Positions 1 to 64,000 of a DNA stretch of 64,000 bases are shown here, one piece after another. The stretch is from positions 1 through 64,000 of the forward strand of contig NZ_JAMSLW010000007.1 in assembly GCF_024643285.1 (NCBI RefSeq), read 5' to 3'. Each line of letters begins with the position of its first letter. Position 1 is the stretch's first letter. The position numbers were made by a program, and so were the translations under genes. The notes beneath the pieces were generated by a model. It had not been told where the DNA came from and made no database searches. It saw nothing but the letters and a program-made list of their open reading frames with translations. The DNA is from Parapedobacter lycopersici. GTDB lineage: Bacteria; Bacteroidota; Bacteroidia; Sphingobacteriales; Sphingobacteriaceae.

Positions 1-40
1 AATGTACTGCCGCCCTATTCCCTTCCTCCCAAGCGGGCTG

Positions 41-71
41 CAAAGGTAAAAGGATTCCCCGCAATTGCAAA
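41..71 (-). promoter_or_regulatory. Bacteroidota-type promoter firing leftward
   Basis: On the minus strand TTTG (68-71) and TACCTTTG (41-48) are separated by 19 nt, matching the -33/-7 consensus of Bacteroidota primary sigma factor promoters. Transcription would start near position 36 and read out of the window, so the gene served is not visible. Confidence 0.5.
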
Positions 72-248
72 ATATCATTACCATATTTTTTAACCCCAAA
101 ACGCTATTGCCTATAAATCAGTCACGAAATTTTTTCCAAAGGTGCAATTTTGCCCTTTCGGACCACCATCCGCCGTTCAGACGGCCATCGTTCACCCCAC
201 AGTCCGTTGTCGGCAGCCGGCCGGCAATCCGCCGGGTTTGGTTCGCCA

Positions 249-292
249 TGCGTCCGCATTGCGTCCACCGTGAGTCCACGTTGAGTCCACCT
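249..292. repeat. Four tandem 11-bp TGAGTCCAC-type units
   Basis: Four consecutive 11-bp units at 249, 260, 271 and 282 read TGCGTCCGCAT, TGCGTCCACCG, TGAGTCCACGT and TGAGTCCACCT. The period is not a multiple of three, which argues against coding, and is close to one DNA helical turn. The same unit recurs at 58490-58565. No known element name can be assigned. Confidence 0.75.
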
Positions 293-471
293 TTTTCCGA
301 ATAAACATGGAATTACCCCGGGCGCAATGCGCACGCACCGTGCTGTTACACCGACCCTATATATACGGATTGCCGAACCGCAACCAAATTGGTTCCGGGG
401 CCTCACCTATAATCCTGCGGTTGCTATACCCATCAATTTTTGTACTTTTATACCGGATAGCTTATACCATC

Positions 472-1074
472 TTGGAATTACTGTATTATATCGACCTACT
501 CGGCACCGCGGTCTTTGCCATTTCAGGTGCAATGGCTGCCATGCGGCACAACATCGATATTTTCGGATCGGCGTTTACCGGCTTCGTTACCGCGATAGGC
601 GGGGGCAGCCTGCGTGACATCTTTCTGAACCTGCGCCCGGTATGGGTGGATGACGGCAACTACCTGCTGGCAATCCTTGCCGGGGTCATGATTGCCATCT
701 GTTGCACCAAGACACTCTATCAGCTGGCCCGCACACTTTCGTTGTTTGACGCCCTGGGCATCGGCTTCTTTACCATTGTAGGGGTCCAGAAATCGCTGGA
801 TTATGAAAGCAGCGCAATCGCTTCCGTTGTATTGGGCCTGTTTTCGGCCGTAATGGGCGGCGTGATCCGCGACACTTTAATGAATGATACCCCCCTGATT
901 TTCAGGAAGGAGATTTATGCAACAGCCTGCTTAACGGGTGCTATCCTTTTCGCCGTACTCCGATATGCAGGTGTAAGCTACAACCTCAATGCTGCGCTCT
1001 GTGTTACCGTTATCGTGGTGATCCGGCTGGTTTCGGTAAAATACAGGCTTTCCCTGCCCATTGTGGGCGGGTAA
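472..1074 (+). CDS. YicG/UPF0126-type membrane protein (TRIC-like channel family)
   Basis: This is a small integral membrane protein of the UPF0126 family, distantly related to trimeric intracellular cation channels; the physiological role in bacteria is unclear, though glycine transport has been proposed for some members. The family pattern is visible: a first helix with DLLGTAVFAISGAMAA, then GGGSLRD, and a second repeat with GGVIRDTL, giving two similar three-helix repeats plus a last helix. I chose the TTG at 472, which gives 200 aa, the usual family size. The frame is open from 307, but the extra residues look like noncoding sequence. It converges with def, with the two stops 1 bp apart. 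Confidence 0.85.
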   Translation: MELLYYIDLLGTAVFAISGAMAAMRHNIDIFGSAFTGFVTAIGGGSLRDIFLNLRPVWVDDGNYLLAILAGVMIAICCTKTLYQLARTLSLFDALGIGFFTIVGVQKSLDYESSAIASVVLGLFSAVMGGVIRDTLMNDTPLIFRKEIYATACLTGAILFAVLRYAGVSYNLNAALCVTVIVVIRLVSVKYRLSLPIVGG

Positions 1075-1075
1075 C

Positions 1076-1645
1076 CTAACGTTTCCGCCTGGGTGAGGGA
1101 AACTTCATCTTATAATCGACCCCTACCTGTCCTTTCGTAATGGCATCAAGCTTGCTCTTCAGCATGGCTTTCCGGAGCGGGCTCAGCTTATCGGTAAACA
1201 GTTTACCTTCAATATGGTCGTACTCATGTTGGATAATCCGTGCGGCCAGCCCACTGAAGTTTTCCTCATGAGCCTCCCAGTTTTCATCGAAATAACGTAC
1301 ACGGATATCCGGGTATCGGCTCACGTCTTCATGTATTTCGGGAATGCTCAGGCAACCCTCGTTAAACAGCCACTTGGTTCCGCTTTCCTCCAGGATTTCG
1401 GGATTGATAAATACTTTCCTGAACGTTTCAAGTGCAGGCTCATCCTCCGCATAAGGACTTGCATCCACAACAAACAGCCGGATGGACAGGCCGACCTGCG
1501 GGGCGGCAAGCCCCACGCCACGGGCGGCGTACATGGATTCAAACATGTTGGCGATTAAGCCCTGTAAATCCGGATAGTCTGCATCAATATCCACTCCCTT
1601 TCGTTTTAAAACAGGGTCTCCGTATGCGATTATAGGTAATTTCAT
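1076..1645 (-). CDS. def: Peptide deformylase
   Basis: Removes the N-terminal formyl group from nascent proteins at the ribosome exit, an essential cytoplasmic metalloenzyme. All three signature motifs are intact in the 189-aa product: GVGLAAPQVG (residues 43-52), EGCLSIP (96-102, with the metal-ligand Cys) and HEYDH (140-144, with the two His ligands and catalytic Glu). The C-terminus ends in a basic tail. The gene is divergent from xseA, with about 100 bp between starts; a TATCTTTG -7 element lies 30 bp upstream. Confidence 0.98.
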   Translation of the reverse strand: MKLPIIAYGDPVLKRKGVDIDADYPDLQGLIANMFESMYAARGVGLAAPQVGLSIRLFVVDASPYAEDEPALETFRKVFINPEILEESGTKWLFNEGCLSIPEIHEDVSRYPDIRVRYFDENWEAHEENFSGLAARIIQHEYDHIEGKLFTDKLSPLRKAMLKSKLDAITKGQVGVDYKMKFPSPRRKR

Positions 1646-1675
1646 TTTTTAAAATATTGTCCGGCTATTGCCGTG

Positions 1676-1683
1676 CAAAGATA
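1676..1683 (-). promoter_or_regulatory. -7 element of the def promoter
   Basis: On the minus strand the sequence TATCTTTG matches TAnnTTTG and is followed by GCA, common at Bacteroidota promoters. No good TTTG -33 element is seen at the expected distance, so only the -7 half is supported. Confidence 0.4.
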
Positions 1684-1736
1684 ACCATTTCCGATCATAT
1701 CCCGGACAGTTACCTCATCGGATACACAAAAATCCT

Positions 1737-1744
1737 TATCTTTG
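1737..1744 (+). promoter_or_regulatory. -7 element abutting the xseA start
   Basis: TATCTTTG ends only 3 nt before the xseA ATG at 1748, so transcription from it would begin at or next to the start codon and give a leaderless mRNA. The -33 element is not recognisable, so the call is tentative. Confidence 0.35.
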
Positions 1745-1747
1745 GTC

Positions 1748-3076
1748 ATGCCTGAGAAACTCCCCGACAAGACCGTTTTTTCATTGGCCGAAGTGGCACG
1801 GAGCATTCAGCGGACGCTCGCCGAACGCTACAAACGTGCCTACTGGATCAAGGCCGAAATGAACAAGCTCAACCACTATTCTCATTCGGGGCATTGCTAC
1901 CCGGAGCTCGTGGAGAAAAAAGATGGCCAGGTAGTGGCGGAAATGCGGTCGATTCTCTGGAAAGGCGACTACCAACGGATCAATCAGCGCTTTCTGGAAA
2001 TTGCCCGTGAGCCACTTAAAGACGGCATTACCATCTTAATCCACGCAACCATTACGTATGATCCGCTGCATGGACTGGGTCTGCGCATCCTGGATATTGA
2101 TCCCGCCTACTCACTGGGTGAACTGGAACGCGAAAAAATGGCCAGCATCAGCCGACTGAAGCAGGAGGGGATTTTCGCTGCCAACAAACAGCGGCCTTTC
2201 CCGCTGGTGCCCAAACGCCTGGCGGTTATATCCGTGGAAACCAGCAAGGGGTATGCGGATTTCCTCAACATTATTAACGGCAACCCCTGGGGATACCGCC
2301 TGGAGTATACGCTTTTCCCGGCGCTGCTTCAGGGCGACAAGTCGATCGCATCCATTATCGGCCAGCTTCGGAATATTGCCAGTCAGCCCAGCCGGTTCGA
2401 CGTGGTGACCATCATCCGCGGCGGTGGCGGCGACGTAGGGCTGTCGAGCTATAATCATTACCTCCTGGCCTCGGCCATCGCCACATTTCCGATACCGGTA
2501 CTTACCGGAATCGGGCATTCCACAAACGAAACAGTCAGCGAAATGGTGGCCTACCGGAATGCCATTACCCCGAGCGAGCTTGCCGATTTCCTGATCCAGC
2601 AGTTTCACCGTTTTGCGACTCCGGTGATGCAGGCGCAGCAGGTCATTGCTAATCGCTCGTCGCAGCTGCTGGCCGACCACCGGCACGGACTGGGCAATGT
2701 GGCCCGCTATTTCCGGATGGGCAGCCTGCACCTTATCCAGCATCAGCACCGGGCACTTGGGTATATCACCGACCAATTGCAGAAAACCGCCTCGGGGTAC
2801 CTCACGCTTCAGCACCGGGAACTGCAGCTGGTCCATCCGGCACTGGCAGCAGGTAGCCGCAGTACGCTGAAAGACCACCTCGCACAGGTGTCGGTTGCAG
2901 AAAAAACGGTACGGCTCCTTGACCCGCAGCAGGTCCTGAACCGTGGGTATAGCATCACCCGGGTCAACGGGCGGGCGCTTAAAACCACCGACAGCGTCAA
3001 CAGGGGAGATACCGTTGAAACCGTGCTGGCGTCAGGAAAATTCACCAGCACTATTGATGAAATTCAAAACGATTGA
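1748..3076 (+). CDS. xseA: Exodeoxyribonuclease VII large subunit
   Basis: Catalytic subunit of exonuclease VII, which degrades single-stranded DNA in both directions without metal and acts in repair. The 442-aa product has an N-terminal OB-fold domain (about residues 10-110, with the WIKAEMNKLN segment) and the exonuclease VII domain, with the conserved TIIRGGGGD block followed by the GIGHSTNETV segment and TPSELADFL. The ATG at 1748 is preferred over an in-frame TTG at 1742. xseB follows after 3 bp, so the two are co-transcribed. Confidence 0.95.
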   Translation: MPEKLPDKTVFSLAEVARSIQRTLAERYKRAYWIKAEMNKLNHYSHSGHCYPELVEKKDGQVVAEMRSILWKGDYQRINQRFLEIAREPLKDGITILIHATITYDPLHGLGLRILDIDPAYSLGELEREKMASISRLKQEGIFAANKQRPFPLVPKRLAVISVETSKGYADFLNIINGNPWGYRLEYTLFPALLQGDKSIASIIGQLRNIASQPSRFDVVTIIRGGGGDVGLSSYNHYLLASAIATFPIPVLTGIGHSTNETVSEMVAYRNAITPSELADFLIQQFHRFATPVMQAQQVIANRSSQLLADHRHGLGNVARYFRMGSLHLIQHQHRALGYITDQLQKTASGYLTLQHRELQLVHPALAAGSRSTLKDHLAQVSVAEKTVRLLDPQQVLNRGYSITRVNGRALKTTDSVNRGDTVETVLASGKFTSTIDEIQND

Positions 3077-3079
3077 TTA

Positions 3080-3319
3080 ATGAAAGAACAATATACTTAT
3101 ACGGACGCATTTGAGGAGCTCCAGTCCATTGTGGCGGAGATTGAGCAGGGAGCCATCTCGGTAGATGAATTAGCGGAGAAAGTAAAGCGGGCTTCGCAGC
3201 TGATCCAGGTGTGCAAGGTAAAACTGAATGCCACGGAAGAGGAGGTTAACCAAGTGTTAGCCGGCCTGACGGCAACAGAAACGGCGGAGCCGGACAGTGA
3301 AGCGGAGGAAGAGGCTTAG
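3080..3319 (+). CDS. xseB: Exodeoxyribonuclease VII small subunit
   Basis: Small helical subunit that binds XseA in several copies and is required for activity. The 79-aa protein has the family pattern: YTDAFEELQSIVAEIE, then SVDELAEKVKRA, a helical hairpin, and an acidic tail ending in EEEA. It starts 3 bp after the xseA stop, and its own stop lies 4 bp from the stop of the convergent symporter gene. Confidence 0.95.
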   Translation: MKEQYTYTDAFEELQSIVAEIEQGAISVDELAEKVKRASQLIQVCKVKLNATEEEVNQVLAGLTATETAEPDSEAEEEA

Positions 3320-3323
3320 CCGT

Positions 3324-4571
3324 TCAGCGCAGGGTTTTATGCAGCTGCTCCATATCCAGTTCGCCTTCCCAGCGGGCCACCACGATTGTGGCGGCGGTAT
3401 TGCCGATGATGTTAGTCAGCGCACGGGCCTCGCTCATAAAACGGTCGATCCCAAACACCAGCGCCACGGACGCCACGGGCATATGGCCCACGATGGGCAG
3501 CGTGGCCGCGAGAATGATGAAACCACTGCCCGTTACACCCGCCGCACCATTGGAGGTGATGGTTAGCACGAACAGCAAAAACAGCTGCTGGCCAAGATCC
3601 ATGGGCATGTCCTGCGCCTGGGCCAGGAATATAGCAGCCATGGTCAGGTAGATGGCTGTACCATCGAGATTAAACGAATATCCGGTCGGAATAACCAGGC
3701 CGACAACGGGGCGGGAACAGCCCAGCCGTTCCAGCTTTCCCATAATAGCAGGCAATACGGATTCGGAAGACGAGGTACCCAGCACAACCAGCAGCTCTTC
3801 CCGGATGTAGCGCAGTAATTTGAAGATGCTGATGCCGTAATAGCCCAGCGCCAGTCCGAGTGCCAGAAAAATATAAAGCAGGCAGGTAATATAGAAAGCC
3901 AGCATAAGCATGCCCAGCGAAGAAAGCGCTTCCACCCCGTATTTACCGATCGTGAATCCCATGGCCCCCATCGCGCCGATCGGCGCCAACCGCATAATCA
4001 TTTTAATAACAGCGAACAGGCCGTCTAAAAAGGATTGCATTACGCGGATTACAGGTTCTGCACGGCGCTGGATCTGCGACAGTCCGAAACCAAACAGCAC
4101 CGCAAAGAACAGGACCTGAAGCAGGTCTCCGGAAGAAAGCGCATCAAACACATTTTCAGGTATGATGTCGAGCAGGAACTCCGTAACTCCTTTCTGTGTT
4201 TTGCTACTGTCGATATACGAAGCAACGTCAGTCGTGTCCAGCGTATTTGGATCCACGTGCATGTCTGCACCCGGCTTCATCAGGTTAATCACAGCCACAC
4301 CCAAAAACATGGCAACGAATGTGGACACCTGGAAATAGATCAAGGATTTTGCCCCCACCTTCCCGATTTTCTTGACATCTTCCATGCCCGCAATGCCCAG
4401 CACCACGCTGCAAAAGATCAGCGGGGCAATGACCATTTTAATCAGCTTGATGAAGCCATCGCCCAGCGGTTTCAGCGCAATGCCGACCGTGGGATAAAAA
4501 TGGCCGATCAGCACGCCGATCAGGATGGCCAAAAGCACCTGGAAATAAAGCAGGCTGAAGATTCTTTTCAT
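3324..4571 (-). CDS. Dicarboxylate/amino acid:cation symporter (DAACS family)
   Basis: Secondary transporter of the inner membrane importing C4-dicarboxylates, glutamate or aspartate with H+ or Na+. The family signatures are present: [13 protein letters not shown] near the N-terminus, the serine-rich re-entrant loop [12 protein letters not shown], and [14 protein letters not shown]. The product is 415 aa with about eight membrane helices. The open frame extends to 4655, but the ATG at 4571 starts at the family's usual first helix ([16 protein letters not shown]), and the 28 upstream residues look non-native. DctA and GltP/GltT types cannot be told apart here. It converges with xseB. Confidence 0.92.
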
Positions 4572-4754
4572 CGGGATAATAATACCAAAATTATTACTTA
4601 TTCCACCGAACCCTCCGGTTTTATTTTTAGTCGCATGGTCCGGCGGTTTTAGCAAAAAGCGCAGACCGGATGGGGTAAAACAGAAATTTATGCCTTATCA
4701 GACGGATTAAATTCAGATTCTTTATCTTTACCCGACTAAAACTAACCGTCGGCC

Positions 4755-5498
4755 ATGCTAAAGGAAGAACGTCAGGCTTTTATCATCCATCAGATTAATT
4801 TACATAACAAGGTACTGTCTTCGGACCTGAGCGCACAGCTGAACGTATCGGAGGACACCATCCGCCGGGACCTGAACGAACTGGCCGAAAACGGCAAGGT
4901 GTTGAAAGTGTATGGCGGGGCATTGTCCAAATCCTTCCAGTACCCTTTCCGTGAAAACCACGTATATGCGCGGGATGCCAAAAAGCAGCTTGCCGGCAAG
5001 GCGCTGAAGCTGATCCAGAACGGGATGACGGTCCTCGCCGGGGGTGGCACGACCATGCTGGAGCTGGCCCGCAGCGTTCCGGAAAACCTGGAATGTACAT
5101 TTTTTACCATCAGTCCGCTGGTGGCACTGGAAATGGCGGAACGAACGAAGGCCGAAGTAATCTTAATCGGCGGGCAGCTATCCCGGAGCACCAATATCTG
5201 TATCGGCGCACAGGTAATCAATCAGCTATCCGAAATACGGGCAGACCTGTGTTTACTGGGTGCGAACAGCCTGGCCATCGAAGAGGGGGTAACCGACTCC
5301 GACTGGGAGGTGGTACAGGTAAAAAAAGCCATGCTCCGCAGCGCCAATAAAACGGCAATTCTCAGCATTGCCGAGAAACTCAATTCGGTTCAGAAAATGA
5401 AGGTATGCAGCCTGAATGCCATCGCTTACCTGATTACAGATTTAGACCCGGAACACCGTAGCCTGGCTAAATTCAGTCAGCTAGTGGATGTGATTTAA
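4755..5498 (+). CDS. DeoR-family transcriptional regulator
   Basis: A 247-aa repressor-type protein. The N-terminal DeoR helix-turn-helix is clear (LSAQLNVSEDTIRRDLNEL, about residues 25-43), followed by the DeoRC sugar-phosphate sensor domain with the GGGTTMLELA and LIGGQLSRST segments. Relatives sense phosphosugars and repress carbohydrate genes. The next gene, a flippase, starts 14 bp downstream, so the regulator may be the first gene of the glycan cluster. A near-consensus -7 element TATCTTTA lies at 4723-4730. Ligand and targets are unknown. Confidence 0.92.
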   Translation: MLKEERQAFIIHQINLHNKVLSSDLSAQLNVSEDTIRRDLNELAENGKVLKVYGGALSKSFQYPFRENHVYARDAKKQLAGKALKLIQNGMTVLAGGGTTMLELARSVPENLECTFFTISPLVALEMAERTKAEVILIGGQLSRSTNICIGAQVINQLSEIRADLCLLGANSLAIEEGVTDSDWEVVQVKKAMLRSANKTAILSIAEKLNSVQKMKVCSLNAIAYLITDLDPEHRSLAKFSQLVDVI

Positions 5499-5512
5499 CC
5501 AGACCGTATCCG

Positions 5513-6853
5513 ATGAAAATCCCTTCATTGCCCGGGTTTGACCAACAAGCATTTACGAAGTACTTCGCAAATACCGGCTGGCTGATTATTGCCCGAGCCG
5601 GATCGCTTTTCATCAAAATGGTCATCACGGCCGTGGCCATCCCCAATTACCTGGGCAACAGCTTAAACGGGGTGCTCAACTATCCGCTGGTACTGGTGAC
5701 CTTCTTTATGGCGGCATGTACACTGGGTATGGACAGCTTCGTAACGCGGCAGTTGCTGCAGCAACCCCAGCAGCAGCACGTGATACTGGGCACCGCTTTC
5801 CGGCTGCGCCTGATCAGTGGCGTGGTAGCTCTTCCGTTAATTTACCTCACGTATTTCCTGATTGGCTATTATGCCGCGGAGGCTCCGGCAGCACCTTTTG
5901 AGTACATTGCTATTGTATCGTTGGTATGCGTGGCCCAATCGGTCAATGTAATCGATAGTTATTTCCAGGCAACCGTGCAGGGGAAATACATTATGTATGT
6001 GCAGGTTGGCGCCAACCTGCTGTCCGCGGCCGTAAAGCTGCTGCTTATTTTACTGCAGGCACCCATCAGCGCATTTGTATGGATGCTGCTGGCAGACACC
6101 GTTTTCCTGGCCATCGGTTATGTATACCTGTATGGGAGCCGGGGGAATAGCGTCCTACGCTGGAGGTTCGACCGGGCAATGGCTGCCCACCTGCTCCGTT
6201 ATGCCTGGCCATTGGCTTTCTCGGCGGTATTCATTAGTTTATACATGAAAATCGACCAGCTGATGCTCGATGCGTACCTGGGGGAAGCAGCGCTTGGCGT
6301 ATACTCTACCGTGGTGAGCCTCAGTGAGGGCTGGTATTTTATTCCCATGGCCATTGTTACGGCGCTTTTTCCGGCCATTATGCATGCCCGTCGCGATGAC
6401 CCGCTGCGTTACCGGAAACGGCTGCAGCACCTATATGAGCTGATGGTGGTAATGAGCGTGGCCATTGCCATCGTGATGACATTTGCGTCGCCGTTCATTT
6501 ACCGTGTTTTTTACCGTCCTGAATACGCTCCGGGTGCCGCGGCGCTGATTGTGCATGTATGGGCCGGTATATTTGTGTTTCTCAATGTGGCCAGCGGACA
6601 ATACCTGATCGCGGAGGGGTATACGATGATCTCCCTGTGGCGTGCTCTGAGCGGTGCATTGGTCAATATCGGCCTGAACAGCTGGTTCATTCCCAAATAT
6701 GGCATGATTGGTGCTGCATACGCCACGTTGATTGCCTACGCAACAACGGCATTATTCGTTATTTTTGTTCCCAAAACGCGGAAACAGGGATGGATGATGC
6801 TCAAGGCACTTTTTTTCATCCCGCTTATTGGCCGGCTGGCCAAAAGGCGATAG
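5513..6853 (+). CDS. Polysaccharide flippase (Wzx/MOP superfamily)
   Basis: A 446-aa polytopic membrane protein with about 12 predicted helices and the oligosaccharide-flippase pattern: an N-terminal helix pair beginning NTGWLIIARAGSLFIKM, and a second half starting LLRYAWPLAFSAVFISLYMKIDQLML, where the charged Lys-Asp-Gln sits in the membrane as in RfbX/Wzx proteins. The expected job is moving lipid-linked sugar units across the inner membrane. It lies between the DeoR regulator and a pyruvyltransferase-family gene (17 bp gap), with sugar-modifying enzymes downstream. The substrate is unknown. Confidence 0.9.
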   Translation: MKIPSLPGFDQQAFTKYFANTGWLIIARAGSLFIKMVITAVAIPNYLGNSLNGVLNYPLVLVTFFMAACTLGMDSFVTRQLLQQPQQQHVILGTAFRLRLISGVVALPLIYLTYFLIGYYAAEAPAAPFEYIAIVSLVCVAQSVNVIDSYFQATVQGKYIMYVQVGANLLSAAVKLLLILLQAPISAFVWMLLADTVFLAIGYVYLYGSRGNSVLRWRFDRAMAAHLLRYAWPLAFSAVFISLYMKIDQLMLDAYLGEAALGVYSTVVSLSEGWYFIPMAIVTALFPAIMHARRDDPLRYRKRLQHLYELMVVMSVAIAIVMTFASPFIYRVFYRPEYAPGAAALIVHVWAGIFVFLNVASGQYLIAEGYTMISLWRALSGALVNIGLNSWFIPKYGMIGAAYATLIAYATTALFVIFVPKTRKQGWMMLKALFFIPLIGRLAKRR

Positions 6854-6870
6854 CGAATACATTCGGATTT

Positions 6871-7815
6871 ATGCCAAAAATTATTTTTGACACCTCCATA
6901 GGCACGACCAACCTCGGCGACCATATTATTATGGATGCAGTTGACCGGATTGCAGATGCGCTTTTTGTTGACGACTTCGTCATCAATATGCCAACCCATG
7001 TGGCCATTCATCCCAAGGATCTGCCCCGACTCCGGCATTATGATACTGCCATCGTGGGAGGCACCAACCTATTGAAAAACAATACACTTTATAAAAGCCA
7101 GTGGAAAGTCGGGCTTAAGGACCTCATCGTATTGCGCCATAAAGTGGTGTTGCTCGGTGTCGGCTGGTGGCAATATCAGGATAAACCGGTATCTGCCTAT
7201 TCGCGGATGATGTACCGGGCCCTTTTTTCAAAAAAATACCTGCACGCCGTGCGCGACAATTACACGCTGCAGAAGTTGCATGAAATCGGCATAAAAAACG
7301 TGGTGAACACGGGCTGTCCCACCGTGTGGGAGCTGGATGAGCCGCATTGCTCGCAGATCAACCCCAAAAAACGCGATACGGTAGTGACCACCATCACCGA
7401 TTACATGCGTGACCCGGAAAAGGACGGGAAAATGCTGGAAATCCTTAAAAAGCATTATCAGCGGGTGTTTGTTTGGATACAGGGTTCAAAGGACCGGGCT
7501 TATATTGAAAGCCTCGCAACGGACATCCAATATATTCCGCCCAAGCTTGCGGCCTTTGACGCGTTTCTTGAGCGCGAAGCCTGCGAATACATCGGCACGC
7601 GGCTGCATGCCGGTATCCGGGCGCTGCAGAAAAAACGGAAAGCGATTATCATCGGTATCGACAACAGGGCCCTGGAGATGCGCAACGACATCGGGCTCCC
7701 CGTGCTTGAACGGCAGCGCGTGGAATCCCTTGAAGAACGCATCCACGAAGAAATGGCTGTCCGGCTATATTTAGATACGCAACGCATTGAACAGTGGAAA
7801 GCACAGTTTAGCTAA
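6871..7815 (+). CDS. Polysaccharide pyruvyl transferase family protein
   Basis: Likely adds a pyruvate ketal to, or otherwise modifies, a surface glycan. The 314-aa product shows the family pattern: an N-terminal TTNLGDHIIMDAV (the GNxGD-like segment), the VLLGVGWW strand, and the late block IGTRLHAGIRALQ followed by IGIDNRALEM. The same frame is open far upstream inside the flippase gene, but the ATG at 6871 is 17 bp after the flippase stop and begins directly at the family's first strand (MPKIIFDTSI). It overlaps the next gene by 29 bp if that gene uses its TTG start. Confidence 0.88.
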   Translation: MPKIIFDTSIGTTNLGDHIIMDAVDRIADALFVDDFVINMPTHVAIHPKDLPRLRHYDTAIVGGTNLLKNNTLYKSQWKVGLKDLIVLRHKVVLLGVGWWQYQDKPVSAYSRMMYRALFSKKYLHAVRDNYTLQKLHEIGIKNVVNTGCPTVWELDEPHCSQINPKKRDTVVTTITDYMRDPEKDGKMLEILKKHYQRVFVWIQGSKDRAYIESLATDIQYIPPKLAAFDAFLEREACEYIGTRLHAGIRALQKKRKAIIIGIDNRALEMRNDIGLPVLERQRVESLEERIHEEMAVRLYLDTQRIEQWKAQFS

Positions 7816-8599
7816 CAAATCCCCAACGGAATTGCTGAAGACTTTAAAGGCATATTATAATAAATCCCGCTTTCAGCCGACCTTTTTCGGGCTGCTGTTC
7901 AATCCTTTTTTTATTATCCGAAGGGGACTTTACCGCAATATAGCGGCCCTGAGCGGGTCCATGCGGGGACGCATGCTTGATTTCGGCTGCGGCAGCAAAC
8001 CATACCGGGAACTGTTCCAGGTCGATGAATACATCGGAACCGACATTGAGGTCAGCGGGCACGACCATGTCAACGAAGACATTGATGTATATTATGACGG
8101 CAAACACCTCCCCTTTGCGGATGCTTCGTTCGACAGTATTTTTTCCAGCGAAGTGTTTGAGCATATATTTAATCTTCCGCAGATCCTGGATGAATTATAC
8201 CGGGTGCTTAAGCCGGGCGGCCACCTGCTGGTTACCGTCCCGTTTGTGTGGGATGAACATGAAATTCCTTATGATTTTGCCCGGTATACCTCGTTTGGTC
8301 TGACGCATATCTTCCGGGAAAAAGGACTGGAGCTGGTTTCAGCAAAAAAGACAACCAACTATGTGGCTACCCTTTTCCAGATGTGGAATGCCTATGTTTA
8401 TCAGCATATTTTCCCGGGGAATAAAATTGTCCGGATTGCACTAACACCGATTTTCATAATGCCGGTAACCGTGCTGGGACTGTTTATTTCGTGGATATTA
8501 CCCGCAAATTACCATTTTTTCCATAACAACGTAATGGTCGTGCGCAAGCCGGCCACCGGTATACCCGTTAACGCCGACAAGCCGCATGAATCCGCCTAA
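7787..8599 (+). CDS. Class I SAM-dependent methyltransferase
   Basis: Predicted cytoplasmic methyltransferase of the Methyltransf_11 type, probably acting on a sugar or lipid in the glycan pathway. Motif I (MLDFGCGSKPYREL) and the acidic motif II region (YIGTDIEVSG) bind SAM; FSSEVFEHIFNLPQILDELYR and the LKPGGHLLVTVP strand follow. A hydrophobic segment near the C-terminus (IMPVTVLGLFISWILP) suggests membrane association. The start is uncertain: TTG at 7787 (270 aa, overlapping the previous gene by 29 bp) or TTG at 7832. The next gene overlaps by 14 bp, so translational coupling is likely. Confidence 0.85.
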   Translation: MNSGKHSLANKSPTELLKTLKAYYNKSRFQPTFFGLLFNPFFIIRRGLYRNIAALSGSMRGRMLDFGCGSKPYRELFQVDEYIGTDIEVSGHDHVNEDIDVYYDGKHLPFADASFDSIFSSEVFEHIFNLPQILDELYRVLKPGGHLLVTVPFVWDEHEIPYDFARYTSFGLTHIFREKGLELVSAKKTTNYVATLFQMWNAYVYQHIFPGNKIVRIALTPIFIMPVTVLGLFISWILPANYHFFHNNVMVVRKPATGIPVNADKPHESA

Positions 8600-9344
8600 A
8601 CTCACCGTTATTACGATCGTATATAATAATGTGCAGGATATCGAGCGCACCATCCGCTCGGTCGTCCAGCAGACCTATCCGGATATCGAATACATTGTGG
8701 TCGACGGGGGTTCCACGGACGGCACGGTGGATGTTATCCAACGGCATGCCAACCGGATCAGCCGGTGGGTCAGCGAACCCGATGGAGGCATATACGATGC
8801 CATGAACAAGGGACTGGCCATGGCAACGGGGGATTACGTACTTTTCATGAATTCGGGCGACGAGCTTTATGATCATCATACGGTGGAGCAGGTGTTCGCC
8901 ACTGCGCCGGGTGCCGCTATTTATTACGGCGAGACTGAGATGTACGATGCCAACTGGGAAAGCCTGGGACTGCGGCGGCACGGCATCCCCGAACAATTTA
9001 CCTGGCGAAGTTTCCGGTACGGGATGAATATCAGTCACCAGGCAATCTACATCCGGCGCTCGATTACCGAACCTTATGACTTACGCTACCGGCTAAGCTC
9101 GGATATTGACTGGATCATCCGGGCGGCAAAAAAAGTGCAGCCGGGTGAGATCGTAAATACCCGGCGGCTGGTGGCTAAATACCTGGTTGGCGGAATGTCC
9201 AAAAAGCGGCATTGGCAAAGCCTGTGGGAACGGTTCCGGATTTTCAGTAAACATTACGGCCTGGTGCCGAACCTTTTTAATCACGTCGTGATTGCCGTAA
9301 ACCTGGCGTGGTATTACCTGAAGCATGGCAAAACAAATGATTAA
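8586..9344 (+). CDS. Family 2 glycosyltransferase
   Basis: A 252-aa GT-A glycosyltransferase of the WcaA type. It opens with the family's first strand (KLTVITIVYNNVQDIERTIR), then YIVVDGGSTDGTVDVI, then SEPDGGIYDAMNKGLA, and the divalent-metal region appears as YVLFMNSGDEL. This arrangement is typical of enzymes adding sugars to capsular or O-antigen repeat units. It overlaps the methyltransferase by 14 bp and the DUF3820 gene by 20 bp. Donor and acceptor cannot be inferred. Confidence 0.92.
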   Translation: MNPPKLTVITIVYNNVQDIERTIRSVVQQTYPDIEYIVVDGGSTDGTVDVIQRHANRISRWVSEPDGGIYDAMNKGLAMATGDYVLFMNSGDELYDHHTVEQVFATAPGAAIYYGETEMYDANWESLGLRRHGIPEQFTWRSFRYGMNISHQAIYIRRSITEPYDLRYRLSSDIDWIIRAAKKVQPGEIVNTRRLVAKYLVGGMSKKRHWQSLWERFRIFSKHYGLVPNLFNHVVIAVNLAWYYLKHGKTND

Positions 9345-9603
9345 CGGTAACGATATGACACCTATTTCCGATGTTCCCCTGGCTCCCGAAGCGTTGTTTG
9401 AGGCACTGGTAACTACCCGGATGCCTTTTGGCAAATACAAAGGCACGGTGATCTGTAACCTGCCGGAAACCTATTTGCTGTGGTTCCGCCAGCAGGGATT
9501 CCCCAAGGGAAAGTTAGGCATGCTTTTGGCCACATGTTACGAGATTAAACTGAATGGACTGGAACACCTGCTGGTACCGTTCAGAAACAAAATGCGTACC
9601 TGA
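9325..9603 (+). CDS. DUF3820 family protein
   Basis: A 92-aa cytoplasmic protein with the DUF3820 core: MPFGKYKGTVICNLPETYLL, a WFRQQGFPKGKLG turn and ELNGLEHLL-like end (here IKLNGLEHLL). Members are widespread and their biochemical role is unknown, though some are linked to quorum-sensing-regulated factors. Start candidates are the ATGs at 9325 (overlapping the glycosyltransferase by 20 bp), 9340 and 9355; the conserved domain begins later than all of them. It is probably the last gene of the glycan operon. Confidence 0.8.
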   Translation: MAKQMINGNDMTPISDVPLAPEALFEALVTTRMPFGKYKGTVICNLPETYLLWFRQQGFPKGKLGMLLATCYEIKLNGLEHLLVPFRNKMRT

Positions 9604-9625
9604 CTGTTTAACCTAAAAAAAGAAA

Positions 9626-10237
9626 ATGGCCTATCAAAAGATTAGTTCCCACTACCTGCTGTTTCTCGCCGCCGGGTTTATTTACAGTGCCTGCGGCCCG
9701 AACGAGCAGCAGCAAAACCAGTCGGCAACAGACTCCACGGCCGTGACCGCCGCCGCACCACTTACCGACAAAGCGCTGATCGTTCCGGGCGAGTCGGTCG
9801 GACCGATACACCTGAACGATGCTGACAGTACACTGCTCGACCAGCTGGGTGAGCCGGACTACAGCGATGCGGCCATGGGCAAGGCCGTATTGGCCTGGTA
9901 TACCACCGGTGACAGTCCGGCCTATCCGGTATCCATATTTACGGCCCGCGACATGGGAAATGATGAAACTGCACGTATACAGCAGATCCGGATTACCTCG
10001 CCTTATTATACCACGTCGGAAGGCATCTGTGCCAGTTCGTCGTTAGCACAGATTTCCGCGGAATACAGCACGGAACAGGTAGAAGCGTATGAGAAGGACG
10101 GCCAGCAGTATGCGGTACTGGACACCAAACAGGGTATCGCCTTTGAGGTAAACCCCAATGACAGCTGCGTAGCTATTATCGTTTATCAACCGGGGGCGGG
10201 CACCTCGTCCTACCTGCCGCTCCGGACATTGGAATGA
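9626..10237 (+). CDS. Putative lipoprotein of unknown function
   Basis: I do not recognise a family. The 203-aa product begins with a short hydrophobic stretch (LLFLAAGFIYSAC) ending in a lipobox-like Cys at residue 23, followed by a low-complexity Gln/Ser/Thr linker, so it is probably a membrane-anchored periplasmic or surface lipoprotein. The mature part begins VPGESVGPIHLNDADSTLLDQLG, which resembles the start of small beta-rich periplasmic domains, but this is weak. It sits 22 bp after the DUF3820 gene and 31 bp before a ThuA gene. Confidence 0.7.
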   Translation: MAYQKISSHYLLFLAAGFIYSACGPNEQQQNQSATDSTAVTAAAPLTDKALIVPGESVGPIHLNDADSTLLDQLGEPDYSDAAMGKAVLAWYTTGDSPAYPVSIFTARDMGNDETARIQQIRITSPYYTTSEGICASSSLAQISAEYSTEQVEAYEKDGQQYAVLDTKQGIAFEVNPNDSCVAIIVYQPGAGTSSYLPLRTLE

Positions 10238-10268
10238 AAGAAGGTCGTTTGTACAACCTAAAACAAGG

Positions 10269-11030
10269 ATGAAAAAATACATGCTCTTATGCTGGTGCCT
10301 GGGTATTTGGGCTATACATGCCCAACCGGCAGGCACCCGGTTCAGGGCGCTTGTCTTATATGAGAACGGTGGCCACCACCTTGCTTACTCCCAGGCAGCA
10401 CGGGGCTGGCTCGATAGCCTGGCCGCTGCGGAGCATTTCGCCGTGGATTACCTGCAAAATACGGATCGGATAGATGATGTACTGCTGGCGGATTACCAGC
10501 TGTTTATTCAATTGGACTACCCACCCTATGCCTGGACCAAAAAAGCGGAGGCAGCGTTTATTAACTACATTACGTCGGGCAGGGGCGGTTGGATCGGTTT
10601 CCACCACGCCACGTTACTGGGTGAATTCGATGGTTATCCGATGTGGCAATGGTTCCATCAATTTATGGGCGGGATCCGCTTTACCGATTATATTGCTACG
10701 TTTGCCAGCGCAATGGTAATCGTTGAACGGCCGGCTCATCCGGTTATGCAGGGGGTTGCATCCACTTTCCGGGTGGAGCAGGAAGAATGGTATACGTATG
10801 ACCGGAGTCCGAGGCCCAACGTCGATGTACTGGCAGCGGTGGATGAGTCCAGCTACAGGCCCGATTCAAAGATTAAGATGGGCGACCACCCGGTGGTGTG
10901 GAGCAATCCGGACTATGCCGCACGGAATGTTTACATTTTTATGGGCCATTCCCCGGATTTATTCCACAATGAAAATTATAAAAAGCTGGTTGCCAATGCA
11001 ATTGCATGGGCTGCCAAAACAGACCGATAA
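10269..11030 (+). CDS. Secreted ThuA-domain protein (first copy)
   Basis: A 253-aa exported protein with a Sec signal peptide (cleavage after about residue 19) and one ThuA-like glutamine-amidotransferase-fold domain. Supporting segments are ALVLYENGGHHLAYSQAARG, GGWIGFHHATLLGE, AHPVMQGV, and HPVVWSNPDY with IFMGHSPDL. ThuA proteins are linked to keto-sugar metabolism in trehalose/maltitol utilisation, but their reaction is not firmly known. A paralog lies immediately downstream on the other strand; the stops are 3 bp apart. Confidence 0.87.
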   Translation: MKKYMLLCWCLGIWAIHAQPAGTRFRALVLYENGGHHLAYSQAARGWLDSLAAAEHFAVDYLQNTDRIDDVLLADYQLFIQLDYPPYAWTKKAEAAFINYITSGRGGWIGFHHATLLGEFDGYPMWQWFHQFMGGIRFTDYIATFASAMVIVERPAHPVMQGVASTFRVEQEEWYTYDRSPRPNVDVLAAVDESSYRPDSKIKMGDHPVVWSNPDYAARNVYIFMGHSPDLFHNENYKKLVANAIAWAAKTDR

Positions 11031-11033
11031 CGG

Positions 11034-11870
11034 TTAATGGGGGGTTTGTCCCGCCTTTCCCAGCCATAGCAGCGCATCGATGATTAACTGGTTCTGCGCA
11101 TCGTTTGCAAAGGTGAACGAAAGCGTTTTATTGGTTCCCTGCTCATAGTCGATATCATTATGACCCATATTAATGTATAGCATGTGGTAATTCTTGTTGG
11201 TCCACACCACCGGGTAATAACCTTCGTGCCATATCTCATGGGGCTTCGGCCCCGTTCCCAACGGGAAACTTTGGGGGTCTATGGACAGCAGGATTTCGAT
11301 ATCGGGATTAGCCGTCAGGTCGTTTTCCCAGCGGTACCATTCGTTGGGTGCCGAGCGGAATGTAGCAGGCAGGTTTGCCGTGGCAGGGTGTCTGTTGTTT
11401 TCTACGCGCAGAACGGCCGATGTGGGACGCCATGTATTGCTTTTATAACTTCCGGAACCCAAAAACTCGTTGTGGTACCAATCCCAGTTCTGCGGGTAGG
11501 CAGATGGTGTGAGCGCGAATCCGGCGAAATGGAATCCGATGAATCCCCCGCCGTGTTCGACGTATTCCTGAAAGGCCTGCCGCTGTAAAGGATCTTCCGG
11601 CCGGGTATCCAGGAACAGCACGACCTGGTAATCTGCCAGGAATTCGGCATTCAGCAACTCCCAGTTGGATGTGGAATCGTAGGTAAAATGGTATGTTTCG
11701 GCTATTTTAGGAAACCAGTTATTGGCCTCATGTACAAAACTGATGTGCGCGCGGTCATTTTTTGCCGTGTAAAAGGCAATCACCTTAAACGCAGGTTTTT
11801 GCTGGGCGGCTACCGGGGCGCAGAAGGCACCCAACAACATCCATAATAGCATTAGTCTGATTGATTTCAT
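11034..11870 (-). CDS. Secreted ThuA-domain protein (second copy)
   Basis: A 278-aa exported ThuA-domain protein with a clear signal peptide (LMLLWMLLGAFCAPVAAQ). It parallels the first copy: KVIAFYTAKNDRAHISFVHE, GGGFIGFHFAGFA, NRHPATANLP, and YPVVWTNKNYHMLYINMGHND. The two share fold and motif order but are divergent in sequence, so this looks like an old duplication rather than a recent one. The convergent arrangement with a 3-bp gap leaves no room for a conventional terminator. Confidence 0.87.
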   Translation of the reverse strand: MKSIRLMLLWMLLGAFCAPVAAQQKPAFKVIAFYTAKNDRAHISFVHEANNWFPKIAETYHFTYDSTSNWELLNAEFLADYQVVLFLDTRPEDPLQRQAFQEYVEHGGGFIGFHFAGFALTPSAYPQNWDWYHNEFLGSGSYKSNTWRPTSAVLRVENNRHPATANLPATFRSAPNEWYRWENDLTANPDIEILLSIDPQSFPLGTGPKPHEIWHEGYYPVVWTNKNYHMLYINMGHNDIDYEQGTNKTLSFTFANDAQNQLIIDALLWLGKAGQTPH

Positions 11871-12094
11871 CGGGAAAAGTTAATCGATAACGTCGGTGAA
11901 AATACATAATATTTCCACTATATAAAAGTGCCGGGGATGCCCTCGGGCTTGTCTTAACCAGGCGTGTTGCAGTGGGGTACGCTACCGTTGCAGCGGCGGG
12001 CCTGGGGCAATAAACGAACCTAAGTCCTGTGGTTCTCAGCGCAAAACACGCCTGTTATTTGCAAAAACAGACAAATAAAGGTAATATTATCGCC

Positions 12095-12844
12095 ATGAAA
12101 ACATTCGCACGGATCACAAAAAGGATGGCTTTACCGGTGCTGGCCACGGGGAGCCTGTTATGGATTACCTGCTCCGGCACAGCAGAGCGCCCAAATACCC
12201 TCACCCCCCAGGAAGCGGAGGAAGGCTGGACATTGCTTTTCGATGGCCATTCGACTGCGGGGTGGCATATATTTAATCAAGGTGCGGTCCCTTCTGCCTG
12301 GCGGGCAGTCAATGGCGAGCTTTGGTGTGATCCGCAGGTAACGGATGCCATACACGGGGATCTGGTAACCGATAGCATATACACCGACTTTGAGCTGGTA
12401 TTTGACTGGAAGATTGCCAAGGGCGGGAACAGCGGGGTCTTTATTAATGTACAGGAGGGGCCGGCGTACGGGACGGCCTACGCCACCGGACCGGAAATGC
12501 AGCTGTTGGATAACGAGTATGCGGAAGAACGGCACCGCAGCAATCCGTCGCACCTCGCCGGAAGTGTTTACGATGTGGTAGGGGATGCCGAACAGTCCAA
12601 ACCGGTTCCTTTTGGGCAGTGGAATCACTCACGCGTCCGCCAGGAAGAAGGCAAAGTGACGTTCTGGCTGAACGGGCAGGTTACGGCGGAGGTCCAGCTG
12701 GGCAGTGAAACGTGGACCGGCCTTGTGGCAACCGGCAACCTGGGTAATTTTCCCGAATTCGGCAAGGCGAAACAGGGACGGATTGCCCTGCAGGACCACA
12801 CCGATGAAGTGTTTTTCCGGAACATGAAAATAAAGCGGCTTTAA
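12095..12844 (+). CDS. DUF1080 lipoprotein (3-keto-glycoside hydrolase/lyase-like)
   Basis: A 249-aa exported protein with an N-terminal hydrophobic stretch ending at Cys (LLWITCSGT) and one DUF1080 concanavalin-like domain. Diagnostic pieces are GWTLLFDGHSTAGWHIFNQG, DFELVFDWKIAKGGNSGVF, TGPEMQLLDNEY and GQWNHSRVR. Some DUF1080 proteins cleave 3-keto-disaccharides made by Gfo/Idh/MocA dehydrogenases; assigning that chemistry here is inference from family and from the two ThuA neighbours. The frame is open from 12029, but the ATG at 12095 starts the signal peptide. Confidence 0.88.
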   Translation: MKTFARITKRMALPVLATGSLLWITCSGTAERPNTLTPQEAEEGWTLLFDGHSTAGWHIFNQGAVPSAWRAVNGELWCDPQVTDAIHGDLVTDSIYTDFELVFDWKIAKGGNSGVFINVQEGPAYGTAYATGPEMQLLDNEYAEERHRSNPSHLAGSVYDVVGDAEQSKPVPFGQWNHSRVRQEEGKVTFWLNGQVTAEVQLGSETWTGLVATGNLGNFPEFGKAKQGRIALQDHTDEVFFRNMKIKRL

Positions 12845-12954
12845 CCTTTTTCCTCCGAGTTTAAACGCTTTGCTGGCAAACCACCTACGTTTCTCATTAA
12901 AAATCCCGGATAATTGAATATTTTTAAGCTTTTGCTTTCATTCTTACAATAAAT

Positions 12955-12984
12955 CCCGTAAAATCGTGTTTTAAATTTTACGGG
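12955..12984. repeat. Inverted repeat upstream of the coiled-coil protein gene
   Basis: CCCGTAAAA (12955-12963) and TTTTACGGG (12976-12984) form a perfect 9-bp dyad with a 12-nt spacer. A TACCTTTG -7-like element follows at 12988-12995. It could be an operator or the terminator of the DUF1080 gene, but no T-tract follows on the plus strand. Confidence 0.45.
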
Positions 12985-13033
12985 AGTTACCTTTGCAAAA
13001 GGAGCGCCCGAGCATGCCTATTAACCGGATTAA

Positions 13034-13065
13034 TTGCATTTACCATTTGAATTCACCTAAATTTG
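13034..13065 (+). promoter_or_regulatory. Promoter of the membrane coiled-coil protein
   Basis: TTG (13034-13036) and TAAATTTG (13058-13065) are 21 nt apart, a good match to the Bacteroidota promoter consensus. The predicted transcript would have a leader of roughly 15 nt before the ATG at 13086. Confidence 0.5.
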
Positions 13066-13085
13066 CATCAATCAAATATAAAAAC

Positions 13086-13694
13086 ATGAGAAACTTTTCT
13101 TTCCTGATTTCACTTTTTGCGATTTTATGGACCGCACAGGCCTTTGGTCAACCCGCAGGCAGATCATCCTCGGGAAGCTCATTGAGCAGCGGAACCATTG
13201 ACAGCCAGTTTGTGCATCTCGTCGCAATTTCACGAAGCCAGGATGGATTTGAAATCGTCCGGCGTGCAAACCTGGAATTGATCCGCAGGAACGTGGCCGA
13301 TTCATTGAATGCGTACCGCAGGCAAATTGGCGAAATTTCCGCGTCAATTGGCCAGGAAAAGGCCGTGATGACCGCATTATCCGACTCGCTTTCGTTGGTA
13401 AAAGGCGAATTGCAGGCCACGCTGGAGAGCCGCGACAGTTTCTCGTTTTTAGGCGTATCGATGGGCAAGACGACTTACAGCCTGCTGGTATGGGGCATTG
13501 TGCTGGTATTGGCCATTGCCCTGATCTTCTACATCTACCGGTTTAACCAGGGCCATGTGGTTACCCGTGACGCGCAGAAGGCATTCGACGACCTCCAGAA
13601 CGAGTTCGACCAGCACCGCAAAAAGGCAATGGAAAAGGAGCAGAAACTTAAGCGGCAGCTGCAGGACGAAATCAACCGAAAATCAGGCGGATAG
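13086..13694 (+). CDS. Membrane protein with coiled-coil regions, function unknown
   Basis: A 202-aa protein with a signal peptide (FSFLISLFAILWTAQAFGQ), a periplasmic helical segment of about 100 residues rich in Glu/Arg/Ser heptads, one transmembrane helix (SLLVWGIVLVLAIALIFYIY, about residues 135-154) and a charged cytoplasmic coiled coil ending in QKLKRQLQDEINRK. I see no catalytic motif. Similar proteins occur upstream of atpD in related bacteria and are sometimes labelled a tRNA methyltransferase, which nothing in this sequence supports. The in-frame ATG at 12993 lies before the promoter and was not used. Confidence 0.75.
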   Translation: MRNFSFLISLFAILWTAQAFGQPAGRSSSGSSLSSGTIDSQFVHLVAISRSQDGFEIVRRANLELIRRNVADSLNAYRRQIGEISASIGQEKAVMTALSDSLSLVKGELQATLESRDSFSFLGVSMGKTTYSLLVWGIVLVLAIALIFYIYRFNQGHVVTRDAQKAFDDLQNEFDQHRKKAMEKEQKLKRQLQDEINRKSGG

Positions 13695-13733
13695 CCCCCA
13701 GTGAAGCCCCACTGAACAATTCTTAAAATTATA

Positions 13734-13764
13734 TTTGCTTTTAATTGTATTAAGCGTATTTTTG
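13734..13764 (+). promoter_or_regulatory. atpDC promoter
   Basis: TTTG (13734-13737), 19 nt, then TATTTTTG (13757-13764) is a full match to the Bacteroidota consensus. The start of transcription would fall near 13770, leaving a leader of about 65 nt before atpD. Confidence 0.6.
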
Positions 13765-13831
13765 CAGTCCGAAACTAAGGCCCGTATTGTGCCTTATAAC
13801 AGTGGTTTATAAAAAATTTTAGTTCCCTTAA

Positions 13832-15337
<1,506 letters not shown>

Positions 15338-15342
15338 TAAAC

Positions 15343-15585
15343 ATGAAACTGACAATCATCACACCGGATAAGCCTGTCTTCGATGGCGAAGTGACTTCAG
15401 TCACCGTACCTGGGGCTGCAGGTTCATTTGAAGTGCTGGAAAACCACGCACCAATTGTTTCCACGCTGGAAGACGGCAAGGTGATTATCCGGACTGGCAA
15501 GAGTGAAGAGGTCATCACGATTATCGGAGGTGTTGTGGAAGTGATCGAAAATAAGATTACCGTGCTCGCCGAAGGCATCGTTTAA
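15343..15585 (+). CDS. atpC: ATP synthase F1 subunit epsilon (short form)
   Basis: Central-stalk subunit of ATP synthase. At 80 aa it contains only the N-terminal beta-sandwich (LTIITPDKPVFDGEVTSV, then GSFEVLENHAPIVSTLEDG). The C-terminal two-helix domain that inhibits ATP hydrolysis in longer (130-140 aa) homologs is absent; short epsilon subunits are common in this phylum. It starts 5 bp after atpD and is followed by a strong terminator. Confidence 0.95.
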   Translation: MKLTIITPDKPVFDGEVTSVTVPGAAGSFEVLENHAPIVSTLEDGKVIIRTGKSEEVITIIGGVVEVIENKITVLAEGIV

Positions 15586-15607
15586 CCCCGGAAAATAAGC
15601 TAAAAAA

Positions 15608-15644
15608 GCGCCCTCATCGGACACTCGATGAGGGCGCTTTTTTT
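15608..15644 (+). terminator. Rho-independent terminator of atpDC
   Basis: A perfect 12-bp stem, GCGCCCTCATCG (15608-15619) with CGATGAGGGCGC (15626-15637), a 6-nt loop and a run of seven T, preceded by six A. The upstream A-run lets it also work on the opposite strand. Confidence 0.93.
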
Positions 15645-15977
15645 AACAATATTTTTGTCCGGCACCTGATTTTACGCAGAATTTCACGCTCCGGGTCAGC
15701 CAACCTAAAAAATGAACCGAATACCAAAATCGGTTTTGGTCTACAATTAATATTACAAAATACCTTAAATAGTGCATTATTAAGAATATTTATTTGTTTA
15801 ACAAATCGAATAAAAAATAATATTCTGAATTAAAAATTTATCGATTGACTATTGCCTATTCCCTTTAATCGTCATATCTTAATGAAGTCGAATACAGGAA
15901 GGGATTTGGACAGCAAAACAAACCACCTAATTAGGTAATTTCAGCAGTAAGCAAACCGTGATTTTGACAAACGGATC
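15645..15977 (+). promoter_or_regulatory. Leader region of the ilv operon with dyads
   Basis: This AT-rich 333-bp stretch has no convincing gene. It contains a hairpin with arms ACCAAAA (15723-15729) and TTTTGGT (15734-15740), and a perfect 12-bp palindrome ACCTAATTAGGT (15925-15936) about 40 bp before ilvE. The palindrome is placed like an operator. No full-consensus TAnnTTTG element was found; TTGAC near 15844 with TATCTT near 15875 is only a weak promoter candidate. Confidence 0.45.
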
Positions 15978-16868
15978 ATGAGGTATTTTGGTAAAGATAC
16001 ATGGATTTATTTGGACGGTGAGTTCGTCAAGGCCGAACAGGCGACGATCGACCTGTTTGGGCAGTCGCTGCACTATGGGTATGCCGCGCTTGACGGTATC
16101 CGTGCATATAATACACACAACGGCACGCGCCTGTTCAAGGCCGAACAGCATTATGACCGGCTCCGCCGCTCCTGTGAACTGGTCGGCATCAGCTTCCCCT
16201 GGAATACCAGCCAGCTGGTTGACCGAACATATGCCCTGCTGGAGAAGAATAACCTGCGGAGCGCCTATATCCGCCCACTGGTGGTAACCGGGCATAACAT
16301 GTACCTGATGCCTGCCGAAGATGCGCATCTGGCAATATCTGCATGGGAATGGGGGCCGTTTTTGGGCACGGAGTTAATCCGGCTCACATTATCGCCCTAT
16401 CAACGGCCGAATCCGCAATCACTCCCCCCGGCGGCCAAAATAGCCGGCCAATATGTAGCGTCCATTGTGGCGACCAACGAGGCTTCCCAACGGGGATTTG
16501 ACGAGGCCCTTTTATTGGATAGCGAGGGGTATGTGGCACAGGCATCCAGCAATAACCTCTTTATAGAAAAAGACGGCGTATTGTACACGCCGGGTACCGG
16601 GCATATTTTTCCGGGCATTACCCGGCAGACGGTACTGGAAATTGCAGCCGCATTCGGCATTGAGGTTGTAGAGAAAAAAATAACACCGGCGGAGCTCCGA
16701 GAGGCGGATACGGCATTCCTGACAGGCACCGCAACGGGAATCGCTGGCGTTGCTTCCGTTGACGATGTCCGGTATCCGGCGGAATGGACCGATACATTAA
16801 GCGCCACAATACAGCGGGCGTATAAAAATCTTACGCTTGAAAAGGAAAATTACGAAGTGATCATATAA
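15978..16868 (+). CDS. ilvE: Branched-chain amino acid aminotransferase
   Basis: PLP-dependent enzyme catalysing the last step of valine, leucine and isoleucine synthesis. The 296-aa class IV aminotransferase has the PLP Lys at residue 154 in [12 protein letters not shown], the conserved [18 protein letters not shown] block, [12 protein letters not shown], and the phosphate-cup TGTATGIA. First gene of the ilv cluster; ilvD begins 2 bp after its stop. Confidence 0.97.
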
Positions 16869-16870
16869 TC

Positions 16871-18568
16871 ATGCCAACTACACAAACAAACGAACTAAAC
16901 AAATACAGCAAAGTATTTACGCAGGACAAAACCCAGCCGGCTGCACAGGCCATGCTTTATGGCATTGGGCTAACGGATGATGACATGCAAAAGGCCCAGG
17001 TGGGCATTGCCAGCATGGGTTACGATGGCAATACGTGTAACATGCACCTGAACGACCTCGCCCAGGTGGTAAAAAAAGGAGTATGGGGTGCTGACCTGGT
17101 GGGGCTGGTGTTCAATACGATCGGCGTCAGTGACGGCATGAGCAACGGCACCGATGGCATGCGCTATTCCCTGGTGAGCCGCGATATTATTGCAGATAGC
17201 ATTGAGGCCATCTGCGGAGGCCAGTATTACGACGGGCTTATTGCCATTCCCGGCTGCGACAAAAATATGCCCGGTTCCATTATGGCCATGGGTCGTCTCA
17301 ACCGGCCGTCGATTATGGTATACGGCGGAACGATTGCCCCCGGGCATTATAAGGGACAGGACCTCAACATCGTTTCTTCATTTGAAGCACTGGGGCAAAA
17401 AATTGCCGGCAACCTTTCCGAAGAGGATTTTATCGGCATCGTGAAGAACAGCTGCCCCGGTGCAGGTGCTTGCGGGGGGATGTACACTGCGAACACGATG
17501 GCTGCAGCCATTGAGGCATTGGGCATGAGCCTTCCATATTCATCGTCCAACCCCGCAGTAAGCGAAGACAAACAAAAAGAGTGCCTTGAGGCGGGAAAAT
17601 ACATCCGTATATTGCTTGAACGGGACATCAAACCCACAGACATCATGACCCGCGAAGCATTTGAAAATGCGCTGCGTGTGATTGTTGTACTCGGCGGGAG
17701 CACCAATGCTGTACTGCACTTCATCGCTATTGGAAAAAGTGTGGGTATTGAAATTACGCAGGACGACTTCCAGCGGATGAGTGATACCACACCGGTATTG
17801 GCCGATTTCAAACCGAGTGGCAAATACCTCATGCAGGACCTCCATAATTACGGAGGAGTGCCGGCGGTAATGAAATACCTGCTCAATGAAGGGCTGTTGC
17901 ACGGCCATTGCCTCACGGTAACCGGACAGACACTTGCGGAAAACCTGGCCGACGTAACACCGATCAATAAACTTGATCAGCCGATCGTACGGGAATTGGA
18001 TAACCCGATCAAACCAACGGGACACCTCCAGATCCTCTATGGCAACCTCGCCGAAAAAGGAAGTGTAGCCAAAATATCAGGCAAGGAAGGCGAGCGGTTC
18101 GAGGGACCTGCCCGTGTATTCGATGGCGAAAAGGACCTTATTGCCGGACTCGCTTCCGGACGCGTGAAGGCCGGCGATGTCATCGTGATCAAAAACGAGG
18201 GCCCGAAAGGTGCGCCGGGCATGCCGGAAATGCTCAAACCCACCTCGGCTATTATTGGTGCGGGGCTGGGGAAAAGTGTAGCGCTCATTACCGATGGCCG
18301 GTTCAGCGGTGGAACACATGGTTTTGTGGTGGGCCATATCACGCCCGAAGCGCACGAAGGCGGACTCATTGGCCTGGTAGCAGACGACGATACGATTGTT
18401 ATCGATGCCATAAACAACACGCTTACCCTGCAGGTATCGGACGAGGTGATCGCCGAGCGTCGTGCCGCGTGGACCAAACCTGCACTTAAGGTAACGCGGG
18501 GAGTACTCTATAAATATGCGAAGACGGTAGCCGATGCGGCAGCCGGTTGCGTAACGGATGAATGTTAA
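16871..18568 (+). CDS. ilvD: Dihydroxy-acid dehydratase
   Basis: Iron-sulfur enzyme converting dihydroxy-isovalerate and dihydroxy-methylvalerate to the 2-oxo acids of valine and isoleucine. The 565-aa protein carries the cluster-ligand motifs GCDKNMPGS and [16 protein letters not shown], and the C-terminal swivel domain with [19 protein letters not shown]. Length and motif order fit the shorter IlvD class. It is tightly coupled to ilvE (2 bp) and 25 bp upstream of ilvB. Confidence 0.98.
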
Positions 18569-18593
18569 TTTACGAACCAAAAGAACGAATGAC

Positions 18594-20345
18594 ATGAACA
18601 CGCTGGAAATCACAAAAAACACCTCAAACGGCAAGCAGGAAGCAATCGCCGGAGTAACGCAACTGAGCGGCTCGCAGGCCGTGCTCGAAGCATTATTGGC
18701 CGAAGGGGTGGATACCGTGTTTGGTTATCCGGGTGGTGCAATCATGCCCATCTACGATGCGCTGTATGACTACAACGACCGGCTGAAGCATATACTGGTA
18801 CGCCACGAACAGGGCGGGGTTCATGCGGCACAGGGTTACGCCCGGACTTCGGGCCGTGTGGGGGTGGTTTTCGCCACCAGCGGTCCGGGAGCCACCAACC
18901 TCATTACCGGGTTAGCCGACGCCATGATTGACAGTAACCCGGTGGTCTGTATTACCGGCCAGGTGTTTGCCCATTTACTGGGTACCGATGCTTTCCAGGA
19001 AACCGATGTGATCAATATTACGACACCGGTGACCAAGTGGAATTACCAGGTAACGGATGCCTGTGAGATCCCGACAGCACTGGCTAAGGCATTTCACATT
19101 GCGCGCACCGGGCGTCCGGGGCCTGTATTGATCGATATCACCAAAAATGCCCAGCTTCAGCTATTTGACTATCCGGGATATAAGATCTGCAATCACATCC
19201 GGAGTTATCGTCCGAAGCCGATTGTACGCTCCGAATACATCGAACAGGCAGCAGCGCTGATCAATGCCGCGGAGAAACCTTTTATCCTGTTTGGCCAGGG
19301 CATTATCCTGGGCAAGGCAGAGGCAGAATTCAAGGCATTTATTGAAAAAACGGGTATTCCTGCCGCCGCTACCGTAATGGGGCTCAGCGCACTGGAAACC
19401 CATCACCCATTGCATGTGGGCATGCTGGGCATGCATGGCAACTATGCGCCAAACGTACTGACTAACGAATGTGACGTGCTGATCGCCATTGGGATGCGCT
19501 TTGACGACCGTGTTACCGGCAGGCTGGATAAGTACGCCAAACAGGCAAAAGTCATTCACCTCGATATCGATCCGGCGGAAATTGATAAGAATGTCAAAGC
19601 CACGGTACCGGTATGGGGCGACTGCAAGGAAACGCTGCCATTGCTGATGGAGCAGGTGGACGCCAAAACGCACGATGCCTGGCTATCGCGCTTCCGCAAA
19701 TTGGAAAGTGAAGAGATAAAGGAAGTCATCCAGGAGGAATTAAATCCTACTACACCCATTATGACAATGGGTGAGGTAATCCGCATACTTAACGAGCTGA
19801 CTGGCGGCGATGCCGTCATTGTTACGGACGTTGGCCAGCACCAGATGGTTGCCTGCCGCTACGCCAAGTTTAATCAGTCGAAAAGCAACGTCACCTCCGG
19901 TGGCCTGGGAACCATGGGATTCGGGCTTCCGGCAGCCATCGGCGCCTGGTACGGGACACCCGACCGGACGGTAGTGGCCATTATCGGCGACGGCGGTATT
20001 CAGATGACCATCCAGGAACTGGGCACCATCATGCAGTTTGGCGCCAAGGTGAAAATCCTGATCCTGAACAACGAATTCCTGGGCATGGTACGCCAATGGC
20101 AGCAGCTTTTCCACGACAAACGGTACTCGTTTGTCAACATTACCAGTCCCGATTATGTAACCGTTGCCAAAGGATACGGCATCGCGGGGAACAGCATCCG
20201 CGAACGGGAGGAACTCGAACAGGCACTGACTACGATGATCGAACACGACGGGCCATACCTGCTCGAAGTGATGGTAGGCAAGGAGAATAACGTATTCCCA
20301 ATGGTACCCCAAGGTAGCAGCGTTTCCGAAATCAGGCTGAAATAA
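18594..20345 (+). CDS. ilvB: Acetolactate synthase large subunit
   Basis: Thiamine-diphosphate enzyme for the first common step of branched-chain synthesis. The 583-aa product shows VFGYPGGAIMPIYDAL, the catalytic Glu in VRHEQGGVHAAQGYAR, the central FAD-type domain, and the ThDP/Mg site IGDGGIQMTIQEL followed by LNNEFLGMVRQWQ. The open frame continues up to 18558, overlapping ilvD, but the ATG at 18594 is 25 bp after the ilvD stop and is the simpler start. Confidence 0.98.
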   Translation: MNTLEITKNTSNGKQEAIAGVTQLSGSQAVLEALLAEGVDTVFGYPGGAIMPIYDALYDYNDRLKHILVRHEQGGVHAAQGYARTSGRVGVVFATSGPGATNLITGLADAMIDSNPVVCITGQVFAHLLGTDAFQETDVINITTPVTKWNYQVTDACEIPTALAKAFHIARTGRPGPVLIDITKNAQLQLFDYPGYKICNHIRSYRPKPIVRSEYIEQAAALINAAEKPFILFGQGIILGKAEAEFKAFIEKTGIPAAATVMGLSALETHHPLHVGMLGMHGNYAPNVLTNECDVLIAIGMRFDDRVTGRLDKYAKQAKVIHLDIDPAEIDKNVKATVPVWGDCKETLPLLMEQVDAKTHDAWLSRFRKLESEEIKEVIQEELNPTTPIMTMGEVIRILNELTGGDAVIVTDVGQHQMVACRYAKFNQSKSNVTSGGLGTMGFGLPAAIGAWYGTPDRTVVAIIGDGGIQMTIQELGTIMQFGAKVKILILNNEFLGMVRQWQQLFHDKRYSFVNITSPDYVTVAKGYGIAGNSIREREELEQALTTMIEHDGPYLLEVMVGKENNVFPMVPQGSSVSEIRLK

Positions 20346-20405
20346 AGAAGGATTGCATATAAATGCTACAGCACAACTAGCTCGAGACAATTAAATCCAG
20401 AGATC

Positions 20406-20996
20406 ATGGAAAAACAGGAATATACGATTACGGTATACACAGAAAATACCATCGGCATGATTAGCCGGATCGCCATCATTTTTTCGAGGCGGAAAATCAA
20501 CATCGAGAGCCTCAATACGTCGCCTTCCGAAGCGGAAGGGATCCATCGGTTTACGATCGTCATTCATGAAACCGAAGATGTTGTCCGCAAACTCTGCCGC
20601 CAGATCGAAAAACAGGTGGAGGTACTTAAAGCCTATTACAACACCAATGACGAGATCATCTGGCAGGAACAGGCCCTTTACAAGGTACCTACAGAGGTGG
20701 TTACCGAAAAGGCACCGGTGGAACGGCTGCTGCGCCGTTACGGGGCGAGTGCCGTAGTGATACGGAACGATTATACGGTCTTTGAAACCGCCGGGCACCG
20801 GGAGGAAATTGATGCGCTTACCGCTGCGTTAGCCGAGTATCAGCTTATCGAATTTGTGCGGAGTGCCCGTATTGCCATCATTAAAGACAGTGAAGGCTTC
20901 CACAAAAAACTAAAGGAGTTTGAGGAATCCGAGCCGGCCGCCGAAGTTGTGGAAAACCGGTATTTAAACAAACAGGATAAAGTATTTACCATGTAA
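20406..20996 (+). CDS. ilvN: Acetolactate synthase small (regulatory) subunit
   Basis: Regulatory partner of IlvB that mediates end-product inhibition. The 196-aa protein has an N-terminal ACT domain (YTITVYTENTIGMISRIAII, then INIESLNTSPSEAEGIHRFT) and the usual C-terminal ALS_ss_C domain. It lies 60 bp after ilvB and 12 bp before the DinB-like gene. Confidence 0.95.
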   Translation: MEKQEYTITVYTENTIGMISRIAIIFSRRKINIESLNTSPSEAEGIHRFTIVIHETEDVVRKLCRQIEKQVEVLKAYYNTNDEIIWQEQALYKVPTEVVTEKAPVERLLRRYGASAVVIRNDYTVFETAGHREEIDALTAALAEYQLIEFVRSARIAIIKDSEGFHKKLKEFEESEPAAEVVENRYLNKQDKVFTM

Positions 20997-21008
20997 GGTT
21001 ACGTTGTT

Positions 21009-21488
21009 ATGAAATTTAACCCCATTAAATACATTATCCGTACCCGCGAGGCCTTCATCGAACTGCTGGATGGGCTCACGCTGGAAGACATTAATCGGAT
21101 TCCGGCAGGATTCCGGAACAATATCGGTTGGAATTTCGGCCACATCGTGGTCAGCACCCAAGGGTTATGCTATCGCAGGACCAACGTACAACCGGATCGG
21201 GAAATTCCGTTTGAGGGCGCTTATGCGAAAGGCACGGTACCGACTCACACGATCACCGCAGAAGAACTCACTGCCCTGAAGTCACAGGCAATAGCGTCCA
21301 TTCTGCAAATTGAACAGGACTATCAAAAGGGTGTTTTCAATACGATTACTCCTTATGCCACCGACACGTACAAGCTCGAAATGGATACAATTGAACAGGT
21401 ACTAACGGTGACACTTGCCCACGATAATCTTCACCTGGGTTATGCACGCGCGCTTAACAAAGCAGTATACGAACAAAAAAGTCAATAA
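21009..21488 (+). CDS. DinB-superfamily protein inside the ilv operon
   Basis: A 159-aa four-helix-bundle protein of the DinB/YfiT-like superfamily. The three metal-ligand-type His positions are visible: NFGHIVVST, an intermediate helix, and the C-terminal [13 protein letters not shown]. Members include thiol-dependent transferases and many of unknown role. The 12- and 13-bp spacing to ilvN and ilvC makes co-transcription nearly certain, yet no branched-chain step is known to need such a protein. Function not assigned. Confidence 0.85.
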
Positions 21489-21501
21489 TATAGATAGAAC
21501 A

Positions 21502-22983
21502 ATGGCAAATTATTTCAACACCCTCCCCCTTAGAGAACAATTAAACCAATTAGGCGTCGCTGAATTCATGGACATCAGCGAATTTGCTGACGGTGTCAGC
21601 GCATTAAAAGGCAAAAAAATCGTCATCGTGGGCTGCGGTGCTCAGGGCCTTAACCAAGGACTCAATTTAAGAGACAGCGGACTGGATGTTTCCTACGCTC
21701 TTCGCAAGGAAGCAATCGAACAAAAACGTGATTCCTGGAAGAATGCCACCGATAACCATTTTAACGTTGGCACGTACGAGGAACTGATTCCCACGGCAGA
21801 CCTGGTTAGTAACCTTACTCCAGACAAGCAGCACTCGTCCGTCATCGACGCAGTAATGCCATTGATGAAAGCCGGCGCTACGCTCTCGTATTCGCACGGG
21901 TTCAATATCGTAGAAGAGGGAAAAGAAATCCGCAAGGACCTTACCGTGGTTATGATCGCCCCAAAATGCCCGGGCTCAGAGGTAAGGGCAGAGTACCTGC
22001 GCGGGTTTGGTGTACCGACACTGATTGCGGTTCACCCGGAAAATGACCCCCAGGGCAAAGGCCTTGCTGAAGCAAAAGCCTACTGTGTGGGCACAGGCGG
22101 CCATAAAGCGGGCGTCCTGCGGTCATCATTCGTAGCGGAGGTTAAGTCCGACCTGATGGGAGAACAAACCATCCTATGCGGACTGTTGCAAACCGGATCA
22201 ATCCTGTCGTTTGATAAAATGATCGAAAAGGGTATCGAGCCGGGCTACGCCGCCAAGTTGGTTCAATACGGCGTTGAGGTCATCACCGAGGCCTTGAAAC
22301 AGGGCGGTATCACAGCGATGATGGACCGGTTGAGCAACATCGCCAAAATAAAAGCTTTCGAGGTTTCGGAAGAGCTGAAGACAATCATGCGTCCCCTATT
22401 CCAAAAACACCAGGATGACATTATGAGCGGTGAATTCAGCCGGGGCATGATGGAAGACTGGGCAAATGGCGACAAGAAACTATTGGAATGGCGCGCGGCT
22501 ACCGGCGAAACAGCCTTTGAAAAAACGCCTGCCGGCGACATTAAAATCGGAGAGCAGGAGTATTTCGACCACGCGATATTTATGGTAGCGTACATCAAAA
22601 GTGGTGTTGAGCTTGCATTCGAGACCATGGTTGAAGCTGGTATCAAACCGGAATCGGCCTATTATGAATCATTGCACGAAACTCCGTTGATTGCCAATAC
22701 CATCGCGCGTAAAAAGCTGTTCGAGATGAACCGTGTTATTTCTGATACCGCAGAGTATGGCTGTTACCTGTTTGACCACGCGTGTAAGCCATTGCTGGCC
22801 GACTTTATGAAAACGGTAGATACGGATATTATTGGCAGGAATTTCAATGACGGTAAGGACCTGGCGGTTGATAACCAGGCACTGATTGTTGTGAACGAGG
22901 CCATCCGCACCCACCCGGTTGAACAAGTTGGCGCCGTACTGCGCAGGGCCATGACCGCTATGAAGGCAATAAAAACGGCTTAA
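21502..22983 (+). CDS. ilvC: Ketol-acid reductoisomerase (class II, long form)
   Basis: NADPH- and Mg-dependent enzyme converting acetolactate and acetohydroxybutyrate to the dihydroxy acids. The 493-aa length is that of the long, E. coli-like class with a duplicated C-terminal knotted domain, not the ~330-aa short class. The Rossmann motif is [18 protein letters not shown] (residues 43-60); SYSHGFNI and the metal-site Glu/Asp segment [13 protein letters not shown] are intact. The frame is open upstream into the DinB gene, but the ATG at 21502 matches the family N-terminus (MANYFNTL). Confidence 0.98.
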
Positions 22984-22992
22984 AAACCCTAT

Positions 22993-23030
22993 CCCGGACC
23001 GGTAAAAGCAGTGGCTGAAACCGGTCCGGG
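22993..23030 (+). terminator. Strong hairpin after ilvC, no T-tract
   Basis: CCCGGACCGGT (22993-23003) pairs perfectly with ACCGGTCCGGG (23020-23030) across a 16-nt loop, 9 bp after the ilvC stop. No U-run follows, so it may reduce read-through or protect the ilv mRNA 3' end rather than act as a full terminator. Confidence 0.55.
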
Positions 23031-23056
23031 TATTGACACCTATAGAAAGCGACACA

Positions 23057-23087
23057 TTGCATATCAACGCCATTTTGCATAAATTTG
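23057..23087 (+). promoter_or_regulatory. Internal promoter before the ABC ATPase/leu genes
   Basis: TTG (23057-23059), 20 nt, then TAAATTTG (23080-23087) matches the Bacteroidota consensus. The ABC gene ATG at 23100 is 12 nt downstream, giving a very short leader. With the hairpin just upstream it suggests an independent transcript for the downstream genes. Confidence 0.55.
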
Positions 23088-23099
23088 TAACGTATAATA

Positions 23100-24566
23100 A
23101 TGACTGATCCGGTCGTCCATATCGCTCAATTAAATCTGCAGTATGCACATGGCGTCGTATTGGATCAATTGGACTGGCAGCTCCTCCCTGGCGAATGCTG
23201 GCTCATCGGCGGGAAAAGCGGATCAGGGAAGAGTGTCTTTGCGAAATCGGTAGCCGGCCTTGAGGAAACAAGTGGTACTATCCGGATCAAATTCGACCCC
23301 CTGTCATTATTGCCTCCCCGCGTACTTTACGTATCCAATTGGTATCAATTTACCAATTTGGAAGGGAACCGTAATTTTTACTATCAGCAGCGTTATAACA
23401 AACAGCAAAAAAACGATACACTCACGATTTATGCAGAGCTGGCAGCTTATGCTAAATCCGAGAACCTCTCCATGGGGGACCTGGAGCAATACCTTGAACT
23501 TTTTGGATTCGTTGACCTGAAAGCTACCCAGTTGATTGAACTCTCCAGCGGCGAACACAAAAAATTGCAATTGATTAAAGCACTGTGGTTAAAACCTCAG
23601 CTGTTAATTGTTGACGAACCGTATACTGGATTGGACAAGGCATCACGTCAAAAGCTGAATGGCTTTTTCGATGCGCTTGCCGCAGATGGTGTACACCTTG
23701 TGCTCGTTACGAACGAAACGGGCCTCCCTCGTTGCATCAACCGGTTTGCCGAAATTGAAGGGGGCAAGCTCAGGCAGGTAGACTCCGTGCAAGCCCTGTC
23801 AACAGATTTCAATCGTATCCCCAGGGCGCTGCCGTCATTCCTCCGCGAGGCACCGGCATTATCCGCCGATATCATGGTCGAGATGGAGAATATCCATGTT
23901 CGTTATGGAGAAAAGACCGTACTGAAAGGCATCGATTGGACAGTTCGTGCAGGTGAAAAATGGTTGCTCCAGGGCCACAATGGTTCGGGAAAATCAACCT
24001 TATTAAGTCTAATCACGGGCGATCATCCGCAGGCGTATGCCAATCACATCCGGCTTTTCGGTCATCGCCGCGGTAGTGGTGAAAGTATCTGGGAGATCAA
24101 GGAACGTATTGGTATCATCTCTCCCGAACTGCACTGGTATTTTGATAAAACGGCCCGCGTATGGCAGGCTGTTGCTTCGGGCTTCTATGACAGCATCGGC
24201 CTGTTTAGGCAGGTCAGCTATGAAAAGCAAGAGCAAATTGATCAGCTGCTGGATTTCTTTGAGCTCACTGAAGATAAAAACCGGCTGATTACTACGTTGC
24301 CATTGGGAAAGCAACGTTTGGTATTGCTGGCCCGGACCATCATTAAAAACCCGCCGTTGCTGATATTGGATGAACCTTGCCAGGGACTCGACCATACACA
24401 GACAGCGCTTTTCAATGCGGTGGTCGATGAACTGTGTGGCTTCGGAAAGACGCTGATCTACGTTGGTCATTATGAAACACAGTTACCCAGCTGCCTGGAA
24501 AAGAAAATAGTACTGGAAAAAGGCGAAGTCCGAGTAATAGAAGAGATTAACGAGCTTGCCTATTAA
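23100..24566 (+). CDS. Double ABC ATPase (ModF/PhrA-like), no membrane domain
   Basis: A 488-aa cytoplasmic protein with two ABC cassettes. Cassette 1: Walker A GGKSGSGKSVFAKS, signature LSSGEHKKLQ, Walker B LLIVDEPYTGLD. Cassette 2: Walker A LQGHNGSGKSTLLSL, a degenerate signature TLPLGKQRLVLLAR, Walker B LLILDEPCQGLDHTQ. This order resembles ModF, a twin-ATPase protein of unsettled role, rather than ABC-F translation factors, whose long linker is missing. No permease gene is adjacent. It lies 116 bp after ilvC and 38 bp before leuA. Confidence 0.87.
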   Translation: MTDPVVHIAQLNLQYAHGVVLDQLDWQLLPGECWLIGGKSGSGKSVFAKSVAGLEETSGTIRIKFDPLSLLPPRVLYVSNWYQFTNLEGNRNFYYQQRYNKQQKNDTLTIYAELAAYAKSENLSMGDLEQYLELFGFVDLKATQLIELSSGEHKKLQLIKALWLKPQLLIVDEPYTGLDKASRQKLNGFFDALAADGVHLVLVTNETGLPRCINRFAEIEGGKLRQVDSVQALSTDFNRIPRALPSFLREAPALSADIMVEMENIHVRYGEKTVLKGIDWTVRAGEKWLLQGHNGSGKSTLLSLITGDHPQAYANHIRLFGHRRGSGESIWEIKERIGIISPELHWYFDKTARVWQAVASGFYDSIGLFRQVSYEKQEQIDQLLDFFELTEDKNRLITTLPLGKQRLVLLARTIIKNPPLLILDEPCQGLDHTQTALFNAVVDELCGFGKTLIYVGHYETQLPSCLEKKIVLEKGEVRVIEEINELAY

Positions 24567-24604
24567 GCAAGCTATCCTAACGCATAACAGAAAAACAGCT
24601 TATT

Positions 24605-26113
24605 ATGTTGCACGATCCTAACCGCATATACGTTTTTGACACCACCCTCCGCGATGGGGAGCAGGTGCCCGGTTCACAGTTGACCACCCCGGAGAAGCTC
24701 ATCATCGCAGAGGCGCTAGAGACTTTGGGTGTTGATGTCATTGAGGCTGGATTCCCGATTTCAAGTCCCGGTGACTTCAACAGCGTCGTTGAAATATCCA
24801 AGTTGGTGACCAATCCGACTGTCTGCGCGCTTACGCGCGCAAACAAGGGCGATATTGATCGTGCTGTCGAAGCGCTGAAATACGCCAAGCATCCTCGGAT
24901 ACACACGGGCATTGGGTCTTCCGACATGCATATCAAATACAAATTCAACAGCACCCGCGAGGCCATACTCGAACGGGCTGTGGAAGCGGTTAAATACGCC
25001 AAAGGTTTTGTTGAGGATATTGAGTTTTATGCAGAAGATGCCGGCCGTGCCGACAATGAATATCTTGCTCGCATGATCGAAGCGGTTATCGCCGCGGGGG
25101 CAACCGTCGTAAACATACCGGATACCAATGGCTACTGCCTCCCCGAACAATATGGTGCCAAGATCAGATACCTCAAGGAACACGTCAAGAATATCGACCA
25201 AGCCATTATATCCGTGCATTGCCACAATGACCTGGGGCTGGCGACGGCAAACAGCCTTTCGGGACTGCAAAATGGCGCACGGCAGGTAGAGTGCACCATT
25301 AACGGCATTGGCGAACGCGCAGGCAATACGTCACTCGAAGAGATTGTAATGGCGCTGAAGGTTCACCAGACACTTGATTTACATACCGGCATTAACACCA
25401 AGCAACTGTATCCGCTCAGTGGTATGGTGAGCCGTATGATGCGCATGCCGGTACAGGCCAACAAAGCAATCGTTGGCCGCAATGCCTTTGCACACAGTTC
25501 CGGCATACACCAGGACGGTGTGCTTAAGCACCGCGAGAACTACGAAATTATGAACCCCGAGGACGTCGGTATCGACCAGTCCGAAATTATACTGACCGCC
25601 AGAAGCGGCAGACACGCACTGAAACATCACCTGGAACGGCTGGGATATGCCATTGACCGGATTGACCTCGACCAGGTTTATCAGCGCTTCCTGGAGTTGG
25701 CCGATGCAAAAAAGGAACTCAAAGACGACGACCTGCTGCAGCTCATGGGGCGCAAAACCGAAGAAAGTTTCAAAAATGGACTTGCCATCAACGCCTTACA
25801 GGTAACCACAGGTGATCAGGATACTCCGAAAGCAACCATTAAACTCAGCTATAATGGCGTGGAACACACGGCTGTAGCCACGGGTAATGGCCCCGTGAGC
25901 GCTACCATTAAAGCCATCGAAGAGATTACGGAAAAACAAATTGAAATAAAGGAGTTTAACATCCACTCTATCCACGGAGGCAGCGACGATGTCAGTAAGG
26001 TGGATATGCGCGTGATATACGAAGACAAATCTTATATGGGTTATGGCTTCAGCACGGATATCGTGCGGGCATCTGCAAATGCCTACCTCGACGCATTGAA
26101 TAAGTTTATTTAG
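24605..26113 (+). CDS. leuA: 2-isopropylmalate synthase
   Basis: Condenses acetyl-CoA with 2-oxoisovalerate, the first step specific to leucine. The 502-aa protein has the DRE-TIM catalytic barrel ([42 protein letters not shown]) and the C-terminal LeuA dimer regulatory domain (about residues 370-500) responsible for leucine feedback. It differs clearly from the paralog at 28156 (GEQVPGS versus GEQTSGV). Confidence 0.96.
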
Positions 26114-26148
26114 GGCAAAAAGCAAAAGCATAAACAACAACTATAAAA

Positions 26149-27546
26149 ATGAGTAAGACATTATTTGACAAAGTGTGGGATGCACACGTGGTACGTAAGA
26201 TTGAAGGGGGGCCGGATGTATTGTTCATTGATCGTCACCTGATCCATGAGGTGACCAGCCCTGTGGCATTCCTGGGATTAAAAAGCCGGGATATCAAGGT
26301 ACTTTATCCAGAGCGCACATTTGCTACAGCAGATCATAACACGCCGACCATTAATCAGCATTTACCGGTGGAAGATCCCCTATCTGCTAATCAGTTAAGA
26401 GCACTGGAACAGAATACCGCTGAATATGGAATCCGGCATTGGGGCCTTGGCCATTATAAAAACGGGATTGTGCACGTGATCGGTCCGGAAAATGGCATTA
26501 CGCAGCCCGGGACGACCATCGTATGCGGGGACTCACATACGTCAACGCACGGTGCATTCGGTGCCATTGCGTTTGGTATCGGTACCTCGGAGGTAGAAAT
26601 GGTTCTTTCCACGCAGTGCATTATGCAACCCAAGCCAAAAAAGATGCGCATCACTATCAACGGCAAATTGGGAACGGGTGTGCTGCCCAAAGACGTGGCA
26701 TTATTTATTATTTCCAAATTGACCACATCCGGAGCCACAGGTTACTTCGTGGAGTATGCCGGTACCATATTCGAACAGATGAGCATGGAGGGCCGGATGA
26801 CCGTCTGTAACCTAAGCATCGAGATGGGAGCACGTGGCGGCATGATTGCGCCAGACCAGACCACATTTGACTACATCCAGGGCCGCGAATACAGCCCTAA
26901 GGGTGCAGATTGGGACAAGGCCATGGCATACTGGAAAACCCTCAAGACCGATGCTGGCGCAACATTTGATAAAGAACTTACATTTGACGGGTCTGAAATT
27001 GAACCGATGATTACCTACGGTACCAATCCAGGCATGGGAATCGGCATCACGAAAGACATACCAGACGCAGACGCCGTGGAAGGAGGAAAAACCACCTATG
27101 AGAAATCGTTGGGTTATATGGGCTTCCACGAAGGAGAGGCGATGGTAGGCAAAAAAATCGACTACGTGTTCCTGGGAAGTTGCACCAATGGCCGTATCGA
27201 AGATTTCCGTGCTTTCGCCTCGCTGGTTAAGGGAAAACACAAAGCGGACGATGTGACGGTATGGCTCGTTCCCGGCTCGCATGTCGTTGAACAGCAAATC
27301 AAGGAGGAAGGTATTCTCGATATCCTTACCGAAGCCGGCTTTACGCTCCGTCAACCGGGCTGCTCCGCATGCTTGGCAATGAATGACGATAAGATACCGG
27401 CCGGAAAATATGCCGTAAGTACATCTAACCGGAATTTTGAGGGAAGGCAGGGGCCAGGCGCCCGGACGTTGCTGGCCAGCCCATTGGTAGCCGCAGCTGC
27501 AGCCGTAACAGGAAAAGTAACCGATCCGAGAACTCTTTTACAATAA
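26149..27546 (+). CDS. leuC: 3-isopropylmalate dehydratase large subunit
   Basis: Aconitase-type [4Fe-4S] subunit that with LeuD isomerises 2- to 3-isopropylmalate. The 465-aa protein has [20 protein letters not shown], the first cluster Cys in [13 protein letters not shown] and the pair in GCSACLAMN, and the typical end with [20 protein letters not shown]. leuD begins 5 bp after its stop. Confidence 0.98.
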
Positions 27547-27551
27547 GAAAA

Positions 27552-28148
27552 ATGGCATACGATAGTTTCACGATATTAAAAAGTACAGCGGTTCCCCTTC
27601 CGATTGAGAACGTGGACACCGATCAGATCATCCCTGCACGCTTCCTTAAAGCGACCGAGCGGAAGGGTTTTGGAGATAATCTTTTCCGCGATTGGCGGTA
27701 CCAATCGGATAATACGCCGAAGGCCGACTTTGTGCTGAACGATCCGACCTACAAAGGAAAAATATTGGTAGGTGGTAAGAACTTCGGTTCGGGATCGTCC
27801 AGGGAACATGCGGCCTGGTCCATATACGACTATGGATTCCGCTGCGTTATCTCCAGTTTTTTTGCCGACATTTTCAGAGGCAACTGCCTGAATATAGGCG
27901 TATTACCAGCACAAGTAAGTGCTGCATTCCTGGAACGGATATTCGCCGAAGTCTACGCCAACCCGGATACGGAGCTGGAAGTTAACCTGTCCGAACAGAC
28001 TGTAACACTGCTGGCAACCGGCGAAAAGGAGTCTTTTGAAATCAACAGCTATAAGAAAAGCAACATGATGAACGGCTTCGATGATATTGATTATCTGCTG
28101 AACATCAAGACCGACATTCAGGAATTTGAGAAGTCTCTTCCGCTTTAA
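27552..28148 (+). CDS. leuD: 3-isopropylmalate dehydratase small subunit
   Basis: Swivel-domain partner of LeuC, 198 aa as usual. Conserved segments are VDTDQIIPARFLK near the N-terminus, the substrate-specificity loop GKNFGSGSSREHAAWS, and ISSFFADIFRGNCLNIG. It is followed 7 bp later by the isopropylmalate synthase-like paralog. Confidence 0.97.
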   Translation: MAYDSFTILKSTAVPLPIENVDTDQIIPARFLKATERKGFGDNLFRDWRYQSDNTPKADFVLNDPTYKGKILVGGKNFGSGSSREHAAWSIYDYGFRCVISSFFADIFRGNCLNIGVLPAQVSAAFLERIFAEVYANPDTELEVNLSEQTVTLLATGEKESFEINSYKKSNMMNGFDDIDYLLNIKTDIQEFEKSLPL

Positions 28149-28155
28149 ATACGAT

Positions 28156-29706
28156 ATGGAAAGCAGAAGCATAGAAATCATGGATACGACACTGCGCGAC
28201 GGAGAACAAACGTCGGGGGTGTCGTTTTCGGTTTCCGAGAAGCTGACCATCGTAAAATTACTGCTCGAAGAACTGCAGGTAGACCGGGTAGAGGTTGCCT
28301 CTGCCCGCGTTTCCCAGGGTGAGTTTGATGCGGTAAGGTCCATTACGGACTGGGCTACCGACCAGGGCTATATCGATCGGATTGAAGTGCTTTCTTTTGT
28401 TGACAACGGCGTGTCCATTGCATGGCTGGAACAGGCGGGGGTGAAAGTGCAGAACCTGCTGACCAAAGGATCTTTGAATCACCTGACGCATCAGTTGCGG
28501 AAAACTCCGGAACAGCATTTCAGCGAAATTGCCGCAGTCATCGCAAAAGGCCTGGAAAAGGGCATTGCGACTAATGTGTACCTGGAAGACTGGAGTAACG
28601 GCATGCGGCACTCCAGTGACTATGTCCTGCAGTATCTTGACTTTTTATCGCAGCAGCCGGTTAACCGGATCATGTTGCCCGACACGCTCGGGGTACTTAC
28701 CCCCACGGAGACATTTGACTACATCGCTACCCTGCGGACACGTTTTCCGGACGTCCATTTTGATTTCCACGCGCACAACGATTACGACCTGGGTACTGCA
28801 AATGTATTAGAGGCGGTAAAAGCGGGTGTCAACGGCCTGCACCTGACTGTCAATGGCATGGGTGAGCGGGCCGGTAATGCCCCGCTGGCAAGCGCAGTGG
28901 CAGTTATCAATGATTTTTTGCCGGCTGCAACAATCGGCATCAGGGAATCTGCAATCTATACGGTCAGCAAGCTGGTCGAAAACTTCTCCGGCGTACGCAT
29001 ACCGGCTAATAAGCCTATTGTGGGCGATAATGTATTCACGCAAACGGCCGGGATACATGCAGACGGCGATAATAAAAAGAACCTCTACTTTAACGACCTG
29101 CTTCCCGAACGGTTTGGCAGGAAACGCAAGTATGCACTTGGAAAGACATCAGGGAAGGCGAATATTGAAAAAAACCTCCAGGAACTTGGCCTTAAACTGA
29201 ACGAGGAAGACCTGAAGAAAGTTACCCAGCGGGTCATTGAGCTTGGCGACAAGAAAGAGAACGTGACCATGGAGGACCTCCCCTATATCATTTCCGACGT
29301 ACTGACAACCAAAGTACATGAAGAACAACTGCTGATCGAATCCTATGTGCTGACACATTCGAAGGGACTCCGCCCCTCGGCTACCATTGCCATACGGATA
29401 AATGGCCAATTGTTCGAAGAGCATGCACAGGGGGATGGCCAGTTCGATGCCTTTATGAATGCCCTGACAATGGCTTATGGCAAAAACAACACCCGCCTGC
29501 CGGACCTGGTGGATTATAACGTGCGCATTGCGCCCGGAAGTCGCTCAGATGCGTTGTGCGAAACCACCATCACCTGGGCAGCCAAGCATAAAACATTCAC
29601 GACGCGGGGGCTGGATTCCGACCAGACGGTCAGTGCAATTAAAGCCACACAGAAAATGCTGAACATTGTACTGAACGTGAAACAACTGGAAACCACACCC
29701 GTTTAA
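28156..29706 (+). CDS. Second isopropylmalate-synthase-family enzyme, probable (R)-citramalate synthase
   Basis: A 516-aa DRE-TIM acyltransferase with a C-terminal LeuA-type regulatory domain. It has [34 protein letters not shown] and NGMGERAGNAPLASA, so the metal- and acetyl-CoA-binding residues are intact. Sitting next to a full leuA in one operon, it most likely uses a different 2-oxo acid: pyruvate (citramalate synthase, feeding isoleucine through LeuCD and LeuB) is the best fit. A second IPMS or homocitrate synthase is possible. The ATG at 28156 (7 bp after leuD) is preferred to the overlapping one at 28126. Confidence 0.8.
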   Translation: MESRSIEIMDTTLRDGEQTSGVSFSVSEKLTIVKLLLEELQVDRVEVASARVSQGEFDAVRSITDWATDQGYIDRIEVLSFVDNGVSIAWLEQAGVKVQNLLTKGSLNHLTHQLRKTPEQHFSEIAAVIAKGLEKGIATNVYLEDWSNGMRHSSDYVLQYLDFLSQQPVNRIMLPDTLGVLTPTETFDYIATLRTRFPDVHFDFHAHNDYDLGTANVLEAVKAGVNGLHLTVNGMGERAGNAPLASAVAVINDFLPAATIGIRESAIYTVSKLVENFSGVRIPANKPIVGDNVFTQTAGIHADGDNKKNLYFNDLLPERFGRKRKYALGKTSGKANIEKNLQELGLKLNEEDLKKVTQRVIELGDKKENVTMEDLPYIISDVLTTKVHEEQLLIESYVLTHSKGLRPSATIAIRINGQLFEEHAQGDGQFDAFMNALTMAYGKNNTRLPDLVDYNVRIAPGSRSDALCETTITWAAKHKTFTTRGLDSDQTVSAIKATQKMLNIVLNVKQLETTPV

Positions 29707-29742
29707 TTTTTGATCTTTAATTTTTTGACTGTATAATATATT

Positions 29743-30825
29743 ATGAAACTGAACATAGCGCTATTGCCGGGCGATGGTATCGGCCCCGAAGTTATAGGAC
29801 AAGCTGTAAAAGTCGTAGATGCCGTCGCGGCAAAATTCGGGCATGAGGTCAATTGGACATTTGGGTTAACGGGCGCTGCAGCAATCGATGCTGTCGGTGA
29901 ACCGTATCCGGACGAAACACATGCCGTTTGTATGGCTGCAGATGCCGTATTATTCGGCGCCATTGGCCACCCACGTTACGATAACGATCCCAAGGCGCCG
30001 GTGCGCCCGGAACAGGGATTGCTGAAAATGCGCAAAAAGCTGGGGCTGTTTGCCAACGTCCGTCCTACATTCACCTTCCCGTCCCTCATTGATAATTCGC
30101 CCCTGAAAAGGGAGCGCATCGAAGGTACGGATCTGGTGATTCTGCGCGAACTGACGGGTGGTATCTATTTTGGTGAACGCGGCCGGAAAGATAATGGCGA
30201 CACGGCGTTCGATACCTGTACCTACACCCGCGAAGAAGTGCAACGCCTGGCCAAACTTGGATTCGAGATGGCAATGAACCGGCGGAAAAAATTGTGCTGT
30301 GTGGATAAGGCCAATGTATTGGAAAGCTCCCGTCTGTGGCGCGAAACAGTACAGGATATGGAAAAGGATTACCCGGAAGTAGCGGTAAGTTATGAATTTG
30401 TGGATGCGGTAGCGATGCGATTGGTACAATGGCCAAGTGCTTACGATGTGCTGATCACAGAGAACTTATTTGGAGACATTCTGACCGACGAGGCTTCGGT
30501 GATTTCGGGATCAATGGGCCTGATGCCCTCTTCCTCCATTGGCGTCCACACTTCGCTCTTTGAACCCATACACGGCTCATACCCACAAGCGGCAGGAAAA
30601 GACATCGCCAACCCGCTGGCAACCGTGCTCTCGGCAGCCATGATGTTTGAAGATGCGTTTGGCCTGAAAGAGGAGGCTGAACTCATCCGGGCGGTTGTCA
30701 ATAAGTCACTTGCGGAGGGTATCGTAACTGAAGACCTGGCTGGCAAAAATAAAGCTTATAAAACCAGTGAGGTGGGCGATTGGCTGGCCACGAATATCGG
30801 ACAGCCCAACCTGATTGTTACGTAA
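29743..30825 (+). CDS. leuB: 3-isopropylmalate dehydrogenase
   Basis: NAD-dependent oxidative decarboxylation giving the leucine 2-oxo acid precursor; the homologous reaction on methylmalate would serve a citramalate route. The 360-aa product has LLPGDGIGPEV at residues 7-17, the substrate Arg segment LKMRKKLGLFANVRP, ELTGGIYFGERG, and the NAD-binding end FEPIHGSYPQAAGKDIANP. ilvA starts 9 bp downstream. Confidence 0.97.
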   Translation: MKLNIALLPGDGIGPEVIGQAVKVVDAVAAKFGHEVNWTFGLTGAAAIDAVGEPYPDETHAVCMAADAVLFGAIGHPRYDNDPKAPVRPEQGLLKMRKKLGLFANVRPTFTFPSLIDNSPLKRERIEGTDLVILRELTGGIYFGERGRKDNGDTAFDTCTYTREEVQRLAKLGFEMAMNRRKKLCCVDKANVLESSRLWRETVQDMEKDYPEVAVSYEFVDAVAMRLVQWPSAYDVLITENLFGDILTDEASVISGSMGLMPSSSIGVHTSLFEPIHGSYPQAAGKDIANPLATVLSAAMMFEDAFGLKEEAELIRAVVNKSLAEGIVTEDLAGKNKAYKTSEVGDWLATNIGQPNLIVT

Positions 30826-30834
30826 ACCGGCTTT

Positions 30835-32082
30835 ATGAGCACCCCGTCAATGAAACAGGCGATCACGGCCGCTTACGAACAGTTAAAAGGCGTGGTTAAT
30901 CACACGCCGCTGCAATACAGCCAGCGGCTGTCGGAGAAATACCAAGCGGCTATTTACCTGAAGCGTGAGGATTTGCAGGTGGTACGTTCTTACAAGTTAC
31001 GGGGTGCATTTAACAAAATAAGCAATCTTTCCGCGTCAGAGCGGGAAAAAGGCGTGGTCTGTGCCAGCGCCGGCAATCATGCACAAGGTGTTGCTTATTC
31101 CTGTAAAAAACTGGGCATCAAAGGGGTCATCTTTATGCCGGGGCCTACACCCAAACAGAAGATCGACCAGACCGTCATGTTCGGCGAAGGGCATATCGAT
31201 ATCGTTTTGCATGGCGACACATTTGACGACTGCCAGGAAGCCGCAATAGCCTATTCCACGGAGCAGCGCATGGCTTTCATTCCCCCTTTTGACGACTCCG
31301 CCATTATCGAAGGACAGGGCACAGTGGGCTTGGAAATCCTGCAGGATCTCCCGGACACGGCCGTCGTAATTATGCCTATTGGTGGGGGCGGCCTGGCCTC
31401 TGGCACGGGTTATTACCTGCGGCATTCCATACCGGACATTAAACTGTTCGGCGTAGAACCCGAAGGGGCTCCTTCCATGAAAGCGGCGCTGGAGCATGGC
31501 GGGCCAATAACCCTCGCCGATATTAATCGCTTTGTCGACGGTGCCGCTGTAAAGCGCGTGGGCAAGCTGACATATCGCTTTTGCAGCGACCTGCTCGATG
31601 ATCTACGGCTGATCCCCGAAGGTAAAATATGCAGCACCATTCTGGAGCTGTATAACAAGGATGCCATTGTAGCCGAACCGGCGGGCGCACTTTCCGTAGC
31701 TGCGCTGGATTTTTATAAAGAAGAGATCAAGGGCCGGAATGTAGTGTGTATTGTAAGCGGAGGCAATAATGATATCGATCGGATGAGCGAGATCAAGGAG
31801 CTTTCACTGCTGTATGAAGGCCTTAAGCATTATTTCATTGTGCGTTTCCCCCAACGGCCGGGAGCACTTAAGCTTTTCGTCAACGAAGTACTGGGCCCAC
31901 ACGATGACATTACACGTTTCGAGTTCATCAAAAAAACACAACGTGAAAGAGGTCCGGCGTTGGTGGGAATTGAGCTTCGGAATGCTACCGACTATGCCGC
32001 GCTGGTACAGCGCATGCGCCAACACCGGTTCGATTTCAAAGAGGTAAATAGCGATCAAACCTTATTTGAATATTTGATTTGA
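30835..32082 (+). CDS. ilvA: Threonine dehydratase
   Basis: PLP enzyme making 2-oxobutyrate from threonine, the classical entry into isoleucine. The 415-aa product has PLP Lys54 in RSYKLRGAFNK, CASAGNHAQGVAYSC, the glycine loop PIGGGGLASG, and a single C-terminal ACT-like regulatory domain (from about residue 335, YFIVRFPQRPGALKLFVNEV), as in the one-domain biosynthetic type of B. subtilis. Last gene of the branched-chain cluster. Confidence 0.95.
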   Translation: MSTPSMKQAITAAYEQLKGVVNHTPLQYSQRLSEKYQAAIYLKREDLQVVRSYKLRGAFNKISNLSASEREKGVVCASAGNHAQGVAYSCKKLGIKGVIFMPGPTPKQKIDQTVMFGEGHIDIVLHGDTFDDCQEAAIAYSTEQRMAFIPPFDDSAIIEGQGTVGLEILQDLPDTAVVIMPIGGGGLASGTGYYLRHSIPDIKLFGVEPEGAPSMKAALEHGGPITLADINRFVDGAAVKRVGKLTYRFCSDLLDDLRLIPEGKICSTILELYNKDAIVAEPAGALSVAALDFYKEEIKGRNVVCIVSGGNNDIDRMSEIKELSLLYEGLKHYFIVRFPQRPGALKLFVNEVLGPHDDITRFEFIKKTQRERGPALVGIELRNATDYAALVQRMRQHRFDFKEVNSDQTLFEYLI

Positions 32083-32429
32083 TGGCCCATCAACACACCG
32101 TACAAACGGGTTGTGTAACCGGGGAAATGATAAGAAGAATAAGGTATCAATAAGCATACCGAAATCAGGAGATTCTTATTCACATTTTTCAAGCAAACCC
32201 GCAAGACACAGCACTCAACACGCTGACAATAAAATGGTTAATACAGCTACCCCCTATGCCGTTTTTCCACATTGTTAATAATTCAACATCTGTTGATAAC
32301 AATTGCTACCATCAGCAATTTAAATAGTTGATCTTTGTTTGAGGCTGCCGGATTTATCCACATCACCCAGCAGAACCCATTAAAATTTGCTGAAGTCCGG
32401 AAGGTATTGAACATTAAATTTTTACCGCT
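32083..32429 (+). promoter_or_regulatory. nrd leader with DnaA-box-like sites and dyads
   Basis: This 347-bp intergenic region has no gene. It contains TTTTCCACA (32263-32271) and a perfect consensus DnaA box TTATCCACA (32354-32362) on the plus strand, and TTATCAACA on the minus strand (32291-32299) inside the dyad TCAACA-TC-TGTTGA (32283-32296). A second dyad AATTGCT/AGCAATT spans 32301-32320, and arms GAATAAG/CTTATTC lie at 32137-32143 and 32175-32181. In E. coli DnaA regulates nrdAB, so control of this RNR cluster by DnaA is a plausible inference. Confidence 0.45.
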
Positions 32430-32666
32430 ATGACAAGGATTATTAAATTCGAAAAAAACGATTGTGCCCCCTGCAACCAGGTGTCGGAATACCTCGACCG
32501 CAAAGGCATCAACTACGAAAAAGTCAATCCATTTGACAAGCCGGAATTAGCCATCCAATATAAGGTCCGTACCGTACCGACGGTCATTGTGCTGTCCCAG
32601 GGTCAGGAAACGCAACGCATCATCGGATTTAAACCAGAAGAACTGTCAGCATTGGCAGCCGAATAA
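32430..32666 (+). CDS. NrdH-like thioredoxin/glutaredoxin-family redoxin
   Basis: A 78-aa thioredoxin-fold protein with redox motif CAPC at residues 12-15 and the cis-Pro region VRTVPTVIVL. Small size and position directly upstream of nrdI-nrdE-nrdF argue that it is the electron donor for the class Ib reductase. Classical NrdH usually has CxxC with a VQ or MQ pair, so this one is atypical and could also be called thioredoxin-like. The nrdI start is 49 bp downstream. Confidence 0.8.
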   Translation: MTRIIKFEKNDCAPCNQVSEYLDRKGINYEKVNPFDKPELAIQYKVRTVPTVIVLSQGQETQRIIGFKPEELSALAAE

Positions 32667-32715
32667 TCTGCCCGATCGTGAAAGTTTAGCAGGAAGATGA
32701 ATACTAAAGAACCGG

Positions 32716-33132
32716 ATGGGCATGGAATGGATTTATTACGACAGTAAAACGGGTAACGTAGAGCGTTTCATCCAAAAGGTGGCAGCGTTGACGGGCTGGC
32801 ACGTAAAGAAAATACAACCGGGGATGATGGCCGAACATGCGGGTCATCTGGTGACATTTACCACACGCTTCGGCGAAATTCCGGAAACAACCCGGCATTT
32901 TCTACAGCAGGCACAGGCATGCCTGCATTCCGTATCCTCAAGCGGAAACCGCAACTGGGGCCAGAATTTCGGCCTGGCCGGCGACCGGATCGCTGCGGAA
33001 TATGGTTTACCCCTGGCTTTCAAGTTTGAGCTATCGGGAACCATGGAGGATGTAAAACAGTTTATTGACATTATAGCAACAAAATATTATGGTAACAAAC
33101 GAGGTAGCAAAGAGCTGGATTTTGCTCAATAA
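32716..33132 (+). CDS. nrdI: NrdI flavodoxin-like protein
   Basis: Flavodoxin that supplies oxidant for assembly of the dimanganese-tyrosyl radical in NrdF. The 138-aa product has the FMN phosphate loop YYDSKTGNVERF and the signature SSGNRNWGQNFGLAGD, both diagnostic of NrdI. Two in-frame ATGs (32716, 32722) are possible. The 3' end overlaps nrdE by 44 bp, implying coupled translation. Confidence 0.93.
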   Translation: MGMEWIYYDSKTGNVERFIQKVAALTGWHVKKIQPGMMAEHAGHLVTFTTRFGEIPETTRHFLQQAQACLHSVSSSGNRNWGQNFGLAGDRIAAEYGLPLAFKFELSGTMEDVKQFIDIIATKYYGNKRGSKELDFAQ

Positions 33133-35194
33133 TGAAATCATGGTCAAACATGATGACGAGTTTAGCCTGCATAAGGATAAGGAAGCTGTACGCGCCTATT
33201 TTTTGGAATATGTAAATAAGAACACAGTTTTCTTTTACACGCTCAAAGAAAAAATAGACTACCTCATTGAAAACAACTATTACATCAATTTCTACGAGTG
33301 GTTTACCTTTGAGGAAATGGAGCGGGTATACCAGTACATCGCTGGCAAAAAATTCCGCTTCCCCTCGTTCATGAGTGCATTCAAGTTTTTCCAGAGCTAC
33401 GCCCTGCGCGATGACTCCGGCGAAAAATTCCTTGAGCGTTACGAAGATCGCGTGGCGGCAGTTTCGCTGTTCCTTGCCCGCCATGAAGGGATTGACCACG
33501 CACTGCAATATGCCGAATTACTCATTAACCAGGAATATCAGCCGGCTACCCCTACGTTCCTTAATGCCGGAAAAAAACGTTCGGGAGAACTGGTGTCCTG
33601 CTTCCTCGATGAAATCGGAGATAACCTCAATGGCATTGGCTATGCTGTGGACTCTGCCATGAAACTATCGTCCATTGGCGGCGGTGTATCTTTCAATATT
33701 TCCAAAATCCGGGGCCGCGGTGAAGCCATCAAAGGTGTGGAAGGACGTGCCGGCGGTGTGTTGCCCATCATGAAAATCCTTGAAGATACGTTCTCTTATG
33801 CCAATCAGCTCGGGCAGCGCCCCGGCGCCGGTGCCGTATACCTGAATATCTTCCATTCGGACATTGAGGAGTTCCTGGACTGTAAAAAAATCAATGTGGA
33901 TGAAAAAGTCCGCATCAAATCCCTCTCTATTGGTGTTATTATTCCGGATAAATTTATGGAGCTGGCGTCGAAAGATGAACCCTGCTACCTCATTTACCCG
34001 CACACGGTTATGCAGGAATACGGCAAGTACCTGGATGAACTGGATATGGATGAGATGTATGATGAACTGATTACCAATTCCAAAATCAAGAAGAAAAAGG
34101 TCAATGCCCGTCACCTGTTGGTTAAAATTGCCCAGACACAAAAAGAGAGCGGTTACCCGTATATCTTCTTCAAGGAAAATGCCAACCGGCAACACGCATT
34201 GAATGGCATCGGACACGTAAAATTTTCCAACCTCTGTACGGAGATTATGCAGGTATCTGAAGTTTCAGACATCAATATTTACGGCCAGCAGGATACAATC
34301 CGTTATGGTATTTCCTGCAACCTGGGCTCGCTCAATATTGCTACTGTCATGGAAAACAAACGCATTGAGCAAGCGGTAAAGACAGCCATGCGTGCTCTCA
34401 CGATGGTAACGGATGTTACGGATATTGCTATGGTGCCGTCCATCCAGAAAGCAAACCGTGAATTGCATAGCGTGGGTTTAGGCGCCATGAACCTACATGG
34501 TTACCTCGCCAAAAACTTCGTCATGTACGAAAGCGAAGAGGCGCTGGATTTTGCCAACGTGTTCTTCATGATGATGAACTTCTACTCCCTGCAGGCTTCC
34601 ATGGAGATTGCCCGCGAACGGAAAAGCACCTTCCAGGGATTCGAAAAATCGGCTTATGCCGACGGCAGCTATTTCGATAAGTACATTACCCGGGATTACT
34701 TCCCGACCACGATTAAGGGTAGCGAACTGTTTGACGGCGTGGCCATCCCTACCAAGGAAGACTGGAAAGTGTTAAAACAGCAGGTACAGGAACACGGAAT
34801 ATACCATGCGTACCGCATCGCTATTGCGCCCAACCAATCCACTTCCTACATCATGAATGCTACGGCCTCCGTGATGCCCATCGTGGATACGATCGAAGTC
34901 CGGGAGTATGGCGACAGTACGACATATTACCCCATGCCGTATCTCACCAATGAGAATTACTTCTACTACAAGTCGGCATACGACATGGACCAGATGAAAG
35001 TACTGCGGTTAGTTTCAGTGATCCAGCGGCACGTCGATCAGGGAATCAGTACCATTCTGCACACCAATTCGAAGGATACCACACGGGATCTGGCCCGCTA
35101 CTATATTTATGGCCATAAGATGGGATTGAAGTCGTTGTATTATACACGTACCCGTAAATCAACCATCGAAGAATGCGTGTCGTGCTCGGCATAA
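33089..35194 (+). CDS. nrdE: Class Ib ribonucleotide reductase alpha subunit
   Basis: Catalytic subunit reducing ribonucleoside diphosphates. The 701-aa protein lacks the N-terminal ATP-cone of class Ia and starts with the NrdE pattern SWILLNNEIM. Active-site pieces are GELVSCFLDE, ISCNLGSLN and the twin-Tyr TTYYPMP; the C-terminus ends in EECVSCSA, the redoxin-reducible Cys pair. The usual PTGSIS-type loop reads APNQSTSYI. The start at 33089 overlaps nrdI by 44 bp; starting at 33140 would remove the conserved SWILLNNE segment, so the overlap is probably real. Confidence 0.95.
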   Translation: MVTNEVAKSWILLNNEIMVKHDDEFSLHKDKEAVRAYFLEYVNKNTVFFYTLKEKIDYLIENNYYINFYEWFTFEEMERVYQYIAGKKFRFPSFMSAFKFFQSYALRDDSGEKFLERYEDRVAAVSLFLARHEGIDHALQYAELLINQEYQPATPTFLNAGKKRSGELVSCFLDEIGDNLNGIGYAVDSAMKLSSIGGGVSFNISKIRGRGEAIKGVEGRAGGVLPIMKILEDTFSYANQLGQRPGAGAVYLNIFHSDIEEFLDCKKINVDEKVRIKSLSIGVIIPDKFMELASKDEPCYLIYPHTVMQEYGKYLDELDMDEMYDELITNSKIKKKKVNARHLLVKIAQTQKESGYPYIFFKENANRQHALNGIGHVKFSNLCTEIMQVSEVSDINIYGQQDTIRYGISCNLGSLNIATVMENKRIEQAVKTAMRALTMVTDVTDIAMVPSIQKANRELHSVGLGAMNLHGYLAKNFVMYESEEALDFANVFFMMMNFYSLQASMEIARERKSTFQGFEKSAYADGSYFDKYITRDYFPTTIKGSELFDGVAIPTKEDWKVLKQQVQEHGIYHAYRIAIAPNQSTSYIMNATASVMPIVDTIEVREYGDSTTYYPMPYLTNENYFYYKSAYDMDQMKVLRLVSVIQRHVDQGISTILHTNSKDTTRDLARYYIYGHKMGLKSLYYTRTRKSTIEECVSCSA

Positions 35195-35278
35195 GCGGGC
35201 GCCGTTACCAATTTTGTTATTACTATAACCAATAAGAAAGCGTTAAGTTAATAAGTTAATTAAAGAATACAGCCGATC

Positions 35279-35321
35279 GAATACGAAGCCATGCTTGAAC
35301 ACCAAGAATGGCTTCGTATTC
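35279..35321 (+). repeat. Perfect 14-bp inverted repeat between nrdE and nrdF
   Basis: GAATACGAAGCCAT (35279-35292) and ATGGCTTCGTATTC (35308-35321) form a perfect stem with a 15-nt loop in the 169-bp nrdE-nrdF gap. Only a weak T-rich stretch (TTATCT) follows, so it is more likely a partial attenuator or mRNA processing/stability hairpin setting the NrdE:NrdF ratio than a full terminator. Confidence 0.7.
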
Positions 35322-35363
35322 TTATCTAACATCAGCTGGCCACCTTTATAATTTCAAGTGGAT

Positions 35364-36347
35364 ATGAAACAATACAAAGCAGTCAACTGGAATGAACCGG
35401 ACAACGATTATGCGCTCATGTTCTGGGAGCAGAATATCAAACAGTTTTGGATCGATACCGAATATATCCCATCCAAGGATATTGACAGCTGGAAAGCACT
35501 GTCTCCGGAAATGCGGGAATGTTATAAGAAAGCCCTGGGCGGCCTTACGCTCCTGGACACGCTGCAGAGCAATACGGGAATGCCCAAGATCATGGACCAT
35601 ATCGATTCGCTCCAAAACAAATCGGTATTGGCCTATATGTGTATGATGGAGGCGATACACGCCAAGTCGTATTCCACTATTTTTACTACCGTGGCTACCT
35701 CCCGGGATATTGAGGATATCTTTAACTGGGTACAACAGAATAAATACTTACAGTTCAAAGCTTCGCTCATTGACAAGCACTACCGTAAGCTGGAGAACAC
35801 AGATATCAGCAAAGAAGACCTGTTTATGGGCCTTTCCGCTTCCGTTCTTCTGGAGTCGTTTTTATTCTACAGCGGCTTTTTTATCCCGCTATGGCTGTGT
35901 GGCCAGGGACACATGGTCGCCAGCGCAGATATCATCAAAAAAATTATTGCCGACGAGTCTATCCACGGGGTATTTGTGGGCTTGCTGGCCCAGGACGTTT
36001 ACAAGAAGTTACCCAATCCGGAGAAATCAAAAGAAAAGCTGCTGGAGTTGCTCAACGACCTATATGAGAATGAGCTGAAATATACCGAAGAAATCTATAC
36101 CGAAGTCGGGCTTACCGCAGAGGTAAAAGAGTATGTCCGTTACAACGCCAACAAAGCGCTGATGAACCTCGGGTTCGAACCTACCTTTGAAGTCAAGCGG
36201 GTAAACCCGATCGTACTGAACGGCCTTAGCGTAGAAACAACCCAGCACGATTTCTTTTCCAAGAAATCAACCAATTACGAAAAAGCCACCGAAATCGTCC
36301 ACCTGAGGGATGATGATTTTGTTGTAGACACTTCTATTGCTGTATAA
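35364..36347 (+). CDS. nrdF: Class Ib ribonucleotide reductase beta subunit
   Basis: Radical-generating subunit partnering NrdE. The 327-aa ferritin-like protein keeps the metal ligands and radical Tyr: Asp in LTLLDTLQSN, Glu/His/Tyr in MEAIHAKSYSTIF, Glu in LLESFLFYSGFF, and Glu/His in ADESIHGVFVG. With NrdI present, the cofactor is expected to be Mn2-Y. ATG at 35364 is chosen over the GTG at 35358. A bidirectional terminator follows. Confidence 0.96.
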   Translation: MKQYKAVNWNEPDNDYALMFWEQNIKQFWIDTEYIPSKDIDSWKALSPEMRECYKKALGGLTLLDTLQSNTGMPKIMDHIDSLQNKSVLAYMCMMEAIHAKSYSTIFTTVATSRDIEDIFNWVQQNKYLQFKASLIDKHYRKLENTDISKEDLFMGLSASVLLESFLFYSGFFIPLWLCGQGHMVASADIIKKIIADESIHGVFVGLLAQDVYKKLPNPEKSKEKLLELLNDLYENELKYTEEIYTEVGLTAEVKEYVRYNANKALMNLGFEPTFEVKRVNPIVLNGLSVETTQHDFFSKKSTNYEKATEIVHLRDDDFVVDTSIAV

Positions 36348-36357
36348 GCGCAAAAAT

Positions 36358-36390
36358 AAAAGGGGGCTTAGAAAAAAGCCCCCTTTTATT
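36358..36390. terminator. Bidirectional terminator between nrdF and the TonB receptor gene
   Basis: AAAAGGGGGCTT (36358-36369) pairs with AAGCCCCCTTTT (36376-36387), a GC core of six pairs flanked by A and T runs on both sides, so it can stop transcription of nrdF and of the convergent receptor gene. Confidence 0.9.
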
Positions 36391-36393
36391 TTG

Positions 36394-38805
36394 TTAAAAT
36401 TTATACCCTATACTGAGCCTCAAATTACGAGGTGTTTCCGACTGCCAGTAAAATGCATTATTCCAGGAATAATAAGAACCCGTGTATAGGTATTCATCCA
36501 ATACATTAAACATATTGGCAGTAATCCGGAGCTGATCATTTTCCCAGAACAATCCGGCGTCTAGCTTGAAATAATCAGGTAGTCGCACGTCACTTTCGTC
36601 CCAGTTATCCGTCTTGCGGTCCCACAACCGGGTAAAGCCGGCTGCAGCCCCCACATTTTTGAGCACACCCCGCTGAATCCGGTACGTTAACCAAGCGTTG
36701 GCCGTATTGGCTGCGTATCCGAATAAATCATCGCCCACTGCGTAGTCTACCACTCCTTCAGCCACTTGGGTTACTTCAGCATTGGTGTACGCATAATTAG
36801 CGACCAGATCAAGGCCAGGTGCCAGGCGGCCATGCACATCCACTTCAATTCCCCGTGCAACTTTTTGTCCCAACACAATACTGTACCCTTCGGCAGGCGG
36901 CCGGTTCGGATCAGGTGTCAGCTCATTTTCCCGCAGGATGCGGTACACCGACAGTGATGTATTCCAAGCTCCTTCCGCCCAATCGCGCTTAACGCCTAAC
37001 TCCTGATTGTTACCGGTAATCGGCTTTACTTTGCCTTGGCCAAATATCCTACCCGATTGGGGTACAAAGGCCTGATCATACAGCGCATAAACGGCGGTAT
37101 GCTTATCGACACTCCAGCTCAGTCCAACGCGTGGTGTAAAATGGCTGGCCTTATCAGGCGCCGTGCCCCAGGCACTTTGGCTGACCGATGTATAACGCCC
37201 GGCAAGGGTAAGCCGGATCCGGTTGTCCCAAAAGCCGAGCTCATCCTGTATATAAATACCTTTGTACTGTTGGGTCATCGTACCACCGGCCAATACCGCC
37301 CGTGCTTCCAGACTGGTTGTCCGGTCAAAAACAGGGTAGCCATTTGCCGGCACGCCCAAATTGGGATTATAGACATCAAACTCCCCACCATTTGCAGTAT
37401 CCAGCGCATGGCTTTGCGCCCAATCGGCCATATAGTTCTTTTTCCCGACATCAATACCCACCAGAATCCGGTGACTTACCTTTCCGGTTGTCAGCTTCCC
37501 ATTGGCAAATACCTGTCCGAGGCTCATTTCGCTGAATGCGTCCCAGATATCGACACCACGGATAATCTTTCCGTCATTCGTCATTTCATTTTCAGGCCAC
37601 AGGGAAGACCCCACCTGGTCGTATAAAAGATAGTAGCCCTGGGCGGTTATCCGCCAATTCGTATCAATATCATGCGTGAGATTCACCAGGAAGGTCTGAT
37701 CCGTAATGTTGGTGGGCTCCAATCCTGCAGGTACCATCGAAAAGTTGCGGGGTAGGCTCGCATACCCACCGGGAGTCGGGCCGAACACATAATAGGAACC
37801 CACATCCGACATGTTCGCATACTGCAGGGTATACTCTGCGGTTATCTTGGTTTTGTCGTCCACCTGATAAGAAATTACGGGTGCCGCCACGTACCGGTTG
37901 TCAAACTCATTGGGGCGATGTGAGCCTTTTGTCTGGGCCGACGCATTGAAACGGTAAAGCAGTTTGCCACTTTTACCGATCCGGCCATCCAGGTCCATTG
38001 CTGCCCGGTACAGATCGTATTCGCCAATGGTGAGCGTCGCCTCTCCCCGGGTTTCCCCAGTGGGCTTTTTAGTTACCACGTTATAGGATCCGGAAGGCTC
38101 CCCATTGGCTAGCATAAAGCCGGCCGGCCCCTTAATAAACTCAATATGGTCCACAAAACTCATATCTTCCGTCAATGGCCCCCAGTACGATGCCACCACA
38201 TTAAATCCGTTGCGGAAAGCCTGTATCTGGGTACCCCTCATACTAATATTCGTGTATAAATTCCCCCAGTGTTCCAACCGCACAGCACCACTCACATTCC
38301 GGATCAGGCCATCGCTCATGCTGATCACTTGCTGATCGGCCAGTGTTTTATTGGATACGATCTGTATATTCTGAGGTATTTCAAGCAGGGGTTCATCCAG
38401 GCGCAGGGTTGGCGAAGGTGTTAACATATTGTAGTTTCCGCGATCTTTACTGATCAGCACTTCTTCCAGTTGTTCGCTGGTTATGTTAATGATGAAATCG
38501 TGCACATAATGATTAGCCGCTTGGACAACAATGTCCCTTGACTGTTTGCCCATGCCCAGCGCACTCACTTCCAGCGTTAGCGAACCTATTTGATTTAATT
38601 CAAAACGGTAATATCCGTCATCATCGGTTTGGGTACCTATGCGGGCTCCTGCTACGGAAACCGATACATGCCCAGCAGGAAGACCGTTGGACGTTTTCAC
38701 ATGGCCCGTAATCACGGTCTGCCTGCCATCCTGGGCATGGCCGGAGTTAAAGCAGGCAAAGAAAAGCAGAAAAAATAAGCCGATAAACTGCGTTGTTATT
38801 TTCAT
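36394..38805 (-). CDS. TonB-dependent siderophore-type receptor
   Basis: Outer-membrane active importer, 803 aa. Order: signal peptide (to about residue 24, ending GHAQ), a CarboxypepD-regulatory-like beta domain (about 30-115, VITGHVKTSNGLPAGHVSV), the plug (EIPQNIQIVSNKTLADQQ, ISMRGTQIQAFRNG, DHIEFIKGPAGFMLANGEPSG, which is the siderophore-receptor plug signature), then a 22-strand barrel ending in the aromatic LRLSIGYKF. The ligand is unknown; plug similarity favours a ferric siderophore. The DUF4198 gene lies 14 bp upstream on the same strand. Confidence 0.93.
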   Translation of the reverse strand: MKITTQFIGLFFLLFFACFNSGHAQDGRQTVITGHVKTSNGLPAGHVSVSVAGARIGTQTDDDGYYRFELNQIGSLTLEVSALGMGKQSRDIVVQAANHYVHDFIINITSEQLEEVLISKDRGNYNMLTPSPTLRLDEPLLEIPQNIQIVSNKTLADQQVISMSDGLIRNVSGAVRLEHWGNLYTNISMRGTQIQAFRNGFNVVASYWGPLTEDMSFVDHIEFIKGPAGFMLANGEPSGSYNVVTKKPTGETRGEATLTIGEYDLYRAAMDLDGRIGKSGKLLYRFNASAQTKGSHRPNEFDNRYVAAPVISYQVDDKTKITAEYTLQYANMSDVGSYYVFGPTPGGYASLPRNFSMVPAGLEPTNITDQTFLVNLTHDIDTNWRITAQGYYLLYDQVGSSLWPENEMTNDGKIIRGVDIWDAFSEMSLGQVFANGKLTTGKVSHRILVGIDVGKKNYMADWAQSHALDTANGGEFDVYNPNLGVPANGYPVFDRTTSLEARAVLAGGTMTQQYKGIYIQDELGFWDNRIRLTLAGRYTSVSQSAWGTAPDKASHFTPRVGLSWSVDKHTAVYALYDQAFVPQSGRIFGQGKVKPITGNNQELGVKRDWAEGAWNTSLSVYRILRENELTPDPNRPPAEGYSIVLGQKVARGIEVDVHGRLAPGLDLVANYAYTNAEVTQVAEGVVDYAVGDDLFGYAANTANAWLTYRIQRGVLKNVGAAAGFTRLWDRKTDNWDESDVRLPDYFKLDAGLFWENDQLRITANMFNVLDEYLYTGSYYSWNNAFYWQSETPRNLRLSIGYKF

Positions 38806-38819
38806 GGTTTCAATCGGCG

Positions 38820-39521
38820 TTAATCGATGAACATATGGTAAGTGGATATGCGGTGAAGATGTTCAAAACCGTCACCTGTTACCTCGGCACTGTGCAGCGC
38901 CTCCACAAGATAAGTTCCCTTACGGTCCGGGACAAAGGAAAAAGAACCATTACCATCTGTCTGGAATGTTTTGCTCCAACCGTTTGGCGAAAATACAGTA
39001 ACCTCCAGTTCCTCAACTGGTTTACCATCCAGTCGGGCATGTACGTCCACTGGTAAATTTACCTGCGGCTCGCCTGATGGATCAGTAAATACGCGGAAGT
39101 CCGCCATCACACCCTCTGCAACATCCAACGTATTACCCACCGTTACCACTGCGGTACCATTAAACTGGTACTTATGCCCCTCAAAGGTTTCCGCTACCGG
39201 TTTCGCGATGCTCAACGTGTAAGCGCCACCCGTTTCCGGTGTAAATGTAGCAATGTAGTAATCTGCCTCTGGTGTGGCGGTCAGTGTCCGGCTGCTGCCA
39301 TCCGGAAGGTGGAGCTGTAGCACAAAGGTGCCCACGTCCGACCACCATGCCGTCGTTTTATCCGGTGTAGCCGCTGCAGGCTCCCCATAATAGATCCGTA
39401 CTTCGTGCGCTGCACCGCGTTGGCCGGTTGAACTGGTTTCTATCCACAGGGCATGTGCCTGAACCTGAAGGGCAGTGCATAGGCTGCCTGCCCAAATAAG
39501 CATTACATAAATGGTTTTCAT
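38820..39521 (-). CDS. DUF4198-domain periplasmic protein
   Basis: A 233-aa exported protein with a Sec signal (IYVMLIWAGSLCTALQVQAHA) and an immunoglobulin-like DUF4198 domain, the family related to the NikM-type subunit of nickel uptake systems. The mature N-terminus begins HALWIETS, where His after the signal cleavage site is typical for metal-binding members. It precedes the TonB receptor by 14 bp, so a joint role in metal-complex uptake is likely. The ATG at 39521 starts the signal peptide; the open frame extends to 39605. Confidence 0.87.
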   Translation of the reverse strand: MKTIYVMLIWAGSLCTALQVQAHALWIETSSTGQRGAAHEVRIYYGEPAAATPDKTTAWWSDVGTFVLQLHLPDGSSRTLTATPEADYYIATFTPETGGAYTLSIAKPVAETFEGHKYQFNGTAVVTVGNTLDVAEGVMADFRVFTDPSGEPQVNLPVDVHARLDGKPVEELEVTVFSPNGWSKTFQTDGNGSFSFVPDRKGTYLVEALHSAEVTGDGFEHLHRISTYHMFID

Positions 39522-39754
39522 GATGATTGAAGTATTAAGATTAAACGATAAAATGCGCGATGGAGGTTGCCCCCGATATGCAGCAGCATATCGGGATAAA
39601 GGCACACAGGTGTAATTTCAAGGGCAGAAGCTACCCCCGTAAGCAAAATTTTTTTATTTTGCATGGCTTTAAATGCTAACCGTATTTAAAAGCACCCGCT
39701 TAATCAGCGGAACCGGCCGCACAGTTCGCACCTGTGCGGCCTCTTCATTGGGGA
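39522..39754 (-). promoter_or_regulatory. Structured leader of the DUF4198-TonB receptor operon
   Basis: Three hairpins occur in about 230 nt of expected untranslated RNA: GGCCGCACAG/CTGTGCGGCC (39715-39724 and 39732-39741), CCGCT/AGCGG around 39696-39710, and CCCGATATGC/GCATATCGGG (39572-39581 and 39586-39595). I could not match the conserved core of a cobalamin, TPP, FMN or SAM riboswitch. It may be a regulatory RNA of unknown class. Confidence 0.45.
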
Positions 39755-39787
39755 CAAATATAATTAGTTGTTTATAATAAGTCTAAA
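39755..39787 (-). promoter_or_regulatory. Promoter with possible Fur-like operator
   Basis: On the minus strand TATATTTG (39755-39762) is a perfect -7 element; TTTAG 20 nt upstream (39783-39787) can serve as -33. Between and over them lies the imperfect dyad TTTATAATAAGTCTAAA on the plus strand (39771-39787), similar in layout to TTTAGA...TCTAAA iron-regulator sites. The operator call is inference. Confidence 0.4.
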
Positions 39788-39826
39788 TAATTCTTATTTA
39801 ATTGAAGAAGCCACATAACTGCAGGC

Positions 39827-39858
39827 AAAAAAAACAGGATACCCAATGGGTATCCTGT
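39827..39858 (-). terminator. Terminator of the Gfo/Idh/MocA gene
   Basis: Reading the minus strand, ACAGGATACCC-ATT-GGGTATCCTGT (39834-39858) forms an 11-bp stem with a 3-nt loop followed by a run of T (complement of the A-run at 39827-39834), 28 bp after the stop of the oxidoreductase gene. Confidence 0.9.
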
Positions 39859-39886
39859 CCGATGAATATGCGCCTGTCTTTCCGCT

Positions 39887-41329
39887 TTATACGGCTGGCA
39901 ACTCCCAGCCTTTCCGATACTCCCGCTTCACAAACCGGTTGACCTCGTCAAAGTTGGTTACTCTCATGTTATTATTATCCCAAAGGAGTTTCAGGTTCCT
40001 GCCGGGATAACGGTTGTCGATACGCACGTCCGATCCCCTGATAGCCAGATTTGCCATTAGCAGTGCCTCCGTGAGCGGGCCGCTAATTTCAAACGGCGCA
40101 CTTACGGTTTTATTTCCATACCCGGCAATACAGGCTTCCACCCACTGCGCATAGTGACCCTCTGCACTCCCCGGCACCCGTTCGTACTTCACCGGCAACC
40201 GGTGCTGCTCCGTCAATGAGGTAGGCAGCAGCCGGGGATTTTCCGCATAGCACCCCGCCATCATTTTGCCTTTTGTGCCAATAAAGAGGATGCCATTGCC
40301 ACCATCGCCAAACACTTCGTTTGCGCCCAGTTCTTCAGGCCGTTGAGGCTGTATACCGCCATCCATCCAGTGAATGGTCACATCGCCTTTGGTTTTCGCT
40401 GTTTTGGGGAAGGTGAGTACCGCATAGCTCGAGGGTGGGCAGCTCTCAGGAAAATAGCCTCGCTTGAATTCATCTACATAAACCGTTCCCACGCTGGCCT
40501 GTACGTCTTTCACGTACTGCAGACCCAATATGCTAAACGGTGCCTCCATTATGTGGCAGCCCATATCACCAAGGGCTCCGGTACCATAGTCCCACCAGCC
40601 ACGCCAATTAAAAGGCACTAATTTATCCACGTAATCTTTATAGGGAGCCGTGCCCAGCCAACGATCCCAATCGAGTTCGGCCGGTACCTCTGCCCGTTTT
40701 GCCGGCCACTGAATTCCCTGGGGCCACACGGGCCTGTCGGTCCAGGTATAAATCGTATGGACATCTCCCAATAGGCCGGCGTCAAACCATTCCCGCATAA
40801 TACGCACGCCGTCGCCCGAAGCACCCTGGTTACCCATCTGGGTAACCACCTTATATTTCTTGGCTGCGGCAGTGAGCGCCCTTGCCTCAAAAATATCATG
40901 GGTCAGCGGTTTCTGTACATACACATGTTTGCCCAGCTGCATGGCCGGAAGTGCATGGATCGCGTGGTTATGGTCGGGCGTTGACACAGACACGGCATCA
41001 ATATGTTTGTGCTCCTTGTCCAGCATCTCCCGGAAATCCTTATAGTATTTCGCATTGGGGAACCGTTTTACGGAACCGGCCGCCCGGCGGTCGTCCACAT
41101 CGCACAGGTAAGCAATCGTTGCCTTTCCGCTGTCATGGAAATTTCTCAGGTCTGACTCCCCCTTCCCGCCAACACCGATACCGGCAATAACCAGTTTATC
41201 GCTGGGCGGCACATACCCCGCTCCACCCAGTACATAACGGGGCACGATCATAAATCCGGCGGCAGCGGCAGTCCCCGTTTTAATAAAGTCTCTCCGGGAT
41301 TTTCCGGATTGATTCTTGTTTTTTTCCAT
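39887..41329 (-). CDS. Tat-exported Gfo/Idh/MocA-family oxidoreductase
   Basis: A 480-aa NAD(P)-dependent sugar dehydrogenase-like protein. The N-terminus carries a twin-arginine signal, SRRDFIKTGTAAAAG, so it is exported folded with its cofactor. The Rossmann region is VIAGIGVGGKGESD, with the acidic residue in AYLCDVDDRR; VSTPDHNHAIHALPAMQ and HVYVQKPLTHDIFEA contain the family Lys, and GDMGCHIMEAPF the catalytic His region. Such periplasmic enzymes oxidise sugars or act on 3-keto derivatives. The substrate is unknown; the palindrome at 41380-41395 may control it. Confidence 0.92.
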   Translation of the reverse strand: MEKNKNQSGKSRRDFIKTGTAAAAGFMIVPRYVLGGAGYVPPSDKLVIAGIGVGGKGESDLRNFHDSGKATIAYLCDVDDRRAAGSVKRFPNAKYYKDFREMLDKEHKHIDAVSVSTPDHNHAIHALPAMQLGKHVYVQKPLTHDIFEARALTAAAKKYKVVTQMGNQGASGDGVRIMREWFDAGLLGDVHTIYTWTDRPVWPQGIQWPAKRAEVPAELDWDRWLGTAPYKDYVDKLVPFNWRGWWDYGTGALGDMGCHIMEAPFSILGLQYVKDVQASVGTVYVDEFKRGYFPESCPPSSYAVLTFPKTAKTKGDVTIHWMDGGIQPQRPEELGANEVFGDGGNGILFIGTKGKMMAGCYAENPRLLPTSLTEQHRLPVKYERVPGSAEGHYAQWVEACIAGYGNKTVSAPFEISGPLTEALLMANLAIRGSDVRIDNRYPGRNLKLLWDNNNMRVTNFDEVNRFVKREYRKGWELPAV

Positions 41330-41379
41330 GTCAACTCGTTTTGATGGCCCGGCGGCGGCACTATGGCGTCACTGGGTTT

Positions 41380-41395
41380 CAATTTACATAAATTG
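41380..41395. promoter_or_regulatory. Palindrome upstream of the oxidoreductase gene
   Basis: CAATTTACATAAATTG is a dyad with 7-bp perfect arms around a CA centre, 51 bp upstream of the minus-strand ATG. Its position and symmetry suggest an operator for a dimeric regulator. Confidence 0.4.
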
Positions 41396-41476
41396 TTTTA
41401 GCACAAATAACCTAATGAATAGGAATAGTTTATAACCTTCGCTAATATAGTAAATTAATTGAACCGATTGACAACG

Positions 41477-42136
41477 CTATTTAACGAATGGCTGGCCATT
41501 TTTTAAAAACTCAAGCACTTCATGCAGATCAACAAACAGCCGGTCGACCGACAGGTCCCTGCGGATCTCTTCATGACTCTGCACACCGAAACAGGTCAAC
41601 CCCGCCGCCGCTGCTGCCGTCACACCCGTCACCGAGTCTTCCAGCACAAGGCAATCCGATTTGTCGATACCAAGCCGATTCACACAAAGTTCGTATGGTT
41701 CGGGTGATGGTTTCGGATAGGTGACATCGGAACGGGTAACCAGGGTTTCAAAGTAATTGATCAGTCCATGCTTCGTCAGGTTAAATTCCGTAACAGGCCG
41801 GAGGCTGGATGTAACTACCGCCATCGTGATGCCCAGCTCATGCAAGTAAGTGATCAATTCCGTCACGCCCGGCATCAATGAAACGTCCTCTTCCGTATAT
41901 TGCTGTGCAATCCGGGTTTTCTTCCGTTCAAAAAAGGTTTCGGCGTCCTCGTTAAAACCAAACTGCTCCTGCAATACGACAAAAGCCTGGCGCTCGGTTT
42001 TTCCCGCAAAGGAGGTAAGCCAGGTGTGGCTATCCAGTGCGATGCCGTATTCCTCCAGCACCGCCTTCCAGCCCTTGTAATAAAACCATTCGGAATCAAT
42101 GATGGTACCGTCCAGATCAAATAAGACTGCTTTCAA
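41477..42136 (-). CDS. HAD-family phosphatase/phosphomutase (beta-phosphoglucomutase-like)
   Basis: A 219-aa HAD hydrolase of subclass IA. Motif I FDLDGTIIDSEWF has both Asp; a helical cap follows (TWLTSFAGKTERQAF); motif II is VVTSS; motif III is YPKPSPEPY with the Lys; motif IV is LVLEDSVTGVTAAAAAG. The DxDGT-DSE start and KPxPE segment fit the beta-phosphoglucomutase/sugar-phosphatase branch. The substrate cannot be fixed from sequence. Confidence 0.92.
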   Translation of the reverse strand: MKAVLFDLDGTIIDSEWFYYKGWKAVLEEYGIALDSHTWLTSFAGKTERQAFVVLQEQFGFNEDAETFFERKKTRIAQQYTEEDVSLMPGVTELITYLHELGITMAVVTSSLRPVTEFNLTKHGLINYFETLVTRSDVTYPKPSPEPYELCVNRLGIDKSDCLVLEDSVTGVTAAAAAGLTCFGVQSHEEIRRDLSVDRLFVDLHEVLEFLKNGQPFVK

Positions 42137-42432
42137 TTCGATATCTCCTTAACATTAAAATAGTGGCCATACAGTGCCCTCCCTCCTGTTCCGTGCACCG
42201 CGCTACGGACGTGGCAATATTACCATTAATCGTATTATTTTAATATTATTTCTCATCTTTTTCATCCACACGACCTGTTTTATACGTCCATGGAAATCCG
42301 CATACCCCGGGCGCTTTCCGCACAGGTCAAAGCACAGGCGTGTATAAACCTAGCGCGCACCTGGATTGCCCCCCAAACGCTGTTCTCTCATGACAGCTGG
42401 TGGCTGGTCCAGTCTGCCAACGTTTACATAAA
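42137..42432. other. Intergenic region without a supported gene
   Basis: This divergent gap between the HAD and FAH-family genes holds an open frame from 42290 that runs into the FAH gene in another phase, with composition unlike its neighbours and no recognisable domain. I found no tRNA or terminator. The promoter of the FAH gene occupies the right-hand end. Confidence 0.5.
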
Positions 42433-42464
42433 CTTGTACATGAAGGCAAGTTTATCTAAGTTTG
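42433..42464 (+). promoter_or_regulatory. Promoter of the FAH-family gene with overlapping dyad
   Basis: CTTG (42433-42436), 20 nt, TAAGTTTG (42457-42464) fits the phylum consensus; the ATG follows 21 nt later. The arms TAAACTTG (42429-42436) and CAAGTTTA (42447-42454) form a perfect 8-bp dyad across the -33 element and spacer, suggesting a repressor site. Confidence 0.6.
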
Positions 42465-42485
42465 TCAGGAACTATCGCGTTGCCC

Positions 42486-43094
42486 ATGAAGATCATTGCC
42501 ATCGGCAGAAATTATACCGAACACGCCCATGAACTCAACAATCCGGTTCCTGAAAAACCGGTGATTTTTTTAAAGCCCGATACAGCGTTGTTAAAAAACC
42601 GCGATTTCTATTACCCTGATTTCTCGCAAAACATCCACCACGAGATCGAGATCGTGCTGGGCATCTGCAAAGAGGGCAAACACATCAGCCGTAAATTTGC
42701 ACATACATATTACGATACTATTGGCTTAGGAATCGATTTCACCGCCCGCGACATCCAGCAGCAGCATAAGGAAAAGTCACTGCCCTGGGAACTGGCTAAG
42801 GCATTTGATGGGTCGGCGCCCGTGAGCCCGCTGTTGCCCAAGGATACATTCGATGATCCGTATGCCATTGATTTCAGGCTGACCAAAAATGGAGAAGTAG
42901 TACAGCAAGGCAACACGAAGGACCTCATTTTCTCGTTTGAGGATATCCTGGTTTTTGTCTCGCAATATATTACACTGCGAAAGGGCGACCTGATTTTTAC
43001 CGGCACGCCGGCCGGCGTGGGACCTGTTGCGGTGGGCGACTACCTGGAAGGCTTTATCGGTGAGCAACGGATGCTTCATCTTCATGTGAAATAA
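42486..43094 (+). CDS. Fumarylacetoacetate hydrolase-family enzyme (FAHD1-like)
   Basis: A 202-aa compact FAH-fold protein, the size of acylpyruvases/oxaloacetate decarboxylases. Metal ligands are visible in HHEIEIVLGI (Glu, Glu) and IDFTARDIQ (Asp). GRNYTEHAHELNNPVPEKP at the start and FTGTPAGVGPVAVGD near the end are family hallmarks. The ATG at 42486 starts at the conserved MKIIAIGRNY; the longer frame from 42462 would lie within the promoter's transcribed start. Cytoplasmic. Confidence 0.93.
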   Translation: MKIIAIGRNYTEHAHELNNPVPEKPVIFLKPDTALLKNRDFYYPDFSQNIHHEIEIVLGICKEGKHISRKFAHTYYDTIGLGIDFTARDIQQQHKEKSLPWELAKAFDGSAPVSPLLPKDTFDDPYAIDFRLTKNGEVVQQGNTKDLIFSFEDILVFVSQYITLRKGDLIFTGTPAGVGPVAVGDYLEGFIGEQRMLHLHVK

Positions 43095-43099
43095 CAGTT

Positions 43100-44821
43100 A
43101 TGCGGTTTATCCAACTTTTTACGCTATTAATCGTTGCTGTGGGCCCGGCTCATGCCCAGGGACCTGTCAGCCAGAGCCGCTCGTATCCCCGGGACTACTT
43201 CCGGCAGCCATTGGACCTCCCCCCGCAGGCATCGGGTACGTTTGCAGAGCTCCGGAGCAATCATTTCCATGGGGGGTCAGACTACCGTACGCAGCAACGG
43301 ATCGGACACCCGCTCCACGCCATTGGCGACGGATATATCTCGCGTGCGCGGGTACAGCTTGGGGGCGGGGGAAATGCGTTATACATTACCCACCCGAACG
43401 GCTATACAAGCGTATACATGCACATGCATGTGTTCAATGAACGCATTGCGGCGGCAGTCCGCGAACAGCAATACCGCGAACAGCGCTTTGACGTGGATGT
43501 CCGGCTTGAACCGAAAATCATTCCGGTAAAAAAAGGCGATATCATCGGCCAGACAGGTAATTCAGGCAGTTCCCAGGGACCGCACCTGCATCTCGAAATC
43601 CGGGATACGGAGTCGGAAGAGCCCATCAACCCGCAATTATTCGGGCTTGAATTTCCGGATAACATCCCCCCGGCAATTCAGGGCATTACGGTTTATGATC
43701 TGGGTGATGAGTCCTTCAGCGAACATACGCCGCGCAGGCACCTGCAGGTAAGCGCAGGCAACAGCGGGCAGTATGCGCTGGCGCAAAATACCGTAATTCC
43801 CATCAATGGACGGACGGGAATTGGTATCGTAACTTCCGATAAACATAATGGCTCTCCTTTTTCCAACGGTGTATATTCAATTGAACTGTTACTCGACGGC
43901 AAGCCCATCTACCACGCCGTATTCGAGCGCTTTGGCTTCACCGATTCCCGCGCGCTCAACTCCCATATCGATTACCCCTACTACATACTGAAAAGGACCC
44001 GCATACAAAAGAGCTTTGTCGACCCCAACAACCCACTTGAGATTTATAAACAGCTCGTCAACGATGGTGTCCTGGTCCTAACGGATAACGAAGTGCACCA
44101 ATTGATGTACCGTGTACGCGATGTCCGGGGGAATACCAGCACCTTGGGCTTCAGCGTACAGCATAATACCGCCTATCAGCCCGAGCGGAAACGCACACCG
44201 GGGACGGTCATATTCAACTACGATAAGGAAAACCGCTACACATCCGACCACCTCCAGATCACGGTCCCGGAAAACAGCCTGTACGACCAGCTGCATTTCA
44301 GCTATGCACAGGGCACGAAACCAGCCAAAGGCTACTCCCTGATGCAGCATGTGCATAACCGGATGATCCCGGTCCACCGCGGTTACCAACTTGCCATCAA
44401 ACCCGACGAAACGCTGCCTGTGCACCTCTATGGTAAGGCGCTTATTGTAGACAGCCGTGGCAATTCGCAGGGCGGACGTTATGAAGACGGCTGGGTACGC
44501 ACCACCGCATACAGTTTCGGAAGCTTCTATGTCGGGGTAGATACCATTGCTCCGACGATCCGCCCGCAGAACATCAGCGAAGGGAAAAATATGGCGACCC
44601 TTTCGCGTATGAACCTCCTGATCGGCGACGACCTGTCGGGCATCCAGCAGTTCAATGGGTACCTTGACGACCAATGGGTACTGATGGAATACGATCCGAA
44701 GGCCGGTGTGCTGTGGCACGTGTTTGAGCCCGGTCTCTCCAAGGGCAAACACCATTTCCGTTTGGAAGTGGTCGACTGGAAGGACAACAAACAGGTATAC
44801 GAAGTAAATTTCCTGCGGTAG
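43100..44821 (+). CDS. Secreted M23-family metallopeptidase
   Basis: A 573-aa exported protein with a signal peptide ending AHAQ (residue 20). The LytM/M23 domain occupies about residues 40-180: zinc ligands HFHGGSD (His57, Asp61) and GPHLHLEIRD (about residue 160), so the peptidase looks active and likely cuts peptidoglycan cross-bridges. The remaining ~390 residues form beta-rich domains without a family I can name. It starts 5 bp after the FAH-family gene and 25 bp before bcp. Confidence 0.92.
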   Translation: MRFIQLFTLLIVAVGPAHAQGPVSQSRSYPRDYFRQPLDLPPQASGTFAELRSNHFHGGSDYRTQQRIGHPLHAIGDGYISRARVQLGGGGNALYITHPNGYTSVYMHMHVFNERIAAAVREQQYREQRFDVDVRLEPKIIPVKKGDIIGQTGNSGSSQGPHLHLEIRDTESEEPINPQLFGLEFPDNIPPAIQGITVYDLGDESFSEHTPRRHLQVSAGNSGQYALAQNTVIPINGRTGIGIVTSDKHNGSPFSNGVYSIELLLDGKPIYHAVFERFGFTDSRALNSHIDYPYYILKRTRIQKSFVDPNNPLEIYKQLVNDGVLVLTDNEVHQLMYRVRDVRGNTSTLGFSVQHNTAYQPERKRTPGTVIFNYDKENRYTSDHLQITVPENSLYDQLHFSYAQGTKPAKGYSLMQHVHNRMIPVHRGYQLAIKPDETLPVHLYGKALIVDSRGNSQGGRYEDGWVRTTAYSFGSFYVGVDTIAPTIRPQNISEGKNMATLSRMNLLIGDDLSGIQQFNGYLDDQWVLMEYDPKAGVLWHVFEPGLSKGKHHFRLEVVDWKDNKQVYEVNFLR

Positions 44822-44846
44822 TACCCGCAATAAATCAAAATTTGTT

Positions 44847-45308
44847 ATGGCAGCATTAAAAGTAGGCGACAAAGCCCCCGGATTCACGGCAAAAAACCAG
44901 CACGGCGATACCCTGTCCCTCAGCGATTTTAAGGGCAAGCGGGTCATCCTTTATTTTTACCCGAAAGACAACACCCCTGGGTGCACAACCGAGGCCTGCA
45001 ATTTCCGCGACAATTACGAGTCGCTGCAGGCGGAGGGGTTTGAAGTAATCGGCGTCAGCACCGATAGCGAGCAATCGCACCAAAAGTTCATCCGCAAATA
45101 CAACCTCCCCTTTAACCTGGTGGCTGATGAGGAACAAAAAATCGTAAGCGACTATGGGGTCTGGGTAGAAAAAAATATGTTCGGCATCAAATACATGGGA
45201 ACAGCCCGCACGACATTCCTGATCGACGAGCAAGGCACCATCACGCACATCATTAAGAAAGTAAAAAACGCCGACGCCTCGCAGCAGGTAAGGGAACTCC
45301 TTGGCTAA
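44847..45308 (+). CDS. bcp: Thioredoxin-dependent thiol peroxidase (Bcp/PrxQ)
   Basis: Peroxiredoxin reducing hydrogen peroxide and organic hydroperoxides. The 153-aa product has the peroxidatic Cys46 in YPKDNTPGCTTEAC and the resolving Cys51 five residues later, as in the Bcp type, plus GVSTDSEQSHQKF and the Arg in GTARTTFLIDEQG. It is coupled to the next gene, whose ATG lies 13 bp downstream. Confidence 0.97.
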   Translation: MAALKVGDKAPGFTAKNQHGDTLSLSDFKGKRVILYFYPKDNTPGCTTEACNFRDNYESLQAEGFEVIGVSTDSEQSHQKFIRKYNLPFNLVADEEQKIVSDYGVWVEKNMFGIKYMGTARTTFLIDEQGTITHIIKKVKNADASQQVRELLG

Positions 45309-45321
45309 ACGGCCCGGCACG

Positions 45322-46701
45322 ATGAAACGCGCGCTCATAATCGGCATTGGGATCATCGCCCTGACAGTTGCCGCCGGATGGGGGTACCTCACGTACCGCC
45401 AGTGGGCTTCCTATCGCACCCCGATACCGAAAGACGCCGGCTCGGTGATCCAAATCAGTGTAGACCGGCTGGTATGGCAGCTTATCCGCGACAGCGGATG
45501 GAAAACATCTTCTCTTTCCGGCCGGGCAGATACAACGAGGTCACTCACTCCATGGCGCCTGGGCATCGAAACACCGGCTAATTTTTTTATTTATACGCTG
45601 CCGGAATTCCCAGCCACCCATTATTTCGGCGTTGTCCAGGTCAGTGATTCCGTGGCGCTGTTCCGGGCACTGCAACCGGAGACGGGCAGGACCGGCATCC
45701 GGCAAAACGGCGTTACCTTTTTCCATATGGGGCGCTTCACGTTGGGGTATCACGCTGGACGTGCCGCATTTGCACTTTCACCGACAGGAAATAAAGCCGA
45801 TACGGCCCGGTTATCGGCCCGGCTGCATCAGCTGCTGTCCGGGGAAAATATGGCACCCATTAATCAAAGTGATTTTTACCAGTTGCGCCAACAGCGTACA
45901 CATGTTACCTGGCTCGGCAAATGGGGTCTGCTGGGATTGGATTTTGAAAAGGGGCTCATCCGGCTCTCAGGGAAGCTGCCTGTCACTCCGCAGGCGGACC
46001 GTTCGTTAGCCCGTCCGGATTTTTCCGCCGACAATGCCCTCAGTCTTTGGTTGAATACGGGGCTCGACCGGATACTGGAGGGCCAAACGTACCGTATTGG
46101 AACACATACCCTTCACGGCGACAGTTTACTGCGTTATTACCGGGGCGGATTGGCATTGGAATGGCGGGGTAGTACTACACAGCGGGATACAGCTATTACA
46201 TATGGTTATAACGATGATTTTGAACTGGAAGAGCAGGTGACAGTGGTCGAAAATACCATACCGGAGCTGGTGGCGGCTGTAAATACCGCCCATGGCGGAC
46301 CGCGCGACTACTTGATCCGGCAGGGAATCATCGACCCCGGCGCCCAGCAGCTTAACCGCTCCGTTTTCCCGCTATATGAAGTAAACATCCGCCCGCTCGG
46401 CGATACCGCCCTTCAACTGTATACGGGCAGTGCACCGTTAGATTCGCCCCTGCCGGGCCGCTCGTCCGATGTATTTTACCTGCGGATGAATTTCCGGCGG
46501 CTGACTGATCAGCAGGCAGCAGCCATACCCGCTGCATATGCTGCAGCCTTGAACGATCTTGAAGTTTCCGGAAGATTAACCGATACTGCCGCTGCGGGCA
46601 CTGGTGAGCTGCTTATTTCAGGCACGCTCCGCATGGCGGATCAAGATCAGGTGGCGAACAGCCTTACGCAACTTATCGGGGCCGTACAGCCTAAGCGCTG
46701 A
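45322..46701 (+). CDS. Exported or membrane-anchored protein of unknown function
   Basis: I do not recognise the family. The 459-aa protein has one N-terminal hydrophobic helix (ALIIGIGIIALTVAAGWGYL) with positive charges before it, indicating an inner-membrane anchor or uncleaved signal, and then a large soluble region with many Asp/Thr-rich beta-like segments and no metal-binding or catalytic signature. The in-frame TTG at 45301 would overlap bcp; ATG at 45322 is used. Its stop abuts that of the convergent phosphopantetheinyl transferase without a gap. Confidence 0.75.
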   Translation: MKRALIIGIGIIALTVAAGWGYLTYRQWASYRTPIPKDAGSVIQISVDRLVWQLIRDSGWKTSSLSGRADTTRSLTPWRLGIETPANFFIYTLPEFPATHYFGVVQVSDSVALFRALQPETGRTGIRQNGVTFFHMGRFTLGYHAGRAAFALSPTGNKADTARLSARLHQLLSGENMAPINQSDFYQLRQQRTHVTWLGKWGLLGLDFEKGLIRLSGKLPVTPQADRSLARPDFSADNALSLWLNTGLDRILEGQTYRIGTHTLHGDSLLRYYRGGLALEWRGSTTQRDTAITYGYNDDFELEEQVTVVENTIPELVAAVNTAHGGPRDYLIRQGIIDPGAQQLNRSVFPLYEVNIRPLGDTALQLYTGSAPLDSPLPGRSSDVFYLRMNFRRLTDQQAAAIPAAYAAALNDLEVSGRLTDTAAAGTGELLISGTLRMADQDQVANSLTQLIGAVQPKR

Positions 46702-47346
46702 TCAATTCCCCTCCATGACGTAGCCAAGCATGTATTCCTGGAATTTTTCATAATATACTTTAAACCGTGTCTTGCGATTGGGTGCATCCAGGTCGAGAAA
46801 CAGCACCCCCTGGTCCTGGAATTCAAAAGGAAGGATAGTCATGTTATCCTTAAACGACACCCCCTTGTTGCCCTGCAGCTTGTATACCGCCTCCTTGGCG
46901 CACCAACAGGCGTAAAGCTGTTCAATCCGCTGCTGTCCGGCTATGCCCTCCAGTTCCGCTGGTTTCATGAACTTGTCGGCAATCCGGAGGATTTTCGTCT
47001 TTACCAATTCCAGGTCGATCCCCACCTCCCCGTTGTCGCTCATCATTACCGCAGCGTAGTCAAAGGAATGTGTAAGCGAAATCCGTTGTGGGAAATTGGC
47101 CAGGTAAGGCTTTCCATTCGCGTCCGAAGGGCAGCTGATGTAACCGGGTGTATTCAGCATTTCGCGCAACAGCACACGCGTCGCCAGCCAGTGCAGCGTA
47201 CGCTTCCCCTTGTTCAGTCTGTTCAGGGTCTCCCGCTCCTGCTCATCGAGCTGCAGCCGGCCAATCAGGTCTTCAGCCGTTTCTTCGATCCGCCAGATCG
47301 CAAAACGGACCCCGTTCTCTAATTCGCGCAAATATGCTAGTGCCAT
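46702..47346 (-). CDS. 4'-phosphopantetheinyl transferase superfamily protein
   Basis: Transfers phosphopantetheine from CoA to a carrier protein. The Sfp-type two-domain product (about 214 aa) has the Mg-binding VGIDLELVK and WCAKEAVYKLQG signatures, and an N-terminal half with LATRVLLREML and SLTHSFDYAAVMM. This size suits an Sfp/AcpT enzyme rather than the ~125-aa AcpS. Starting at 47355 would place the ATG inside the -7 element (47353-47360), so the ATG at 47346 is preferred. Confidence 0.88.
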   Translation of the reverse strand: MALAYLRELENGVRFAIWRIEETAEDLIGRLQLDEQERETLNRLNKGKRTLHWLATRVLLREMLNTPGYISCPSDANGKPYLANFPQRISLTHSFDYAAVMMSDNGEVGIDLELVKTKILRIADKFMKPAELEGIAGQQRIEQLYACWCAKEAVYKLQGNKGVSFKDNMTILPFEFQDQGVLFLDLDAPNRKTRFKVYYEKFQEYMLGYVMEGN

Positions 47347-47352
47347 GAATTC

Positions 47353-47383
47353 CAAACTTAGCTAAATTCGCTTTTATATGCAA
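47353..47383 (-). promoter_or_regulatory. Promoter of the phosphopantetheinyl transferase gene
   Basis: On the minus strand TTG (47381-47383), 20 nt, TAAGTTTG (47353-47360) fits the consensus. The predicted start of transcription is within a few bases of the ATG at 47346, implying a leaderless or nearly leaderless mRNA. Confidence 0.5.
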
Positions 47384-47571
47384 TATAATCGCGTGGCAGG
47401 TATACCGCCTCCATCAACCGGCTGTCGCCATGGCCGGCATAACCCTATTGCCGCCGATGATGTCGGCAATAAATAAAGAAAGATCACATAAAATACAACA
47501 CATTAACGTATTTTTGACCACAGCGGAATCCCCGTATAAGTCGGTTAACGCCCTAAATGTAAATTTCAAGC

Positions 47572-48108
47572 ATGATCCTATCTGACAAACGCATCTTAGA
47601 AGAAATTGATCGCGGCACCATTATCATCGAACCATTCCGGCGGGAGTGCCTGGGCACGAACTCCTATGACGTGCACCTGGGCAAATACCTTGCGACCTAC
47701 AAAGACCGTGTGCTTGACGCCAAGTCACATAATGAAATTATACATTTCGAGATACCGAAATCCGGCTATGTATTGGAACCCAATGCCCTTTACCTGGGCG
47801 TAACCCTCGAGTACACCGAAACACACCGCCACGTCCCTTTCCTCGAAGGGAAATCCAGTACAGGGCGCCTCGGCATCGATATCCATGCAACAGCAGGGAA
47901 AGGCGATGTAGGCTTCTGCAATACCTGGACGCTGGAAATCTCCGTTGCCCAGCCGGTGCGCGTATACGCTGGCATGCCGATCGGGCAGTTGATCTATTTC
48001 GTCGTTGAAGGTGATATCGAAACGTTTTATAACAGCAAAGGCAACGCCAAATACAACAATAAAACGACACGACCCGTGGAGAGCATGATGTGGAAGAACA
48101 GCTTTTAA
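47572..48108 (+). CDS. dcd: dCTP deaminase
   Basis: Converts dCTP to dUTP for thymidylate synthesis. The 178-aa trimeric dUTPase-fold protein has [13 protein letters not shown] near the N-terminus, the nucleotide-binding [21 protein letters not shown] and the C-terminal [12 protein letters not shown]. No sign of the bifunctional deaminase-dUTPase form was checked beyond this. The stop overlaps the convergent prfB stop by 4 bp. An inverted repeat ATTGCCG/CGGCAAT lies upstream (47447-47470). Confidence 0.95.
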
Positions 48109-49194
48109 GCCTTCCCGCCAAACTCCATCAGATACGCTTTCAGGAATTCATCAATCTCACCGTCCAGTACTGCCTGGGTATTCGAAGTTTCCACATTGGT
48201 GCGCAGGTCCTTTACCAGCTTATATGGATGGAGCACATAGTTCCGGATCTGCGAGCCCCATTCAATCTTCTTCTTGCTGCCCTCAATGGCCGCAGTTGCT
48301 TCCTGGCGCTTGCGCATCTCGATCTCATAGAGCTGTGACTTGAGCAGCCGCATGGCATTTTCCTTATTCTGAAGCTGGGAGCGCGATTCCTGGTTCTTAA
48401 TAATGATGCCCGTGGGTTTGTGGTGTAACCGCACCGCGGTCTCTACCTTATTGACATTCTGCCCGCCTGCACCGCCCGAACGGAACGTATCCCACTCGAT
48501 ATCGGCATCTTTCACTTCAATTTCGATGTTGTCGTCAACCAGTGGATATACATACACCGAAGCAAATGATGTGTGCCGCTTGGCGTTGGAATCAAAGGGT
48601 GAAATCCGGACGAGCCGGTGCACCCCGTTTTCACCTTTCAGGTAACCGTAGGCAAAATCACCCGAAAACTGCAACGTCACGGTTTTGATCCCCGCTACAT
48701 CCCCTTCCTGGTAATCCTGCTCGGTTACTTTATAACCATTGCTCTCACCCCACATGATGTACATCCGCATCAGCATACCCGCCCAATCGCAGCTTTCCGT
48801 ACCTCCTGCACCAGCCGTGATCTGTAAAATCGCATCCAGCTGATCTTCCTCAGCGCTCAGCATATTTTTGAATTCCAGCGCATCCACCTGGCGGACCGCC
48901 AGGTCAAACTGCTCCCGGAGATCGCCTTCCGAGGCATCACCGGCCTGGTAAAATTCATGCATCACCACGGTGTCATCCACGGCAGCGGCCACCTCATCGA
49001 AGTGCTCGGTCCATACTTTTTTGCTTTTGATGGATTGAAGTACCTTTTCCGCGGATTTGGAGTCGTCCCAGAAATCGGGCTGTAAGGTGGTGGCTTGTTC
49101 TTTTTCTATTTCTTGTTTACGGGCATCAATGTCAAAGATGCCTCCTCAGGGAAGTTATCCGATCCCTCAAGTCCTGTATCTGTTCCTTCGTCAT
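48105..49194 (-). CDS. prfB: Peptide chain release factor 2, programmed +1 frameshift
   Basis: Terminates translation at UGA and UAA. The first frame starts at the ATG at 49192-49194 and encodes 20 residues ([20 protein letters not shown]) before an in-frame TGA at 49132-49134. The slip site reads AGGAGG-CAT-CTT-TGA-C: an internal Shine-Dalgarno-like sequence, then CTT and TGA C, the classical RF2 arrangement. Shifting +1 continues with [13 protein letters not shown] to the end, total 362 aa. SPF (about residues 198-200) and GGQ (243-245, in [12 protein letters not shown]) are intact. Low RF2 raises frameshifting, giving autoregulation. Confidence 0.95.
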
Positions 49195-49199
49195 GGGTG

Positions 49200-49207
49200 C
49201 AAAGTTA
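49200..49207 (-). promoter_or_regulatory. -7 element abutting prfB
   Basis: On the minus strand TAACTTTG ends 5 nt before the prfB ATG, matching TAnnTTTG. No -33 TTTG is seen at the right distance. If real, the prfB message has almost no leader. Confidence 0.35.
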
Positions 49208-49233
49208 CGTTTTTCATCAGAATAATTGTTTTT

Positions 49234-49390
49234 AACGGCGATGAAGCCTGTATGAATAATCCATTAGTTGTGAATAGCAATTCATGCAGGTTTCATCAGT
49301 ATAATTTACCGTTTAACGGTGCTGAAGCCTGTATAAATTATTCATAGCCTTTCGTTTAAAGCAATTTACACAGGTTTCGTGTGTTTATTT
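49234..49390. repeat. Two BIME-like inverted-repeat units between prfB and pgi
   Basis: Two successive ~75-bp units share sequence. Unit 1: GATGAAGCCTGTATGAAT (49240-49257) with ATTCATGCAGGTTTCATC (49280-49297), an 18-bp stem whose only two non-Watson-Crick positions are G.U wobbles. Unit 2: arms at about 49322-49339 and 49363-49380 built from the same GAAGCCTGTAT / ACAGGTTTC core. Both are preceded by TTTAACGG. This looks like a dispersed palindromic repeat pair. Confidence 0.75.
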
Positions 49391-49419
49391 GGGTTGCCCG
49401 GATAGAAACCTTAAATTCG
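49388..49419 (+). promoter_or_regulatory. pgi promoter
   Basis: TTTG (49388-49391), 20 nt, TAAATTCG (49412-49419), one mismatch from consensus; the ATG is 17 nt further on. Confidence 0.45.
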
Positions 49420-49436
49420 CATCAAACTGTTTCCCT

Positions 49437-51083
49437 ATGTTACCACGCATTGATTTTACGGCCACGCCGGCATACCAGCTCCTCGGCAATCATCATGCCG
49501 ATATCAGTCACCGGCACCTCAAAGACCTATTCAGGGACAATCCCCGGCGATTTGAACAATTTTCGATCACGTTTGGTGATATCCTGTTCGACTATTCCAA
49601 GAACCGGATAGATGGGCAGACGCGGACATTGTTGCTGCAACTGGCGCAGGAAACCAGGCTGTCCGAGGCAATCGAGGCCATGTTTACCGGCCAGGCCATC
49701 AACGAAACCGAAAACCGGGCGGTGCTCCACACGGCCTTGCGCAATCCGCGCAGCGCATCGCTCACCGTCAACGGGCAGGATGTCGTGGCTGATGTCCATG
49801 CGGTATTGTCCCGGATGCAGTCATTCTCCGAGGCGGTCATCGGCGGCAGTTGGAAGGGACACACCGGAAAGACCATTACCGATGTGGTGAACATCGGCAT
49901 CGGCGGTTCCGATCTGGGTCCGGTGATGGTAACCGAAGCCCTGAAGGCCTATAAAAACCGGCTCAACCTGCATTTCGTTTCCAATGTGGACGGCACGCAC
50001 ATCGCCGAAACACTAAAAAAAGTCAATGCCGAAACCACGCTGTTTCTCATTGCCTCCAAAACATTCACCACCCAGGAAACCATGGCCAATGCCGAAACAG
50101 CCAAGCAATGGCTGCTGCACAGCGGCGCGCCGAAATCCGCCGTAGCCCAGCACTTCGTCGCAATTTCGACCAACAGCGACGCGGTGGCCGCATTTGGCAT
50201 CGACACGCGGAACATGTTTGAATTCTGGGACTGGGTAGGCGGCCGGTATTCCCTTTGGAGTGCCATCGGACTGTCCATTGTACTGGGCATCGGTTTTGAT
50301 AATTTCCAACAGCTGCTGGCTGGCGCACATGCAGCCGACACCCATTTCCGCCATACGGCGTTCGAAGAAAACATTCCCGTGATTATGGGACTACTGGGGA
50401 TCTGGTATAATAATTTCTTCGGGACCGAAACACAGGCCATTCTACCCTACGACCAGTATATGCACCGGTTTGCAGCCTACTTCCAGCAGGGTGATATGGA
50501 AAGTAACGGGAAAACGGTCGACCGCAATGGCCACCGGGTTACCTATCAAACGGGTCCCGTTATCTGGGGTGAGCCCGGCACCAATGGCCAGCATGCGTTT
50601 TATCAGCTGATCCACCAGGGCACCAAGCTGATTCCCTGTGATTTCATTGCCCCGGCCCAAAGCCACAATCCGATTGGCGAACATCACATGCTGCTGCTAT
50701 CCAATTTCTTCGCGCAGACAGAGGCACTGATGAATGGGAAAACGGAGAATGAAGTAGTTGATGAATTACGTGCAGCGGGTCAGCCGGATGCGGCCATTGA
50801 GGCGCTCAAGCATTATAAAACCTTTGAGGGAAACCGCCCGAGCAATTCGTTTCTCATCAAGAAAATAACACCCTATACCCTGGGCTCCCTGATCGCATTT
50901 TATGAACACAAAATTTTTGTACAGGGTGTGATCTGGAATATTTTCAGTTTCGATCAGTGGGGTGTGGAATTAGGGAAACAGCTGGCAGGAAAAATCCTGC
51001 CCGAACTGCAGACCTCCGGCAGTGTGACATCACATGACGCATCCACCAACGGCCTCATTAACCGGTACAAAGACTGGCGGTAA
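49437..51083 (+). CDS. pgi: Glucose-6-phosphate isomerase
   Basis: Interconverts glucose-6-phosphate and fructose-6-phosphate. The 548-aa length and motifs are of the E. coli-type enzyme: [18 protein letters not shown], the sugar-phosphate serines in [48 protein letters not shown] and the late active-site Lys region GVELGKQLA. The frame is open from 49389, but that start would precede the -7 element. It converges with the tail-specific protease gene; the 45-bp gap contains a small CGCGG/CCGCG hairpin. Confidence 0.97.
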
Positions 51084-51128
51084 CCGATTTGGCGGCGCGG
51101 AAGTAACCGCGTTCTTAACCGCTACCGG

Positions 51129-53258
51129 CTATTGTTTGCCCAAGCCAACATAATCGGCCATCACAGCCAGGCTTTCATCCAGTATGAAGTCTACCTCATC
51201 CGTGTTGCCGCTGGCGGCGGCAGTCGGCTCCAATGGAGCCCCCGACCGTATGGCGTGGATGGTTGCCTCACGCTCTTTGCTTTTCGCGCGGCTCTCTTCC
51301 CGCTCTTTTTTCAGCTTGTCTTCCTGGAGCGTTACACTCGTTTCCGATTCACGTTTGTGCATCAGGTCTATATCTTCCAGTAAGAACTTGTACGAAGGGG
51401 AAGCTTTCATGCGCGACTGGTGCTGCGACTCAAGTGTAGTGATCAGCGGGCTCAGGTCTGCAACCGGACTAAAATCGGTCGGGTTGATCTGGTCCCAGGG
51501 AAGCGCCGACGGTTCGGAACTTTCCCCGTATTTATCTGCTGTATAAATGGACGGGAACACCACATCCGGCGTCACCCCTTTATGCTGCGTGCTGCTTCCC
51601 GTAATGCGGTAAAATTTGGCGAGTGTAATATTAATCTGTCCGAATTGCGGCGCGCCCACCGGAACGTCAGCCCCCTCATCGGCCTTGGCCTTGAGCAGCA
51701 GCCGGTCGGTCGGACTGATCACCCGGCTCATATCAATGGCCGACTGTACCGTCCCCTTGCCATACGACTGTGATCCCAGGATGATGCCTCGGCCATAGTC
51801 CTGTATTGCTCCGGCAAAAATTTCCGATGCCGAAGCACTGAACCGGTTAATGATCACACCCAGCGGTCCGTCCCAGGCTACGCCGTCTTCGCTGTCGCTG
51901 TTTACCTCCACCCGGTTACGCGTATCCCGTACCTGTACAACCGGGCCATTGTCAATAAACAATCCGGTCAGCTCAATGGACTCCTGCAGGGACCCGCCTC
52001 CATTAAACCGCAAATCCATCAACACCGCGTCTACTTTCTCCTGCTTCAGTGTGTCGAGCAACAGCCGGACATCCCGTGTCGTGCTTTTATAGTTGGGGTC
52101 ATTCGCCCGATAAGCCTCAAAATCGATGTAAAACTTCGGCAGGCTGATGATGCCTACGCGGTACGTCTTACCGTCTTCACCCACAACCTCCTTGATCTCC
52201 CGCTTGGCGGATTCTTCTTCGATCACAATTTTCTCCCGTGTCAGCGCAACAATCCGCGGTTCGGCGGTAAGCTCTTCCCCTGCCGGGATTACCTTAAGCC
52301 GTACCACGGTGCCTTTCGGCCCCTTGATTTTCGAAACGGCATTATCCAGCTTCCAGCCGATGATGTTTTCGAATTCGCCGTCCTCGCCCTGAGCCACGCC
52401 GATAATGCGGTCGTCAATCTGCAAGGCCTTCTCCCGGTAAACCGGTCCACCCACAATCACCTCGGCCACCTTCACCACTTCATTTTCCATAGTCAGGCGG
52501 GCGCCGATGCCTTCAAACGTGTTGGCCATCTCCTCGTTAAATCGCTGCGCAAAATACGGATTGAAATAGCTGGTGTGTGGATCAATAGCATCGGTCAGCG
52601 CGGCCATGATCACCTGGAATGCCTCGTTGGTGTCGGTTTGCTTCGCCACCGAGATTAAATATTTATACCGGTCGCGCAGGGTTTCCTTATTCGAGGTTTC
52701 TGATGAATCCGTTACCGTGCCGCTCAGCCGCAGGTTCAGCAGGTCATATTTCACCCGTTTGCGCCATTGCTCATCGGCTTCCGCTTCACTGGTAAACCAG
52801 CTTTCCTTTTCCCGGTTGTACACATATACTTCATCTTTCGAAAAATCATGCGGTACATCAACCTGGGTCAATGCATATTCAAGCCGGTTGATATAGCGCT
52901 CCATATATACATTGAATATATGGTATGCAGCACTGAGGTCGCCATCCCTGAAATCTTTGGCCAATGCATTCCGGTATTGTTCAAAACCGTCAATATCCGA
53001 TTGCATCAGGTAATTCTTACCCCCGTCAATGGCTTCAATCAAATTCGTGAAAACAATAGAAGAAATGGAGTCGTCCAAAGGCACTTTCTTATAGCTCACC
53101 GATTCAAACAGCCCCACCACGTCCTTGGCAATCACCGCATGCTGTGCCGTTGGTTTTAATGCGCCTTCTTCTCCGTCCAAATTCACACGCGGTTTGGAAC
53201 CACAAGCTACAACAGCTACTACAAACAGCGCAAAAAAAACTTTCTTCAACATTTTCAT
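51129..53258 (-). CDS. prc: Tail-specific (carboxy-terminal processing) protease, S41 family
   Basis: Periplasmic serine protease degrading proteins by C-terminal recognition. The 709-aa product has a lipoprotein signal (FFALFVVAVVACGS, Cys19), the TSP N-terminal helical domain, a PDZ domain around residues 240-330 (FEGIGARLTMENEVVKV), the S41 core with DLRFNGGGSLQESIEL, the nucleophile Ser in SASASEIFAGA and the Lys base in SQSYGKGTVQ, and a C-terminal DUF3340-type region. Catalytic dyad intact. Confidence 0.94.
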   Translation of the reverse strand: MKMLKKVFFALFVVAVVACGSKPRVNLDGEEGALKPTAQHAVIAKDVVGLFESVSYKKVPLDDSISSIVFTNLIEAIDGGKNYLMQSDIDGFEQYRNALAKDFRDGDLSAAYHIFNVYMERYINRLEYALTQVDVPHDFSKDEVYVYNREKESWFTSEAEADEQWRKRVKYDLLNLRLSGTVTDSSETSNKETLRDRYKYLISVAKQTDTNEAFQVIMAALTDAIDPHTSYFNPYFAQRFNEEMANTFEGIGARLTMENEVVKVAEVIVGGPVYREKALQIDDRIIGVAQGEDGEFENIIGWKLDNAVSKIKGPKGTVVRLKVIPAGEELTAEPRIVALTREKIVIEEESAKREIKEVVGEDGKTYRVGIISLPKFYIDFEAYRANDPNYKSTTRDVRLLLDTLKQEKVDAVLMDLRFNGGGSLQESIELTGLFIDNGPVVQVRDTRNRVEVNSDSEDGVAWDGPLGVIINRFSASASEIFAGAIQDYGRGIILGSQSYGKGTVQSAIDMSRVISPTDRLLLKAKADEGADVPVGAPQFGQINITLAKFYRITGSSTQHKGVTPDVVFPSIYTADKYGESSEPSALPWDQINPTDFSPVADLSPLITTLESQHQSRMKASPSYKFLLEDIDLMHKRESETSVTLQEDKLKKEREESRAKSKEREATIHAIRSGAPLEPTAAASGNTDEVDFILDESLAVMADYVGLGKQ

Positions 53259-53559
53259 CTAATTAATTTGTCTTTATCGGTGATTCAGCTTGCGTGGGCG
53301 CTTCCCATTCGTGTCTGTTTTTGAGCGGTAGCTCACGCAGGTTTCATTCAAATAAATTATTTCCTTAAGGCAGTGAAGCGCCATTGTTATCCGCAGCGCA
53401 CCAACCCGCCTTGTTCTATTCAATTAAGTCGATAAATTTAATCAAAAAAACGATCACTGGCGCTACCCACGTGCATAAATTACCCTAACCTGCCTGCAGA
53501 CCGGGGCCAGACGGTGAGGTGGCAGGCCAGGATGTTTGCAGTTGCCGGGGCCCGGCCGG
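53259..53559. other. Intergenic region with a third copy of the palindromic repeat
   Basis: No gene is supported. Arms CTTGCGTGGGC (53290-53300) and GCTCACGCAG (53331-53340) can pair, and the right side continues GTTTCATTCAAATAAATTAT, matching the right arm of the repeats at 49280-49306. The rest is AT-rich sequence with no terminator I can defend for the TPR gene. Confidence 0.5.
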
Positions 53560-54702
53560 TTAATTGATTGCCGGCAGGTCAGACGCACCCAGAAATAATG
53601 CATGTTTCAACGCATCGTACCGCCGGAGTGCAACGGCCGCTTCGTCGTAATTACCGGCTTCATGATAGAGGTCGCCAAGTGCGTCCTGTATAGCCAGTTG
53701 CATGCCCAGCATGTTGTCTTTCTGTGCCAGGCCGTTTGCCACTTTATACTCCTCAATAGCAACACGTGGGTTTCCCGATTGCTTCTTCACCTCGGCCAGA
53801 CTGAAAATGATCTCGGGCAATTGCCCCGCCAGGCCTTCTTTGTCGGCAATGGTTTTAGCCTGCAGCAAAAACCATTGCGCTTCCGGATATTTCTGCTGCA
53901 GAAAATAAATAGCAGCCAATGTATTGTAAGCGGCTATGCGGCCCTCATCGTTCCGGGTGCGCCGGAAAAGCGGCACCACTTTACGGATAATATCGCGTTC
54001 CGCTTCGGCTGCGGTACCCTGTTTGGCTTTAACAACCGCCAATTCCATCATGGCATAGCCCTGCTGGTCGGCATTCCGGGTCTCCACCGCCCGCTCATAC
54101 AGCGCATCGCGGAGCGTGTGTGCTTCCGTCAGCTGCCCCAGGTATTCGTACGTAACCGCCAGGTTATGCCCGATGGCATCCCGGTCGGCCATGCGGTTTG
54201 CCCGCTGCTTGGTATCCATTGCCTTCTCAAAGAATTCAATGGCATATGCATCGGCACCGATGGCCAGGTATTCCATTGCCAGCCGGTTTTGCAGGTCGCC
54301 CACCAGGTTAATGCTGCCCAGCTTCTCAAAACGTTCAATCTCCGTAAGTAATTTACCTTCCACGCTGGCAGCCTGGGTTTCGGCAAAGGGCAGGTACTTC
54401 GCAAGCACCGCATTATCGCCGGTCATTTTCAGCCGATGGTAATAATGCATCCGGTCGACATACGCTTCAACCAGTGCCGAGTCGATTTCTTTCTCGGCGT
54501 ACCGGTCATCCAGCAGTTCTTCCGTCGATTTGGGTGGCGGAAGGAAATAAACTTCCGGGCCAATACCGGAAAACGTACTGTCATATTTGCTGATGTAACC
54601 CGAAAAATCAACGGAATGCTGTGCGGTGAGGCTGAGTGGAACGCCCCCTAAAATACAACAAAAACATGCTGCATAACGTAGCAGCCACTGTTTTATCCTC
54701 AT
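53560..54702 (-). CDS. Secreted tetratricopeptide-repeat protein
   Basis: A 380-aa exported protein with a signal peptide (YAACFCCILGGVPLSLTAQ) and a run of TPR-like helical pairs from about residue 120 to the end: AMEYLAIGADAYAIEFFEKAM, AVTYEYLGQLTEAHTLRDAL, LAAIYFLQQKYPEAQWFLLQA and DALGDLYHEAGNYDEAAVAL. TPR proteins act as binding scaffolds. No kinase or DNA-binding domain is fused, unlike the common Bacteroidota two-component TPR sensors. Confidence 0.85.
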   Translation of the reverse strand: MRIKQWLLRYAACFCCILGGVPLSLTAQHSVDFSGYISKYDSTFSGIGPEVYFLPPPKSTEELLDDRYAEKEIDSALVEAYVDRMHYYHRLKMTGDNAVLAKYLPFAETQAASVEGKLLTEIERFEKLGSINLVGDLQNRLAMEYLAIGADAYAIEFFEKAMDTKQRANRMADRDAIGHNLAVTYEYLGQLTEAHTLRDALYERAVETRNADQQGYAMMELAVVKAKQGTAAEAERDIIRKVVPLFRRTRNDEGRIAAYNTLAAIYFLQQKYPEAQWFLLQAKTIADKEGLAGQLPEIIFSLAEVKKQSGNPRVAIEEYKVANGLAQKDNMLGMQLAIQDALGDLYHEAGNYDEAAVALRRYDALKHALFLGASDLPAIN

Positions 54703-54867
54703 ATCATACTCCTATGTGCCCACTAAGGTACAAAAATTGTTCCTTAAAATTCCAAATGTATGATCTCTGTTACGAGCACGGCAGCGCAATCACCCCCGCA
54801 ACGCCCCAGCTAAAAAGCAAAGCTTTTTTCACTTTGTCACTAATTCCTCTTATTTTTGCTAAAAATC

Positions 54868-56148
54868 ATGGCAACACAAATCCCCCTAGCGGAACGGATG
54901 CGTCCCAATACCATTGCCGATTATGCAGGGCAGCAGCACCTCATCGGCCCCGGTGCGGTATTGGGTAATGCCATCGCGCAGAACAACATCCCTTCCATGA
55001 TTTTGTGGGGTCCTCCGGGCGTAGGCAAAACCACCCTGGCACACATCATCTCCCAGACGCTCGACCGCCCTTTCTTCAGTTTAAGCGCGATCAACTCCGG
55101 CGTAAAAGATGTGCGGGAGGTGATCGACAAGGCCGGCCAGCTTAAAAATTTCCAGCAACAGCAGCCCATCCTTTTTATCGATGAAATCCACCGCTTTTCC
55201 AAGTCACAGCAGGATTCGCTGCTCGGCGCTGTGGAGCGCGGACTCGTTACACTGATCGGGGCTACCACCGAAAATCCGTCATTTGAAGTAATCTCGGCGC
55301 TGCTCTCCCGCTGCCAGGTCTATGTACTGCAGCACCTCACGGAAGCGGAGCTCGTGGGTATCATCGAGAAGGCCTTGCGCGAAGATGCGTGGCTCAGCCA
55401 GCAGCAGGTGACATTGAAAGAGCACGAGGCCCTGCTCCGCCTCTCGGGCGGCGATGCCCGTCGGCTGCTGAATGTGCTGGAGCTGGTGGTCAACGCTGCG
55501 GCCGGTAAACCGCTGACCATCACCAACGACTTTGTGCTCCGGCAGGTTCAGCAGAACATGGCCATCTACGATAAAGCCGGTGAGCAGCATTACGACATCA
55601 TATCGGCATTTATCAAATCCATCCGGGGAAGCGACCCGAATGCGGCGGTCTACTGGCTGGCGCGCATGGTGGAAGGGGGTGAGGATCCGTTATTTATCTC
55701 CCGCCGGCTGCTTATCCTGGCTGCTGAGGACATCGGCAACGCCAATCCGAATGCCCTATTGCTGGCCAACAACTGTTTCCAGGCCGTCAATGTCATTGGA
55801 TGGCCAGAGTCGCGGATTATCCTTTCCCAGGCAGTCACCTATCTCGCATCCTCCCCGAAAAGCAACGCGGCCTACGAGGCCATCAACCGGGCACAGGAAC
55901 TGGTGCGGAAAACGGGCGACCTATCCGTACCGCTCCACTTGCGGAATGCCCCCACCAAACTGATGAAAAACCTGGATTACGGCAAGAATTACCAATATGC
56001 CCATGCCCACGCAGGCAATTTTGTGGAACAGGAGTTTATGCCCGACGCCATAAGCGGAACCAAGCTCTATGATCCGGGCAGTAACCCGGCGGAAGAAAAG
56101 CTGCGGGAGAAGCTGCGCCAGCAGTGGAAAGATAAATACGGTTATTAA
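54868..56148 (+). CDS. rarA: Replication-associated recombination protein A (AAA+ ATPase)
   Basis: RarA/MgsA clamp-loader-like ATPase acting at stalled forks. The 426-aa protein begins PLAERMRPNTIADYAGQQHL, with Walker A GPPGVGKTT (about residues 48-56), Walker B LFIDEIHRF, sensor GATTENPSFEV, and the C-terminal tetramerisation part (RDP-like SIRGSDPNAAVYWLARM; LLILAAEDIGNANP). ATG at 54868 is used; a TATTTTTG -7 element lies at 54851-54858. The stop codon overlaps that of the convergent gluQ by 3 bases. Confidence 0.95.
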   Translation: MATQIPLAERMRPNTIADYAGQQHLIGPGAVLGNAIAQNNIPSMILWGPPGVGKTTLAHIISQTLDRPFFSLSAINSGVKDVREVIDKAGQLKNFQQQQPILFIDEIHRFSKSQQDSLLGAVERGLVTLIGATTENPSFEVISALLSRCQVYVLQHLTEAELVGIIEKALREDAWLSQQQVTLKEHEALLRLSGGDARRLLNVLELVVNAAAGKPLTITNDFVLRQVQQNMAIYDKAGEQHYDIISAFIKSIRGSDPNAAVYWLARMVEGGEDPLFISRRLLILAAEDIGNANPNALLLANNCFQAVNVIGWPESRIILSQAVTYLASSPKSNAAYEAINRAQELVRKTGDLSVPLHLRNAPTKLMKNLDYGKNYQYAHAHAGNFVEQEFMPDAISGTKLYDPGSNPAEEKLREKLRQQWKDKYGY

Positions 56149-57021
56149 ACCAGTTCCTCCCAATGATTCAGCGGCTTTTCCAAGCCTATCCACTCGCCGA
56201 TCATCCGGTAAATTTCCGACCGGCTTTTTCCCTGTTTACGGAGGTAATGTACGGAAGTGGCACCGGCCGACTTCGATAGTTTACAACCGCCGGCATCCAG
56301 GAGCAGCGGGTGGTGCATGAATTTTATTGTGCTGAAGCGCTCAGCTTCCAGACAGTGGGCCAGGGTAGCACTGCGCCAGCGTGGATTCCCACAGGTCGAC
56401 GCCCCTGACGATCAGGTCGACCCCGAAATGGAGATCATCCACTACCGAGGCCAGCTGGTATGCCGGGAATCCGTCTTTTTTCCGGACAATAAAATCGGAC
56501 ATCGATGGCGGAAGCCCGGCCCGTATCACCTGTCCGCCGAGGTCGGCAACTGCCAGTTCTACCGGGTTATCCGTATACAGTCGCCAGCTGAGCCCGGCAC
56601 CATCCAGTGGCAGCGCCTTTTGCCGGCAGGTCCCGGTATAATGCCCGTCTGCACTTGCCTGTAATACAGCTGAACGGGAGCAACCACAGGCAAACACCAA
56701 CCGCCGCTCGCGCAGATCATTCAATGCGTTATTATATAGCGTCAGGCGATGCTGTTGAGCATGTTCATCGGCATATTCCCGATAATTCCGCGGCCCCTCG
56801 TCATAGGGAATCTCCAGGTAATCCAGCGTTGCAAAAATATCCTCGACATATTCCCGTCTCACCCGTTCGCGGTCCAGGTCATCAATCCGCAGCAGCACGC
56901 GCGCACCCGTACGCCGCGCCAGCGCCACGGTTTTCGCCATGGACAGCACATTACCCAAGTGCAGGAAGCCGCTGGGGGTCGGCGCAATGCGGGTACGTTG
57001 AAAAGCCAAACCGGTGTTCAT
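56145..57021 (-). pseudogene. gluQ: Glutamyl-Q tRNA(Asp) synthetase, broken by a 1-nt frameshift
   Basis: GluQ attaches glutamate to queuosine in tRNA-Asp. From the ATG at 57021 the protein shows the HIGH-like APTPSGFLHLGNV, LLRIDDLDRERVR and the zinc-type ACGCS...CRQ. Near 56363-56365 the run CCC (minus strand) has one extra C: the frame closes after LAQCYPGPLSGS, whereas removing one C gives LAQCYLAHCLEAERFS and continues through HHPLLLDAGG, the KMSKS-equivalent CKLSKSAGATS and a normal end at 56145 (291 aa in total). The break separates the ATP-site motif from the rest. It could be a real inactivation or a homopolymer sequencing error. Confidence 0.88.
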
Positions 57022-57172
57022 GATGCCCAAACTTACGCAATTTGGCTCCACTTCCATAGCAGGAATATCGTCACCGGCAGCCAAGCATGCGCCGCCTGAC
57101 CCGGCCCGCAGCAGACACACCGTGTGTTTATGCGATAAATTGCTTATCATTGAAGTCCTAATTCCTGTAAAC

Positions 57173-58387
57173 ATGATCATATCTCCTAAACCGCGCGTTA
57201 CCCGCACCCTTCTTACCCTATCTCTTTTATTGCTTACGATGTCCGTATTTGCAGTTCCGGACACACTAACCCTGAAATGGGCATATCAAACGGGAGGTCG
57301 GTTATTTGGAAGTGCCTATTTTTACGACGGCACCGTATTCTTTGGCAGCGAAGACAAAAACATTTACGCGGTTGACAGCCAGACGGGAGCGGCGCGCTGG
57401 AAGTTTGCGACAGTCGGCGGACTCTATTCTTCGCCCGTGGTTTCCGACGGGGCGCTGTTCATGCTCAGTATGGATGGCTTTTTTTATGCAGTCGATGCCG
57501 AAACAGGAAAACTGCACTGGAAATTCAAAACCGGCGGGGAGCGCAAACAGGACCTATGGGATTATAACCTGTCGGATGCCGCGGTTAGCGACGGAAAAGT
57601 ATATTTTGGAAGCAGTGACCAGCACATATACGCACTCAATGCCGCGGACGGACGGCTGATCTGGAAGTTTAAAACCGGCGACATGGTACACGCTACACCG
57701 GTCATCCAGCATGATACGCTTTATGTGGGTGGATTTGACGGGTTTTTATATGCACTTAATGCCACTACGGGCCATTTACTATGGAAGTTCCGTTCGGTGG
57801 GGGATGCTTATTTCCCAAAGGGGGAATTTCAGAAAGGTGTGCTGTTTCACGACAATACCCTATATGCGGGCAGCAGGGATTTCAACATTTATGCGCTGGA
57901 CCCAAAAACGGGACGCGGAAAATGGAATATGAAGGAATACGGCAGCTGGATCATCGCCACGCCAACCGCGTACCACAACAAACTCTATTTCGGAACTTCC
58001 GATACACACGTTTTTTATGCCCTTGATGCTGCCGATGGTCAGGTACAATGGAAAATCCCATTGAATATGCGGGTATATGGTTCGGCTGTTGCCGACGGCA
58101 GCCTGATCTATTTTGGCAGCTTCAACGGCAAATTGTATGGCGTCGATCCCGAAACAGGCGCCATTAAAAAGATTTTCCAGTCGACCGGCAGTAGACTGAA
58201 CTATGCCCGTGTTTTTGCCGCAGACGACCATTTTAAAGCCGGCTTTTCGCTTTATGGGGACGACACTGATGCCTCGGAACAGCAAATTCTTGCTTTAGGG
58301 GGCTTCGTGAACACGCCGCTGCTGCAAAACGGTATATTGTATGTGGGAAGCACGGACGGCCGCCTTTATGCAATCGCCACCGATTAA
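57173..58387 (+). CDS. Secreted PQQ-like beta-propeller protein
   Basis: A 404-aa exported protein with a signal peptide (LLTLSLLLLTMSVFA) and at least six PQQ/BamB-type blades, each with a pattern like NIYAVDSQTGAARWKF, FYAVDAETGKLHWKF, IYALNAADGRLIWKF and FYALDAADGQVQWKI. No catalytic residues of quinoprotein dehydrogenases are seen, so it is more likely a binding or assembly protein, BamB-like in fold, though BamB identity is not established. ATG 57173 begins the signal; the frame is open further upstream over the gluQ start. Divergent from gluQ, 151 bp apart. Confidence 0.87.
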   Translation: MIISPKPRVTRTLLTLSLLLLTMSVFAVPDTLTLKWAYQTGGRLFGSAYFYDGTVFFGSEDKNIYAVDSQTGAARWKFATVGGLYSSPVVSDGALFMLSMDGFFYAVDAETGKLHWKFKTGGERKQDLWDYNLSDAAVSDGKVYFGSSDQHIYALNAADGRLIWKFKTGDMVHATPVIQHDTLYVGGFDGFLYALNATTGHLLWKFRSVGDAYFPKGEFQKGVLFHDNTLYAGSRDFNIYALDPKTGRGKWNMKEYGSWIIATPTAYHNKLYFGTSDTHVFYALDAADGQVQWKIPLNMRVYGSAVADGSLIYFGSFNGKLYGVDPETGAIKKIFQSTGSRLNYARVFAADDHFKAGFSLYGDDTDASEQQILALGGFVNTPLLQNGILYVGSTDGRLYAIATD

Positions 58388-58822
58388 CAGTCTCGTAAAC
58401 TGGACATTGTCAGGCAATTGAAGTTGACATCCGCTGTTGTCTGCTCAAGCATCACCTCCTCCGGCAACGGTCGGGACGCTGGCCGGCCATGCTTCGGGAC
58501 TGCTTCGGCATGTGTTCGGGGTGAGTCCACCATGAGTCCAGGGTGAGTCCACCATGAGTCCACGTTTTATTGCCTTTTACCGGATACATACTGGACGCAC
58601 CCCGGCAGCACCCTACCCGCACGGTTAACGTTTCCCGAACAACTGTCAAGGGCGTCTTAATGATGCTATTTTGTCATTTCTTTACCGGTACAGCTGTCAT
58701 ATCTATGAAATTTAGTATCTTCGTTGTCAGCCCCGGGCAGCATTTATGTCGGTTTTCACAGGTCGGTATGTTTTTTGAACGGGTTGGATAAAGGATAAAA
58801 AAACGACAAAAACGAACAAATT
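58388..58822. other. Intergenic region carrying the second 11-bp repeat array
   Basis: This 435-bp gap has no supported gene. Short frames here have repeat-driven composition. It contains the 11-bp array at 58490-58565 and a weak -7-like TATCTTCG near 58716 that could serve the metallopeptidase gene. Confidence 0.55.
58490..58565. repeat. Tandem 11-bp array related to 249-292
   Basis: Four clean units at 58522, 58533, 58544 and 58555 read TGAGTCCACCA, TGAGTCCAGGG, TGAGTCCACCA and TGAGTCCACGT; degenerate units TGCTTCGGGAC, TGCTTCGGCA and TGTGTTCGGGG precede them at 58490, 58501 and 58511. The phase is 11 bp except one 10-bp step. It is in the same orientation as the array at the left edge of the window. 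Confidence 0.75.
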
Positions 58823-59515
58823 ATGATTGCAGGATATTGGATTATTTTCATTGGTATTATGCTCGTCAGCATGATCGTACAATGGCGCTTCCGAAGTAAG
58901 TTTAAGAAGTATACCGAAATTCCCTTAAGCAGCGGAATGACCGGCCGGGATGTCGCTCAGAAAATGCTGAATGACCATGGCATCTACGATGTGGATATTA
59001 TATCGGTGGAAGGCCAGCTCACGGACCACTATAACCCCGCGAACCGGACGGTTAACCTCAGCCCGGAAGTTTATAACGGACGCAGTATTGCCGCCGCCGC
59101 GGTAGCCGCACACGAGTGTGGACACGCGGTGCAGCACGCGAAAGCATATTCCTGGCTCCAGTTCCGCTCGGCCATGGTACCGCTGGTCAGCGTAGCCTCG
59201 CGGATGGTGACCTGGGTGCTGATGATCGGTGTGCTCCTGGCGGCTTTTTCCGGAAACATCTGGGTGCTGGCCATCGGCGTAGCGGCATTGGCCGTGACCA
59301 CACTGTTCAGTTTTGTAACCCTGCCGGTGGAATTCGACGCTTCCAAGCGGGCACTGGCATGGCTCGACAATAAAGGCGTTACGCACAGCAGCGCCGAGCA
59401 TGACGGCGCCAAGGATGCCCTGTGGTGGGCGGCCATGACTTACGTGGTAGCGGCACTGTCATCCCTGGTTACCCTGCTGTATTACGCCAGCATGCTGCTG
59501 GGTCGCCGCGACTAA
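58823..59515 (+). CDS. YugP-type membrane zinc metallopeptidase
   Basis: A 230-aa inner-membrane protein of the neutral zinc metallopeptidase (DUF YugP) family. It has an N-terminal helix (YWIIFIGIMLVSMIVQW), the active-site AAHECGHAVQHAKAY (His97, Glu98, His101), two central helices, the conserved TLPVEFDASKRALAWL segment and a C-terminal helix. Physiological substrates are not known; in other bacteria relatives are tied to membrane protein turnover. A terminator follows. Confidence 0.92.
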   Translation: MIAGYWIIFIGIMLVSMIVQWRFRSKFKKYTEIPLSSGMTGRDVAQKMLNDHGIYDVDIISVEGQLTDHYNPANRTVNLSPEVYNGRSIAAAAVAAHECGHAVQHAKAYSWLQFRSAMVPLVSVASRMVTWVLMIGVLLAAFSGNIWVLAIGVAALAVTTLFSFVTLPVEFDASKRALAWLDNKGVTHSSAEHDGAKDALWWAAMTYVVAALSSLVTLLYYASMLLGRRD

Positions 59516-59540
59516 AGCACATAACGCATCAAGAATATGA

Positions 59541-59569
59541 AACCTGTCCGCAACCGGACGGGTTTTTTT
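59541..59569 (+). terminator. Terminator after the metallopeptidase gene
   Basis: AACCTGTCCG pairs with CGGACGGGTT (one G.U pair) across a CAAC loop and is followed by a run of T, 25 bp after the stop. Confidence 0.88.
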
Positions 59570-59584
59570 GTGCGCTGGATTTTG

Positions 59585-59592
59585 TACCTTTG
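59585..59592 (+). promoter_or_regulatory. -7 element of the ffh promoter
   Basis: TACCTTTG followed by GCA-like CAC is an exact TAnnTTTG; the transcript would start near 59598, about 27 nt before the ATG. No well-spaced -33 element is visible, because the upstream sequence is the preceding terminator. Confidence 0.4.
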
Positions 59593-59624
59593 CACTTCGT
59601 TCATTTTTACAATAATAACGGATC

Positions 59625-60965
59625 ATGTTTCAGAATTTACAGGATAAGCTGGACAGGGCCTTTAAGGTACTAAAGGGCCAGGGAAATATTACCGAGATCA
59701 ACGTGGCGGAAACCATGAAGGAGATCCGCAAGGCGCTGCTGGACGCCGACGTAAACTACAAAACGGCCAAGGCATTTACCGATGAGGTAAAACAGAAAGC
59801 CCTCGGCCAGAATGTGCTCACCAGCATTTCCCCCGGACAGCTGCTTACCAAAATCATGAACGATGAGCTGACCGAGCTCATGGGCGGTTCGGCTACCGAG
59901 CTGGATTTGTCCAAAAACCCTACGGTCATCCTGATTGCCGGATTAAACGGCGCGGGTAAAACCACGTTCTCCGGCAAGCTAGCTAAACAGCTAAAGGAAA
60001 AAAGAGGAAAGAAACCGCTCCTGGTGGCCGGCGACGTATACCGTCCGGCGGCTATTGACCAACTGCAGGTATTGGGTGAACAGATTGATGTGCCGGTATA
60101 TGCCGATAAGGAATCCAAAGACCCTATCGCCATTGCACAGGCAGGCGTGGCCGAAGCCAAGCGCAACGGACAGAACGTGGTGATCGTGGATACGGCCGGG
60201 CGGCTGGCCATCGATGAAGCGCTCATGAACGAAATTTCCGCAGTGAAGGACGCCACGCAACCCCACGAGATCCTGTTCGTGGTGGATGCCATGACCGGGC
60301 AGGATGCGGTAAACACGGCCAAGGCCTTCAACGACCGGCTTGATTTTACCGGCGTAGTACTTACCAAATTGGACGGCGACACCCGCGGCGGGGCTGCATT
60401 GTCCATCAAATCCGTTGTAAACAAGCCGATTAAGTTTATCGGTACCGGCGAAAAGATGGAAGCACTTGATGTGTTTCACCCCGACCGGATGGCTTCGCGT
60501 ATCCTGGGCATGGGCGACGTGGTTTCATTGGTGGAACGGGCACAGCAGCAGTTCGACGAAAAAGAAGCCGCCGAATTGCAGCGCAAAATCCGTAAAAACA
60601 AATTTGACTTCAACGATTTCCGCAGCCAGATCCAGCAGATCAAAAAGATGGGCAACATGAAAGACCTGATGGGTATGATCCCCGGGGTAGGAAAAGCCAT
60701 TAAGGATGTGGATATTGACGACGATGCCTTTAAGCCCATTGAAGCGATCATCAACTCCATGACACCCTATGAAAGGGAAAATCCGGATGTCATCGACCAG
60801 AAACGGCGTGCACGGATTGCCCGTGGATCGGGTACGGAGCTGGCCGAAGTTAACAAGCTGATGAAGCAGTTCGGCGACATGCGCAAAGTGATGAAGCAGA
60901 TGTCAAACCCGGCGGCAATGGCCCGCATGATGCGGGGAATGCCCAAGATGCCGATGGGCAAATAA
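59625..60965 (+). CDS. ffh: Signal recognition particle protein
   Basis: GTPase that binds signal sequences on the ribosome with 4.5S RNA and docks to FtsY. The 446-aa product has the N-domain (DKLDRAFKVLKGQGNITE), the G-domain with GLNGAGKTTFSGKLAK, VAGDVYRPAAIDQL, DTAGRL and TKLDGDTRGGA, and a Met-rich M-domain whose tail is MARMMRGMPKMPMGK. The 4.5S RNA gene is not in this window. Confidence 0.98.
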   Translation: MFQNLQDKLDRAFKVLKGQGNITEINVAETMKEIRKALLDADVNYKTAKAFTDEVKQKALGQNVLTSISPGQLLTKIMNDELTELMGGSATELDLSKNPTVILIAGLNGAGKTTFSGKLAKQLKEKRGKKPLLVAGDVYRPAAIDQLQVLGEQIDVPVYADKESKDPIAIAQAGVAEAKRNGQNVVIVDTAGRLAIDEALMNEISAVKDATQPHEILFVVDAMTGQDAVNTAKAFNDRLDFTGVVLTKLDGDTRGGAALSIKSVVNKPIKFIGTGEKMEALDVFHPDRMASRILGMGDVVSLVERAQQQFDEKEAAELQRKIRKNKFDFNDFRSQIQQIKKMGNMKDLMGMIPGVGKAIKDVDIDDDAFKPIEAIINSMTPYERENPDVIDQKRRARIARGSGTELAEVNKLMKQFGDMRKVMKQMSNPAAMARMMRGMPKMPMGK

Positions 60966-60989
60966 CCCACCGGCAACAGGCACATAAGC

Positions 60990-62594
60990 TTAACTTTTTG
61001 ACTTCAGTGGAATCAGCCGGACAATGCGGCTGTTATTCTTCACTTTCTTATCTTCAATAACCAGGTACAGGAATTGGTCGGGACCGACTTTCACGTCCCG
61101 GATGCGGCCGATATTTTCGAGCAGGCGTTCATCGTGTACCGCTACCCCATCTTTAAGTACTGTACGGCTCAATCGGCCCTGTATCATCGCGCCAATAAAC
61201 ACATTGCCATCCCAGCCTGGATACATATTGCCATATACAAAATCGAAACCGGACGGGGCAATGGAAGGTATGAAATAGGCTGCGGGCGACTCCATGCCTT
61301 CCCGTGCGGTATCCTGGGAGATCAGTGTGCCATCGTAATTCCGGCTGAACGTAACCAATGGCCAGCCGAAATTTCCTCCGTACGTTAAGCGGTTAAGTTC
61401 CGATCCGCCCATTTCGCCATGCTCCGTTTCCCAGATCTCGCCCGTCTTGGGGTCTGTGGTCAACCCCTGCGGCTGGCGGTGCCCGTAGGTATATATTTCG
61501 GGCAACGAGCCGGTACTGTCGACAAACGGATTGTCGGCGGGAATGCTGCCGTCGTCGTTAAGCCGCATCACTTTTCCGGAAGCGTTCGACTTGTCCTGAA
61601 CCGTCAGCCACCGGTGCCGGTCGTCAATGGTGCGCTGGCCAACAGTGATGTATAGGAATCCCGCCGGGTCAAACGTGATCCGGCTGCCATAGGTTTCGCC
61701 TCCTTCCTTAAACGGGCCCGCCCGGTACAGTTCCTCGCCGTTCACCAGTTTATCACCTTCCAGCCGTCCACGCATCAACACGGTATAACCGCCATCCGTA
61801 TCGGTAGGCTCGATGTAATAGGTCAGGTAAACCAGTTTATTGGTACTGAAGCTGGGGTGCAGCTTGATGTCGCGCAGTCCTTTGGGTACATCCCCACCAA
61901 TGGGTGTAGCCTGCAGCTTACCGTTTTTGACCTGCAGCAGCCCTCCCTCCCGTTCGGTAATGAGGATCCTGTTATCGGGCAGGAAGGCCATGCCCCAGGG
62001 CCGTTCGATGCCGCTGACTACGGTATCGGCCATAAATACCAGTTCTTCTGATTGAATTGCGTTATGCACCCCCGTCGGCAACGGGATATAGTCGCTGTGC
62101 AGGGCCGGATCAATGGTAAATTGCTCCACCGGCAGGTACTTGTTTCCCGCATCTTCCGGCTTTACGTTGTTTTTAGCATCGTATATTTTTCGTAGGTAAG
62201 CCACCAATTGCCAGCGCTGGTCATCGTTCAGCGAACCCTTATAGGACGGCATGGGCCCCTTGCCCTCGGAAATTTTCCAGAATATCGCCCCATCTGTCTG
62301 TTTTTGGAATGCCGGTAAGTGGAAATTAGCCGGCTTCACTTCAAACTCTGCTCCCATGGTGCCATCACCCTGCCCCCGCTCACCGTGACAGGTTGCACAG
62401 TATGTTGCGTACAGCGTTTCTCCCTGGTCCAGTTCCGGCGAAGCTGCCCTGATCGGGTTCTTAAGCGTATCGGCCCAATCGGGTGCCTGCCAGGCATTGG
62501 CATCCGCGGCTTCCCCGCCGGTTCCAAACTGGCATGCCCAGCATAACGATAACCCACCCACGCACAGCGTGGCCGCAAAAGTGGTCTTCTTCAT
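60990..62594 (-). CDS. Cytochrome c - PQQ-dependent sugar dehydrogenase fusion
   Basis: A 534-aa exported lipoprotein-like protein (LSLCWACQFG near the N-terminus). Residues 55-150 form a cytochrome c domain with heme motif CATCH (66-70) and a likely axial Met in GKGPMPSYKG. From about residue 190 there is a soluble-glucose/aldose-dehydrogenase beta-propeller (MAFLPDNRILITEREGGL, GHRQPQGLTTDPKTGEIWETEHG). The fusion suggests periplasmic oxidation of an aldose with direct transfer of electrons to its own heme. Last gene of the SusD-CBM9 locus, 80 bp after the CBM9-like gene. Confidence 0.9.
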   Translation of the reverse strand: MKKTTFAATLCVGGLSLCWACQFGTGGEAADANAWQAPDWADTLKNPIRAASPELDQGETLYATYCATCHGERGQGDGTMGAEFEVKPANFHLPAFQKQTDGAIFWKISEGKGPMPSYKGSLNDDQRWQLVAYLRKIYDAKNNVKPEDAGNKYLPVEQFTIDPALHSDYIPLPTGVHNAIQSEELVFMADTVVSGIERPWGMAFLPDNRILITEREGGLLQVKNGKLQATPIGGDVPKGLRDIKLHPSFSTNKLVYLTYYIEPTDTDGGYTVLMRGRLEGDKLVNGEELYRAGPFKEGGETYGSRITFDPAGFLYITVGQRTIDDRHRWLTVQDKSNASGKVMRLNDDGSIPADNPFVDSTGSLPEIYTYGHRQPQGLTTDPKTGEIWETEHGEMGGSELNRLTYGGNFGWPLVTFSRNYDGTLISQDTAREGMESPAAYFIPSIAPSGFDFVYGNMYPGWDGNVFIGAMIQGRLSRTVLKDGVAVHDERLLENIGRIRDVKVGPDQFLYLVIEDKKVKNNSRIVRLIPLKSKS

Positions 62595-62674
62595 GAATCT
62601 ATGTTGTTTTACAAAGTGTTTGTTTAGTTTGCATGATGCAATATTAACCCGAAATTACGGATGATAAATGGATT

Positions 62675-63406
62675 TTATTCAAAAATCAATGATCCAAATT
62701 TTTCCATCTGGTGAAAGCTTCCCCGTACACCGGGGGTGGTTCGCTGCCATGTCCACGATGCGTATCCCTGATCGTAATCAATCCGGTAGCAATTGGCTTT
62801 CCATACCGTTCCGGGTTCCGGACAGCCCTGTACCATCGGACTCAGCAGACGGAAGGGGATAAATAATTCACCGGTCCAGCCGGTTATCGCCGCACCGCTT
62901 ACCCGTTTGCCCCCCTGTACGGATGTAGCGTGAACCACTTTGCGTCCTTCTCCGTATCCACTGGGCCGCCAGCCGTTAAACTTCCCGTCGATATTGACGA
63001 TCAGCAGCGGCAGTTCGTAGTTCAGCGGAGAAAGTTCATATTCCAGGTAGATGGGCAGGGAGGGGTCGGGGCGCAAAAAAACCTCCACGACATCTTCCCT
63101 GAACAGCGACCCGAAATCTTCCTCGATCGTGGCGTTAAGCTGCTGGTCTTCACATTGGAAAAGAAAATAAATCCCTGTTTCGGAATAGAGCGTTTTAATT
63201 TTTGTTTCGTAGGATACCTTGCCTTCCTGCATGGGCAGCATCACCCACTCGGCTTGTTCCCATGCAGCGGACTGCCCGGTACCATCCACCTGAAAATCGG
63301 CTGTCCGGCTCACGCGGAGCTCCGGCGCGGCGGGTATATCCTGGTGGGAAGGTAAATTTCCCACCAGGCTCCATACCAGGTTTATGCATATAAACAACAG
63401 TGTCAT
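62675..63406 (-). CDS. Secreted CBM9-like carbohydrate-binding protein
   Basis: A 243-aa exported protein with a short signal peptide (LLFICINLVWSLVGN) and one family 9-like carbohydrate-binding domain: DGTGQSAAWEQAEWVML, KIKTLYSETGIYFLFQCED, REDVVEVFLRPD, and a late W-rich WKANCYRIDYDQGYASWTWQ. Such stand-alone domains occur in polysaccharide-utilisation loci. It lies 12 bp after the SusD gene, so the two are surely co-transcribed. Confidence 0.85.
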   Translation of the reverse strand: MTLLFICINLVWSLVGNLPSHQDIPAAPELRVSRTADFQVDGTGQSAAWEQAEWVMLPMQEGKVSYETKIKTLYSETGIYFLFQCEDQQLNATIEEDFGSLFREDVVEVFLRPDPSLPIYLEYELSPLNYELPLLIVNIDGKFNGWRPSGYGEGRKVVHATSVQGGKRVSGAAITGWTGELFIPFRLLSPMVQGCPEPGTVWKANCYRIDYDQGYASWTWQRTTPGVRGSFHQMEKFGSLIFE

Positions 63407-63418
63407 GGATGGATCTGA

Positions 63419-64000
63419 TTATTCAACATCCCACCATAACAGCGTATACGGGCTGTCGTTGCCATCCAGGTACTGGCTTACCGCCTCATCCACCGCCGCC
63501 TTGCTGGCGTTGGTGATTGACGTTGGATAAGTAAGCCGTCGGATAAACGCCCCTTCCGGGATCAGGCCGCCGCTGTAATTCACCACATTCGGATATACCT
63601 TTGGATAGCCCGTCCTCCTGATCTCCGCCCAGGCTTCGCGGCCTTCGGGATAGATGGCGAGCCATTTCTGGATCATTATGCGCTCCAGTTTCTCGTCGGC
63701 ACCTGCGCCTTCATCCCATTTAACCGTAGTATGCGTCAGGATGCCGCCGTTGTTGTCCGGATTTTTGGGGTCGGTATAATCCGATGGGACAGCCGTTGCG
63801 TTATTCAGGTAATCGTCTACTCCGCCGACGTCATTCAGGTCAAATGACGCACGGACGCCGGACTCATAGAACTGCTGGGCCGTGCCGCCCATGTTCCAGC
63901 CCTTCAGCGCGCCTTCTGCCCGTAAAAAGTAACTCTCGGCTCCGTCCATGATCTTCACCGGCGTAGTCTGCTGGAAATTCGGTTTCGAAAAATTAACATA
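63419..64000 (-). CDS. SusD/RagB-family lipoprotein, C-terminal part (cut by window edge)
   Basis: Only the last ~193 residues are present; the frame continues unbroken to position 64000, where the window ends. The segment TTPVKIMDGAESYFLRAEGALKGW, spread over two exonic-like lines here (KIMDGAESYFLRAEG, ALKGWNMGGTAQQFY), and the late IMIQKWLAIYPEGREAWAEIRRTGYP are the SusD-like TPR signature. The protein caps a TonB transporter and binds oligosaccharides at the surface; the SusC partner is expected just beyond the right edge. Confidence 0.9.
   Translation of the reverse strand, partial: YVNFSKPNFQQTTPVKIMDGAESYFLRAEGALKGWNMGGTAQQFYESGVRASFDLNDVGGVDDYLNNATAVPSDYTDPKNPDNNGGILTHTTVKWDEGAGADEKLERIMIQKWLAIYPEGREAWAEIRRTGYPKVYPNVVNYSGGLIPEGAFIRRLTYPTSITNASKAAVDEAVSQYLDGNDSPYTLLWWDVE

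Follow-up and report, generated by a model that had tools for sequence, protein, structure and literature searches.

Dispersed inverted repeats built of 11-bp units in Bacteroidota, and a longer form that carries a gene

Introduction

Dispersed intergenic inverted repeats with a gene-linked copy beside one protein family have been described for the REPIN/RAYT (REP-associated tyrosine transposase) system (PMC3116915), where the RAYTs are described as single-copy and incapable of self-mobilization. Tandem units lying upstream of the operon of their binder are found in ParR-parC type II partition and other centromere/iteron systems (PMC5016525). In parC of plasmid R1 the unit is 11 bp long. Among Bacteroidota, the BrickBuilt minisatellite MITE of Porphyromonas gingivalis has tandem 23-nt units inside a miniature inverted-repeat element, with short terminal inverted repeats most similar to those of ISPg1 and ISPg9 and no transposase remnant inside (PMC4596501). 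Multicopy intergenic direct repeats with a 7-nt unit, TAACTGA, are reported for other bacteria, the Beggiatoaceae (PMC4679880).

Here we analyzed a 64,000-nt stretch of Parapedobacter lycopersici DNA (NZ_JAMSLW010000007.1, positions 1 to 64,000; hereafter the window) after an earlier note had pointed to an array of 11-bp units at 249-292. We found that the array is one arm of an inverted repeat (IR), that similar IRs are scattered through the host genome and other Bacteroidota, and that a longer form consists of an IR, a leader and one ORF of about 250-330 aa, which we call the A1 family. The layout resembles REPIN/RAYT in that a gene-linked palindrome is related to dispersed solo palindromes. 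However, the linked gene is A1 rather than a RAYT, the units keep a strict 11-bp phase, no Y1 transposase was found in five genomes, and the A1 gene itself duplicates together with the IR in one relative (genome G006). As in ParR-parC, tandem units precede the gene of a binder, which here is only presumed, but there are two inverted arms, the element is multicopy, and the duplicated 1.2-1.3 kb unit of G006 has room for little beyond the A1 ORF and its IR, leaving no motor (ParM/ParA) gene in the unit. On the tests made, the element is a member of neither system. Below, genomes, contigs of the host and loci retrieved for comparison are numbered with G (G000 is the host), C and L, respectively.

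Results

The arrays are left arms of inverted repeats

The earlier note had described four units with helical-turn periodicity in a noncoding gap, with a second locus in the same orientation about 58 kb away, and this observation is confirmed. A two-unit pattern, TGAGTCCANNNTGAGTCCA, with up to 3 mismatches matches 7 times in the window against 0.33 expected, the largest of 100 shuffles giving 2. Small corrections are needed, as the core TGAGTCCAC is carried by 2 of 4 units in locus 1 and 3 of 4 in locus 2, and the note missed the right arm, the reverse complement of which also runs in 11-bp steps. The stretch is probably noncoding. Mechanical ORFs of 79 and 94 aa overlap it, but it lies upstream of a TRIC-type gene whose conserved part starts at about 472, and relatives lack it. 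The window begins at a contig end, and the gene on the left of locus 1 is not seen. The features of both loci are given in Table 1.

Table 1. Features of the two inverted repeats in the window and their neighboring genes
Coordinates	Strand	Feature	Basis
238..248	+	Locus 1, outer unit of the left arm (TTGGTTCGCCA), in 11-bp register with the array	Sequence; register is 249 minus 11
249..292	+	Locus 1, left arm (the array of the note): four 11-bp units exactly head to tail, at 249 TGCGTCCGCAT, 260 TGCGTCCACCG, 271 TGAGTCCACGT and 282 TGAGTCCACCT	Sequence; pattern count
293..304	+	Locus 1, loop/center (T tract, CCGAATAA)	Sequence and fold; similar T-tract...A-tract center in the consensus of 22 own-genome elements
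305..337	-	Locus 1, right arm: three degenerate units (reverse complement TGCGTGCGCAT, TGCGCCCGGGG, TAATTCCATGT)	Sequence; folds onto the left arm, RNA MFE z -3.44
472..1074	+	Putative TRIC-type membrane protein gene (host gene, not part of the element)	Its orthologues mark the empty site
58490..58521	+	Locus 2, outer TTCGG-type units of the left arm (11, 10 and 11 bp)	Sequence
58522..58565	+	Locus 2, left arm: four TGAGTCCANNN units, with TGAGTCC units at 58522, 58533, 58544 and 58555	Sequence; pattern count
58566..58577	+	Locus 2, loop/center	Sequence and fold
58578..58621	-	Locus 2, right arm: four degenerate 11-bp units (reverse complement TGCGGGTAGGG, TGCTGCCGGGG, TGCGTCCAGTA, TGTATCCGGTA)	Sequence; fold energy not better than shuffles (z 0.05)
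58823..59515	+	Putative zinc metallopeptidase gene, YugP-like (host gene, not part of the element)	Its orthologues mark the empty site

In the whole host genome (3.62 Mb, 22 contigs; the window is the start of contig 20), TGNGTCCANNNTGNGTCCA gives 44 two-unit matches, 27 forward and 17 reverse, against 0 and 0 for the reversed control pattern. The single unit TGAGTCCA is less telling, with 116 matches against 67 for its control. We aligned 22 elements from the host genome and obtained the consensus TTCGG - [TGAGTCCANNG]x4 - TTTT.CCG.AAAA - GGACTCACCCTGGA - CGAA.CAGG. Each array is the left arm of an imperfect IR of roughly 100-200 bp, followed by a T-tract/A-tract center and a right arm of similar, more degenerate units in reverse complement, with TTCGG-type units outside on the left and CGAA.CAGG on the right. 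The spacing is strict: among steps of up to 40 bp between T(G/A)AGTCC units in loci L001-L198, 263 of 270 are 11 bp and 7 are 22 bp.

The host genome carries a second class of long IRs (L031, L032, L034, L035, L038, L041, L044, L051, L053, L056, L060 and L074), with TTCGR units every 11 bp on both arms (up to 12 units), many around a GTGCAATGCATTGCAC-like center, one arm usually being longer and more regular. In 24 runs of five or more units (steps of up to 23 bp), 154 of 179 steps are 11 bp, 14 are 22, and 11 are 10 or 21, each of these the last step of its run. No partner gene for this class was recognized by eye among its neighbors. At L050 (C1, about 621.8 kb), a TTCGG/CGACC-type 11-bp array directly precedes a gene that looks like a DnaQ exonuclease, and a GIY-YIG domain match lies in the same region.

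The elements are scattered, mostly intergenic and lineage-specific

A pattern of three exact units gave 94 stretches in the collection of genome contigs. The 80 listed with titles are from Myroides, Mesonia, Pedobacter, Parapedobacter, Sphingobacterium, Olivibacter and Flavobacterium, all genera of Bacteroidota. Among the 14 without titles, L165 appears to be a chance match (no inverted repeat, unlike context) and was dropped from all counts. In the host's family, 16 of 151 genomes, the host included, have two exact units. Array copies of Myroides sp. N17-2 share up to about 500 bp of flank, the long alignments being at 70-80% identity (89% for L113/L151), and in the four loci inspected (L102, L116, L144 and L152) a TATNTTTG box and a small hairpin with a T run lie just before it. 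No Rfam match at the gathering score was found in the window or in 6 loci.

We next placed 20 host arrays against ORFs of at least 90 aa. Of these, 17 lie clear of any such ORF, two lie under mechanical ORFs and one overlaps a gene end by 34 bp; 13 lie between divergent genes, 3 and 2 between co-directional genes and 2 between convergent ones. A role as terminators was therefore rejected as a general one. The note had named the absence of further copies, or translation of the stretch, as what would speak against it; neither was found. Its interpretation is partly supported, in that the suggested genome-wide intergenic element is supported, while the alternative of a phased protein-binding site is plausible, and adopted below as the most likely role, without binding having been shown.

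Orthologous sites in congeners lack the IR, and both copies are thus lineage-specific. Upstream of the TRIC-type gene, 0 of 7 close orthologues in the genus have an array; for three of them only 275-286 bp of upstream sequence exists before a contig end, which still covers the host's array position (190-223 bp upstream), and one has a single reverse-strand match of the loose motif. The TRIC relatives in genome G087 (31% identity, or fragments with a stop) and the second match in genome G003 were not counted as orthologues. Upstream of the YugP-like gene, 0 of 8 orthologues have any match. In one relative, G057, a different 11-bp-phased IR (L305, center CTTACGTAAG, seen by eye) lies upstream of the TRIC gene orthologue.

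The arms show little or no covariation

As an inverted repeat might act by folding, we compared fold energies with those of shuffled sequences. Locus 1 folds better than 200 shuffles, whereas locus 2 does not. The median z was -1.32 for the 22 host elements (2 below -3), -4.90 for 35 Myroides elements (26 below -3), -1.64 for A1 upstreams (58 and 19), and -0.23 for a control region 500-675 bp upstream of 75 A1 genes (7 below -3). However, complementarity within an element is hardly better than between elements. Of 88 positions, the mean number matched within against between elements was 42.4 v 40.9 for the 22 host elements (104 of 5000 permutations reach the observed mean), 45.5 v 45.4 for the 35 Myroides elements (1733), 42.6 v 42.4 for 10 Mesonia elements (2106) and 50.6 v 54.5 for 8 elements of the T class (4966). 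At 44 positions, the permutation counts were 947 (host, 25.7 v 25.3), 74 (Myroides, 30.2 v 30.0), 3570 and 4998, respectively. A weak within-element excess is present in two of these eight tests. Both arms mostly obey a common unit rather than each other, which speaks for recognition of units over selection on a stem, without excluding a hairpin.

One gene family is associated with the arrays

Comparing the genes beside arrays exposed a single family, A1, aligned from one host member and nine members from array loci of other genomes; these ten proteins were picked because they neighbor arrays. A profile of them finds A1 hits in 13 distinct retrieved array loci, among 157 array loci counted with duplicates, such that most arrays have no A1 gene beside them. 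In 11 of the 13 the array lies upstream of the start codon, in the direction of the gene in 10 and opposite in L172; L171 has only a fragment of the gene, and in L177 a fragment lies 1.2 kb off. The host has two copies, C16:232293-233168, intact and behind a typical array, and C1:273105-273845 (L266), with one stop codon inside and a partly decayed IR upstream. A GIY-YIG endonuclease had been suggested as a partner by one Myroides locus (L116), but was rejected since the host genome has a single small GIY-YIG gene, not beside a TGAGTCC array.

Of 59 non-redundant gene copies of at least 150 bits, 45 have TRAGTCC within 450 bp upstream, 20 of the 59 have it in tandem, and 14 lack it, while 0 of 19 copies below 130 bits have it. 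A1 at 100 bits or more occurs in 27 of 33 array-bearing genomes and 7 of 29 array-free genomes of the family (Fisher p 8e-6); at E<=1e-3 it occurs in 30 of 33, leaving 3 without a detectable A1 gene, and in 14 of 29 (p 3e-4). Five genomes reached twice, and that of L165, were dropped. As these genomes are related and were drawn by different routes, and paralogues are not independent, the p-values overstate the association and are only indicative. Across the phylum, 34 of 296 sampled genomes have A1. A tblastn search with one A1 protein (L120, of Parapedobacter defluvii) found no match in the plasmid or phage collections.

Loci of distant A1-family genes (L218/L263, L222, L325, L328, L330, L332, L334, L335, L336 and L340) also encode a small protein with the motif IYPKD, often divergent from the A1 gene with an 11-bp array between them. 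Pfam and NCBIfam give only weak hits for one of these proteins.

An 11-bp period lies upstream of A1 genes across the phylum

The mean-centered autocorrelation of 400 bp upstream of A1 genes peaks at lag 11 (and 22, 33). At lag 11 it is +0.061 +- 0.004 for the 59 close copies and +0.055 +- 0.007 for the 19 distant copies without TGAGTCC, lag 11 being the top of lags 5-20 in 43 of 59 and 11 of 19. For 27 further loci from across the phylum, found afterwards, the value is +0.030 +- 0.006 (top in 13 of 27), against +0.011 (top in 2 of 27) for their own control 450-850 bp upstream. For 75 stretches 450-850 bp upstream of A1 genes it is +0.001 (top in 4), and for 552 upstreams of other ORFs 0.0001 +- 0.0011 (top in 43). 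This last control left out 45 upstreams carrying an array, in loci retrieved because of arrays; with them the value is +0.0061 +- 0.0014 (top in 85 of 597). The unit differs, for example GTTCAAGTATG in L217 and TTTGATACGGC in L340, yet the step stays 11.

In genome G020, 14 of 20 copies examined have the hairpin core, and its distance to the ATG is 155, 187/188, 207, 221, 232, 286/287 or 320, that is 1 mod 11 in 10 copies, 0 in 3 and 9 in 1. This suggests that arms and leader change mostly in whole units, although these copies are paralogues and not independent. A pattern for the G020 hairpin core finds 8 places, 5 of them beside listed A1 genes.

The inverted repeat and the gene are duplicated together in one genome

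In G006, three pairs of copies are 98.8, 98.4 and 90.2% identical over 1220, 1335 and 1311 bp and then stop abruptly in unrelated flanks. The right end is within a few bases of the A1 stop codon, and in L254/L255 the stop codon itself lies in the flank. The left end is the outer end of the IR in L252/L253, but lies well outside the main hairpin in L254/L255. No target-site duplication was seen by eye at six unit boundaries. These abrupt duplications come from one genome; the 23 G020 copies are about 80-84% alike over gene and leader where compared, and show no such sharp ends. The Y1 transposase profile PF01797 had 0 matches in the five genomes tested (G000, G006, G020, G057 and G045), while 5 of 14 control genomes were positive.

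The A1 protein has no recognized family

No Pfam, NCBIfam or PADLOC family was found for A1 (NCBIfam was run on two close and two distant members), with only stray Pfam and PHROG matches of single members at E 0.01-0.03, and the alignments contain no invariant histidine. An AlphaFold2 model from 7 sequences (pLDDT 81.5, pTM 0.71) predicts three N-terminal strands, two helices and a strand-rich part. Foldseek gave no match at E<=1e-3 in PDB or BFVD, and the best VIA-align score, Z 6.5, may reflect only a common arrangement. The N-terminal part alone modeled poorly (pTM 0.38) and had no useful match. Thus neither a catalytic nor a DNA-binding role is supported by the fold; an arm-type DNA-binding sheet remains a speculative resemblance. 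The lack of an informative relative does not show that the fold is new.

Discussion

We consider it more likely than not that the array at 249-292 is the left arm of a solo, non-autonomous copy of an undescribed dispersed element of Bacteroidota, an asymmetric imperfect IR of 11-bp units whose full form is the same kind of IR followed by a leader and one A1 ORF ending at or next to the element's right end. The analysis itself establishes the anatomy of the IR, its copy number, the empty sites in congeners, the near-identical IR-plus-gene copies at unrelated sites of one genome and the 11-bp arrays upstream of A1 genes whatever the unit sequence. That the A1 protein recognizes the units as duplex DNA, one per turn, and forms an ordered complex on each arm, first on the IR ahead of its own gene (self-regulation) and also on solo copies in the same genome, is inferred, as neither binding nor movement was observed. 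Such binding would explain the strict spacing, the unit sequences that differ between protein subfamilies, the near lack of arm covariation and the arrays ahead of the A1 start codon. The weakest inference is that this complex lets IR-bearing DNA be copied in trans to new intergenic sites with an unidentified catalytic activity, which would explain the solo copies and their absence in congeners.

Of the alternatives, a transcribed hairpin, as an RNA element or a single-stranded DNA cruciform, is unlikely but the strongest. An 11-bp period kept over 110-132 bp suits an A-form duplex, with 11 bp per turn, better than 10.5-bp B-DNA, and locus 1 and most Myroides elements fold well. The excess of within-element pairing is tiny, however, being absent in Mesonia and reversed in the T class, and the weak folding of the host set and of locus 2 and the lack of an Rfam match also argue against it. 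A REPIN/RAYT system or MITE, with palindromes spread by a Y1 transposase or by the transposase of a parent IS, has the same layout of a gene-linked palindrome plus solo copies, mostly intergenic and with lineage-specific insertions. We regard this as doubtful given the absence of PF01797 from the five genomes, of a Pfam, NCBIfam or PADLOC family or an invariant histidine in the alignments of A1, and of target-site duplications visible by eye at the six unit boundaries in G006. Equally doubtful is that the solo arrays are operators forming a regulon of the A1 protein or of another regulator at host promoters. The frequent position between divergent genes and upstream of A1 genes would fit, but the arrays at two host promoters are not conserved in any of 7 and 8 congeners, and the neighboring genes share, by eye, no evident theme.

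Literature searches, limited to an open-access library, brought up no description of this repeat or gene, and passages of PMC4060949 held nothing on it. The note likewise knew of no named repeat with this unit. We regard the system as categorically new, with Y1 as the only transposase searched for that might act in trans. More tentatively, and less likely than not, it may be a self-spreading class of element made of two parts only, a protein family outside all transposase and nuclease families searched and inverted arrays of strictly 11-bp units that it recognizes and that differ in sequence between protein subfamilies while the period stays, with solo arrays parasitizing it.

The association between period and gene rests on a simple periodicity test that others can repeat. 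If our reading holds, a phylum with many environmental and host-associated species carries an unrecognized class of dispersed element with its own protein family, for which Pfam, NCBIfam and PADLOC hold no model and Rfam no match. It would explain a set of intergenic inverted repeats, offer a new DNA-recognition system with an 11-bp step, and raise the question of how DNA is copied to new sites without a recognizable transposase.
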